This document shows positions 1 through 64,000 of a stretch of DNA of 64,000 nt, piece by piece. Numbering within the stretch: the first letter of the stretch is position 1; each line of letters begins with the position of its first letter. Source of the DNA: Odiellus spinosus. Lineage: Eukaryota; Arthropoda; Arachnida; Opiliones; Phalangiidae. The DNA is taken from positions 124,001 to 188,000 of the forward strand of contig OY987240.1 in NCBI GenBank assembly GCA_963920705.1, read 5' to 3'. The notes under the pieces are model-generated. The model was not told the origin of the DNA and searched no databases. It saw nothing but the letters and a program-made list of their open reading frames with translations. The position numbers were made by a program, and so were the translations under genes.

Positions 1-384
1 TTGTTTTTTAGATTTACCAATATTTGCTCTTTCGAGTGGTCTTAATTTTGTCTAAATCGCTTCAAAATCAAAAGTTTTGTGTCCATTTGAATCCAATAAT
101 CTTGGATTTTTAAGCGTTTTTGCTTAATTTTAACCAATTTTATATTTGTCACAATTTTGCAATTTAGACAAAACCAAAATCATTCGAAAGAGCAATTAAT
201 GGACAGTCTAAATAATAAGAGTTTTCAAAAATCCGTTGAAAAACAAGAAAAATATGGCCAATTCAAGAAATCATACAATATCAAAATAGTCAAATTTCAG
301 CTTTTAAAAATTCGCTTTTTGATATTAGATGTTTTTTGAATTGGCCATATTTTCCATGTTTTTCAACGGATTTTCCAAAACTCT
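1..384. repeat. Leading monomer, cut by the window start
   Basis: Landmark at 199. It carries GATTTACC in H2, CGCTTCAAAATC and TTTTATATTTGTCACAATTTTGC, the marker set also found at 1919-2302 and 4605-4988. The offset to 1919 is 1918 bp (five monomers), whereas the same marker set is not found one 2686-bp period away. This unit therefore belongs to a shorter, 5-monomer version of the HOR that follows. Confidence 0.8.
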
Positions 385-3070
385 TGTTTTTTAGATAGAC
401 CAATATTTGCTCTTTCGAGTGGTCTTAATTTTGTCTAAATCGCTTAAAAATCAAAAGTTTTGTGTCCATTTGAATCCAATAATCTTGGATTTTTAAGCGT
501 TTTTGCTTAATTTTAACCAATTTTGATATTTGTCACGTTTTGGCAATTTAGACAAAACCAAAGTCATTCGAAAGAGCAATTAATCGACAGTCTAAATAAT
601 AAGAGTTTTCAAAAATCCGTTGAAAAACAAGAAAAATATGGCCAATTCAAGAAATCATACAATATCAAAATAGTCAAATTTCAGATTTTAAAAATTCGCT
701 TTTTGATATTAGATGTTTTTTGAATTGGCCATATTTTCCATGTTTTTCAACGGATTTTACAAATTTCTTGTTTTTTAGATAGACCAATATTTGCTCTTTC
801 GAGTGGTCTTAATTTTGTCTAAATCGCTTAAAAATCAAAAGTTTTGTGTCCATTTGAATCCAATAATCTTGGATTTTTAAGCGTTTTTGCTTAATTTTAA
901 CCAATTTTGATATTTGTCACGTTTTGGCAATTTAGACAAAACCAAAGTCATTCGAAAGAGCAATTAATGGACAGTCTAAATAATAAGAGTTTTCAAAAAT
1001 CCGTTGAAAAACAAGAAAAATATGGCCAATTCAAGAAATCATACAATATCAAAATAGTCAAATTTCAGATTTTAAAAATTGGCTTTTTGATATTAGATGT
1101 TTTTTGAATTGGCTGTATTTTCCATGTTTTTCAACGGATTTTCCAAAACTCTTGTTTTTTAGATTTACCAATATTTGCTCTTTCGAGTGGTCTTAATTTT
1201 GTCTAAATCGCTTCAAAATCAAAAGTTTTGTGTCCATTTGAATCCAATAATCTTGGATTTTTAAGCGTTTTTGCTTAATTTTAACCAATTTTATATTTGT
1301 CACAATTTTGCAATTTAGACAAAACCAAAATCATTCGAAAGAGCAATTAATGGACAGTCTAAATAATAAGAGTTTTCAAAAATCCGTTGAAAAACAAGAA
1401 AAATATGGCCAATTCAAGAAATCATACAATATCAAAATAGTCAAATTTCAGATTTTAAAAATTCGCTTTTTGATTTTAGATGTTTTTTGAATTGGCCATA
1501 TTTTCCATGTTTTTCAACGAATTTTCCAAAACTCTTGTTTTTTAGATAGACCAATATTTGCTCTTTCGAGTGGTCATAATTTTGTCTAAATCGCTTAAAA
1601 ATCAAAAGTTTTGTGTCCATTTGAATCCAATAATCTTGGATTTTTAAGCGTTTTTGCTTAATTTTAACCAATTTTGATATTTGTCACGTTTTGGCAATTT
1701 AGACAAAACCAAAGTCATTCGAAAGAGCAATTAATGGACAGTCTAAATAATAAGAGTTTTCAAAAATCCGTTGAAAAACAAGAAAAATATGGCCAATTCA
1801 AGAAATCATACAATATCAAAATAGTCAAATTTCAGATTTTAAAAATTCGCTTTTTGATATTAGATGTTTATTGAATTGGCTGTATTTTCCATGTTTTTCA
1901 ACGGATTTTCCAAAACTCTTGTTTTTTAGATTTACCAATATTTGCTCTTTCGAGTGGTCTTAATTTTGTCTAAATCGCTTCAAAATCAAAAGTTTTGTGT
2001 CCATTTGAATCCAATAATCTTGGATTTTTAAGCGTTTTTGCTTAATTTTAACCAATTTTATATTTGTCACAATTTTGCAATTTAGACAAAACCAAAATCA
2101 TTCGAAAGAGCAATTAATGGACAGTCTAAATAATAAGAGTTTTCAAAAATCCGTTGAAAAACAAGAAAAATATGGCCAATTCAAGAAATCATACAATATC
2201 AAAATAGTCAAATTTCAGCTTTTAAAAATTCGCTTTTTGATATTAGATGTTTTTTGAATTGGCCATATTTTCCATGTTTTTCAACGGATTTTCCAAAACT
2301 CTTGTTTTTTAGATAGACCAATATTTGCTCTTTCGAGTGGTCTTAATTTTGTCTAAATCGCTTAAAAATCAAAAGTTTTGTGTCCATTTGAATCCAATAA
2401 TCTTGGATTTTTAAGCGTTTTTGCTTAATTTTAACCAATTTTGATATTTGTCACGTTTTGGCAATTTAGGCAAAACCAAAGTCATTCGAAAGAGCAATTA
2501 ATGGACAGTCTAAATAATAAGAGTTTTCAAAAATCCGTTGAAAAACAAGAAAAATATGGCCAATTCAAGAAATCATACAATATCAAAATAGTCAAATTTC
2601 AGATTTTAAAAATTCGCTTTTTGATATTAGATGTTTTTTGAATTGGCCATATTTTCCATGTTTTTCAACGGATTTTCCAAATTTCTTGTTTTTTAGATAG
2701 ACCAATATTTGCTCTTTCGAGTGGTCTTAATTTTGTCTAAATCGCTTAAAAATCAAAAGTTTTGTGTCCATTTGAATCCAATAATCTTGGATTTTTAAGC
2801 GTTTTTGCTTAATTTTAACCAATTTTGATATTTGTCACGTTTTGGCAATTTAGACAAAACCAAAGTCATTCGAAAGAGCAATTAATGGACAGTCTAAATA
2901 ATAAGAGTTTTCAAAAATCCGTTGAAAAACAAGAAAAATATGGCCAATTCAAGAAATCATACAATATCAAAATAGTCAAATTTCAGATTTTAAAAATTCG
3001 CTTTTTGATATTAGATGTTTTTTGAATTGGCCATATTTTCCATGTTTTTCAACGGATTTTCCAAATTTCT
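385..3070. repeat. 7-mer higher-order repeat, copy 1 (2686 bp)
   Basis: Landmarks 583, 967, 1350, 1734, 2117, 2501, 2885. Diagnostic bases recur 2686 bp later: GGATTTTACAAATTTC (751 and 3437), ATTGGCTTTTTG (1079 and 3765), GGCTGTATTTT (1112/1879 and 3798/4565), GATTTACC (1161/1929 and 3847/4615) and GTGGTCATAATT (1570 and 4256). Private changes include ATCGACAG at 583 and AGGCAAAACC at 2469. The left edge is set by AAAACTC here versus AAATTTC in copy 2. Confidence 0.88.
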
Positions 3071-5756
3071 TGTTTTTTAGATAGACCAATATTTGCTCTT
3101 TCGAGTGGTCTTAATTTTGTCTAAATCGCTTAAAAATCAAAAGTTTTGTGTCCATTTGAATCCAATAATCTTGGATTTTTAAGCGTTTTTGCTTAATTTT
3201 AACCAATTTTGATATTTGTCACGTTTTGGCAATTTAGACAAAACCAAAGTCATTCGAAAGAGCAATTAATGGACAGTCTAAATAATAAGAGTTTTCAAAA
3301 ATCCGTTGAAAAACAAGAAAAATATGGCCAATTCAAGAAATCATACAATATCAAAATAGTCAAATTTCAGATTTTAAAAATTCGCTTTTTGATATTAGAT
3401 GTTTTTTGAATTGGCCATATTTTCCATGTTTTTCAACGGATTTTACAAATTTCTTGTTTTTTAGATAGACCAATATTTGCTCTTTCGAGTGGTCTTAATT
3501 TTGTCTAAATCGCTTAAAAATCAAAAGTTTTGTGTCCATTTGAATCCAATAATCTTGGATTTTTAAGCGTTTTTGCTTAATTTTAACCAATTTTGATATT
3601 TGTCACGTTTTGGCAATTTAGACAAAACCAAAGTCATTCGAAAGAGCAATTAATGGACAGTCTAAATAATAAGAGTTTTCAAAAATCCGTTGAAAAACAA
3701 GAAAAATATGGCCAATTCAAGAAATCATACAATATCAAAATAGTCAAATTTCAAATTTTAAAAATTGGCTTTTTGATATTAGATGTTTTTTGAATTGGCT
3801 GTATTTTCCATGTTTTTCAACGGATTTTCCAAAACTCTTGTTTTTTAGATTTACCAATATTTGCTCTTTCGAGTGGTCTTAATTTTGTCTAAATCGCTTC
3901 AAAATCAAAAGTTTTGTGTCCATTTGAATCCAATAATCTTGGATTTTTAAGCGTTTTTGCTTAATTTTAACCAATTTTATATTTGTCACAATTTTGCAAT
4001 TTAGACAAAACCAAAATCATTCGAAAGAGCAATTAATGGACAGTCTAAATAATAAGAGTTTTCAAAAATCCGTTGAAAAACAAGAAAAATATGGCCAATT
4101 CAAGAAATCATACAATATCAAAATAGTCAAATTTCAGATTTTAAAAATTCGCTTTTTGATTTTAGATGTTTTTTGAATTGGCCATATTTTCCATGTTTTT
4201 CAACGAATTTTCCAAAACTCTTGTTTTTTAGATAGACCAATATTTGCTCTTTCGAGTGGTCATAATTTTGTCTAAATCGCTTAAAAATCAAAAGTTTTGT
4301 GTCCATTTGAATCCAATAATCTTGGATTTTTAAGCGTTTTTGCTTAATTTTAACCAATTTTGATATTTGTCACGTTTTGGCAATTTAGACAAAACCAAAG
4401 TCATTCGAAAGAGCAATTAATGGACAGTCTAAATAATAAGAGTTTTCAAAAATCCGTTGAAAAACAAGAAAAATATGGCCAATTCAAGAAATCATACAAT
4501 ATCAAAATAGTCAAATTTCAGATTTTAAAAATTCGCTTTTTGATATTAGATGTTTTTTGAATTGGCTGTATTTTCCATGTTTTTCAACGGATTTTCCAAA
4601 ACTCTTGTTTTTTAGATTTACCAATATTTGCTCTTTCGAGTGGTCTTAATTTTGTCTAAATCGCTTCAAAATCAAAAGTTTTGTGTCCATTTGAATCCAA
4701 TAATCTTGGATTTTTAAGCGTTTTTGCTTAATTTTAACCAATTTTATATTTGTCACAATTTTGCAATTTAGACAAAACCAAAATCATTCGAAAGAGCAAT
4801 TAATGGACAGTCTAAATAATAAGAGTTTTCAAAAATCCGTTGAAAAACAAGAAAAATATGGCCAATTCAAGAAATCATACAATATCAAAATAGTCAAATT
4901 TCAGCTTTTAAAAATTCGCTTTTTGATATTAGATGTTTTTTGAATTGGCCATATTTTCCATGTTTTTCAACGGATTTTCCAAAACTCTTGTTTTTTAGAT
5001 AGACCAATATTTGCTCTTTCGAGTGGTCTTAATTTTGTCTAAATCGCTTAAAAATCAAAAGTTTTGTGTCCATTTGAATCCAATAATCTTGGATTTTTAA
5101 GCGTTTTTGCTTAATTTTAACCAATTTTGATATTTGTCACGTTTTGGCAATTTAGACAAAACCAAAGTCATTCGAAAGAGCAATTAATGGACAGTCTAAA
5201 TAATAAGAGTTTTCAAAAATCCGTTGAAAAACAAGAAAAATATGGCCAATTCAAGAAATCATACAATATCAAAATAGTCAAATTTCAGATTTTAAAAATT
5301 CGCTTTTTGATATTTGATGTTTTTTGAATTGGCCATATTTTCCATGTTTTTCAACGGATTTTCCAAATTTCTTGTTTTTTAGATAGACCAATATTTGCTC
5401 TTTCGAGTGGTCTTAATTTTGTCTAAATCGCTTAAAAATCAAAAGTTTTGTGTCCATTTGAATCCAATAATCTTGGATTTTTAAGCGTTTTTGCTTAATT
5501 TTAACCAATTTTGATATTTGTCACGTTTTGGCAATTTAGGCAAAACCAAAGTCATTCGAAAGAGCAATTAATGGACAGTCTAAATAATAAGAGTTTTCAA
5601 AAATCCGTTGAAAAACAAGAAAAATATGGCCAATTCAAGAAATCATACAATATCAAAATAGTCAAATTTCAGATTTTAAAAATTCGCTTTTTGATATTAG
5701 ATGTTTTTTGAATTGGCCATATTTTCCATGTTTTTCAACGGATTTTCCAAATTTCT
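3071..5756. repeat. 7-mer higher-order repeat, copy 2 (2686 bp)
   Basis: Landmarks 3269, 3653, 4036, 4420, 4803, 5187, 5571. It repeats the marker order of copy 1 in register. Private differences include TTCAAATTTTAAAAATTGG near 3752, GATATTTGATG near 5310, and AGGCAAAACC at 5539, which in copy 1 falls one monomer earlier. The copies are close but not identical. Confidence 0.86.
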
Positions 5757-7449
5757 TGTTTTTTAGATAGACCAATATTTGCTCTTTCGAGTGGTCTTAA
5801 TTTTGTCTAAATCGCTTAAAAATCAAAAGTTTTGTGTCCATTTGAATCCAATAATCTTGGATTTTTAAGCGTTTTTGCTTAATTTTAACCAATTTTGATA
5901 TTTGTCACGTTTTGGCAATTTAGACAAAACCAAAGTCATTCGAAAGAGCAATTAATGGACAGTCTAAATAATAAGAGTTTTCAAAAATTCGTTGAAAAAC
6001 AAGAAAAATATGGCCAATTCAAGAAATCATACAATATCAAAATAGTCAAATTTCAGATTTTAAAAATTCGCTTTTTGATATTAGATGTTTTTTGAATTGG
6101 CCATATTTTCCATGTTTTTCAACGGATTTTCCAAATTTCTTGTTTTTTAGATAGACCAATATTTGCTCTTTCGAGTGGTCTTAATTTTGTCTAAATCGCT
6201 TAAAAATCAAAAGTTTTGTGTCCATTTGAATCCAATAATCTTGGATTTTTAAGCGTTTTTGCTTAATTTTAACCAATTTTGATATTTGTCACGTTTTGGC
6301 AATTTAGACAAAACCAAAGTCATTCGAAAGAGCAATTAATGGACAGTCTAAATAATAAGAGTTTTCAAAAATCCGTTGAAAAACAAGAAAAATATGGCCA
6401 ATTCAAGAAATCATACAATATCAAAATAGTCAAATTTCAGATTTTAAAAATTCGCTTTTTGATATTAGATGTTTTTTGAATTGGCCATATTTTCCATGTT
6501 TTTCAACGGATTTTCCAAATTTCTTGTTTTTTAGATAGACCAATATTTGCTCTTTCGAGTGGTCTTAATTTTGTCTAAATCGCTTAAAAATCAAAAGTTT
6601 TGTGTCCATTTGAATCCAATAATCTTGGATTTTTAAGCGTTTTTGCTTAATTTTAACCAATTTTGATATTTGTCACGTTTTGGCAATTTAGGCAAAACCA
6701 AAGTCATTCGAAAGAGCAATTAATGGACAGTCTAAATAATAAGAGTTTTCAAAAATCCGTTGAAAAACAAGAAAAATATGGCCAATTCAAGAAATCATAC
6801 AATATCAAAAAAAAAAATTTCAGATTTTAAAAATTCGCTTTTTGATATTAGATGTTTTTTGAATTGGCCATATTTTCCATGTTTTTCAACGGATTTTCCA
6901 AATTTCTTGTTTTTTAGATAGACCAATATTTGCTCTTTCGAGTGGTCTTAATTTTGTCTAAATCGCTTAAAAATCAAAAGTTTTGTGTCCATTTGAATCC
7001 AATAATCTTGGATTTTTAAGCGTTTTTGCTTAATTTTAACCAATTTTGATATTTGTCACGTTTTGGCAATTTAGACAAAACCAAAGTCATTCGAAAGAGC
7101 AATTAATGGACAGTCTAAATAATAAGAGTTTTCAAAAATCTGTTGAAAAACAAGAAAAATATGGCCAATTCAAGAAATCATACAATATCAAAATAGTCAA
7201 ATTTCAGATTTTAAAAATTCGCTTTTTGATATTAGATGTTTTTTGAATTGGCCATATTTTCCATGTTTTTCAACGGATTTTCCAAATTTCTTGTTTTTTA
7301 GATAGACCAATATTTGCTCTTTCGAGTGGTCTTAATTTTGTCTAAATCGCTTAAAAATCAAAAGTTTTGTGTCCATTTGAATCCAATAATCTTGGATTTT
7401 TAAGCGTTTTTGCTTAATTTTAACCAATTTTGATATTTGTCACGTTTTG

Positions 7450-7577
7450 GCAATTTAGACAAAACCAAAGTCATTCGAAAGAGCAATTAATGGACAGTCT
7501 AAATAATAAGAGTTTTCAAAAATCCGTTGAAAAACAAGAAAAATATGGCCAATTCAAGAAATCATACAATATCAAAA
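7450..7577 (+). repeat. Left arm H1 of the dyad (reference copy)
   Basis: This 128-bp arm runs from GCAATTTAGACAAAA to AATATCAAAA. It is the inverted partner of 7608-7734. By hand alignment about 105 of 128 positions match, with one gap. The longest exact blocks are AAAATCCGTTGAAAAACA and AAAATATGGCCAATTCAA (18 bases each) and TCGAAAGAGCAA (12 bases). Across the window this arm looks like the most constant part of the monomer: most changes in its first 70 bases are private to single copies. It contains an open frame rich in Lys, Gln and Asn, which I do not regard as coding. Confidence 0.9.
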
Positions 7578-7607
7578 TAGTCAAATTTCAGATTTTAAAA
7601 ATTCGCT
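7578..7607. repeat. Centre (loop) of the monomer dyad
   Basis: These 30 bases lie between the two inverted arms and would be the loop if one strand folded. The middle holds the palindrome TTTTAAAA. The flanks AATATCAAAA and TTTTGATATT pair with each other and close the stem. Variant copies carry GATTTTAG in place of GATATTAG just after the loop, or a T for A in CAGATT. Confidence 0.85.
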
Positions 7608-7734
7608 TTTTGATATTAGATGTTTTTTGAATTGGCCATATTTTCCATGTTTTTCAACGGATTTTCCAAATTTCTTGTTTTTTAGATAGACCAATATTTG
7701 CTCTTTCGAGTGGTCTTAATTTTGTCTAAATCGC
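7608..7734 (-). repeat. Right arm H2 of the dyad, inverted copy of H1
   Basis: Read on the minus strand, this arm runs GCGATTTAGACAAAA to AATATCAAAA and parallels H1 along its full length. It carries most of the array's subtype markers. These are GAGTGGTCTT, GAGTGGTCAT, GGAGTGGTCTT or GATACGTGTTG next to CTCTTT; AAAACTC or AAATTTC; GATAG or GATTTA; and GGCCATATT, GGCTATATT or GGCTGTATT. On the minus strand it gives a 66-81 codon open frame resembling the frame in H1, as expected for an inverted copy. Confidence 0.9.
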
Positions 7735-7763
7735 TTAAAAATCAAAAGTTTTGTGTCCATTTG

Positions 7764-7782
7764 AATCCAATAATCTTGGATT
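7764..7782. repeat. Small dyad 1 in the spacer: AATCCAA / TTGGATT
   Basis: A perfect 7-bp inverted repeat around a 5-base loop (TAATC). It is present in type A spacers throughout the window. Type B spacers have TTTGATT as the right arm, which breaks one pair. Type D spacers delete the right arm. It could form a small cruciform or an RNA hairpin; no function can be read from the sequence. Confidence 0.75.
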
Positions 7783-7783
7783 T

Positions 7784-7801
7784 TTAAGCGTTTTTGCTTA
7801 A
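7784..7801. repeat. Small dyad 2 in the spacer: TTAAGC / GCTTAA
   Basis: A perfect 6-bp inverted repeat around GTTTTT, two bases downstream of dyad 1. Type B (TTAGCTTCA) and type C (AAAGTG with GCTTATTTT) spacers weaken it. Together with dyad 1 it makes the spacer a pair of adjacent small hairpins next to the large arm dyad. Confidence 0.7.
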
Positions 7802-8790
7802 TTTTAACCAATTTTGATATTTGTCACGTTTTGGCAATTTAGACAAAACCAAAGTCATTCGAAAGAGCAATTAATGGACAGTCTAAATAATAAGAGTTTT
7901 CAAAAATCCGTTGAAAAACAAGAAAAATATGGCCAATTCAAGAAATCATACAATATCAAAATAGTCAAATTTCAGATTTTAAAAATTCGCTTTTTGATAT
8001 TAGATGTTTTTTGAATTGGCCATATTTTCCATGTTTTTCAACGGATTTTCCAAATTTCTTGTTTTTTAGATAGACCAATATTTGCTCTTTCGAGTGGTCT
8101 TAATTTTGTCTAAATCGCTTAAAAATCAAAAGTTTTGTGTCCATTTGAATCCAATAATCTTGGATTTTTAAGCGTTTTTGCTTAATTTTAACCAATTTTG
8201 ATATTTGTCACGTTTTGGCAATTTAGGCAAAACCAAAGTCATTCGAAAGAGCAATTAATGGACAGTCTAAATAATAAGAGTTTTCAAAAATCCGTTGAAA
8301 AACAAGAAAAATATGGCCAATTCAAGAAATCATACAATATCAAAATAGTCAAATTTCAGATTTTAAAAATTCGCTTTTTGATATTAGATGTTTTTTGAAT
8401 TGGCCATATTTTCCATGTTTTTCAACGGATTTTCCAAATTTCTTGTTTTTTAGATAGACCAATATTTGCTCTTTCGAGTGGTCTTAATTTTGTCTAAATC
8501 GCTTAAAAATCAAAAGTTTTGTGTCCATTTGAATCCAATAATCTTGGATTTTTAAGCGTTTTTGCTTAATTTTAACCAATTTTGATATTTGTCACGTTTT
8601 GGCAATTAAGACAAAACCAAAGTCATTCGAAAGAGCAATTAATGGACAGTCTAAATAATAAGAGTTTTCAAAAATCCGTTGAAAAACAAGAAAAATATGG
8701 CCAATTCAAGAAATCATACAATATCAAAATAGTCAAATTTCAGATTTTAAAAATTCGCTTTTTGATTTTAGATGTTTTTTGAATTGGCCA

Positions 8791-11700
8791 TATTTTCCAT
8801 GTTTTTCAACGAATTTTCCAAAACTCTTGTTTTTTAGATAGACCAATATTTCCTCTTTCGAGTGGTCTTAATTTTGTCTAAATCGCTTCAAAATCAAATG
8901 TTTTGTGTCCATTTGAATCCAATAATGTTTGATTTTTAAGCGTTTTAGCTTCATTTCAACCCATTTTATATTTGTCACGTTTTGGCAATTTAGACAAAAC
9001 CAAAGTCATTCGAAAGAGCAATTAATGGACAGTCTAAATAATAAGAGTTTTCAAAAATCCGTGGAAAAACAAGAAAAATATGGCCAATTCAAGAAATCAT
9101 ACAATATCAAAATAGTCAAATTTCAGATTTTAAAAATTCGCTTTTTGATATTAGATGTTTTTTGAATTGGCCATATTTTCCATGTTTTTCAACGGATTTT
9201 CCAAAACTCTTGTTTTTTAGATAGACCAATATTTGGTCTTTCGAGTGGTCTTAATTTTGTCTAAATCGCTTAAAAATCAAAAGTTTTGTGTCCATTTGAA
9301 TCCAATAATCTTGGATTTTTAAGCGTTTTTGCTTAATTTTAACCAATTTTATATTTGTCACGTTTAGGCAATTTAGACAAAACCAAAGTCATTCGAAAGA
9401 GAAATTAATGGACAGTCTAAATAATAAGTTTTCAAAAATCCGTTGAAAAACAAGAAAAATATGGCCATTTCAAGAAATCATACAATATCAAAATAGTCAA
9501 ATTTCAGATTTTAAAAATTCGCTTTTTGATATTAGATGTTTTTTGAATTGGCTATATTTTCCATGTTTTTCAACGGATTTTCCAAAACTCTTGTTTTTTA
9601 GATAGACCAATATTTGCTCTTTCGAGTGGTCTTAATTTTGCCTAAATCGCTTAAAAATCAAACGTTTTGTGTCCATTTGAATCCAATAATCTTGGATTTT
9701 TAAGCGTTTTTGCTTAATTTTAACCAATTTTGATATTTGTCACGTTTTGGCAATTTAGACAAAACCAAAGTCATTCGAAAGAGCAATTAATGGACAGTCT
9801 AAATAATAAGAGTTTTCAAAAATCTGTTGAAAAACAAGAAAAATATGGCCAATTCAAGAAATCATACAATATCAAAATAGTCAAATTTCAGATTTTAAAA
9901 ATTCGCTTTTTGATTTTAGATGTTTTTTGAATTGGCCATATTTTCCATGTTTTTCAACGAATTTTCCAAAACTCTTGTTTTTTAGATAGACCAATATTTG
10001 CTCTTTCGAGTGGTCTTAATTTTGTCTAAATCGCTTCAAAATCAAATGTTTTGTGTCCATTTGAATCCAATAATGTTTGATTTTTAAGCGTTTTAGCTTC
10101 ATTTCAACCCATTTTATATTTGTCACGTTTTGGCAATTTAGACAAAACCAAAGTCATTCGAAAGAGCAATTAATGGACAGTCTAAATAATAAGAGTTTTC
10201 AAAAATCTGTTGAAAAACAAGAAAAATATGGCCAATTCAAGAAATCATACAATATCAAAATAGTCAAATTTCAGATTTTAAAAATTCGCTTTTTGATTTT
10301 AGATGTTTTTTGAATTGGCCATATTTTCCATGTTTTTCAACGAATTTTCCAAAACTCTTGTTTTTTAGATAGACCAATATTTGCTCTTTCGAGTGGTCTT
10401 AATTTTGTCTAAATCGCTTCAAAATCAAATGTTTTGTGTCCATTTGAATCCAATAATGTTTGATTTTTAAGCGTTTTAGCTTCATTTCAACCCATTTTAT
10501 ATTTGTCACGTTTTGGCAATTTAGACAAAACCAAAGTCATTCGAAAGAGCAATTAATGGACAGTCTAAATAATAAGAGGTTTCAAAAATCCGTTGAAAAA
10601 CAAGAAAAATATGGCCAATTCAAGAAATCATACAATATCAAAATAGTCAAATTTCTGATTTTAAAATTCGCTTTTTGATATTAGATGTTTTTTGAATTGG
10701 CCATATTTTCCATGTTTTTCAACGGATTTTCCAAAACTCTTGTTTTTTAGATAGACCAATATTTGGTCTTTCGAGTGGTCTTAATTTTGTCTAAATCGCT
10801 TAAAAATCAAAAGTTTTGTGTCCATTTGAATCCAATAATCTTGGATTTTTAAGCGTTTTTGCTTAATTTTAACCAATTTTATATTTGTCACGTTTAGGCA
10901 ATTTAGACAAAACCAAAGTCATTCGAAAGAGCAATTATGGACAGTCTAAATAATAAGTTTTCAAAAATCCGTTGAAAAACAAGAAAAATATGGCCATTTC
11001 AAGAAATCATACAATATCAAAATAGTCAAATTTCAGATTTTAAAAATTCGCTTTTTGATATTAGATGTTTTTTGAATTGGCTATATTTTCCATGTTTTTC
11101 AACGGATTTTCCAAAACTCTTGTTTTTTAGATAGACCAATATTTGCTCTTTCGATACGTGTTGATTTTGTCTAAATCGCTTTAAAATCAAAAGTTTTGTT
11201 TCCATTTGAATCCAATAATGTTTGATTTTTAAGCGTTTTAGCTTCATTTCAACCCATTTTATATTTGTCACGTTTTTGCAATTTAGACAAAACCAAAGTC
11301 ATTCGAAAGAGCAATTAATGGACAGTCTAAATAATAAGAGTTTTCAAAAATTCGTTGAAAAACAAGAAAAATATGGCCAATTCAAGAAATCATACAATAT
11401 CAAAATAGTCAAATTTCTGATTTTAAAAATTCGCTTTTTGATTTTAGATGTTTTTTGAATTGGCCATATTTTCCATGTTTTTCAACGGATTTTCCAAATT
11501 TCTTGTTTTTTAGATAGACCAATATTTGCTCTTTCGAGTGGTCTTAATTTTGTCTAAATCGCTTAAAAATCAAAAGTTTTGTGTCCATTTGAATCCAATA
11601 ATCTTGGATTTTTAAGCGTTTTTGCTTAATTTTAACCAATTTTGATATTTGTCACGTTTTGGCAATTTAGACAAAACCAAAGTCATTCGAAAGAGCAATT

Positions 11701-12044
11701 AATGGACAGTCTAAATAAGAAGAGTTTTCAAAAATCCGTTGAAAAACAAGAAAAATATGGCCAATTCAAGAAATCATACAATATCAAAATAGTCAAATTT
11801 CAGATTTTAAAAATTCGCTTTTTGATATTAGATGTTTTTTGAATTGGCTATATTTTCCATGTTTTTCAACGGATTTTCCAAAGCTCTTGTTTTTTAGATA
11901 GACCAATATTTGCTCTTTCGATATGTGTTGATTTTGTCTAAATCGCTTAAAAATCAAATGTTTTGTGTCCATTTGAATCCAATAATGTTTGATTTTTAAG
12001 CGTTTTAGCTTCATTTCAACCCATTTTATATTTGTCACGTTTTG
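8791..12044. repeat. Mosaic block where type B spacers first appear
   Basis: Landmarks 9025, 9408, 9790, 10173, 10556, 10937, 11318, 11702. Type B spacers begin at about 8928 and recur at 10076, 10459, 11220 and 11987. Landmarks 9025-9408 and 10556-10937 form a 4-monomer repeat about 1.53 kb apart, sharing ATTTGGTCTTT, CGTTTAGGC, AATAAGTTTTC (3-bp loss) and GGCCATTTC. The same four markers in part reappear at 29460-29570. The first H2 with GATACGTGTTG in this window is at about 11154. Confidence 0.8.
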
Positions 12045-15000
12045 GCAATTTAGACAAAACCAAAGTCATTCGCAAGAGCAATTAATGGACAGTCTAAATA
12101 ATAAGAGTTTTCAAAAATCCGTTGAAAAACAAGAAAAATATGGCCAATTCAAGAAATCATACAATATCAAAATAGTCAAATTTCAGATTTTAAAAATTCG
12201 CTTTTTGATATTAGATGTTTTTTGAATTGGCCATATTTTCCATGTTTTTCAACGAATTTTCCAAAACTCTTGTTTTTTAGATAGACCAATATTTGCTCTT
12301 TCGAGTGGTCTTAATTTTGTCTAAATCGCTTAAAAATCAAAAGTTTTGTGTCCATTTGAATCCAATAATCTTGGATTTTTAAGCGTTTTAGCTTCATTTC
12401 AACCCATTTTATATTTGTCACGTTTTGGCAATTTAGACAAATTTAAAGTCATTCGAAAGAGCAATTAATGGACAGTCTAAATAATAAGAGTTTTCAAAAA
12501 TCCGTTGAAAAACAAGAAAAATATGGCCAATTCAAGAAATCATACAATATCAAAATAGTCAAATTTCAGATTTTAAAAATTCGCTTTTTGATTTTAGATG
12601 TTTTTTGAATTGGCCATATTTTCCATGTTTTTCAACGGATTTTCCAAAACTCTTGTTTTTTAGATAGACCAATATGTGCTCTTTCGAGTGGTCTTAATAT
12701 TGTCTAAATCGCTTTAAAATCAAAAGTTTTGTGTCCATTTGAATCCAATAATCTTGGATTTTTAAGTGTTTTTGCTTAATTTTAACCAATTTTATATTTG
12801 TCACAATTTTGCAATTTAGACAAAACCAAAGTCATTCGAAAGAGCAATTAATGGACAGTCTAAATAATAAGAGTTTTCAAATATCCGTTGAAAAACAAGA
12901 AAAATATGGCCAATTCAAGAAATCATACAATATCAAAATAGTCAAATTTCAGATTTTAAAAATTCGCTTTTTGATATTAGATGTTTTTTGAATTGGCTAT
13001 ATTTTCCATGTTTTTCAACGGATTTTCCAAAACTCTTGTTTTTTAGATAGACCAATATTTGCTCTTTCGATATGTGTTGATTTTGTCTAAATCGCTTAAA
13101 AATCAAATGTTTTGTGTCCATTTGAATCCAATAATGTTTGATTTTTAGGCGTTTTAGCTTCATTTCAACCCATTTTATATTTGTCACGTTTTGGCAATTT
13201 AGACAAAACCAAAGTCATTCGCAAGAGCAATTAATGGACAGTCTAAATAATAAGAGTTTTCAAAAATCCGTTGAAAAACAAGAAAAATATGGCCAATTCA
13301 AGAAATCATACAATATCAAAATAGTCAAATTTCAGATTTTAAAAATTCGCTTTTTGATATTAGATGTTTTTTGAATTGGCCATATTTTCCATGTTTTTCA
13401 ACGAATTTTCCAAAACTCTTGTTTTTTAGATAGACCAATATTTGCTCTTTCGAGTGGTCTTAATTTTGTCTAAATCGCTTAAAAATCAAAAGTTTTGAGT
13501 CCATTTGAATCCAATAATCTTGGATTTTTAAGCGTTTTAGCTTCATTTCAACCCATTTTATATTTGTCACGTTTTGGCAATTTAGACAAAACCAAAGTCA
13601 TTCGAAAGAGCAATTAATGGACAGTCTAAATAATAAGAGTTTTCAAAAATCCGTTGAAAAACAAGAAAAATATGGCCAATTCAAGAAATCATACAATATC
13701 AAAATAGTCAAATTTCAGATTTTAAAAATTCGCTTTTTGATTTTAGATGTTTTTTGAATTGGCCATATTTTCCATGTTTTTCAACGAATTTTCCAAAACT
13801 CTTGTTTTTTAGATAGACCAATATTTGGTCTTTCGAGTGGTCTTAATTTTGTCTAAATCGCTTAAAAATCAAAAGTTTTGTGTCCATTTGAATCCAATAA
13901 TCTTGGATTTTTAAGCGTTTTAGCTTCATTTCAACCCATTTTATATTTGTCACGTTTTGGCAATTTAGACAAAACCAAAGTCATTCGAAAGAGCAATTAA
14001 TGGACAGTCTAAATAATAAGAGTTTTCAAAAATCCGTTGAAAAACAAGAAAAATATGGCCAATTCAAGAACTCATACAATATCAAAATAGTCAAATTTCA
14101 GATTTTAAAAATTCGCTTTTTGATATTAGATGTTTTTTGAATTGGCCATATTTTCCATGTTTTTCAACGGATTTTCCAAAACTCTTGTTTTTTAGATAGA
14201 CCAAAATTTGGTCTTTCGAGTGGTTTTAATTTTGTCTAAATTTACGCTTTAAAATCAAAAGTTTTGTGTCCATTTTAATCCAATAATCTTGGATTTTTAA
14301 GTGTTTTTACTTAATTTTAACCAATTTTATATTTGTCACAATTTTGCAATTTAGACAAAACCAAAGTCATTCGAAAGAGCAATTAATGGACAGTCTAAAT
14401 AATAAGAGTTTTCAAAAATCCGTTGAAAAACAAGAAAAATATGGCCAATTCAAGAAATCATACAATATCAAAATAGTCAAATTTCAGATTTTAAAAATTC
14501 GCTTTTTGATATTAGATGTTTTTTGAATTGGCCATATTTTCCATGTTTTTCAACGAATTTTCCAAAACTCTTGTTTTTTAGATAGACCAATATTTGCTCT
14601 TTCGAGTGGTCTTAATTTTGTCTAAATCGCTTAAAAATCAAAAGTTTTGTGTCCATTTGAATCCAATAATCTTGGATTTTTAAGCGTTTTAGCTTCATTT
14701 CAACCCATTTTATATTTGTCACGTTTTGGCAATTTAGACAAAACCAAAGTCATTCGAAAGAGCAATTAATGGACAGTCTAAATAATAAGAGTTTTCAAAA
14801 ATCCGTTGAAAAACAAGAAAAATATGGCCAATTCAAGAAATCATACAATATCAAAATAGTCAAATTTCAGATTTTAAAAATTCGCTTTTTGATTTTAGAT
14901 GTTTTTTGAATTGGCCATATTTTCCATGTTTTTCAACGGATTTTCCAAAGCTCTTGTTTTTTAGATAGACCAATATTTGCTCTTTCGAGTGGTCTTAATA

Positions 15001-15494
15001 TTGTCTAAATCGCTTTAAAATCAAAAGTTTTGTGTCCATTTGAATCCAATAATCTTGGATTTTTAAGTGTTTTTGCTTAATTTTAACCAATTTTATATTT
15101 GTCACAATTTTGCAATTTAGACAAAACAAAAGTCATTCGAAAGAGCAATTAATGGACAGTCTAAATAATAAGAGTTTTCAAATATCTGTTGAAAAACAAG
15201 AAAAATATGGCCAATTCAAGAAATCATACAATATCAAAATAGTCAAATTTCAGATTTTAAAAATTCGCTTTTTGATATTAGATGTTTTTTCAATTGGCTA
15301 TATTTTCCATGTTTTTCAACGGATTTTCCAAAACTCTTGTTTTTTAGATAGACCAATATTTGCTCTTTCGATACGTGTTGATTTTGTCTAAATCGCTTCA
15401 AAATCAAATGTTTTGTGTCCATTTGAATCCAATAATGTTTGATTTTTAAGCGTTTTAGCTTCATTTCAATCCATTTTATATTTGTCACGTTTTG
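12045..15494. repeat. Block with 3-mer (1149 bp) and 6-mer (2301 bp) relationships
   Basis: Landmarks 12085, 12468, 12851, 13234, 13617, 14000, 14386, 14769, 15152. ATTCGCAAGAGC at about 12066 and 13215, with GATATGTGTTG just upstream of each, marks a 1149-bp step. GTCTTAATATTGTC at 12691 and 14992, and CAAATATC near 12879 and 15180, mark a 2301-bp step of six monomers. Private features are ACAAATTTAAAG near 12436 and a small insertion giving AAATTTACGC near 14234. Confidence 0.8.
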
Positions 15495-17400
15495 GCAATT
15501 TAGACAAAACCAAAGTCATTCGAAAGAGCAATTAATGGACAGTCTAAATAATAAGAGTTTTCAAAAATCCGTTGAAAAACAAGAAAAATATGGCCAATTC
15601 AAGAAATCATACAATATCAAAATAGTCAAATTTCAGATTTTAAAAATTCGCTTTTTGATATTAGATGTTTTTTGAATTGGCCATATTTTCCATGTTTTTC
15701 AACGGATTTTCCAAAACTCTTGTTTTTAGATAGACCAATATTTGGTCTTTCGAGTGGTCTTAATTTTGTCTAAATCGCTTAAAAATCAAAAGTTTTGTGT
15801 CCATTTGAATCCAATAATCTTGGATTTTTAAGCGTTTTAGCTTCATTTCAACCCATTTTATATTTGTCACGTTTTGGCAATTTAGACAAAACCAAAGTCA
15901 TGCGAAAGAGCAATTAATGGACAGTCTAAATAATAAGAGTTTTCAAAAATCCGTTGAAAAACATGAAAAATATGGCCAATTCAAGAAATCATACAATATC
16001 AAAATAGTCAAATTTCAGATTTTAAAAATTCGCTTTTTGATATTAGATGTTTTTTGAATTGGCCATATTTTCCATGTTTTTCAACGGATTTTCCAAAACT
16101 CTTGTTTTTTAGATAGACCAATATTTGGTCTTTCGAGTGGTCTTAATTTTGTCTAAATCGCTTAAAAATCAAAAGTTTTGTGTCCATTTGAATCCAATAA
16201 TCTTGGATTTTTAAGCGTTTTAGCTTCATTTCAACCCATTTTATATTTGTCACGTTTTGGCAATTTAGACAAAACCAAAGTCATTCGAAAGAGCAATTAA
16301 TGGACAGTCTAAATAATAAGAGTTTTAAAAAATCCGTTGAAAAACAAGAAAAATATGGCCAATTCAAGAAATCATACAATATCAAAATAGTCAAATTTCA
16401 GATTTTAAAAATTCGCTTTTTGATATTAGATGTTTTTTGAATTGGCTATATTTTCCATGTTTTTCAACGGATTTTCCAAAACTCTTGTTTTTTAGATAGA
16501 CCAATATTTGCTCTTTCGATACGTGTTGATTTTGTCTAAATCGCTTCAAAATCAAATGTTTTGTGTCCATTTGAATCCAAGAATGTTTGATTTTTAAGCG
16601 TTTTAGCTTCATTTCAACCCATTTTATATTTGTCACAATTTGGCAATTTAGACAAAACCAAAGTCATTCGAAAGAGCAATTAATGGACAGTCTAAATAAT
16701 AAGAGTTTTCAAAAATCCGTTGAAAAACAAGAAAAATATGGCCAATTCAAGAAATCATACAATATCAAAATAGTCAAATTTCAGATTTTAAAAATTCGCT
16801 TTTTGATATTAGATGTTTTTTGAATTGGCCATATTTTCCATGTTTTTCAACGGATTTTCCAAAACTCTTGTTTTTTAGATAGACCAATATTTGGTCTTTC
16901 GAGTGGTCTTAATTTTGTCTAAATCGCTTAAAAATCAAAAGTTTTGTGTCCATTTGAATCCAATAATCTTGGATTTTTAGCGTTTTAGCTTCATTTCAAC
17001 CCATTTTATATTTGTCACGTTTTGGCAATTTAGACAAAACCAAAGTCATTCGAAAGAGCAATTAATGGACAGTCTAAATAATAAGAGTTTTCAAAAATCC
17101 GTTGAAAAACAAGAAAAATATGGCCAATTCAAGAAATCATACAATATCAAAATAGTCAAATTTCAGATTTTAAAAATTCGCTTTTTGATATTAGATGTTT
17201 TTTGAATTGGCCATATTTTCCATGTTTTTCAACGAATTTTCCAAAACTCTTGTTTTTTAGATAGACCAATATTTGCTCTTTCGAGTGGTCATAATTTTGT
17301 CTAAATCGCTTAAAAATCAAAAGTTTTGTGTCCATTTGAATCCAATAATCTTGGATTTTTAAGCGTTTTTGCTTAATTTTAACCAATTTTGATATTTGTC
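15495..17400. repeat. Left part of the 2866-bp (7.5-monomer) duplication
   Basis: Landmarks 15535, 15917, 16300, 16683, 17065. CTTGTTTTTAGATAG with one T missing (about 15720), GTCATGCGAAAG (15897) and AAACATGAAAAAT (15959) recur 2866 bp later. This offset is seven monomers plus 185 bp, because a half-deleted monomer lies in between. GGATTTTTAGCG, with one A missing, appears near 16971 and again 2866 bp later. Confidence 0.8.
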
Positions 17401-17838
17401 ACGTTTTGGCAATTTAGACAAAACCAAAGTCATTCGAAAGAGCAATTAATGGACAGTCTAAATAATAAAAGTTTTCAAAAATCCGTTGAAAAACAAGAAA
17501 AATATGGCCAATTCAACAAATCATACAATATCAAAATAGTCAAATTTCAGATTTTAAAAATTCGCTTTTTGATATTAGATGTTTCTTGAATTGGCCATAT
17601 TTTCCAGGTTTTTCAACGGATTTTCCAAAACTCTTGTTTTTTAGATAGACCAATATTTGCTTTTTCGAGTGGTCTTAATTTTGTCTAAATCGCTTCAAAA
17701 TCAAATGTTTTGTGTCCATTTGAATCCAATAATGTTTGATTTTTAAGCGTTTTAGCTTCATTTCAACCCATTTTATATTTGTCACGTTTTGGCAATTTAG
17801 ACAAAACCAAAGTCATTCGAAAGAGCAATTAATGGACA
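17401..17838. repeat. 569-bp duplication, copy 1 ending in a half-deleted monomer
   Basis: Landmarks 17449 and 17832. AATAATAAAAG, TTCAACAAATC, GTTTCTTGAAT, CCAGGTTTTTC and TGCTTTTTCGAG all recur exactly 569 bp later, 1.5 monomers downstream. The segment ends within H1 of the second monomer, where ATGGACA is joined directly to ATATTTGCTCTTTCG of an H2 arm. Confidence 0.88.
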
Positions 17839-17854
17839 ATATTTGCTCTTTCGA
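17817..17854. repeat. Half-monomer deletion junction forming a short perfect hairpin
   Basis: H1 is joined to H2 with the whole dyad centre lost, about 198 bp. The landmark step here is 185 instead of 383. The join leaves TCGAAAGAGCAA (17817-17828) and its exact inverted copy TTGCTCTTTCGA (17843-17854) around a 14-base loop. The two source sequences share CA at the breakpoint, a 2-bp microhomology. I saw no second copy of this junction in the window. Confidence 0.88.
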
Positions 17855-18407
17855 TACGTGTTGATTTTGTCTAAATCGCTTAAAAATCAAATGTTTTTTT
17901 TCCATTTGAATCCAATAATGTTTGATTTTTAAGTGTTTTAGCTTCATTTCAACCCATTTTATATTTGTCACGTTTTGGCAATTTAGACAAAACCAAAGTC
18001 ATTCGAAAGAGCAATTAATGGACAGTCTAAATAATAAAAGTTTTCAAAAATCCGTTGAAAAACAAGAAAAATATGGCCAATTCAACAAATCATACAATAT
18101 CAAAATAGTCAAATTTCAGATTTTAAAAATTCGCTTTTTGATATTAGATGTTTCTTGAATTGGCCATATTTTCCAGGTTTTTCAACGGATTTTCCAAAAC
18201 TCTTGTTTTTTAGATAGACCAATATTTGCTTTTTCGAGTGGTCTTAATTTTGTCTAAATCGCTTCAAAATCAAATGTTTTGTGTCCATTTGAATCCAATA
18301 ATGTTTGATTTTTAAGCGTTTTAGCTTCATTTCAACCCATTTTATATTTGTCACGTTTTGGCAATTTAGACAAAACCAAAGTCATTCGAAAGAGCAATTA
18401 ATGGACA
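17839..18407. repeat. 569-bp duplication, copy 2
   Basis: The segment repeats the markers of copy 1, including AATAATAAAAG near 18030, GTTTCTTGAAT near 18150 and CCAGGTTTTTC near 18171. Identity by offset 569 is clear from about 17970 to 18407. The first part, 17839-17969, is the remaining H2 and a type B spacer from another monomer, including TGTTTTTTTTCC near 17893. Confidence 0.82.
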
Positions 18408-19891
18408 GTCTAAATAATAAGAGTTTTCAAAAATCCGTTGAAAAACAAGAAAAATATGGCCAATTCAAGAAATCATACAATATCAAAATAGTCAAATTTC
18501 AGATTTTAAAAATTCGCTTTTTGATATTAGATGTTTTTTGAATTGGCCATATTTTCCATGTTTTTCAACGGATTTTCCAAAACTCTTGTTTTTAGATAGA
18601 CCAATATTTGGTCTTTCGAGTGGTCTTAATTTTGTCTAAATCGCTTAAAAATCAAAAGTTTTGTGTCCATTTGAATCCAATAATCTTGGATTTTTAAGCG
18701 TTTTAGCTTCATTTCAACCCATTTTATATTTGTCACGTTTTGGCAATTTAGACAAAACCAAAGTCATGCGAAAGAGCAATTAATGGACAGTCTAAATAAT
18801 AAGAGTTTTCAAAAATCCGTTGAAAAACATGAAAAATATGGCCAATTCAAGAAATCATACAATATCAAAATAGTCAAATTTCAGATTTTAAAAATTCGCT
18901 TTTTGATATTAGATGTTTTTTGAATTGGCCATATTTTCCATGTTTTTCAACGGATTTTCCAAAACTCTTGTTTTTTAGATAGACCAATATTTGGTCTTTC
19001 GAGTGGTCTTAATTTTGTCTAAATCGCTTAAAAATCAAAAGTTTTGTGTCCATTTGAATCCAATAATCTTGGATTTTTAAGCGTTTTAGCTTCATTTCAA
19101 CCCATTTTATATTTGTCACGTTTTGGCAATTTAGACAAAACCAAAGTCATTCGAAAGAGCAATTAATGGACAGTCTAAATAATAAGAGTTTTCAAAAATC
19201 CGTTGAAAAACAAGAAAAATATGGCCAATTCAAGAAATCATACAATATCAAAATAGTCAAATTTCAGATTTTAAAAATTCGCTTTTTGATATTAGATGTT
19301 TTTTGAATTGGCCATATTTTCCATGTTTTTCAACGGATTTTCCAAAACTCTTGTTTTTTAGATAGACCAATATTTGCTCTTTCGAGTGGTCTTAATTTTG
19401 TCTAAATCGCTTTAAAATCAAAAGTTTTGTGTCCATTTGAATCCAAAAATCTTGGATTTTTAAGCGTTTTTGCTTAACTTTAACCCATTTTATATTTGTC
19501 ACGTTTTGGCAATTTAGACAAAACGAAAGTCATTCGAAAGAGCAATTAATGGACAGTCTAAATAATAAGAGTTTTCAAAAATCCGTTGAAAAACAAGAAA
19601 AATATGGCCAATTCAAGAAATCATACAATATCAAAATAGTCAAATTTCAGATTTTAAAAATTCGCTTTTTGATATTAGATGTTTTTTGAATTGGCTATAT
19701 TTTCCATGTTTTTCAACGGATTTTCCAAAACTCTTGTTTTTTAGATAGACCAATATTTGGTCTTTCGAGTGGTCTTAATTTTGTCTAAATCGCTTAAAAA
19801 TCAAAAGTTTTGTGTCCATTTGAATCCAATAATCTTGGATTTTTAGCGTTTTAGCTTCATTTCAACCCATTTTATATTTGTCACGTTTTGG
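18408..19891. repeat. Right part of the 2866-bp duplication
   Basis: Landmarks 18401, 18783, 19166, 19549. It carries the one-T deletion, GTCATGCGAAAG at 18763 and AAACATGAAAAAT, all in register with 15495-16500. Beyond about 19300 the match breaks: H2 here has GAGTGGTCTT where the left part has GATACGTGTTG. Agreement returns near 19837 with GGATTTTTAGCG. It is a mosaic copy rather than a clean duplicate. Confidence 0.75.
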
Positions 19892-22800
19892 CAATTTAGA
19901 CAAAACCAAAGTCATTCGAAAGAGCAATTAATGGACAGTCTAAATAATAAGAGTTTTCAAAAATCCGTTGAAAAACAAGAAAAATATGGCCAATTCAAGA
20001 AATCATACAATATCAAAATAGTCAAATTTCAGATTTTAAAAATTCGCTTTTTGATATTAGATGTTTTTTGAATTGGCCATATTTTCCATGTTTTTCAACG
20101 AATTTTCCAAAACTTTTGTTTTTTAGATAGACCAATATTTGCTATTTCGAGTGGTCATAATTTTGTCTAAATCGCTTAAAAATCAAAAGTTTTGTGTCCA
20201 TTTGAATCCAATAATCTTGGATTTTTAGCGTTTTAGCTTCATTTCAACCCATTTTATATTTGTCACGTTTTGGCAATTTAGACAAAACCAAAGTCATTCG
20301 AAAGAGCAATTAATGGACAGTCTAAATAATAAGAGTTTTCAAAAATCCGTTGAAAAACAAGAAAAATATGGCCAATTCAAGAAATCATACAATATCAAAA
20401 TAGTCAAATTTCAGATTTTAAAAATTCGCTTTTTGATATTAGATGTTTTTTGAATTGGCCATATTTTCCATGTTTTTCAACGAATTTTCCAAAACTTTTG
20501 TTTTTTAGATAGACCAATATTTGCTCTTTCGAGTGGTCATAATTTTGTCTAAATCGCTTAAAAATCAAAAGTTTTGTGTCCATTTGAATCCAATAATCTT
20601 GGATTTTTAAGCGTTTTTGCTTAATTTTAACCAATTTTGATATTTGTCACGTTTTGGCAATTTAGACAAAACCAAAGTCATTCGAAAGAGCAATTAATGG
20701 ACAGTCTAAATAATAAGAGTTTTCAAAAATCCGTTGAAAAACAAGAAAAATATGGCCAATTCAAGAAATCATACAATATCAAAATAGTCAAATTTCAGAT
20801 TTTAAAAATTCGCTTTTTGATATTAGATGTTTTTTGAATTGGCCATATTTTCCATGTTTTTCAACGGATTTTCCAAAACTCTTGTTTTTTAGATAGACCA
20901 ATATTTGGTCTTTCGAGTGGTCTTAATTTTGTCTAAATCGCTTAAAAATCAAAAGTTTTGTGTCCATTTGAATCCAATAATCTTGGATTTTTAGCGTTTT
21001 AGCTTCATTTCAACCCATTTTATATTTGTCACGTTTTGGCAATTTAGACAAAACCAAAGTCATTCGAAAGAGCAATTAATGGACAGTCTAAATAATAAGA
21101 GTTTTCAAAAATCCGTTGAAAAACAAGAAAAATATGGCCAATTCAAGAAATCATACAATATCAAAATAGTCAAATTTCAGATTTTAAAAATTCGCTTTTT
21201 GATATTAGATGTTTTTTGAATTGGCCATATTTTCCATGTTTTTCAACGAATTTTCCAAAACTTTTGTTTTTTAGATAGACCAATATTTGCTCTTTCGAGT
21301 GGTCATAATTTTGTCTAAATCGCTTAAAAATCAAAAGTTTTGTGTCCATTTGAATCCAATAATCTTGGATTTTTAAGCGTTTTTGCTTAATTTTAACCAA
21401 TTTTGATATTTGTCACGTTTTGGCAATTTAGACAAAACCAAAGTCATTCGAAAGAGCAATTAATGGACAGTCTAAATAATAAGAGTTTTCAAAAATCCGT
21501 TGAAAAACAAGAAAAATATGGCCAATTCAAGAAATCATACAATATCAAAATAGTCAAATTTCAGATTTTAAAAATTCGCTTTTTGATATTAGATGTTTTT
21601 TGAATTGGCCATATTTTCCATGTTTTTCAACGAATTTTCCAAAACTTTTGTTTTTTAGATAGACCAATATTTGCTCTTTCGAGTGGTCATAATTTTGTCT
21701 TAATCGCTTAAAAATCAAAAGTTTTGTGTCCATTTGAATCCAATAATCTTGGATTTTTAGCGTTTTAGCTTCATTTCAACCCATTTTATATTTGTCACGT
21801 TTTGGCAATTTAGACAAAACCAAAGTCATTCGAAAGAGCAATTAATGGACAGTCTAAATAATAAGAGTTTTCAAAAATCCGTTGAAAAACAAGAAAAATA
21901 TGGCCAATTCAAGAAATCATACAATATCAAAATAGTCAAATTTCAGATTTTAAAAATTCGCTTTTTGATATTAGATGTTTTTTGAATTGGCCATATTTTC
22001 CATGTTTTTCAACGAATTTTCCAAAACTTTTGTTTTTTAGATAGACCAATATTTGCTCTTTCGAGTGGTCATAATTTTGTCTAAATCGCTTAAAAATCAA
22101 AAGTTTTGTGTCCATTTGAATCCAATAATCTTGGATTTTTAGCGTTTTAGCTTCATTTCAACCCATTTTATATTTGTCACGTTTTGGCAATTTAGACAAA
22201 ACCAAAGTCATTCGAAAGAGCAATTAATGGACAGTCTAAATAATAAGAGTTTTCAAAAATCCGTTGAAAAACAAGAAAAATATGGCCAATTCAAGAAATC
22301 ATACAATATCAAAATAGTCAAATTTCAGATTTTAAAAATTCGCTTTTTGATATTAGATGTTTTTTGAATTGGCCATATTTTCCATGTTTTTCAACGAATT
22401 TTCCAAAACTTTTGTTTTTTAGATAGACCAATATTTGCTCTTTCGAGTGGTCATAATTTTGTCTAAATCGCTTAAAAATCAAAAGTTTTGTGTCCATTTG
22501 AATCCAATAATCTTGGATTTTTAAGCGTTTTTGCTTAATTTTAACCAATTTTGATATTTGTCACGTTTTGGCAATTTAGACAAAACCAAAGTCATTCGAA
22601 AGAGCAATTAATGGACAGTCTAAATAATAAGAGTTTTCAAAAATCCGTTGAAAAACAAGAAAAATATGGCCAATTCAAGCAATCATACAATATCAAAATA
22701 GTCAAATTTCAGATTTTAAAAATTCGCTTTTTGATATTAGATGTTTTTTGAATTGGCCATATTTTCCATGTTTTTCAACGAATTTTCCAAAACTTTTGTT

Positions 22801-24102
22801 TTTTAGATAGACCAATATTTGCTCTTTCGAGTGGTCATAATTTTGTCTAAATCGCTTAAAAATCAAAAGTTTTGTGTCCATTTGAATCCAATAATCTTGG
22901 ATTTTTAGCGTTTTAGCTTCATTTCAACCCATTTTATATTTGTCACGTTTTGGCAATTTAGACAAAACCAAAGTCATTCGAAAGAGCAATTAATGGACAG
23001 TCTAAATAATAAGAGTTTTCAAAAATCCGTTGAAAAACAAGAAAAATATGGCCAATTCAAGAAATCATACAATATCAAAATAGTCAAATTTCAGATTTTA
23101 AAAATTCGCTTTTTGATATTAGATGTTTTTTGAATTGGCCATATTTTCCATGTTTTTCAACGAATTTTCCAAAACTTTTGTTTTTTAGATAGACCAATAT
23201 TTGCTCTTTCGAGTGGTCATAATTTTGTCTAAATCGCTTAAAAATCAAAAGTTTTGTGTCCATTTGAATCCAATAATCTTGGATTTTTAGCGTTTTAGCT
23301 TCATTTCAACCCATTTTATATTTGTCACGTTTTGGCAATTTAGACAAAACCAAAGTCATTCGAAAGAGCAATTAATGGACAGTCTAAATAATAAGAGTTT
23401 TCAAAAATCCGTTGAAAAACAAGAAAAATATGGCCAATTCAAGAAATCATACAATATCAAAATAGTCAAATTTCAGATTTTAAAAATTCGCTTTTTGATA
23501 TTAGATGTTTTTTGAATTGGCCATATTTTCCATGTTTTTCAACGAATTTTCCAAAACTTTTGTTTTTTAGATAGACCAATATTTGCTCTTTCGAGTGGTC
23601 ATAATTTTGTCTAAATCGCTTAAAAATCAAAAGTTTTGTGTCCATTTGAATCCAATAATCTTGGATTTTTATGCGTTTTTGCTTAATTTTAACCAATTTT
23701 GATATTTGTCACGTTTTGGCAATTTAGACAAAACCAAAGTCATTCGAAAGAGCAATTAATGGACAGTCTAAATAATAAGAGTTTTCAAAAATCCGTTGAA
23801 AAACAAGAAAAATATGGCCAATTCAAGAAATCATACAATATCAAAATAGTCAAATTTCAGATTTTAAAAATTCGCTTTTTGATATTAGATGTTTTTTGAA
23901 TTGGCCATATTTTCCATGTTTTTCAACGAATTTTCCAAAACTCTTGTTTTTTAGATAGACCAATATTTGCTCTTTCGAGTGGTCATAATTTTGTCTAAAT
24001 CGCTTAAAAATCAAAAGTTTTGTGTCCATTTGAATCCAATAATCTTGGATTTTTAAGCGTTTTTGCTTAATTTTAACCAATTTTGATATTTGTCACGTTT
24101 TG
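19892..24102. repeat. 3-mer higher-order repeat (1148 bp) of S-S-A spacers
   Basis: Landmarks 19932, 20313, 20697, 21079, 21463, 21846, 22228, 22611, 22994, 23376, 23759. The spacer before each is either S (GGATTTTTAGCGTTTTAGC, 382-bp monomer) or A (GGATTTTTAAGCGTTTTTGC with TTTTGATATT, 384 bp). The order is S S A, S A, S S A, S S A, so one trimer has lost an S unit. H2 in nearly all has AAAACTTTTG and GTGGTCATAA. Private changes are TTCAAGCAATC near 22678 and TTTATGCG near 23670. Confidence 0.86.
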
Positions 24103-27100
24103 GCAATTTAGACAAAACCAAAGTCATTCGAAAGAGCAATTAATGGACAGTCTAAATAATAAGAGTTTTCAAAAATCCGTTGAAAAACAAGAAAAATATG
24201 GCCAATTCAAGAAATCATACAATATCAAAATAGTCAAATTTCAGATTTTAAAAATTCGCTTTTTGATATTAGATGTTTTTTGAATTGGCCATATTTTCCA
24301 TGTTTTTCAACGAATTTTCCAAAACTCTTGTTTTTTAGATAGACCAATATTTGCTCTTTCGAGTGGTCATAATTTTGTCTAAATCGCTTAAAAATCAAAA
24401 GTTTTGTGTCCATTTGAATCCAATAATCTTGGATTTTTAAGCGTTTTTGCTTAATTTTAACCAATTTTGATATTTGTCACGTTTTGGCAATTTAGACAAA
24501 ACCAAAGTCATTCGAAAGAGCAATTAATGGACAGTCTAAATAATAAGAGTTTTCAAAAATCCGTTGAAAAACAAGAAAAATATGGCCAATTCAAGAAATC
24601 ATACAATATCAAAATAGTCAAATTTCAGATTTTAAAAATTCGCTTTTTGATATTAGATGTTTTTTGAATTGGCCATATTTTCCATGTTTTTCAACGAATT
24701 TTCCAAAACTTTTGTTTTTTAGATAGACCAATATTTGCTCTTTCGAGTGGTCATAACTTTGTCTAAATCGCTTAAAAATCAAAAGTTTTGTGTCCATTTG
24801 AATCCAATAATCTTGGATTTTTAGGCGTTTTTGCTTAATTTTAACCAATTTTGATATTTGTCACGTTTTGGCAATTTAGACAAAACCAAAGTCATTCGAA
24901 AGAGCAATTAATGGACAGTCTAAATAATAACAGTTTTCAAAAATCCGTTGAAAAACAAGAAAAATATGGCCAATTCAAGAAATCATACAATATCAAAATA
25001 GTCAAATTTCAGATTTTAAAAATTCGCTTTTTGATATTAGATGTTTTTTGAATTGGCCATATTTTCCATGTTTTTCAACGGATTTTCCAAATTTCTAGTT
25101 TTTTAGATAGACCAATATTTGCTCTTTCGAGTGGTCTTAATTTTGTCTAAATCGCTTAAAAATCAAAAGTTTTGTGTCCATTTGAATCCAATAATCTTGG
25201 ATTTTTAAGCGTTTTTGCTAATTTTAACCAATTTTGATATTTGTCACGTTTTGGCAATTTAGACAAAACCAAAGTCATTCGAAAGAGCAATTAATGAACA
25301 GTCTAAATAATAAGAGTTTTCAAAAATCCGTTGAAAAACAAGAAAAATATGGCCAATTCAAGAAATCATACAATATCAAAATAGTCAAATTTCAGATTTT
25401 AAAAATTCGCTTTTTGATTTTAGATGTTTTTTGAATTGGCCATATTTTCCATGTTTTTCAACGGATTTTCCAAAACTCTTTTTTTTAGATAGACCAAAAT
25501 TTGGTCTTTCGAGTGGTCTTAATTTTGCCTAAATCGCTTTAAAATCAAAGCTTTTGTGTCCATTTGAATCCAATAATCTTGGATTTTTAAGTGTTTTTGC
25601 TTAATTTTAACCAATTTTATATTTGTCACAATTTTGCAATTAAGACAAAACCAAAGTCATTCGAAAGAGCAATTAATGGACAGTCTAAATAATAAGAGTT
25701 TTCAAAAATCCGTTGAAAAACAAGAAAAATATGGCCAATTCAAGAAATCATACAAACTCAAAATAGTCAAATTTCAGATTTTAAAAATTCGCTTTTTGAT
25801 ATTAGATGTTTTTTGAATTGGCTATATTTTCCATGTTTTTCAACGAATTTTCCAAAACTCTTGTTTTTTAGATAGACCAATATTTGTTCTTTCGATACGT
25901 GTTGATTTTGTCTAAATCGCTTCAAAATCAAATGTTTTGTGTCCATTTGAATCCAATAATGTTTGATTTTTAAGCGTTTTAGCTTCATTTCAACCCATTT
26001 TATATTTGTCACGTTTTGGCAATTTAGACAAAACCAAAGTCATTCGAAAGAGCAATTAATGGACAGTCTAAATAATAAGAGTTTTCAAAAATCCGTTGAA
26101 AAGCAAGAAAAATATGGCCAATTCAAGAAATCATACAATATCAAAATAGTCAATTTTCAGATTTTAAAAATTCGCTTTTTGATATTAGATGTTTTTTGAA
26201 TTGGCCATATTTTCCATGTTTTTCAACGGATTTTCCAAAACTCTTGTTTTTTAGATAGACCAATATTTGGTCTTTCGAGTGGTCTTAATTTTGTCTAAAT
26301 CGCTTAAAAATCAAAAGTTTTGTGTCCATTTGAATCCAATAATCTTGGATTTTTAAGCGTTTTTGCTTAATTTTAACCAATTTTGATATTTGTCACGTTT
26401 TGGCAATTTAGACAAAACCAAAGTCATTCGAAAGAGCAATTAATGGACAGTCTAAATAATAAGAGTTTTCAAAAATCTGTTGAAAAACAAGAAAAATATG
26501 GCCAATTCAAGAAATCATACAATATCAAAATAGTCAAATTTCAGATTTTAAAAATTCGCTTTTTGATATTAGATGTTTTTTGAATTGGCCATATTTTCCA
26601 TGTTTTTCAACGAATTTTCCAAAACTTTTGTTTTTTAGATAGACCAATATTTGCTCTTTCGAGTGGTCATAACTTTGTCTAAATCTCTTAAAAATCAAAA
26701 GTTTTGTGTCCATTTGAATCCAATAATCTTGGATTTTTAAGCGTTTTTGCTTAATTTTAACCAATTTTGATATTTGTCACGTTTTGGCAATTTAGACAAA
26801 ACCAAAGTCATTCGAAAGAGCAATTAATGGACAGTCTAAATAATAAGAGTTTTCAAAAATCCGTTGAAAAACAAGAAAAATATGGCCAATTCAAGAAATC
26901 ATACAATATCAAAATAGTCAAATTTCAGATTTTAAAAATTCGCTTTTTGATATTAGATGTTTTTTGAATTGGCCATATTTTCCATGTTTTTCAACGAATT
27001 TTCCAAAACTCTTGTTTTTTAGATAGACCAATATTTGCTCTTTCGAGTGGTCATAATTTTGTCTAAATCGCTTAAAAATCAAAAGTTTTGTGTCCATTTG

Positions 27101-27170
27101 AATCCAATAATCTTGGATTTTTAAGCGTTTTTGCTTAATTTTAACCAATTTTGATATTTGTCACGTTTTG
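24103..27170. repeat. Type A run with interspersed divergent monomers
   Basis: Landmarks 24143, 24527, 24911, 25294, 25676, 26059, 26443, 26827. The first three are nearly identical 384-bp units. GTCATAACTTTG (about 24753) and AATAACAG (24927) begin a lineage that reappears at 27171-29468. The copy at 25676 has GCAATTAAGAC and ATACAAACTC; its H2 has TTGTTCTTTCGATACG. A single type B spacer follows near 25962. Confidence 0.8.
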
Positions 27171-28319
27171 GCAATTTAGACAAAACCAAAGTCATTCGAA
27201 AGAGCAATTAATGGACAGTCTAAATAATAAGAGTTTTCAAAAATCCGTTGAAAAACAAGAAAAATATGGCCAATTCAAGAAATCATACAATATCAAAATA
27301 GTCAAATTTCAGATTTTAAAAATTCGCTTTTTGATATTAGATGTTTTTTGAATTGGCCATATTTTCCATGTTTTTCAACGAATTTTCCAAAACTTTTGTT
27401 TTTTAGATAGACCAATATTTGCTCTTTCGAGTGGTCATAACTTTGTCTAAATCTCTTAAAAATCAAAAGTTTTGTGTCCATTTGAATCCAATAATCTTGG
27501 ATTTTTAAGCGTTTTTGCTTAATTTTAACCAATTTTGATATTTGTCACGTTTTGGCAATTTAGACAAAACCAAAGTCATTCGAAAGAGCAATTAATGGAC
27601 AGTCTAAATAATAACAGTTTTCAAAAATCCGTTGAAAAACAAGAAAAATATGGCCAATTCAAGAAATCATACAATATCAAAATAGTCAAATTTCAGATTT
27701 TAAAAATTCGCTTTTTGATATTAGATGTTTTTTGAATTGGCCATATTTTCCATGTTTTTCAACGGATTTTCCAAATTTCTTGTTTTTTAGATAGACCAAT
27801 ATTTGCTCTTTCGATACGTGTTGATTTTGTCTAAATCGCTTCAAAATCAAATGTTTTGTGTCCATTTGAATCCAATAATGTTTGATTTTTAAGCGTTTTA
27901 GCTTCATTTCAACCCATTTTATATTTGTCACGTTTTGGCAATTTAGACAAAACCAAAGTCATTCGAAAGAGAAATTAATGGACAGCATAATAATAAGAGT
28001 TTTCAAAAATCCGTTGAAAAACAAGAAAAATATGGCCAATTCAAGAAATCATACAATATCAAAATAGTCAAATTTCAGATTTTAAAAATTCGCTTTTTGA
28101 TATTAGATGTTTTTTGAATTGGCCATATTTTCCATGTTTTTCAACGGATTTTCCAAAACTCTTGTTTTTTAGATAGACCAATATTTGCTCTTTCGAGTGG
28201 TCTTAATTTTGTCTAAATCGCTTAAAAATCAAAAGTTTTGTGTCCATTTGAATCCAATAATCTTGGATTTTTAAGCGTTTTTGCTTAATTTTAACCAATT
28301 TTATATTTGTCACGTTTAG
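27171..28319. repeat. 3-mer higher-order repeat, copy 1 (1149 bp)
   Basis: Landmarks 27211, 27595, 27978. Ordered markers are GTCATAACTTTG with AAATCTCTT (27437-27455), AATAACAG (27611), GATACGTGTTG with a type B spacer, then GAGAAATTAATGGACAGC with a lost base (27969-27986). All recur 1149 bp later. Confidence 0.9.
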
Positions 28320-29468
28320 GCAATTTAGACAAAACCAAAGTCATTCGAAAGAGCAATTAATGGACAGTCTAAATAATAAGAGTTTTCAAAAATCCGTTGA
28401 AAAACAAGAAAAATATGGCCAATTCAAGAAATCATACAATATCAAAATAGTCAAATTTCAGATTTTAAAAATTCGCTTTTTGATATTAGATGTTTTTTGA
28501 ATTGGCCATATTTTCCATGTTTTTCAACGAATTTTCCAAAACTTTTGTTTTTTAGATAGACCAATATTTGCTCTTTCGAGTGGTCATAACTTTGTCTAAA
28601 TCTCTTAAAAATCAAAAGTTTTGTGTCCATTTGAATCCAATAATCTTGGATTTTTAAGCGTTTTTGCTTAATTTTAACCAATTTTGATATTTGTCACGTT
28701 TTGGCAATTTAGACAAAACCAAAGTCATTCGAAAGAGCAATTAATGGACAGTCTAAATAATAACAGTTTTCAAAAATCCGTTGAAAAACAAGAAAAATAT
28801 GGCCAATTCAAGAAATCATACAATATCAAAATAGTCAAATTTCAGATTTTAAAAATTCGCTTTTTGATATTAGATGTTTTTTGAATTGGCCATATTTTCC
28901 ATGTTTTTCAACGGATTTTCCAAATTTCTTGTTTTTTAGATAGACCAATATTTGCTCTTTCGATACGTGTTGATTTTGTCTAAATCGCTTCAAAATCAAA
29001 TGTTTTGTGTCCATTTGAATCCAATAATGTTTGATTTTTAAGCGTTTTAGCTTCATTTCAACCCATTTTATATTTGTCACGTTTTGGCAATTTAGACAAA
29101 ACCAAAGTCATTCGAAAGAGAAATTAATGGACAGCATAATAATAAGAGTTTTCAAAAATCCGTTGAAAAACAAGAAAAATATGGCCAATTCAAGAAATCA
29201 TACAATATCAAAATAGTCAAATTTCAGATTTTAAAAATTCGCTTTTTGATATTAGATGTTTTTTGAATTGGCCATATTTTCCATGTTTTTCAACGGATTT
29301 TCCAAAACTCTTGTTTTTTAGATAGACCAATATTTGCTCTTTCGAGTGGTCTTAATTTTGTCTAAATCGCTTAAAAATCAAAAGTTTTGTGTCCATTTGA
29401 ATCCAATAATCTTGGATTTTTAAGCGTTTTTGCTTAATTTTAACCAATTTTATATTTGTCACGTTTAG
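28320..29468. repeat. 3-mer higher-order repeat, copy 2 (1149 bp)
   Basis: Landmarks 28360, 28744, 29127. It repeats copy 1 in order, with the lost-base core at 29118-29135. Each copy is followed by CGTTTAGGC, at 28312 and 29461. I saw no differences at the diagnostic positions, so the duplication looks recent. Confidence 0.9.
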
Positions 29469-31368
29469 GCAATTTAGACAAAACCAAAGTCATTCGAAAG
29501 AGCAATTAATGGACAGTCTAAATAATAAGTTTTCAAAAATCCGTTGAAAAACAAGAAAAATATGGCCATTTCAAGAAATCATACAATATCAAAATAGTCA
29601 AATTTCAGATTTTAAAAATTCGCTTTTTGATATTAGATGTTTTTTGAATTGGCCATATTTTCCATGTTTTTCAACGGATTTTCCAAAACTCTTGTTTTTT
29701 AGATGGAAAAAAATTTGGTCTTTCGAGAGGTCTTAATTTTGTCTAAATCGCTTTAAAATCAAAAGTTTTGTTTCCATTTGAATCCAATAATTTTGGATTT
29801 TTAAGTGTTTTTGCTTAATTTTAACCAATTTTATATTTGTCACAATTTTGCAATTTAGACAAAACCAAAGTCATTCGAAAGAGCAATTAATGGACAGTCT
29901 AAATAATAAGAGTTTTCAAAAATCCGTTGAAAAACAAGAAAAATATGGCCAATTCAAGAAATCATAAAATATGAAAATAGTCAAATTTCAGATTTTAAAA
30001 ATTCGCTTTTTGATATAAGATGTTTATTGAATTGGCCATATTTTCCATGTTTTTCAACGGATTTTCCAAAACTCTTGTTTTTTAGATAGACCAAAATTTG
30101 GTCTTTCGAGTGGTCTTAATTTTGTCTAAATCGCTTAAAAATCAAAAGTTTTGTGTCCATTTGAATCCAATAATCTTGGATTTTTAAGTGTTTTTGCTTA
30201 ATTTTAACCAATTTTATATTTGTCACAATTTTGCAATTTAGACAAAACCAAAGTCATTCGAAAGAGCAATTAATGGACAGTCTAAATAATAAGAGTTTTC
30301 AAAAATCCGTTGAAAAACAAGAAAAATATGGCCAATTCAAGAAATCATACAATATCAAAATAGTCAAATTTCTGATTTTAAAAATTCGCTTTTTGATATT
30401 AGATATTTTTTTGAATTGGCCATATTTTCCATGTTTTTCAACGGATTTTCCAAAACTATTGTTTTTTTAGATAGACCAATATTTGCTCTTTCGAGTGGTC
30501 TTAATTTTGTCTAAATCGCTTAAAAATCAAAAGTTTTGTGTCCATTGAATCCAATAAGCGTTTTTGCTTAATTTTAACCAATTTTATATTTGTCACGTTT
30601 TGGCAATTTAGACAAAACCAAAATCATTCGAAAGAGCAATTAATGGACAGTCTAAATAATAAGAGTTTTCAAAAATCCGTTGAAAAACAAGAAAAATATG
30701 GCCAATTCAAGAAATCATACAATATCAAAATAGTCAAATTTCAGATTTTAAAAATTCGCTTTTTGATATTAGATGTTTTTTGAATTGGCTATATTTTCCA
30801 TGTTTTTCAACGGATTTTCCAAAACTATTGTTTTTTAGATAGACCAATATTTGCTCTTTCGAGTGGTCTTAATTTTGTCTAAATCGCTTAAAAATCAAAG
30901 ATTTTGTGTCCATTTGAATCCAATAATCTTGGATTTTTAAGCGTTTTTGCTTAATTTTAACCAATTTTATATTTGTCACAATTTTGCAATTTAGACAAAA
31001 CCAAAGTCATTCTAAAGAGCAATTAATGGACAGTCTAAATAATAAGAGTTTTCAAAAATCCGTTGAAAAACAAGAAAAATATGGCCAATTCAAGAAATCA
31101 TAAAATATGAAAATAGTCAAATTTCAGATTTTAAAAATTCGCTTTTTGATATAAGATGTTTATTGAATTGGCCATATTTTCCATGTTTTTCAACGGATTT
31201 TCCAAAACTCTTGTTTTTTAGATAGACCAAAATTTGGTCTTTCGAGTGGTCTTAATTTTGTCTAAATCGCTTTAAAATCAAAAGTTTTGTGTCCATTTGA
31301 ATCCAATAATCTTGGATTTTTAAGTGTTTTTGCTTAATTTTAACCAATTTTATATTTGTCACAATTTT
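29469..31368. repeat. Entry monomer and 4-mer higher-order repeat, copy 1 (about 1519 bp)
   Basis: Landmarks 29509 (entry, with AATAAGTTTTC and GGCCATTTC), then 29890, 30273, 30643, 31027. GATGGAAAAAAATTTGG near 29703 is a private divergent patch. The repeat is marked by ATAAAATATGAAAATAG (near 29965), GATATTTTTTTGAATTGG (near 30402) and a 15-bp shorter type D spacer CCATTGAATCCAATAAGCG at 30543. ATAAAATATG occurs in the copies at landmarks 29890, 31027 and 31409. Confidence 0.82.
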
Positions 31369-32885
31369 GCAATTTAGACAAAACCAAAGTCATTCGAAAG
31401 AGCAATTAATGGACAGTCTAAATAATAAGAGTTTTCAAAAATCCGTTGAAAAACAAGAAAAATATGGCCAATTCAAGAAATCATAAAATATGAAAATAGT
31501 CAAATTTCAGATTTTAAAAATTCGCTTTTTGATATAAGATGTTTATTGAATTGGCCATATTTTCCATGTTTTTCAACGGATTTTCCAAAACTCTTGTTTT
31601 TTAGATAGACCAAAATTTGGTCTTTCGAGTGGTCTTAATTTTGTCTAAATCGCTTTAAAATCAAAAGTTTTGTGTCCATTTGAATCCAATAATCTTGGAT
31701 TTTTAAGTGTTTTTGCTTAATTTTAACCAATTTTATATTTGTCACAATTTTGCAATTTAGACAAAACCAAAGTCATTCGAAAGAGCAATTAATGGACAGT
31801 CTAAATAATAAGAGTTTTCAAAAATCCGTTGAAAAACAAGAAAAATATGGCCAATTCAAGAAATCATACAATATCAAAATAGTCAAATTTCTGATTTTAA
31901 AAATTCGCTTTTTGATATTAGATATTTTTTTGAATTGGCCATATTTTCCATGTTTTTCAACGGATTTTCCAAAACTATTTTTTTTAGATAGACCAATATT
32001 TGCTCTTTCGAGTGGTCTTAATTTTGTCTAAATCGCTTAAAAATCAAAAGTTTTGTGTCCATTGAATCCAATAAGCGTTTTTGCTTAATTTTAACCAATT
32101 TTATATTTGTCACGTTTTGGCAATTTAGACAAAACCAAAATCATTCGAAAGAGCAATTAATGGACAGTCTAAATAATAAGAGTTTTCAAAAATCCGTTGA
32201 AAAACAAGAAAAATATGGCCAATTCAAGAAATCATACAATATCAAAATAGTCAAATTTCAGATTTTAAAAATTCGCTTTTTGATATTAGATGTTTTTTGA
32301 ATTGGCTATATTTTCCATGTTTTTCAACGGATTTTCCAAAACTCTTGTTTTTTAGATAGACCAATATTTGCTCTTTCGAGTGGTCTTAATTTTGTCTAAA
32401 TCGCTTAAAAATCAAAGATTTTGTGTCCATTTGAATCCAATAATCTTGGATTTTTAAGCGTTTTTGCTTAATTTTAACCAATTTTATATTTGTCACAATT
32501 TTGCAATTTAGACAAAACCAAAGTCATTCGAAAGAGCAATTAATGGACAGTCTAAATAATAAGAGTTTTCAAAAATCCGTTGAAAAACAAGAAAAATTTG
32601 GCCAATTCAAGAAAACATACAATATCAAAATAGTCAAATTTCAGATTTTAAAAATTCGCTTTTTGATATTAGATGTTTTTTGAATTGGCTATATTTTCCA
32701 TGTTTTTCAACGGATTTTCCAAAACTCTTGTTTTATAGATAGACCAATATTTGCTCTTTCGATACGTGTTGATTTTGTCTAAATCGCTTAAAGATCAAAT
32801 GTTTTGTGTCCATTTGAATCCAATAATGTTTGATTTTTAAGCGTTTTAGCTTCATTTCATCCCATTTTATATTTGTCACGTTTTG
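31369..32885. repeat. 4-mer higher-order repeat, copy 2 (about 1517 bp)
   Basis: Landmarks 31409, 31792, 32160, 32543. ATAAAATATG (31484), GATATTTTTTTG (about 31921) and the type D spacer (32060) repeat copy 1. It is two bases shorter because of a T-run near 31979. AAATCAAAGATTTTG near 30893 and 32410 is a further shared marker. Confidence 0.84.
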
Positions 32886-35800
32886 GCAATTTAGACAAAA
32901 CCAAAGTCATTCGAAAGAGCAATTAATGGACAGTCTAAATAATAAGAGTTTTCAAAAATCCGTTGAAAAACAAGAAAAATATGGCCAATTCAAGAAATCA
33001 TACAATATCAAAATAGTCAAATTTCAGATTTTAAAAATTCGCTTTTTGATTTTAGATGTTTTTTGAATTGGCTATATTTTCCATGTTTTTCAACGGATTT
33101 TCCAAAACTCTTGTTTTTTAGATAGACCAATATTTGCTCTTTCGAGTGGTCTTAATTTTGTTTAAATCGCTTAAAAATCAAAAGTTTTGTGTCCATTTGA
33201 ATACAATAATCTTGGATTTTTAAGCGTTTTTGCTTAATTTTAACCAATTTTGATATTTGTCACGTTTTGGCAATTTAGACAAAACCAAAGTCATTCGAAA
33301 GAGCAATTAATGGACAGTCTAAATAATAAGAGTTTTCAAAAATCCGTTGAAAAACAAGAAAAATATGGCCAATTCAAGAAATCATACAATATCAAAATAG
33401 TCAAATTTCAGATTTTAAAAATTCGCTTTTTGATATTAGATGTTTTTTGAATTGGCTATATTTTCCATGTTTTTCAACGGATTTTCCAAAACTCTTCTTT
33501 TTTAGATAGACCAATATTTGCTCTTTCGAGTGGTCTTAATTTTGTCTAAATCGCTTTAAAATCAAATGTTTTGTGTCCATTTGAATCCAATAATCTTGGA
33601 TTTTAAAGTGTTTTTGCTTATTTTATATTTGTCACAATTTTGCAATTTAGACAAAACCAAAGTCATTCGAAAGAGCAATTAATGGACAGTCTAAATAATA
33701 AGAGTTTTCAAAAATCCGTTGAAAAACAAGAAAAATATGGCCAATTCAAGAAACCTTACAATATCAAAATAGTCAAATTTCAGATTTTAAAAATTCGCTT
33801 TTTGATATTAGATGTTTATTGAATTGGCTATATTTTCCATGTTTTTCAACGGATTTTCCAAAACTCTTGTTTTTTAGATAGACCAATATTTGCTCTTTCG
33901 ATACGTGTTGATTTTGTCTAAATCGCTTAAAAATCAAATGTTTTGTGTCCATTTGAATCCAATAATGTTTGATTTTTAAGCGTTTTAGCTTCATTTCAAC
34001 CGATTTTATATTTGTCACGTTTTGGCAATTTAGACAAAACCAAAGTCATTCGAAAGAGCAATTAATGGACAGTCTAAATAATAAGAGTTTTCAAAAATCC
34101 GTTGAAAAACAAGAAAAATATGGCCAATTCAAGAAATCATACAATATCAAAATAGTCAAATTTCAGATTTTAAAAATTCGCTTTTTGATATTAGATGTTT
34201 TTTGAATTGGCCATATTTTCCATGTTTTTCAACGAATTTTCCAAATTTCTTGTTTTTTAGATAGACCAATATTTGCTCTTTCGAGTGGTCTTAATTTTGT
34301 TTAAATCGCTTAAAAATCAAAAGTTTTGTGTCCATTTGAATCCAATAATCTTGGATTTTTAAGCGTTTTTGCTTAATTTTAACCAATTTTGATATTTGTC
34401 ACGTTTTGGCAATTTAGACAAAACCAAAGTCATTCGAAAGAGCAATTAATGGACAGTCTAAATAATAAGAGTTTTCAAAAATCCGTTGAAAAACAAGAAA
34501 AATATGGCCAATTCAAGAAATCATACAATATCAAAATAGTCAAATTTCAGATTTTAAAAATTCGCTTTTTGATTTTAGATGTTTTTTGAATTGGCTATAT
34601 TTTCCATGTTTTTCAACGGATTTTCCAAAACTCTTCTTTTTTAGATAGACCAATATTTGCTCTTTCGAGTGGTCTTAATTTTGTTTAAATCGCTTTAAAA
34701 TCAAATGTTTTGTGTCCATTTGAATCCAATAATCTTGGATTTTAAAGTGTTTTTGCTTATTTTATATTTGTCACAATTTTGCAATTTAGACAAAACCAAA
34801 GTCATTCGAAAGAGCAATTAATGGACAGTCTAAATAATAAGAGTTTTCAAAAATCCGTTGAAAAACAAGAAAAATATGGCCAATTCATGAAACCATACAA
34901 TATCAAAATAGTTAAATTTCAGATTTTAAAAATTCGCTTTTTGATATTAGATGTTTATTGAATTGGCTATATTTTCCATGTTTTTCAACGGATTTTCCAA
35001 AACTCTTGTTTTTTAGATAGACCAATATTTGCTCTTTCGATACGTGTTGATTTTGTCTAAATCGCTTAAAAATCAAATGTTTTGTGTCCATTTGAATCCA
35101 ATAATGTTTGATTTTTAAGCGTTTTAGCTTCATTTCAACCCATTTTATATTTGTCACGTTTTGGCAATTTAGACAAAACCAAAGTCATTCGAAAGAGCAA
35201 TTAATGGACAGTCTAAATAATAAGAGTTTTCAAAAATCCGTTGAAAAACAAGAAAAATATGGCCAATTCAAGAAATCATACAATATCAAAATAGTCAAAT
35301 TTCAGATTTTAAAAATTCGCTTTTTGATATTAGATGTTTATTGAATTGGCTATATTTTCCATGTTTTTCAACGGATTTTCCAAAACTCTTGTTTTTTAGA
35401 TAGACCAATATTTGCTCTTTCGATACGTGTTGATTTTGTCTAAATCGCTTAAAGATCAAATGTTTTGTGTCCATTTGAATCCAATAATGTTTGATTTTTA
35501 ATCGTTTTAGCTTCATTTCATCCCATTTTATATTTGTCACGTTTTGGCAATTTAGACAAAACCAAAGTCATTCGAAAGAGCAATGAATGGACAGTCTAAA
35601 TAATAAGAGTTTTCAAAAATCCGTTGAAAAACAAGAAAAATATGGCCAATTCAAGAAATCATACAATATCAAAATAGTCAAATTTCAGATTTTAAAAATT
35701 CGCTTTTTGATTTTAGATGTTTTTTGAATTGGCTATATTTTCCATGTTTTTCAACGGATTTTCCAAAACTCTTCTTTTTTAGATAGACCAATATTTGCTC

Positions 35801-35929
35801 TTTCGAGTGGTCTTAATTTTGTCTAAATCGCTTTAAAATCAAAAGTTTTGTGTCCATTTGAATCCAATAATCTTGGATTTTAAAGTGTTTTTGCTTAATT
35901 TTAATCAATTTTATATTTGTCACAATTTT
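32886..35929. repeat. 3-mer higher-order repeat of 1139 bp with flanking monomers
   Basis: Landmarks 32926, then 33310, 33682, 34065 (copy 1, about 33270-34408), 34449, 34821, 35204 (copy 2, about 34409-35546), and 35587. Each trimer contains one 372-bp monomer with a type C spacer (GCTTATTTTATATTTG near 33616 and 34755). ACTCTTCTTTTTTAG and AAACCATAC or AAACCTTAC mark members. The flanking copies at 32926 and 35587 share TTTCATCCCATT and CTTAAAGATC. Confidence 0.83.
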
Positions 35930-37450
35930 GCAATTTAGACAAAACCAAAGTGATTCGAAAGAGCAATTAATGGACAGTCTAAATAATAAGAGTTTTCAAA
36001 AATCCGTTGAAAAACAAGAAAAATATGGCCAATTCAAGAAACCATACAATATCAAAATAGTCAAATTTCAGATTTTAAAAATTCGCTTTTTGATATTAGA
36101 TGTTTTTTGAATTGGCCATATTTTCCATGTTTTTCAACGAATTTTCCAAATTTCTTGTTTTTTAGATAGACCAATATTTGCTCTTTCGATACGTGTTGAT
36201 TTTGTCTAAATCGCTTAAAAATCAAATGTTTTGTGTCCATTTGAATCCAATAATGTTTGATTTTTAAGCGTTTTAGCTTCATTTCAACCGATTTTATATT
36301 TGTCACGTTTTGGCAATTTAGACAAAACCAAAGTCATTCGAAAGAGCAATTAATGGACAGTCAAAATAATAAGAGTTTTCAAAAATCCGTTGAAAAACAA
36401 GAAAAATATGGCCAATTCAAGAAATCATACAATATCAAAATAGTCAAATTTCAGATTTTAAAAATTCGCTTTTTGATATTAGATGTTTATTGAATTGGCT
36501 ATATTTTCCATGTTTTTCAACGGATTTTCCAAAACTCTTGTTTTTTAGATAGACCAATATTTGCTCTTTCGATACGTGTTGATTTTGTCTAAATCGCTTA
36601 AAAATCAAATGTTTTGTGTCCATTTGAATCCAATAATGTTTGATTTTTAAGCGTTTTAGCTTCATTTCAACCCATTTTATATTTGTCACGTTTTGGCAAT
36701 TTAGACAAAACCAAAGTCATTCGAAAGAGCAATTAATGGACAGTCTAAATAATAAGAGTTTTCAAAAATCCGTTGAAAAACAAGAAAAATATGGCCAATT
36801 CAAGAAATCATACAATATCAAAATAGTCAAATTTCAGATTTTAAAAATTCGCTTTTTGATATTAGATGTTTATTGAATTGGCTATATTTTCCATGTTTTT
36901 CAACGGATTTTCCAAAACTCTTGTTTTTTAGATAGACCAATATTTGCTCTTTCGATACGTGTTGATTTTGTCTAAATCGCTTAAAAATCAAATGTTTTGT
37001 GTCCATTTGAATCCAATAATGTTTGATTTTTAAGCGTTTTAGCTTCATTTCAACCCATTTTATATTTGTCACGTTTTGGCAATTTAGACAAAACCAAAGT
37101 CATTCGAAAGAGCAATTAATGGACAGTCTAAATAATAAGAGTTTTCAAAAATCCGTTGAAAAACAAGAAAAATATGGCCAATTCAAGAAATCATACAATA
37201 TCAAAATAGTCAAATTTCAGATTTTAAAAATTCGCTTTTTGATATTAGATGTTTTTTGAATTGGCCATATTTTCCATGTTTTTCAACGAATTTTCCAAAA
37301 CTCTTGTTTTTTAGATAGACCAATATTTGCTCTTTCGAGTGGTCTTAATTTTGTCTAAATCGCTTTAAAATCAAATGTTTTGTGTCCATTTGAATCCAAT
37401 AATCTTGGATTTTAAAGTGTTTTTGCTTATTTTATATTTGTCACAATTTT
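35930..37450. repeat. 4-mer higher-order repeat, left locus, copy 1 (1521 bp)
   Basis: Landmarks 35970, 36353, 36736, 37119. One type C-like unit is followed by three GATACGTGTTG/type B units. Here the first spacer still has its full length (GCTTAATTTTAATC), whereas the later copies carry the 11-bp deletion. Private changes are AAAGTGATTCG near 35946 and GTCAAAATAATAAG near 36360. Confidence 0.84.
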
Positions 37451-38971
37451 GCAATTTAGACAAAACCAAAGTCATTCGAAAGAGCAATTAATGGACAGTC
37501 CAAATAACAAGAGTTTTCAAAAATCCGTTGAAAAACAAGAAAAATATGGCCAATTCAAGAAACCATACAATATCAAAATAGTCAAATTTCAGATTTTAAA
37601 AATTCGCTTTTTGATATTAGATGTTTATTGAATTGGCTATATTTTCCATGTTTTTCAACGGATTTTCCAAAACTCTTGTTTTTTAGATAGACCAATATTT
37701 GCTCTTTCGATACGTGTTGATTTTGTCTAAATCGCTTCAAAATCAAATGTTTTGTGTCCATTTGAATCCAATAATGTTTGATTTTTAAGCGTTTTAGCTT
37801 CATTTCAACCCATTTTATATTTGTCACGTTTTGGCAATTTAGACAAAACCAAAGTCATTCGAAAGAGCAATTAATGGACAGTCTAAATAATAAGAGTTTT
37901 CAAAAATCCGTTGAAAAACAAGAAAAATATGGCCAATTCAAGAAATCATACAATATCAAAATAGTCAAATTTCAGATTTTAAAAATTCGCTTTTTGATAT
38001 TAGATGTTTATTGAATTGGCTATATTTTCCATGTTTTTCAACGGATTTTCCAAAACTCTTGTTTTTTAGATAGACCAATATTTGCTCTTTCGATACGTGT
38101 TGATTTTGTCTAAATCGCTTAAAAATCAAATGTTTTGTGTCCATTTGAATCCAATAATGTTTGATTTTTAAGCGTTTTAGCTTCATTTCAACCCATTTTA
38201 TATTTGTCACGTTTTGGCAATTTAGACAAAACCAAAGTCATTCGAAAGAGCAATTAATGGACAGTCTAAATAATAAGAGTTTTCAAAAATCCGTTGAAAA
38301 ACAAGAAAAATATGGCCAATTCAAGAAATCATACAATATCAAAATAGTCAAATTTCAGATTTTAAAAATTCGCTTTTTGATATTAGATGTTTATTGAATT
38401 GGCTATATTTTCCATGTTTTTCAACGGATTTTCCAAAACTCTGGTTTTTTAGATAGACCAATATTTGCTCTTTCGATACGTGTTGATTTTGTCTAAATCG
38501 CTTAAAAATCAAATGTTTTGTGTCCATTTGAATCCAATAATGTTTGATTTTTAAGCGTTTTAGCTTCATTTCAACCCATTTTATATTTGTCACGCTTTGG
38601 CAATTTAGACAAAACCAAAGTCATTCGAAAGAGCAATTAATGGACAGTCTAAATAATAAGAGTTTTCAAAAATCCGTTGAAAAACAAGAAAAATATGGCC
38701 AATTCAAGAAATCATACAATATCAAAATAGTCAAATTTCAGATTTTAAAAATTCGCTTTTTGATATTAGATGTTTTTTGAATTGGCCATATTTTCCATGT
38801 TTTTCAACGAATTTTCCAAAACTCTTGTTTTTTAGATAGACCAATATTTGCTCTTTCGAGTGGTCTTAATTTTGTCTAAATCGCTTTAAAATCAAATGTT
38901 TTGTGTCCATTTGAATCCAATAATCTTGGATTTTAAAGTGTTTTTGCTTATTTTATATTTGTCACAATTTT
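37451..38971. repeat. 4-mer higher-order repeat, left locus, copy 2 (1521 bp)
   Basis: Landmarks 37491, 37874, 38257, 38640. The order is one 372-bp type C unit, then three type B units. Private changes are CCAAATAACAAG near 37500, CTCTGGTTTTTTAG near 38440 and CACGCTTTGG near 38591. AATAACAAG is shared with the next copy at about 39026. Confidence 0.88.
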
Positions 38972-40121
38972 GCAATTTAGACAAAACCAAAGTCATTCGA
39001 AAGAGCAATTAATGGACAGTCTAAATAACAAGAGTTTTCAAAAATCCGTTGAAAAACAAGAAAAATATGGCCAATTCAAGAAATCATACAATATCAAAAT
39101 AGTCAAATTTCAGATTTTAAAAATTCGCTTTTTGATATTAGATGTTTATTGAATTGGCTATATTTTCCATGTTTTTCAACGGATTTTCCAAAACTCTTGT
39201 TTTTTAGATAGACCAATATTTGCTCTTTCGATACGTGTTGATTTTGTCTAAATCGCTTCAAAATCAAATGTTTTGTGTCCATTTGAATCCAATAATGTTT
39301 GATTTTTAAGCGTTTTAGCTTCATTTCAACCCATTTTATATTTGTCACGTTTTGGCAATTTAGACAAAACCAAAGTCATTCGAAAGAGCAATTAATGGAC
39401 AGTCTAAATAATAAGAGTTTTCAAAAATCCGTTGAAAAACAAGAAAAATATGGCCAATTCAAGAAATCATACAATATCAAAATAGTCAAATTTCAGATTT
39501 TAAAAATTCGCTTTTTGATATTAGATGTTTATTGAATTGGCTATATTTTCCATGTTTTTCAACGGATTTTCCAAAACTCTTGTTTTTTAGATAGACCAAT
39601 ATTTGCTCTTTCGATACGTGTTGATTTTGTCTAAATCGCTTAAAAATCAAATGTTTTGTGTCCATTTGAATCCAATAATGTTTGATTTTTAAGCGTTTTA
39701 GCTTCATTTCAACCCATTTTATATTTGTCACGTTTTGGCAATTTAGACAAAACCAAAGTCATTCGAAAGAGCAATTAATGGACAGTCTAAATAATAAGAG
39801 TTTTCAAAAATCCGTTGAAAAACAAGAAAAATATGGCCAATTCAAGAAATCATACAATATCAAAATAGTCAAATTTCAGATTTTAAAAATTCGCTTTTTG
39901 ATATTAGATGTTTTTTGAATTGGCCATATTTTCCATGTTTTTCAACGAATTTTCCAAAACTCTTGTTTTTTAGATAGACCAATATTTGCTCTTTCGAGTG
40001 GTCATAATTTTGTCTAAATCGCTTAAAAATCAAAAGTTTTGTGTCCATTTGAATCCAATAATCTTGGATTTTTAAGCGTTTTTGCTTAATTTTAACCAAT
40101 TTTGATATTTGTCACGTTTTG
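38972..40121. repeat. 4-mer higher-order repeat, left locus, copy 3 (three of four units)
   Basis: Landmarks 39012, 39395, 39778. It agrees with copy 2 in order. After the third unit the array changes to a GTGGTCATAA, type A monomer that opens the following 6-mer, so the fourth unit of this copy is replaced. Confidence 0.85.
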
Positions 40122-42405
40122 GCAATTTAGACAAAAACAAAGTCATTCGAAAGAGCAATTAATGGACAGTCTAAATAATAAGAGTTTTCAAAAATCCGTT
40201 GAAAAACAAGAAAAATATGGCCAATTCAAGAAATCATACAATATCAAAATAGTCAAATTTCAGATTTTAAAAATACGCTTTTTGATATAAGATGTTTATT
40301 GAATTGGCCATATTTTCCATGTTTTTCAACGGATTTTCCAAAACTATTGTTTTTTAGATAGACCAATATTTGCTCATTCGAGTGGTCTTAATTTTGTCTA
40401 AATCGCTTAAAAATCAAAAGTTTTGTGTCCATTGAATCCAATAAGCGTTTTTGCTTAATTTTAACCAATTTTATATTTGTCACGTTTTGGCAATTTAGAC
40501 AAAACCAAAATCATTCGAAAGAGCAATTAATGGACAGTCTAAATGATAAGAGTTTTCAAAAATCCGTTGAAAAACAAGAAAAATATGGCCAATTCAAGAA
40601 ATCATACAATATCAAAATAGTCAAATTTCAGATTTTAAAAATTCGCTTTTTGATATGAGATGTTTTTTGAATTGGCTATATTTTCCATGTTTTTCAACGG
40701 ATTTTCCAAAACTCTTGTTTTTTAGATAGACCAATATTTGCTCTTTCGAGTGGTCTTAATTTTGTCTAAATCGCTTAAAAATCAAAGATTTTGTGTCCAT
40801 TTGAATCCAATAATCTTGGATTTTTAAGCGTTTTTGCTTAATTTTAACCAATTTTATATTTGTCACAATTTTGCAATTTAGACAAAACCAAAGTCATTCG
40901 AAAGAGCAATTAATGGACAGTCTAAATAATAAGAGTTTTCAAAAATCCGTTGAAAAACAAGAAAAATATGGCCAATTCAAGAAACCATACAATATCAAAA
41001 TAGTCAAATTTCAGATTTTAAAAATTCGCTTTTTGATATTAGATGTTTATTGAATTGGCTATATTTTCCATGTTTTTCAACGGATTTTCCAAAACTCTTA
41101 TTTTTTAGATAGACCAATATTTGCTCTTTCGATACGTGTTGATTTTGTCTAAATCGCTTAAAAATCAAATGTTTTGTGTCCATTTGAATCCAATAATGTT
41201 TGATTTTTAAGCGTTTTAGCTTCATTTCAACCGATTTTATATTTGTCACGTTTTGGCAATTTAGACAAAACCAAAGTCATTCGAAAGAGCAATTAATGGA
41301 CAGTCAAAATAATAAGAGTTTTCAAAAATCCGTTTAAAAACAAGAAAAATATGGCCAATTCAAGAAACCATACAATATCAAAATAGTCAAATTTCAGATT
41401 TTAAAAATTCGCTTTTTGATATTAGATGTTTATTGAATTGGCTATATTTTCCATGTTTTTCAACGGATTTTCCAAAACTCTTGTTTTTTAGATAGACCAA
41501 TATTTGCTCTTTCGATACGTGTTGATTTTGTCTAAATCGCTTAAAAATCAAATGTTTTGTGTCCATTTGAATCCAATAATGTTTGATTTTTAAGCGTTTT
41601 AGCTTCATTTCAACCCATTTTATATTTGTCACGTTTTGGCAATTTAGACAAAACCAAAGTCATTCGAAAGAGCAATTAATGGACAGTCTAAATAATAAGA
41701 GTTTTCAAAAATCCGTTGAAAAACAAGAAAAATATGGCCAATTCAAGAAATCATACAATATCAAAATAGTCAAATTTCAGATTTTAAAAATTCGCTTTTT
41801 GATATTAGATGTTTATTGAATTGGCTATATTTTCCATGTTTTTCAACGGATTTTCCAAAACTCTTGTTTTTTAGATAGACCAATATTTGCTCTTTCGATA
41901 CGTGTTGATTTTGTCTAAATCGCTTAAAAATCAAATGTTTTGTGTCCATTTCAATCCAATAATGTTTGATTTTTAAGCGTTTTAGCTTCATTTCAACCCA
42001 TTTTATATTTGTCACGTTTTGGCAATTTAGACAAAACCAAAGTCATTCGAAAGAGCAATTAATGGACAGTCTAAATAATAAGAGTTTTCAAAAATCCGTT
42101 GAAAAACAAGAAAAATATGGCCAATTCAAGAAATCATACAATATCAAAATAGTCAAATTTCAGATTTTAAAAATTCGCTTTTTGATATTAGATGTTTTTT
42201 GAATTGGCCATATTTTCCATGTTTTTCAACGAATTTTCCAAAACTCTTGTTTTTTAGATAGACCAATATTTGCTCTTTCGAGTGGTCATAATTTTGTCTA
42301 AATCGCTTAAAAATCAAAAGTTTTGTGTCCATTTGAATCCAATAATCTTGGATTTTTAAGCGTTTTTGCTTAATTTTAACCAATTTTGATATTTGTCACG
42401 TTTTG
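40122..42405. repeat. 6-mer higher-order repeat, copy 1 (2284 bp)
   Basis: Landmarks 40162, 40530, 40913, 41296, 41679, 42062. Markers recurring 2284 bp later are ACAAAAACAAAG (40133 and 42417), AAAATACGC (40270 and 42554), a type D spacer (40431 and 42715) and GATATGAGATG (40651 and 42935). The 41296 copy has GTCAAAATAATAAG and a T giving CCGTTTAAAAAC. Units 41296-42062 are of the type B kind used in the preceding 4-mer. Confidence 0.88.
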
Positions 42406-43539
42406 GCAATTTAGACAAAAACAAAGTCATTCGAAAGAGCAATTAATGGACAGTCTAAATAATAAGAGTTTTCAAAAATCCGTTGAAAAACAAGAAAAAT
42501 ATGGCCAATTCAAGAAATCATACAATATCAAAATAGTCAAATTTCAGATTTTAAAAATACGCTTTTTGATATAAGATGTTTATTGAATTGGCCATATTTT
42601 CCATGTTTTTCAACGGATTTTCCAAAACTATTGTTTTTTAGATAGACCAATATTTGCTCTTTCGAGTGGTCTTAATTTTGTCTAAATCGCTTAAAAATCA
42701 AAAGTTTTGTGTCCATTGAATCCAATAAGCGTTTTTGCTTAATTTTAACCAATTTTATATTTGTCACGTTTTGGCAATTTAGACAAAACCAAAATCATTC
42801 GAAAGTGCAATTAATGGACAGTCTAAATAATAAGAGTTTTCAAAAATCCGTTGAAAAACAAGAAAAATATGGCCAATTCAAGAAATCATACAATATCAAA
42901 ATAGTCAAATTTCAGATTTTAAAAATTCGCTTTTTGATATGAGATGTTTTTTGAATTGGCTATATTTTCCATGTTTTTCAACGGATTTTCCAAAACTCTT
43001 GTTTTTTAGATAGACCAATATTTGCTCTTTCGAGTGGTCTTAATTTTGTCTAAATCGCTTAAAAATCAAAGATTTTGTGTCCATTTGAATCCAATAATCT
43101 TGGATTTTTAAGCGTTTTTGCTTAATTTTAACCAATTTTATATTTGTCACAATTTTGCAATTTAGACAAAACCAAAGTCATTCGAAAGAGCAATTAATGG
43201 ACAGTCTAAATAATAAGAGTTTTCAAAAATCCGTTGAAAAACAAGAAAAATATGGCCAATTCAAGAAATCATAAAATATGAAAATAGTCAAATTTCAGAT
43301 TTTAAAAATTCGCTTTTTGATATTAGATGTTTTTTGAATTGGCTATATTTTCCATGTTTTTCAACGGATTTTCCAAAACTCTTGTTTTATAGATAGACCA
43401 ATATTTGCTCTTTCGATACGTGTTGATTTTGTCTAAATCGCTTAAAGATCAAATGTTTTGTGTCCATTTGAATCCAATAATGTTTGATTTTTAAGCGTTT
43501 TAGCTTCATTTCATCCCATTTTATATTTGTCACGTTTTG
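42406..43539. repeat. 6-mer higher-order repeat, copy 2 (first three units)
   Basis: Landmarks 42446, 42814, 43197. The first two units match copy 1 closely. The third carries ATAAAATATGAAAATAG near 43271 instead of the ordinary sequence, and from there the array follows a segment like 32450-33040 rather than the 6-mer. Confidence 0.84.
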
Positions 43540-46500
43540 GCAATTTAGACAAAACCAAAGTCATTCGAAAGAGCAATTAATGGACAGTCTAAATAATAAG
43601 AGTTTTCAAAAATCCGTTGAAAAACAAGAAAAATATGGCCAATTCAAGAAATCATACAATATCAAAATAGTCAAATTTCAGATTTTAAAAATTCGCTTTT
43701 TGATATTAGATGTTTTTTGAATTGGCCATATTTTCCATGTTTTTCAACGGATTTTCCAAAACTCTTGTTTGTTATATAGACCAATATTTGCTCTTTCGAG
43801 TGGTCTTAATTTTGTCTAAATCGCTTTAAAATCAAATGTTTTGTGTCCATTTGAATCCAATAATCTTGGATTTTAAAGTGTTTTTGCTTATTTTATATTT
43901 GTCACAATTTTGCAATTTAGACAAAACCAAAGTCATTCGAAAGAGAAATTAAAGGACAGTCTAAATAATAAGAGTTTTCAAAAATCCGTTGAAAAACAAG
44001 AAAAATATGGCCAATTCAAGAAACCATACAATATCAAAATAGTCAAATTTCAGATTTTAAAAATTCGCTTTTTGATATTAGATGTTTATTGAATTGGCTA
44101 TATTTTCCATGTTTTTCAACGGATTTTCCAAAACTCTTGTTTTTTAGATAGACCAATATTTGCTCTTTCGATACGTGTTGATTTTGTCTAAATCGCTTAA
44201 AAATCAAATGTTTTGTGTCCATTTGAATCCAATAATGTTTCATTTTTAAGCGTTTTAGCTTCATTTCAACCGATTTTATATTTGTCACGTTTTGGCAATT
44301 TAGACAAAACCAAAGTCATTCGAAAGAGCAATTAATGGACAGTCTAAATAATAAGAGTTTTCAAAAATCCGTTGAAAAACAAGAAAAATATGGCCAATTC
44401 AAGAAATCATACAATATCAAAATAGTCAAATTTCAGATTTTAAAAATTCGCTTTTTGATATTAGATGTTTTTTGAATTGGCCATATTTTCCATGTTTTTC
44501 AACGGATTTTCCAAAACTCTTGTTTGTTATATAGACCAATATTTGCTCTTTCGAGTGGTCTTAATTTTGTCTAAATCGCTTTAAAATCAAAAGTTTTGTG
44601 TCCATTTGAATCCAATAATCTTGGATTTTAAAGTGTTTTTGCTTAATTTTAACCAATTTTGATATTTGTCACGTTTTGGCAATTTAGACAAAACCAAAGT
44701 CATTCGAAAGAGCAATTAATGGACAGTCTAAATAATAAGAGTTTTCAAAAATCCGTTGAAAAACAAGAAAAATATGGCCAATTCAAGAAATCATACAATA
44801 TCAAAATAGTCAAATTTCAGATTTTAAAAATTCGCTTTTTGATTTTAGATGTTTTTTGAATTGGCTATATTTTCCATGTTTTTCAACGGATTTTCCAAAA
44901 CTCTTCTTTTTTAGATAGACCAATATTTGCTCTTTCGAGTGGTCTTAATTTTGTCTAAATCGCTTTAAAATCAAAAGTTTTGTGTCCATTTGAATCCAAA
45001 AATCTTGGATTTTAAAGTGTTTTTGCTTAATTTTAACCAATTTTATATTTGTCACAATTTTGTAATTTAGACAAAACCAAAGTCATTCGAAAGAGCAATT
45101 AATGGACAGTCTAAATAATAAGAGTTTTCAAAAATCCGTTGAAAAACAAGAAAAATATGGCCAATTCAAGAAACCATACAATATCAAAATAGTCAAATTT
45201 CAGATTTTAAAAATTCGCTTTTTGATATTAGATGTTTATTGAATTGGCTATATTTTCCATGTTTTTCAACGGATTTTCCAAAACTCTTGTTTTTAGATAG
45301 ACCAATATTTGCTCTTTCGATACGTGTTGATTTTGTCTAAATCGCTTAAAAATCAAATGTTTTGTGTCCATTTGAATCCAATAATGTTTGATTTTTAAGC
45401 GTTTTAGCTTCATTTCAACCCATTTTATATTTGTCACGTTTTGGCAATTTAGACAAAACCAAAGTCATTCGAAAGAGCAATTAATGGACAGTCTAAATAA
45501 TAAGAGTTTTCAAAAATCCGTTGAAAAACAAGAAAAATATGGCCAATTCAAGAAATCATACAATATCAAAATAGTCAAATTTCAGATTTTCAAAAATTCG
45601 CTTTTTGATATTAGATGTTTTTTGAATTGGCCATATTTTCCATGTTTTTCAACGAATTTTCCAAATTTCTTGTTTTTTAGATAGACCAATATTTGCTCTT
45701 TCGAGTGGTCTTAATTTTGTTTAAATCGCTTAAAAATCAAAAGTTTTGTGTCCATTTGAATCCAATAATCTTGGATTTTAAAGTGTTTTTGCTTAATTTT
45801 AACCAATTTTGATATTTGTCACGTATTGGCAATTTAGACAAAACCAAAGTCATTCGAAAGAGCAATTAATGGACAGTCTAAATAATAAGAGTTTTCAAAA
45901 ATCCGTTGAAAAACAAGAAAAATATGGCCAATTCAAGAAATCATACAATATCAAAATAGTCAAATTTCTGATTTTAAAAATTCGCTTTTTGATATTAGAT
46001 GTTTTTTGAATTGGCCATATTTTCCATGTTTTTCAACGGATTTTCCAAAACTCTTGTTTTTTAGATAGAACAATATTTGCTCTTTCGAGTGGTCTTAATT
46101 TTGTCTAAATCGCTTTAAAATCAAAAGATTTGAGTCCATTTAATCCAATAATCTTGGATTTTTAAGGGTTTTTGCTTAATTTTAACCAATTTTATATTTG
46201 TCACAATTTTGCAATTTAGACAAAACCAAAGTCATTCGAAAGAGCAATTAATGGACAGTCTAAATAATAAGAGTTTTCAAAAATCCGTTGAAAAACAAGA
46301 AAAATATGGCCAATTCAAGAAATCATACAATATCAAAATAGTCAAATTTCAGATTTTAAAAATTCGCTTTTTGATATTAGATGTTTTTTGAATTGGCCAT
46401 ATTTTTCATGTTTTTCAACGGATTTTCCAAAAATCTTGTTTTTTAGATAGACCAATATTTGCTCTTTCGAGTGGTCTTAATTTTTTTTAAATCGCTTAAA

Positions 46501-47338
46501 AATCAAAAGTTTTGTGTCCATTTGAATCCAATAATCTTGGATTTTTAAGCGTTTTTGCTTAATTTTAACCAATTTTGATATTTGTCACGTTTTGGCAATT
46601 TAGACAAAACCAAAGTCATTCGAAAGAGCAATTATTGGACAGTCTAAATAATAAGAGTTTTCAAAAATCCGTTGAAAAACAAGAAAAATATGGCCAATTC
46701 AAGAAATCATACAATATCAAAATAGTCAAATTTCAGATTTTAAAAATTCGCTTTTTGATTTTAGATGTTTTTTGAATTGGCTATATTTTCCATGTTTTTC
46801 AATGGATTTTCCAAAACTCTTCTTTTTTAGATAGACCAATATTTGCTCTTTCGAGTGGTCTTAATTTTGTCTAAATCGCTTTAAAATCAAATGTTTTGTG
46901 TCCATTTGAATCCAATAATCTTGGATTTTAAAGTGTTTTTGCTTATTTTATATTTGTCACAATTTTGCAATTTAGACAAAACCAAAGTCATTCGTAAGAG
47001 CAATTAATGGACAGTCTAAATAATAAGAGTTTTCAAAAATCCGTTGAAAAACAAGAAAAATATGGCCAATTCAAGAAACCATACAATATCAAAATAGTCA
47101 AATTTCAGATTTTAAAAATTCGCTTTTTGATATTAGATGTTTATTGAATTGGCTATATTTTCCATGTTTTTCAACGGATTTTCCAAAACTTTTCTTTTTT
47201 AGATAGACCAATATTTGCTCTTTCGAGTGGTCTTAATTTTGTCTAAATCACTTTAAAATCAAATGTTTTGTGTCCATTTGAATCCAATAATCTTGGATTT
47301 TAAAGTGTTTTTGCTTATTTTATATTTGTCACAATTTT
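43540..47338. repeat. Mosaic block with mixed spacer types
   Basis: Landmarks 43580, 43952, 44335, 44719, 45102, 45484, 45869, 46251, 46635, 47007. Its start matches the 32886 region at an offset of 10654 bp. TTGTTTGTTATATAGACC near 43765 and 44520 marks a local 755-bp dimer. Single-copy changes include GAGAAATTAAAGGAC (43943), GTTTTTAGATAG with a lost T (45291), an extra C before AAAAATTCGC (45591), GTCACGTATTGG (45820) and AAGGGTTTTTGC (46164). I see no clean higher-order period across the whole block. Confidence 0.75.
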
Positions 47339-48859
47339 TCAATTTAGACAAAACCAAAGTCATTCAAAAGAGCAATTAATGGACAGTCTAAATAATAAGA
47401 GTTTTCAAAAATCCGTTGAAAAACAAGAAAAATATGGCCAATTCAAGAAACCATACAATATCAAAATAGTCAAATTTCAGATTTTAAAAATTCGCTTTTT
47501 GATATTAGATGTTTATTGAATTGGATATATTTTCCATGTTTTTCAACGGATTTTCCAAAACTCTTGTCTTTTAGATAGACCAATATTTGCTCTTTCGATA
47601 CGTGTTGATTTTGTCTAAATCGCTTAAAAATCAAATGTTTTGTGTCCATTTGAATCCAATAATGTTTGATTTTTAAGCGTTTTAGCTTCATTTCAACCCA
47701 TTTTATATTTGTCACGTTTTGGCAATTTAGACAAAACCAAAGTCATTCGAAAGAGCAATTAATGGACAGTCTAAATAATAAGAGTTTTCAAAAATCCGTT
47801 GAAAAACAAGAAAAATATGGCCAATTCAAGAAATCATACAATATCAAAATAGTCAAATTTCAGATTTTAAAAATTCGCTCTTTGATATTAGATGTTTATT
47901 GAATTGGCTATATTTTCCATGTTTTTCAACGGATTTTCCAAAACTCTTGTTTTTTAGATAGACCAATATTTGCTCTTTCGATACGTGTTGATTTTGTCTA
48001 AATCGCTTAAAAATCAAATGTTTTGTGTCCATTTGAATCCAATAATGTTTGATTTTTAAGCGTTTTAGCTTCATTTCAACCCATTTTATATTTGTCACGT
48101 TTTGGCAATTTAGACAAAACCAAAGTCATTCGAAAGAGCAATTAATGGACAGTCTAAATAATAAGAGTTTTCAAAAATCCGTTGAAAAACAAGAAAAATA
48201 TGGCCAATTCAAGAAATCATACAATATCAAAATAGTCAAATTTCAGATTTTAAAAATTCGCTTTTTGATATTAGATGTTTTTTGAATTGGCCATATTTTC
48301 CATGTTTTTCAACGAATTTTCCAAAACTCTTCTTTTTTAGATAGACCGATATTTGCTCTTTCGAGTGGTCTTAATTTTGTCTAAATCGCTTTAAAATCAA
48401 AAGTTTTGTGTCCATTTGAATCCAATAATCTTGGATTTTAAAGTGTTTTTGCTTAATTTTAACCAATTTTATATTTGTCACAATTTTGCAATTTAGACAA
48501 AACCAAAGTCATTCGAAAGAGCAATTAATGGACAGTCTAAATAATAAGAGTTTTCAAAAATCCGTTGAAAAACAAGAAAAATATGGCCAATTCAAGAAAC
48601 CATACAATATCAAAATAGTCAAATTTCAGATTTTAAAAATTCGCTTTTTGATATTAGATGTTTATTGAATTGGCTATATTTTCCATGTTTTTCAACGGAT
48701 TTTCCAAAACTCTTCTTTTTTAGATAGACCAATATTTGCTCTTTCGAGTGGTCTTAATTTTGTCTAAATCACTTTAAAATCAAATGTTTTGTGTCCATTT
48801 GAATCCAATAATCTTGGATTTTAAAGTGTTTTTGCTTATTTTATATTTGTCACAATTTT
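47339..48859. repeat. 4-mer higher-order repeat, right locus, copy 1 (1521 bp)
   Basis: Landmarks 47379, 47762, 48145, 48528. The order is a 372-bp type C unit, two type B units and a full-length AAAGTG unit. Diagnostic bases are AAATCACTTTAAAATC just before the block, CTTGTCTTTTAG (about 47563) and GACCGATATTTG (48345), all recurring 1521 bp later. Confidence 0.88.
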
Positions 48860-50380
48860 GCAATTTAGACAAAACCAAAGTCATTCGAAAGAGCAATTAA
48901 TGGACAGTCTAAATAATAAGAGTTTTCAAAAATCCGTTGAAAAACAAGAAAAATATGGCCAATTCAAGAAACCATACAATATCAAAATAGTCAAATTTCA
49001 GATTTTAAAAATTCGCTTTTTGATATTAGATGTTTATTGAATTGGCTATATTTTCCATGTTTTTCAACGGATTTTCCAAAACTCTTGTCTTTTAGATAGA
49101 CCAATATTTGCTCTTTCGATACGTGTTGATTTTGTCTAAATCGCTTAAAAATCAAATGTTTTGTGTCCATTTGAATCCAATAATGTTTGATTTTTAAGCG
49201 TTTTAGCTTCATTTCAACCCATTTTATATTTGTCGCGTTTTGGCAATTTAGACAAAACCAAAGTCATTCGAAAGAGCAATTAATGGACAGTCTAAATAAT
49301 AAGAGTTTTCAAAAATCCGTTGAAAAACAAGAAAAATATGGCCAATTCAAGAAATCATACAATATCAAAATAGTCAAATTTCAGATTTTAAAAATTCGCT
49401 TTTTGATATTAGATGTTTATTGAATTGGCTATATTTTCCATGTTTTTCAACGGATTTTCCAAAACTCTTGTTTTTTAGATAGACCAATATTTGCTCTTTC
49501 GATACGTGTTGATTTTGTCTAAATCGCTTAAAAATCAAATGTTTTGTGTCCATTTGAATCCAATAATGTTTGATTTTTAAGCGTTTTAGCTTCATTTCAA
49601 CCCATTTTATATTTGTCACGTTTTGGCAATTTAGACAAAACCAAAGTCATTCGAAAGAGCAATTAATGGACAGTCTAAATAATAAGAGTTTTCAAAAATC
49701 CGTTGAAAAACAAGAAAAATATGGCCAATTCAAGAAATCATACAATATCAAAATAGTCAAATTTCAGATTTTAAAAATTCGCTTTTTGATATTAGATGTT
49801 TTTTGAATTGGCCATATTTTCCATGTTTTTCAACGAATTTTCCAAAACTCTTCTTTTTTAGATAGACCGATATTTGCTCTTTCGAGTGGTCTTAATTTTG
49901 TCTAAATCGCTTTAAAATCAAAAGTTTTGTGTCCATTTGAATCCAATAATCTTGGATTTTAAAGTGTTTTTGCTTAATTTTAACCAATTTTATATTTGTC
50001 ACAATTTTGCAATTTAGACAAAACCAAAGTCATTCGAAAGAGCAATTAATGGACAGTCTAAATAATAAGAGTTTTCAAAAATCCGTTGAAAAACAAGAAA
50101 AATATGGCCAATTCAAGAAACCATACAATATCAAAATAGTCAAATTTCAGATTTTAAAAATTCGCTTTTTGATATTAGATGTTTATTGAATTGGCTATAT
50201 TTTCCATGTTTTTCAACGGATTTTCCAAAACTCTTCTTTTTTAGATAGACCAATATTTGCTCTTTCGAGTGGTCTTAATTTTGTCTAAATCACTTTAAAA
50301 TCAAATGTTTTGTGTCCATTTGAATCCAATAATCTTGGATTTTAAAGTGTTTTTGCTTATTTTATATTTGTCACAATTTT
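48860..50380. repeat. 4-mer higher-order repeat, right locus, copy 2 (1521 bp)
   Basis: Landmarks 48900, 49283, 49666, 50049. It matches copy 1 in marker order (CTTGTCTTTTAG near 49084, GACCGATATTTG at 49866). One private change is TTTGTCGCGTTTTGG near 49231. Confidence 0.88.
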
Positions 50381-53050
50381 GCAATTTAGACAAAACCAAA
50401 GTCATTCGAAAGAGCAATTAATGGACAGTCTAAATAATAAGAGTTTTCAAAAATCCGTTGAAAAACAAGAAAAATATGGCCAATTCAAGAAATCATACAA
50501 TATCAAAATAGTCAAATTTCAGATTTTAAAAATTCGCTTTTTGATATTAGATGTTTTTTGAATTGGCCATATTTTCCATGTTTTTCAACGAATTTTCCAA
50601 AACTCTTCTTTTTTAGATAGACCAATATTTGCTCTTTCGAGTGGTCTTAATTTTGTCTAAATCGCTTTAAAATCAAAAGTTTTGTGTCCATTTGAATCCA
50701 ATAATCTTGGATTTTAAAGTGTTTTTGCTTAATTTTAACCAATTTTATATTTGTCACAATTTTGCAATTTAGACAAAACCAAAGTCATTCGAAAGAGCAA
50801 TTAATGGACAGTCTAAATAATAAGAGTTTTTAAAAAATCCGTTGAAAAACAAGAAAAATATGGCCAATTCAAGAAACCATACAATATCAAAATAGTCAAA
50901 TTTCAGATTTTAAAAATTCGCTTTTTGATATTAGATGTTTATTGAATTGGCTATATTTTCCATGTTTTTCAACGGATTTTCCAAAACTCTTGTTTTTTAG
51001 ATAGACCAATATTTGCTCTTTCGATACGTGTTGATTTTGTCTAAATCGCTTAAAAATCAAATGTTTTGTGTCCATTTGAATCCAATAATGTTTGATTTTT
51101 AAGCGTTTTAGCTTCATTTCAACCCATTTTATATTTGTCACGTTTTGGCAATTTAGACAAAACCAAAGTCATTCGAAAGAGCAATTAATGGACAGTCTAA
51201 ATAATAAGAGTTTTCAAAAATCCGTTGAAAAACAAGAAAAATATGGCCAATTCAAGAAATCATACAATATCAAAATAGTCAAATTTCAGATTTTAAAAAT
51301 TCGCTTTTTGATATTAGATGTTTATTGAATTGGCTATATTTTCCATGTTTTTCAACGGATTTTCCAAAACTCTTGTTTTTTAGATAGACCAATATTTGCT
51401 CTTTCGATACGTGTTGATTTTGTCTAAATCGCTTAAAAATCAAATGTTTTGTGTCCATTTGAATCCAATAATGTTTGATTTTTAAGCGTTTTAGCTTCAT
51501 TTCAACCCATTTTATATTTGTCACGTTTTGGAAATTTAGACAAAACCAAAGTCATTCGAAAGAGCAATTAATGGACAGTCTAAATAATAAGAGTTTTCAA
51601 AAATCCGTTGAAAAACAAGAAAAATATGGCCAATTCAAGAAATCATACAATATCAAAATAGTCAAATTTCAGATTTTAAAAATTCGCTTTTTATATTAGA
51701 TGTTTTTTGAATTGGCCATATTTTCCATGTTTTTCAACGAATTTTCCAAAACTCTTGTTTTTTAGATAGACCAATATTTGCTCTTTCGAGTGGTCATAAT
51801 TTTGTCTAAATCGCTTAAAAATCAAAAGTTTTGTGTCCATTTGAATCCAATAATCTTGGATTTTTAAGCGTTTTTGCTTAATTTTAACCAATTTTGATAT
51901 TTGTCACGTTTTGGCAATTTAGACAAAAACAAAGTCATTCGAAAGAGCAATTAATGGACAGTCTAAATAATAAGAGTTTTAAAAAATCCGTTGAAAAACA
52001 AGAAAAATATGGCCAATTCAAGAAATCATACAATATCAAAATAGTCAAATTTCAGATTTTAAAAATACGCTTTTTGATATTAGATGTTTTTTGAATTGGC
52101 CATATTTTCCATGTTTTTCAACGGATTTTCCAAATTTCTTGTTTTTTAGATAGACCAATATTTGCTCTTTCGAGTGGTCTTAATTTTAAAAATCAAAAGT
52201 TTTGTGTCCATTTGAATCCAATAATCTTGGATTTTTAAGCGTTTTTGCTTAATTTTAACCAATTTTGATATTTGTCACGTTTTGGCAATTTAGACAAAAC
52301 CAAAGTCATTCGAAAGAGCAATTAATGGACAGTCTAAATAATAAGAGTTTTCAAAAATCCGTTGGAAAACAAGAAAAATATGGCCAATTCAAGAAATCAT
52401 ACAATATCAAAATAGTCAAATTTCAGTTTTTAAAAATTCGCTTTTTGATTTTAGATGTTATTTGAATTGGCTATATTTTCCATGTTTTTCAACGGATTTT
52501 CCAAAACTCTTCTTTTTTAGATAGACCAATATTTGCTCTTTCGAGTGGTCTTAATTTTGTCTAAATCGCTTTAAAATCAAAAGTTTTGTGTCCATTTGAA
52601 TCCAATAATCTTGGATTTTAAAGTGTTTTTGCTTAATTTTAACCAATTTTATATTTGTCACAATTTTGCAATTTAGACAAAACCAAAGTCATTCGAAAGA
52701 GCAATTAATGGACAGTCTAAATAATAAGAGTTTTCAAAAATCCGTTGAAAAACAAGAAAAATATGGCCAATTCAAGAAACCATACAATATCAAAATAGTC
52801 AAATTTCAGATTTTAAAAATTCGCTTTTTGATATTAGATGTTTATTGAATTGGCTATATTTTCCATGTTTTTCAACGGATTTTCCAAAACTCTTGTTTTT
52901 TAGATAGACCAATATTTGCTCTTTCGATACGTGTTGATTTTGTCTAAATCGCTTAAAAATCAAATGTTTTGTGTCCATTTGAATCCAATAATGTTTGATT
53001 TTTAAGCGTTTTAGCTTCATTTCAACCCATTTTATATTTGTCACGTTTTG
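50381..53050. repeat. Interruption of the right-locus 4-mer by mixed monomers
   Basis: Landmarks 50421, 50804, 51188, 51571, 51954, 52325, 52708. The first unit continues the 4-mer and the following ones mix families. Oddities are GTTTTTAAAAAATCC with an extra base (50827), TTTGGAAATTTAG (51527), a one-base loss in CGCTTTTTATATTAG (51685), ACAAAAACAAAG and AAAATACGC as in the 40-42 kb 6-mer (51925, 52062), and a 13-bp loss giving TTAATTTTAAAAATC near 52180 (371-bp monomer). Confidence 0.78.
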
Positions 53051-54571
53051 GCAATTTAGACAAAACCAAAGTCATTCGAAAGAGCAATTAATGGACAGTC
53101 TAAATAATAAGAGTTTTCAAAAATCCGTTGAAAAACAAGAAAAATATGGCCAATTCAAGAAATCATACAATATCAAAATAGTCAAATTTCAGATTTTAAA
53201 AATTCGCTTTTTGATATTAGATGTTTATTGAATTGGCTATATTTTCCATGTTTTTCAACGGATTTTCCAAAACTCTTGTTTTTTAGATAGACCAATATTT
53301 GCTCTTTCGATACGTGTTGATTTTGTCTAAATCGCTTAAAAATCAAATGTTTTGTGTCCATTTGAATCCAATAATGTTTGATTTTTAAGCGTTTTAGCTT
53401 CATTTCAACCCATTTTATATTTGTCACGTTTTGGCAATTTAGACAAAACCAAAGTCATTCGAAAGAGCAATTAATGGACAGTCTAAATAATAAGAGTTTT
53501 CAAAAATCCGTTGAAAAACAAGAAAAATATGGCCAATTCAAGAAATCATACAATATCAAAATAGTCAAATTTCAGATTTTAAAAATTCGCTTTTTGATAT
53601 TAGATGTTTTTTGAATTGGCCATATTTTCCATGTTTTTCAACGAATTTTCCAAAACTCTTCTTTTTTAGATAGACCGATATTTGCTCTTTCGAGTGGTCT
53701 TAATTTTGTCTAAATCGCTTTAAAATCAAAAGTTTTGTGTCCATTTGAATCCAATAATCTTGGATTTTAAAGTGTTTTTGCTTAATTTTAACCAATTTTA
53801 TATTTGTCACAATTTTGCAATTTAGACAAAACCAAAGTCATTCGAAAGAGCAATTAATGGACAGTCTAAATAATAAGAGTTTTCAAAAATCCGTTGAAAA
53901 ACAAGAAAAATATGGCCAATTCAAGAAACCATACAATATCAAAATAGTCAAATTTCAGATTTTAAAAATTCGCTTTTTGATATTAGATGTTTATTGAATT
54001 GGCTATATTTTCCATGTTTTTCAACGGATTTTCCAAAACTCTTCTTTTTTAGATAGACCAATATTTGCTCTTTCGAGTGGTCTTAATTTTGTCTAAATCA
54101 CTTTAAAATCAAATGTTTTGTGTCCATTTGAATCCAATAATCTTGGATTTTAAAGTGTTTTTGCTTATTTTATATTTGTCACAATTTTGCAATTTAGACA
54201 AAACCAAAGTCATTCGAAAGAGCAATTAATGGACAGTCTAAATAATAAGAGTTTTCAAAAATCCGTTGAAAAACAAGAAAAATATGGCCAATTCAAGAAA
54301 CCATACAATATCAAAATAGTCAAATTTCAGATTTTAAAAATTCGCTTTTTGATATTAGATGTTTATTGAATTGGCTATATTTTCCATGTTTTTCAACGGA
54401 TTTTCCAAAACTCTTGTTTTTTAGATAGACCAATATTTGGTCTTTCGAGTGGTCTTAATTTTGTCTAAATCGCTTAAAAATCAAAAGTTTTGTGTCCATT
54501 TGAATCCAATAATCTTGGATTTTTAAGCGTTTTAGCTTCATTTCAACCCATTTTATATTTGTCACGTTTTG
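53051..54571. repeat. Further copy of the right-locus 4-mer, offset 3808 bp
   Basis: Landmarks 53091, 53474, 53857, 54229. It matches about 49243-50763 at an offset of 3808 bp (ten monomers). GACCGATATTTG (53674) and AAATCACTTTAAAATC (54097) are in register. It ends as the array passes to ATTTGGTCTTT with a mixed spacer. Confidence 0.84.
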
Positions 54572-55339
54572 GCAATTTAGACAAAACCAAAGTCATTCGA
54601 AAGAGCAATTAATGGACAGTCTAAATAATAAGAGTTTTCAAAAATCCGTTGAAAAACAAGAAAAATATGGCCAATTCAAGAACTCATACAATATCAAAAT
54701 AGTCAAATTTCAGATTTTAAAAATTCGCTTTTTGATATTAGATGTTTTTTGAATTGGCCATATTTTCCATGTTTTTCAACGGATTTTCCAAAACTCTTGT
54801 TTTTTAGATAGACCAATATTTGCTCTTTCGAGTGGTCATAATTTTGTCTAAATCGCTTAAAAATCAAAAGTTTTGTGTCCATTTGAATCCAATAATCTTG
54901 GATTTTTAAGCGTTTTTGCTTAATTTTAACCAATTTTGATATTTGTCACGTTTTGGCAATTTAGACAAAAACAAAGTCATTCGAAAGAGCAAATAATGGA
55001 CAGTCTAAATAATAAGAGTCTTCAAAAATCCGTTGAAAAACAAGAAAAATATGGCCAATTCAAGAAATCATACAATATCAAAATAGTCAAATTTCAGATT
55101 TTAAAAATTCGCTTTTTGATATTAGATGTTTTTTGAATTGGCCATATTTTCCATGTTTTTCAACGAATTTTCCAAAACTCTTGTTTTTTAGATAGACCAA
55201 TATTTGCTCTTTGGAATGGTCTTAATTTTGTCTAAATCGCTTAAAAATCAAAAGTTTTGTGTCCATTTGAATCCAATAATCTTGGATTTTTAAGCGTTTT
55301 TGCTTAATTTTAACCAATTTTGATATTTGTCACGTTTTG
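54572..55339. repeat. Two transition monomers
   Basis: Landmarks 54612 and 54996. The first has AAGAACTCATAC, also seen near 14068. The second has ACAAAAACAAAG, GCAAATAATGG and GAGTCTTCAAAAATCC. Its H2 carries CTCTTTGGAATGG, the first member of the GGAGTGG-like subtype that continues in the last block. Confidence 0.75.
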
Positions 55340-56872
55340 GCAATTGAGACAAAACCAAAGTCATTCGAAAGAGCAATTAATGGACAGTCTAAATAATAAG
55401 AGTTTTCAAAAATCCGTTGAAAAACAAGAAAAATATGGCCAATTCAAGAAACCATACAATATCAAAATAGTCATATTTCAGATTTTAAAAATTCGCTTTT
55501 TGATTTTAGATGTTTTTAGAATTGGCCATATTTTCCAAGTTTTTCAACGGATTTTCCAAAACTCTTTTTTTTTAGATAGACCAAAATTTGGTCTTTCGAG
55601 TGGTCTTAATTTTGTCTAAATCGCTTTAAAATCAAAAATTTTGTGTCCATTTGAATCCAATAATCTTGTATTTTTAAGTGTTTTGCTTAATTTTAACCAA
55701 TTTTATATTTGTCACAATTTTGCAATTAAGACAAAACCAAAGTCATTCGAAAGAGCAATTAATGGACAGTCTAAATAATAAGAGTTTTCAAAAATCCGTT
55801 GAAAAACAAGAAAAATATGGCCAATTCAAGAAATCATACAATATCAATATAGTCAAATTTCAGATTTTAAAAATTCGCTTTTTGATATTAGATGTTTTTT
55901 GAATTGGCCATATTTTCGATGTTTTTCAACGAATTTTCCAAAACTCTTGTTTTTTAGATAGACCAATATTTGCTCTTTGGAGTGGTCTTAATTTTGTCTA
56001 AATCGCTTAAAAATCAAAAGTTTTGTGTCCATTTGAATCCAATAATCTTGGATTTTTAAGCGTTTTTGCTTAATTTTAACCAATTTTGATATTTGTCACG
56101 TTTTGGCAATTAAGACAAAACCAAAGTCATTCGAAAGAGCAATTAATGGACAGTCTAAATAATAAGAGTTTTCAAAAATCCGTTGAAAAACAAGAAAAAT
56201 ATGTCCAATTCAAGAAATCATACAATATCAATATAGTCAAATTTCAGATTTTAAAAATTCGCTTTTTGATATTAGATGTTTTTTGAATTGGCCATATTTT
56301 CCATGTTTTTCAACGAATTTTCCAAAACTCTTGTTTTTTAGATAGACCAATATTTGCTCTTTGGAGTGGTCTTAATTTTGTCTAAATCGCTTAAAAATCA
56401 AAAGTTTTGTGTCCATTTGAATCCAATAATCTTGGATTTTTAAGCGTTTTTGCTTAATTTTAACCAATTTTGATATTTGTCACGTTTTGGCAATTAAGAC
56501 AAAACCAAAGTCATTCGAAAGAGCAATTAATGGACAGTCTAAATAATAAGAGTTTTCAAAAATCCGTTGAAAAACAAGAAAAATATGGCCAATTCAAGAA
56601 ACCATACAATATCAAAATAGTCATATTTCAGATTTTAAAAATTCGCTTTTTGATTTTTAAAGGTTTTTAGAATTGGCCATATTTTCCATGTTTTTCAACG
56701 GATTTTCCAAAACTCTTTTTTTTAGATAGACCAAAATTTGGTCTTTCGAGTGGTCTTAATTTTGTCTAAATCGCTTTAAAATCAAAAATTTTGTGTCCAT
56801 TTGAATCCAATAATCTTGGATTTTTAAGTGTTTTTTCTTAATTTTAACCAATTTTATACTTGTCACAATTTT
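55340..56872. repeat. Divergent family: GGAGTGG and CAATTAAGAC monomers
   Basis: Landmarks 55380, 55762, 56146, 56530. Markers are GCAATTGAGAC or GCAATTAAGAC at the H1 start, CTCTTTGGAGTGG in H2 (55973, 56357), GTCATATTTCAG, TCAATATAGTC and GTTTTTAGAATTGG. The unit at 56530 has GATTTTTAAAGG at the dyad edge, recurring 4215 bp later at about 60868. Confidence 0.8.
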
Positions 56873-58021
56873 GCAATTTAGGCAAAACCAAAGTCATTCG
56901 AAAGAGCAATTAATGGACAGTCTAAATAATAAGAGTTTTCAAAAATCCGTTGAAAAACAAGTAAAATATGGCCAATTCAAGAAACCATACAATATCAAAA
57001 TAGTCAAATTTCAGATTTTAAAAATTCGCTTTTTGATATTTGATGTTTTTTGAATTAGCTATATTTTCCATGTTTTTCAACAGATTTTCCAAAACTCTTG
57101 TTTTTTAGATAGACCAATATTTGCTCTTTCGATACGTGTTGATTTTGTCTAAATAGCTTAAAAATCAAATGTTTTGTGTCCATTTGAATCCAATAATGTT
57201 TGATTTTTAAGCGATTTAGCTTCATATCAACCCATTATATATTTGTCACGTTTTGGCAATTTAGACAAAACCAAAGTCATTCGAAAGAGCAATTAATGGA
57301 CAGTCTAAATAATAAGAGTTTTCAAAAATCCGTTGAAAAACAAGAAAAATATGGCCAATTCAAGAAATCATACAATATCAAAATAGTCAAATTTCAGATT
57401 TTAAAAATTCGCTTTTTGATATTAGATGATTTTTGAATTGGCCATATTTTCCATGTTTTTCAACGGATTTTCCAAAACTCTTGTTTTTTAGATAGACCAA
57501 TATTTGCTCTTTCGAGTGGTCTTAATTTTGTCTAAATCGCTTAAAAATCAAAAGTTTTGTGTCCATTTGAATCCAATAATCTTGGATTTTTAAGCGTTTT
57601 AGCTTCATTTCAACCCATTTTATATTTGTCACGTTTTGGCAATTTAGACAAAACCAAAGTCATTCGAAAGAGCAATTAATGTACAATCTAAATAATAAGA
57701 GTTTACAAAAATCCGTTGAAAAACAAGAAAAATATGGCCAATTCAAGAAATCATACAATATCAAAATAGTCAAATTTCAGATTTTAAAAATTCGCTTTTT
57801 GATATTAGATGTTTTTTGAATTGGCTATATTTTCCATGTTTTTCAACGGATTTTCCAAAACTCTTGTTTTTTAGATAGACCAATATTTGCTCTTTCGATA
57901 CGTGTTAATTTTGTCTAAATCGCTTAAAAATCAAAAGTTTTGTGTCCATTTGAATCCAATAATCTTGGATTTTTAAGCGTTTTTTCTTAATTTTAACCAA
58001 TTTTATATTTGTCACAATTTT
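56873..58021. repeat. 3-mer higher-order repeat (1149 bp) preceding the 8-mer
   Basis: Landmarks 56913, 57296, 57679. AACAAGTAAAATATGG (56957), GATATTTGATG, GAATTAGCTATATT, and TTAAGCGATTTAGC with CATATCAACCCATTATATAT recur 1149 bp later. The third unit, with AATGTACAATC and GAGTTTAC, corresponds to the fourth unit of the next copy. Confidence 0.84.
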
Positions 58022-61000
58022 GCAATTTAGGCAAAACCAAAGTCATTCGAAAGAGCAATTAATGGACAGTCTAAATAATAAGAGTTTTCAAAAATCCGTT
58101 GAAAAACAAGTAAAATATGGCCAATTCAAGAAACCATACAATATCAAAATAGTCAAATTTCAGATTTTAAAAATTCGCTTTTTGATATTTGATGTTTTTT
58201 GAATTAGCTATATTTTCCATGTTTTTCAACAGATTTTCCAAAACTCTTGTTTTTTAGATAGACCAATATTTGCTCTTTCGATACGTGTTGATTTTGTCTA
58301 AATCGCTTAAAAATCAAATGTTTTGTGTCCATTTGAATCCAATAATGTTTGATTTTTAAGCGATTTAACTTCATATCAACCCATTATATATTTGTCACGT
58401 TTTGGCAATTTAGACAAAACCAAAGTCATTCGAAAGAGCAATTAATGGACAGTCTAAATAATAAGAGTTTTCAAAAATCCGTTGAAAAACAAGAAAAATA
58501 TGGCCAATTCAAGAAACCATACAATATCAAAATAGTCAAATTTCAGATTTTAAAAATTCGCTTTTTGATATTAGATGTTTTTTAAATTGGCTATATTTTC
58601 CATGTTTTTCAACAGATTTTCCAAAACTCTTGTTTTTTAGATAGACCAATATTTGCTCTTTCGATACGTGTTGATTTTGTCTAAATCGCTTAAAAATCAA
58701 ATGTTTTGTGTCCATTTGAATCCAATAATGTTTGATTTTTAAGCGTTTTAGCTTAATTTAACCCATTTTATATTTGTCACGTTTTGGCAATTTAGACAAA
58801 ACCAAAGTCATTCGAAAGAGCAATTAATGGACAGTCTAAATAATAAGAGTTTTCAAAAATCCGTTGAAAAACAAGAAAAATATGGCCAATTCAAGAAATC
58901 ATACAATATCAAAATAATCAAATTTCAGATTTTAAAAATTCGCTTTTTGATATTAGATGTTTTTTGAATTGGCCATATATTCCAGGTTTTTCAACGGATT
59001 TTCCAAAACTCTTGTTTTTTAGATAGACTAATATTTGCTCTTTCGAGTGGTCTTAATTTTGTCTAAATCGCTTAAAAATCAAAAGTTTTGTGTCCATTTG
59101 AATCCAATAATCTTGGATTTTTAAGCGTTTTAGCTTCATTTCAACCCATTTTATATTTGTCACGTTTTGGCAATTTAGACAAAACCAAAGTCATTCGAAA
59201 GAGCAATTAATGTACAATCTAAATAATAAGAGTTTACAAAAATCCGTTGAAAAACAAGAAAAATATGGCCAATTCAAGAAATCATACAATATCAAAATAG
59301 TCAAATTTCAGATTTTAAAAATTCGCTTTTTGATATTAGATGTTTTTTGAATTGGCCATATTTTCCATGTTTTTCAGCGAATTTTCCAAAACTCTTGTTT
59401 TTTAGATAGACCAATATTTGCTCTTTGGAGTGGTCTTAATTTTGTCTAAATCGCTTAAAAATCAAAAGTTTTGTGTCCATTTGAATCCAATAATCTTGGA
59501 TTTTTAAGCGTTTTTGCTTAATTTTAACCAATTTTGATATTTGTCACGTTTTGGCAATTAAGACAAAACCAAAGTCATTCGAAAGAGCAATTAATGGACA
59601 GTCTAAATAATAAGAGTTTTCAAAAATCCGTTGAAAAACAAGAAAAATATGGCCAATTCAAGAAATCATACAATATCAAAATAGTCAAATTTCAGATTTT
59701 AAAAATTCGCTTTTTGATTTTAGATGTTTTTTGAATTGGCCATATTTTCCATGTTTTTCAACGGATTTTCCAAAACTCTTGTTTTTTAGATAGACCAATA
59801 TTTGCTCTTTGGAGTGGTCTTAATTTTGTCTAAATCGCCTAAAAATCAAAAGTTTTGTGTCCATTTGAATCCAATAATCTTGGATTTTTAAGCGTTTTTG
59901 CTTAATTTTAACCAATTTTGATATTTGTCACGTTTTGGCAATTTAGACAAAACCAAAGTCATTCGAAAGAGCAATTAATGGACAGTCTAAATAATAAGAG
60001 TTTACAAAAATCCGTTGAAAAACAAGAAAAATATGGCCAATTCAAGAAATCATACAATATCAAAATAGTCAAATTTCAGATTTTAAAAATTCGCTTTTTG
60101 ATATTAGATGATTTTTGAATTGGCCATATTTTCCATGTTTTTCAACGAATTTTCCAAAACTCTTGTTTTTTAGATAGACCAATATTTGCTCTTTGGAGTG
60201 GTCTTAATTTTGTCTAAATCGCTTAAAAATCAAAAGTTTTGTGTCCATTTGAATCCAATAATCTTGGATTTTTAAGCGTTTTTGCTTAATTTTAACCAAT
60301 TTTGATATTTGTCACGTTTTGGCAATTAAGACAAAACCAAAGTCATTCGAAAGAGCAATTAATGGACAGTCTAAATAATAAGAGTTTTCAAAAATCCGTT
60401 GAAAAACAAGAAAAATATGGCCAATTCAAGAAATCATACAATATCAAAATAGTCAAATTTCAGATTTTAAAAATTCGCTTTTTGATTTTAGATGTTTTTT
60501 GAATTGGCCATATTTTCCATGTTTTTCAACGGATTTTCCAAAACTCTTTTTTTTTAGATAGACCAAAATTTGGTCTTTCGAGTGGTCTTAATTTTGTCTA
60601 AATCGCTTTAAAATCAAAACTTTTGTGTCCATTTGAATCCAATAATCTTGTATTTTTAAGTGTTTTTGCTTAATTTTAACCAATTTTATATTTGTCACAA
60701 TTTTGCAATTAAGACAAAACCAAAGTCATTCGAAAGAGCAATTAATGGACAGTCTAAATAATAAGAGTTTTCAAAAATCCGTTGAAAAACAAGAAAAATA
60801 TGGCCAATTCAAGAAACCATACAATATCAAAATAGTCATATTTCAGATTTTAAAAATTCGCTTTTTGATTTTTAAAGGTTTTTAGAATTGGCCATATTTT
60901 CCATGTTTTTCAACGGATTTTCCAAAACTCTTTTTTTTAGATAGACCAAAATTTGGTCTTTCGAGTGGTCTTAATTTTGTCTAAATCGCTTTAAAATCAA

Positions 61001-61087
61001 AAATTTTGTGTCCATTTGAATCCAATAATCTTGGATTTTTAAGCGTTTTTTCTTAATTTTAACCAATTTTATATTTGTCACAATTTT
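58022..61087. repeat. 8-mer higher-order repeat, copy 1 (3066 bp)
   Basis: Landmarks 58062, 58445, 58828, 59211, 59594, 59978, 60362, 60745. The first four units recur 3066 bp later, with AACAAGTAAAATATGG, CGATTTAACTTCATATC, TTTTTTAAATTGGC and AATGTACAATC all in register. The second half is built from GGAGTGG and CAATTAAGAC units like those at 55340-56872. CTCTTTGGAGTGG occurs near 59420, 59807 and 60190. Confidence 0.85.
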
Positions 61088-62618
61088 GCAATTTAGGCAA
61101 AACCAAAGTCATTCGAAAGAGCAATTAATGGACAGTCTAAATAATAAGAGTTTTCAAAAATCCGTTGAAAAACAAGTAAAATATGGCCAATTCAAGAAAC
61201 CATACAATATCAAAATAGTCAAATTTCAGATTTTAAAAATTCGCTTTTTGATATTTGATGTTTTTTGAATTAGCTATATTTTCCATGTTTTTCAACAGAT
61301 TTTCCAAAACTCTTGTTTTTTAGATAGACCAATATTTGCTCTTTCGATACGTGTTGATTTTGTCTAAATCGCTTAAAAATCAAATGTTTTGTGTCCATTT
61401 GAATCCAATAATGTTTGATTTTTAAGCGATTTAACTTCATATCAACCCATTATATATTTGTCAATTTTTGGCAATTTAGACAAAACCAAAGTCATTCGAA
61501 AGAGCAATTAATGGACAGTCTAAATAATAAGAGTTTTCAAAAATCCGTTGAAAAACAAGAAAAATATGGCCAATTCAAGAAACCATACAATATCAAAATA
61601 GTCAAATTTCAGATTTTAAAAATTCGCTTTTTGATATTAGATGTTTTTTAAATTGGCTATATTTTCCATGTTTTTCAACAGATTTTCCAAAACTCTTGTT
61701 TTTTAGATAGACCAATATTTGCTCTTTCGATACGTGTTGATTTTGTCTAAATCGCTTAAAAATCAAATGTTTTGTGTCCATTTGAATCCAATAATGTTTG
61801 ATTTTTAAGCGTTTTAGCTTAATTTAACCCATTTTATATTTGTCACGTTTTGGCAATTTAGACAAAACCAAAGTCATTCGAAAGAGCAATTAATGGACAG
61901 TCTAAATAATAAGAGTTTTCAAAAATCCGTTGAAAAACAAGAAAAATATGGCCAATTCAAGAAATCATACAATATCAAAATAGTCAAATTTCAGATTTTA
62001 AAAATTCGCTTTTTGATATTAGATGTTTTTTGAATTGGCCATATTTTCCAGGTTTTTCAACGGATTTTCCAAAACTCTTGTTTTTTAGATAGACTAATAT
62101 TTGCTCTTTCGAGTGGTCTTAATTTTGTCTAAATCGCTTAAAAATCAAAAGTTTTGTGTCCATTTGAATCCAATAATCTTGGATTTTTAAGCGTTTTAGC
62201 TTCATTTCAACCCATTTTATATTTGTCACGTTTTGGCAATTTAGACAAAACCAAAGTCATTCGAAAGAGCAATTAATGTACAATCTAAATAATAAGAGTT
62301 TACAAAAATCCGTTGAAAAACAAGAAAAATATGGCCAATTCAAGAAATCATACAATATCAAAATAGTCAAATTTCAGATTTTAAAAATTCGCTTTTTGAT
62401 ATTAGATGTTTTTTGAATTGGCTATATTTTCCTTGTTTTTCAACGGATTTTCCAAAACTCTTGTTTTTTAGATAGACCAATATTTGCTCTTTCGATCCGT
62501 GATAATTTTGTCTAAATCGCTTAAAAATCAAATGTTTTGTGTCCATTTGAATCCAATAATCTTGGATTTTTAAGTGTTTTTGCTTAATTTTAACCAATTT
62601 TATATTTGTCACAATTTT
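61088..62618. repeat. 8-mer higher-order repeat, copy 2 (first four units)
   Basis: Landmarks 61128, 61511, 61894, 62277. It repeats 58022-59552 with few differences; one is TTTGTCAATTTTTGG near 61458 where copy 1 has the ordinary CACG. After the AATGTACAATC unit the order departs from copy 1. Confidence 0.86.
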
Positions 62619-63384
62619 GCAATTTAGACAAAAACAAAGTCATTCGAAAGAGCAATTAATGGACAGTCTAAATAATAAGAGTTTTCAAAAATCCGTTGAA
62701 AAACAAGAAAAATATTGCCAATTCAAGAAACCATACAATATCAAAATAGTCATATTTCAGATTTTAAAAATTCGCTTTTTGATTTTAGATGTTTTTAGAA
62801 TTGGCCATATTTTCCATGTTTTTCAACGGATTTTCCAAAACTCTTTTTTTTTAGATAGACCAAAATTTGGCCTTTCGAGTGGTCTTAATTTTGTCTAAAT
62901 CGCTTTAAAATCAAAAATTTTGTGTCCATTTGAATCCAATAATCTTGTATTTTTAAGTGTTTTTGCTTAATTTTAACCAATTTTATATTTGTCACAATTT
63001 TGCAATTAAGACAAAACCAAAGTCATTCGAAAGAGCAATTAATGGACAGTCTAAATAATAAGAGTTTTCAAAAATCCGTTGAAAAACAAGAAAAATATGG
63101 CCAATTCAAGAAACCATACAATATCAAAATAGTCAAATTTCAGATTTTAAAAATTCGCTTTTTGATATTAGATGTTTTTTGAATTGGCTATATTTTCCAT
63201 GTTTTTCAACGGATTTTCCAAAACTCTTGTTTTTTAGATAGACCAATATTTGCTCTTTCGATACGTGTTAATTTTGTCTAAATCGCTTAAAAATCAAAAG
63301 TTTTGTGTCCATTTGAATCCAATAATCTTGGATTTTTAAGTGTTTTTGCTTAATTTTAACCAATTTTATATTTGTCACAATTTT
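62619..63384. repeat. 2-mer higher-order repeat, copy 1 (766 bp)
   Basis: Landmarks 62659 and 63042. AATATTGCCAATTC (62712), TTTGGCCTTTCGAG (62867) and GATACGTGTTAATT (63260) mark the pair. The first two recur 766 bp later. The H2 just upstream has the unique CGATCCGTGATAATT near 62502. Confidence 0.86.
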
Positions 63385-64000
63385 GCAATTTAGACAAAAC
63401 CAAAGTCATTCGAAAGAGCAATTAATGGACAGTCTAAATAATAAGAGTTTTCAAAAATCCGTTGAAAAACAAGAAAAATATTGCCAATTCAAGAAACCAT
63501 ACAATATCAAAAGAGTCATATTTCAGATTTTAAAAATTCGCTTTTTGATTTTAGATGTTTTTAGAATTGGCCATATTTTCCATGTTTTTCAACGGATTTT
63601 CCAAAACTCTTTTTTTTTAGATAGACCAAAATTTGGCCTTTCGAGTGGTCTTAATTTTGTCTAAATCGCTTTAAAATCAAAAATTTTGTGTCCATTTGAA
63701 TCCAATAATCTTGTATTTTTAAGTGTTTTTGCTTAATTTTAACCAATTTTATATTTGTCACAATTTTGCAATTAAGACAAAACCAAAGTCATTCGAAAGA
63801 GCAATTAATGGACAGTCTAAATAATAAGAGTTTTCAAAAATCCGTTGAAAAACAAGAAAAATATGGCCAATTCAAGAAACCATACAATATCAAAATAGTC
63901 AAATTTCAGATTTTAAAAATTCGCTTTTTGATATTAGATGTTTTTTGAATTGGCTATATTTTCCATGTTTTTCAACGAATTTTCCAAAACTCTTGTTTTT
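63385..64000. repeat. 2-mer higher-order repeat, copy 2, cut by the window end
   Basis: Landmarks 63425 and 63808. It repeats the preceding pair with AATATTGCCAATTC (63478) and TTTGGCCTTTCGAG (63633). Private changes are TCAAAAGAGTC near 63508 and AACGAATTTTCC near the end. The last monomer lacks the rest of H2 and the spacer. Confidence 0.85.

Follow-up and report, generated by a model that had tools for sequence, protein, structure and literature searches.

The monomer of an AT-rich satellite in Odiellus spinosus is a diverged inverted duplication repeated head to tail, and this dyad is probably, for the most part, the fossil of a fold-back duplication which is older than the array and was amplified by ordinary satellite turnover. 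We examined a 64,000-bp stretch, referred to here as the window, which covers positions 124001–188000 of contig C18 in the 443-Mb, 286-contig genome and is wholly taken up by a tandem array of this satellite with a period of 383/384 bp (TRF). The satellite belongs to a known, uncommon class with inversely oriented subunits. The following features were identified in the window:

1 to 64000, plus strand throughout: satellite array in 383/384-bp units (TRF, BLAST pieces).
7450 to 7833, plus strand: one complete 384-bp monomer, matched at 100% identity by further copies in the array.
7450 to 7577, plus strand: arm H1, 128 bp.
7578 to 7607, strand not applicable: dyad centre, 30 bp.
7608 to 7734, minus strand: arm H2, 127 bp, an inverted and diverged copy of H1 by its alignment to H1.
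7728 to 7794 (7728–7746 and 7776–7794): small second inverted repeat, 19 nt at 89%, spanning the H2 edge and the spacer; a minor feature.
7735 to 7833: spacer, 98 bp in the consensus and 99 bp in this 384-bp copy, outside the large dyad.
17792 to 17977, plus strand: shortened unit of 186 bp, detected by both TRF and BLAST; a single case.

In C18:1–258000, all 630 non-overlapping best BLAST placements were on the plus strand. Of these, 619 gave monomer starts and delimited 618 stretches, from which the 608 with a length of 340–420 bp were used and 10 were excluded for odd length. Their majority consensus was 383 bp and consisted of H1 (128), the centre (30), H2 (127) and the spacer (98). Mean pairwise identity among the 608 monomers was 95.3% (sampled), and nearest-neighbour identity in the array averaged 99.7% (40 sampled). 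Within the window, BLAST gave 170 plus-strand pieces, including cut ends, and TRF reported copy numbers of 46.5 and 121, which agree with the number of about 168 hairpins proposed in the initial annotation; the hairpins themselves are predicted from the sequence and are only potential. No known RNA family was detected in the window with Rfam at gathering thresholds, and six short strings, five from the satellite and one from the neighbouring 14-bp repeat, had no match in open-licence papers.

The global alignment of H1 with the reverse complement of H2 showed 106 identical columns out of 128 in the consensus, and 104 out of 128 in the copy at 7450–7734. Thus, the 22 mismatches or gaps counted earlier by hand are exact for the consensus, whereas that copy has 24 differences. 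The alignment score of 144 was far above those obtained when H2 was dinucleotide-shuffled 2000 times (mean −42.5, SD 11.2, maximum −1.0; z 16.7), so the arms align much better than shuffled sequence. Similarly, the local score of the consensus against its own reverse complement was 281, while 2000 shuffles gave a mean of 30.4 (SD 6.3, maximum 71; z 39.9), and every one of the 166 whole monomers in the window exceeded the shuffle maximum, the lowest scoring 211. An independent inverted-repeat search placed the arms at 7445–7561 and 7623–7739, with 117 ungapped nt that were 80% complementary. The description of the array as head-to-tail copies of a diverged inverted duplication is therefore borne out, both in the consensus and in all whole monomers of the window.

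The spacer showed no dyad of its own above chance, with a self-reverse-complement score of 24 that was equalled by 774 of 2000 shuffles, and a two-axis palindrome spanning the whole monomer was ruled out on this basis. It also showed no convincing likeness to the arms, its best score being 26 for the reversed spacer against H2, while 500 shuffles peaked at 26. The hairpin of the small 19-nt inverted repeat appeared in the predicted fold of the monomer. That the arm likeness ends at the spacer would also be in line with an old element of MITE type, bounded by long terminal inverted repeats, that was amplified after its capture together with 98 bp of neighbouring DNA; the size and shape of the 285-bp dyad would suit a MITE. 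Nevertheless, inspection by eye revealed no target-site duplication at the arm edges, and we find such an origin very doubtful.

To place the satellite in the genome, a 25-base tag was searched with up to 2 mismatches and was found 38,578 times in forward and 36,994 times in reverse orientation, i.e. about 75,600 copies. If one tag represents one unit, the satellite occupies about 28.9 Mb, or about 6.5% of the 443-Mb assembly. It is unevenly spread, as the 35.4-Mb contig C1 had 5 exact tag matches among the matches listed, while C5, C6 and C18 hold arrays.

Several other observations were made during the genome-wide searches. Short (TCAGG)n blocks were present at C1:80–415, C1:35426935 and C2:34482245, and also on C3, C4, C6 and C7; those of C1 and C2 were about 7 kb from the contig ends, and those of C4 and C6 were on both strands. 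TCAGG is described as the telomere repeat of Cucujiform beetles in passages of PMC8233369 and PMC9498494. An assignment of these blocks as a beetle telomere was dropped, because at the start of C1 the block lies within the contig and consists of (TCAGG) and (CCTGA) repeats arranged head to head. A search for the telomerase RBD had no match, nor had its control, so it is uninformative. Nine COX1 match rows with TGA in frame, two of them overlapping, were found on C17 and look as if they were clustered nuclear copies of mitochondrial DNA; a COX1 frame reads through under table 5. An alpha-amylase exon scored 128 bits against PDB chains named Alpha-amylase A, which we take to be from Drosophila, and 93 bits against the 1clv/1jae/1tmq chain, presumably from Tenebrio; there is a second amylase locus in the genome. 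Hemocyanin_M had 0 matches and 7tm_6 had 1 match in the genome, and the control genomes were also without a match for either family, so these two counts carry little weight. Overall, the amylase scores and family counts lean weakly away from a tenebrionid, and the parallel with tenebrionid beetles need not hold for this genome.

As single-stranded DNA, the 285-nt dyad was predicted to fold to −76.6 kcal/mol, and 0 of 200 shuffles were as stable (mean −24.1, SD 3.3 kcal/mol; z −15.8). A functional role for dyads was proposed for dyad-rich centromeric satellites. Here, a hairpin or cruciform formed by the monomer would help to load centromeric or heterochromatic proteins, and the stable predicted fold, the high abundance and the long arrays are consistent with this, as is the inverted symmetry on several scales, which resembles that reported for Tribolium madens in the part of PMC13081366 available. 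However, the variation among copies and the distribution of the satellite, with 35.4-Mb C1 set against the arrays on C5, C6 and C18, argue otherwise, and we consider a functional dyad quite unlikely.

Arm divergence was 0.187 substitutions per site (JC) as compared with about 0.049 between array copies, which makes the duplication several times as old as the copies now in the array. Mismatches between the arms were also stable, with 468 unique copies retaining on average 20.5 of 21 consensus mismatches (range 18–21). Double changes at matched pairs showed no compensatory excess among the array copies, with 13 observed and 13.4 expected, so compensatory pairing of the arms was unsupported; 5 of the 13 were still Watson-Crick, while slid controls gave 13–26 double changes and 5–17 Watson-Crick ones. 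Hairpin-templated correction from arm to arm was likewise unsupported, since 29 of 71 variant types at mismatch sites restored pairing when 28.0 were expected (318 of 1038 when counted by cells, a raw count with no expectation). Variability at matched arm sites was not below that of the spacer (median frequency 0.0064 vs 0.0043; p 0.16 and 0.53). The absence of a compensatory excess and of arm correction, together with paired sites whose conservation does not exceed that of the spacer, is the reason for reading the dyad as a fossil.

On the other side, variability was lower at matched than at mismatched arm sites (p 0.014 and 0.007), an outcome that a functional dyad would explain; pairing constraint or site heterogeneity would each account for this difference. 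Variation within the genome may be compatible with the stem being weakly constrained, or with constraint that acts on stem shape instead of sequence. H2 varied more among copies than H1, by a factor of about 2.6 (mean 0.033 vs 0.013). The shortened 186-bp unit lacks about monomer positions 48–242, a loss of hairpin size that is nearly symmetric about the dyad axis, suggesting that the hairpin could form at times and was possibly excised. None of the 25 commonest deletion runs in the array monomers crosses the dyad axis.

Under the fossil reading, a sequence of about 128–140 bp would have been copied as an inverted duplicate next to itself, perhaps through fold-back or template-switch. The arms then diverged, and the differences in 22 of 128 columns are shared by almost all copies. 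Together with the 98-bp spacer, the two arms would have been multiplied as head-to-tail units, giving very long arrays through ordinary satellite turnover, either unequal exchange or rolling circle. The dyad could extrude as a hairpin, and present copies give no sign that pairing of the arms is maintained. Any role would rather be at the level of the array, as heterochromatin or candidate (peri)centromeric DNA, which we infer solely from abundance and array size.

The 9.9-Mb contig C18 opens with 9.0 kb (1–9020) of a 14-bp repeat, ATTTGAAAAACATG, in about 644 copies, and this block directly adjoins the satellite. Its 14 bases are those of the satellite segment ATCCGTTGAAAAACATG (reverse strand of consensus positions 197–213) minus CCG, thus the minisatellite may stem from a satellite arm. 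A three-unit tag of the repeat, searched with up to 1 mismatch and with overlaps counted, was found 13,464 + 18,616 times genome-wide. From there, the plus orientation of the satellite runs for about 420 kb, to about C18:430.6 kb according to probes; the contig was read whole to 258 kb, and all 9 probes beyond, at 258–430 kb, were plus. This subarray is interrupted at C18:67.9–72.1 kb and 83.0–88.6 kb, where the longest frames are 116 and 91 aa, respectively.

The orientation changes at a retroelement, located at about C18:430.6–432.8 kb, with a 593-aa frame that matches the reverse transcriptase domain PF00078 (RVT_1; E 4.1e-12) and with a tRNA-like piece. A GIY-YIG-like stretch at its end leads us to call the element Penelope-like; no GIY-YIG domain was reported for it by Pfam at E 0.001. 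Beyond the retroelement, 18 of 18 satellite probes up to 1.0 Mb were in minus orientation, over at least about 565 kb (10 of 10 at 450–1000 kb and 8 of 9 at 432–448 kb, the ninth falling in the retroelement itself), and a 10-kb stretch read whole at C18:546–556 kb consisted of satellite in minus. Among its 24 monomers there were five identical pairs, with a distance of 12 units in three of them and of 10 and 3 units in the other two, which hints at higher-order repeats about 4.6 kb long. The satellite was absent from 9 probes at 1.1–1.9 Mb and from one at 2.0 Mb of C18. Past the array, at C18:1.1–1.3 Mb, 5S rRNA matches were detected with Rfam in all 3 scanned probes.

This is the only array orientation switch read, in assembled sequence, and it may be an assembly misjoin. 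The 24 minus monomers matched each other best at 99.75% and the 608 plus monomers at 98.29%. Plus monomers taken in blocks of 25 showed 98.7–99.6% within blocks, 97.9–99.4% to plus monomers more than 60 kb away and 96.8–98.4% to the 24 minus monomers. A recent mirror copy as the source of this macro-dyad is thus unsupported in the 10 kb of minus array compared, because minus monomers are closer to each other. Since the plus blocks are locally homogeneous too, part of the clustering of minus monomers is ordinary local turnover.

Apart from the long arrays, small satellite clusters with repeated spacings were located by exact tags on C2, C3, C4 and C5, among the matches listed. One of them, C2:8466750–8470200, is inverted on itself across 3442 bp at 96.3%; each arm holds satellite pieces and monomers with a hairpin-bearing insert, about 149-bp tandem repeats lie on the outside, and a central loop of about 150 bp separates the arms. 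The centre junction of this block recurred on 9 contigs, at 14 places in all, 13 of them exact matches and the other with a single mismatch. The C2 block is the one copy that was read, and the other evidence for the 149-bp repeat is by tags in 9 of the 14 copies: all 9 copies on C1–C7 were flanked by exact tags of the repeat, in plus on the left and in minus on the right, with 3–9 tags per side and none misoriented among the matches listed. The insert tag was found 39 times, including 5 inverted pairs 1665–1667 or 1284–1285 bp apart; many of its other copies have different bases past the edge of the insert and could represent separate insertion events. The 14 places may also be segmental duplications.

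These blocks look like a putative foldback transposon that would either have acquired the satellite in the distant past or have a common origin with it. Perhaps the satellite itself descends from such a transposon, with monomers in the inverted arms amplified into arrays by the route described for Tetris and TIR-220. The monomers inside both arms of the 3.44-kb stretch on C2 with the 149-bp repeats outside, the 14 recurrences of the centre junction, the mirrored tags in 9 of 9 copies and the insert pairs at recurring distances would all suit this descent. Yet tags for the 149-bp repeat, the insert and the centre junction each had 0 exact matches on either strand of the C18:1–258000 array, and six element pieces matched array monomers at best at 94.0–97.3%, in contrast to the 99.7% between array neighbours. 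Capture of the satellite by the element fits the data equally well, so we regard descent from a foldback transposon as possible but unlikely; it is compatible with reading the monomer dyad as a fossil.

This satellite was inversely symmetric at three scales: the 128-bp arms of the monomer, the element arms of about 1.65 kb or more, and the subarrays of about 420 kb and longer. It is conceivable, though we hold it to be rather unlikely, that the foldback element carries the satellite to new sites and gives rise to switches in orientation, so that a single fold-back process, acting repeatedly and possibly in a lineage other than Tribolium, would have produced the dyads at all three scales.

Palindromic satellites could be under selection for hairpin formation or could simply be left over from the way they arose, and this question is open. 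The tens of thousands of copies of this satellite make it testable from sequence alone, and those we examined favour a relic. If confirmed, an orientation switch between subarrays hundreds of kb long, in possibly another lineage, would extend array-level dyads beyond Tribolium, and the dispersed foldback-like blocks offer a concrete vehicle linking transposition with the spread of a satellite.

The initial annotation had described satellites of this kind as uncommon and known from tenebrionid beetles, in agreement with the available part of PMC13081366. There, the closest system is that of Tribolium madens TmSat2 and TmSat1, which shares with ours a palindrome-like monomer (in TmSat2, with inverted repeats of about 300 bp in 704 bp), inverted subarrays and nested dyad levels; the conjunction of satellite and microsatellite is a theme of that text as well. 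TmSat2, as described there, is made entirely of related 59–113-bp subunits, whereas the Odiellus satellite has one arm pair and a spacer. T. madens is also reported to have thousands of conserved inversion sites, while here one switch was seen, between subarrays of hundreds of kb and with a retroelement at the switch. By description in the same source, the 1061-bp satellite of Tribolium brevicornis shares long inverted segments, but with arms of about 470 bp rather than 128 bp and another monomer length, and the 385-bp satellite of the wasp Trichogramma brassicae has a nearly equal monomer length and internal inverted repeats, although these are of 80 bp. Macro-dyads of up to 75 kb are given in that part as documented only in Tribolium, and in the available part of PMC13427858 the term macro-dyad appears solely in the reference list.

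The foldback-like blocks resemble the Tetris foldback transposon of Drosophila virilis and its TIR-220 satellite as presented in part of PMC4079207, i.e. a dispersed element with long inverted arms and variable numbers of tandem repeats that also form satellite arrays. In Tetris, one arm repeat family becomes the satellite, whereas here the repeat of about 149 bp is on the outside and the abundant satellite on the inside, and our blocks resemble the foldback class in their inverted arms, tandem repeats and recurrence. Inverted-subunit satellites, array-level dyads in Tribolium and a link from foldback element to satellite in Tetris are each already published; the additions made here to the known class are a very long orientation switch and foldback-like blocks that carry the satellite.
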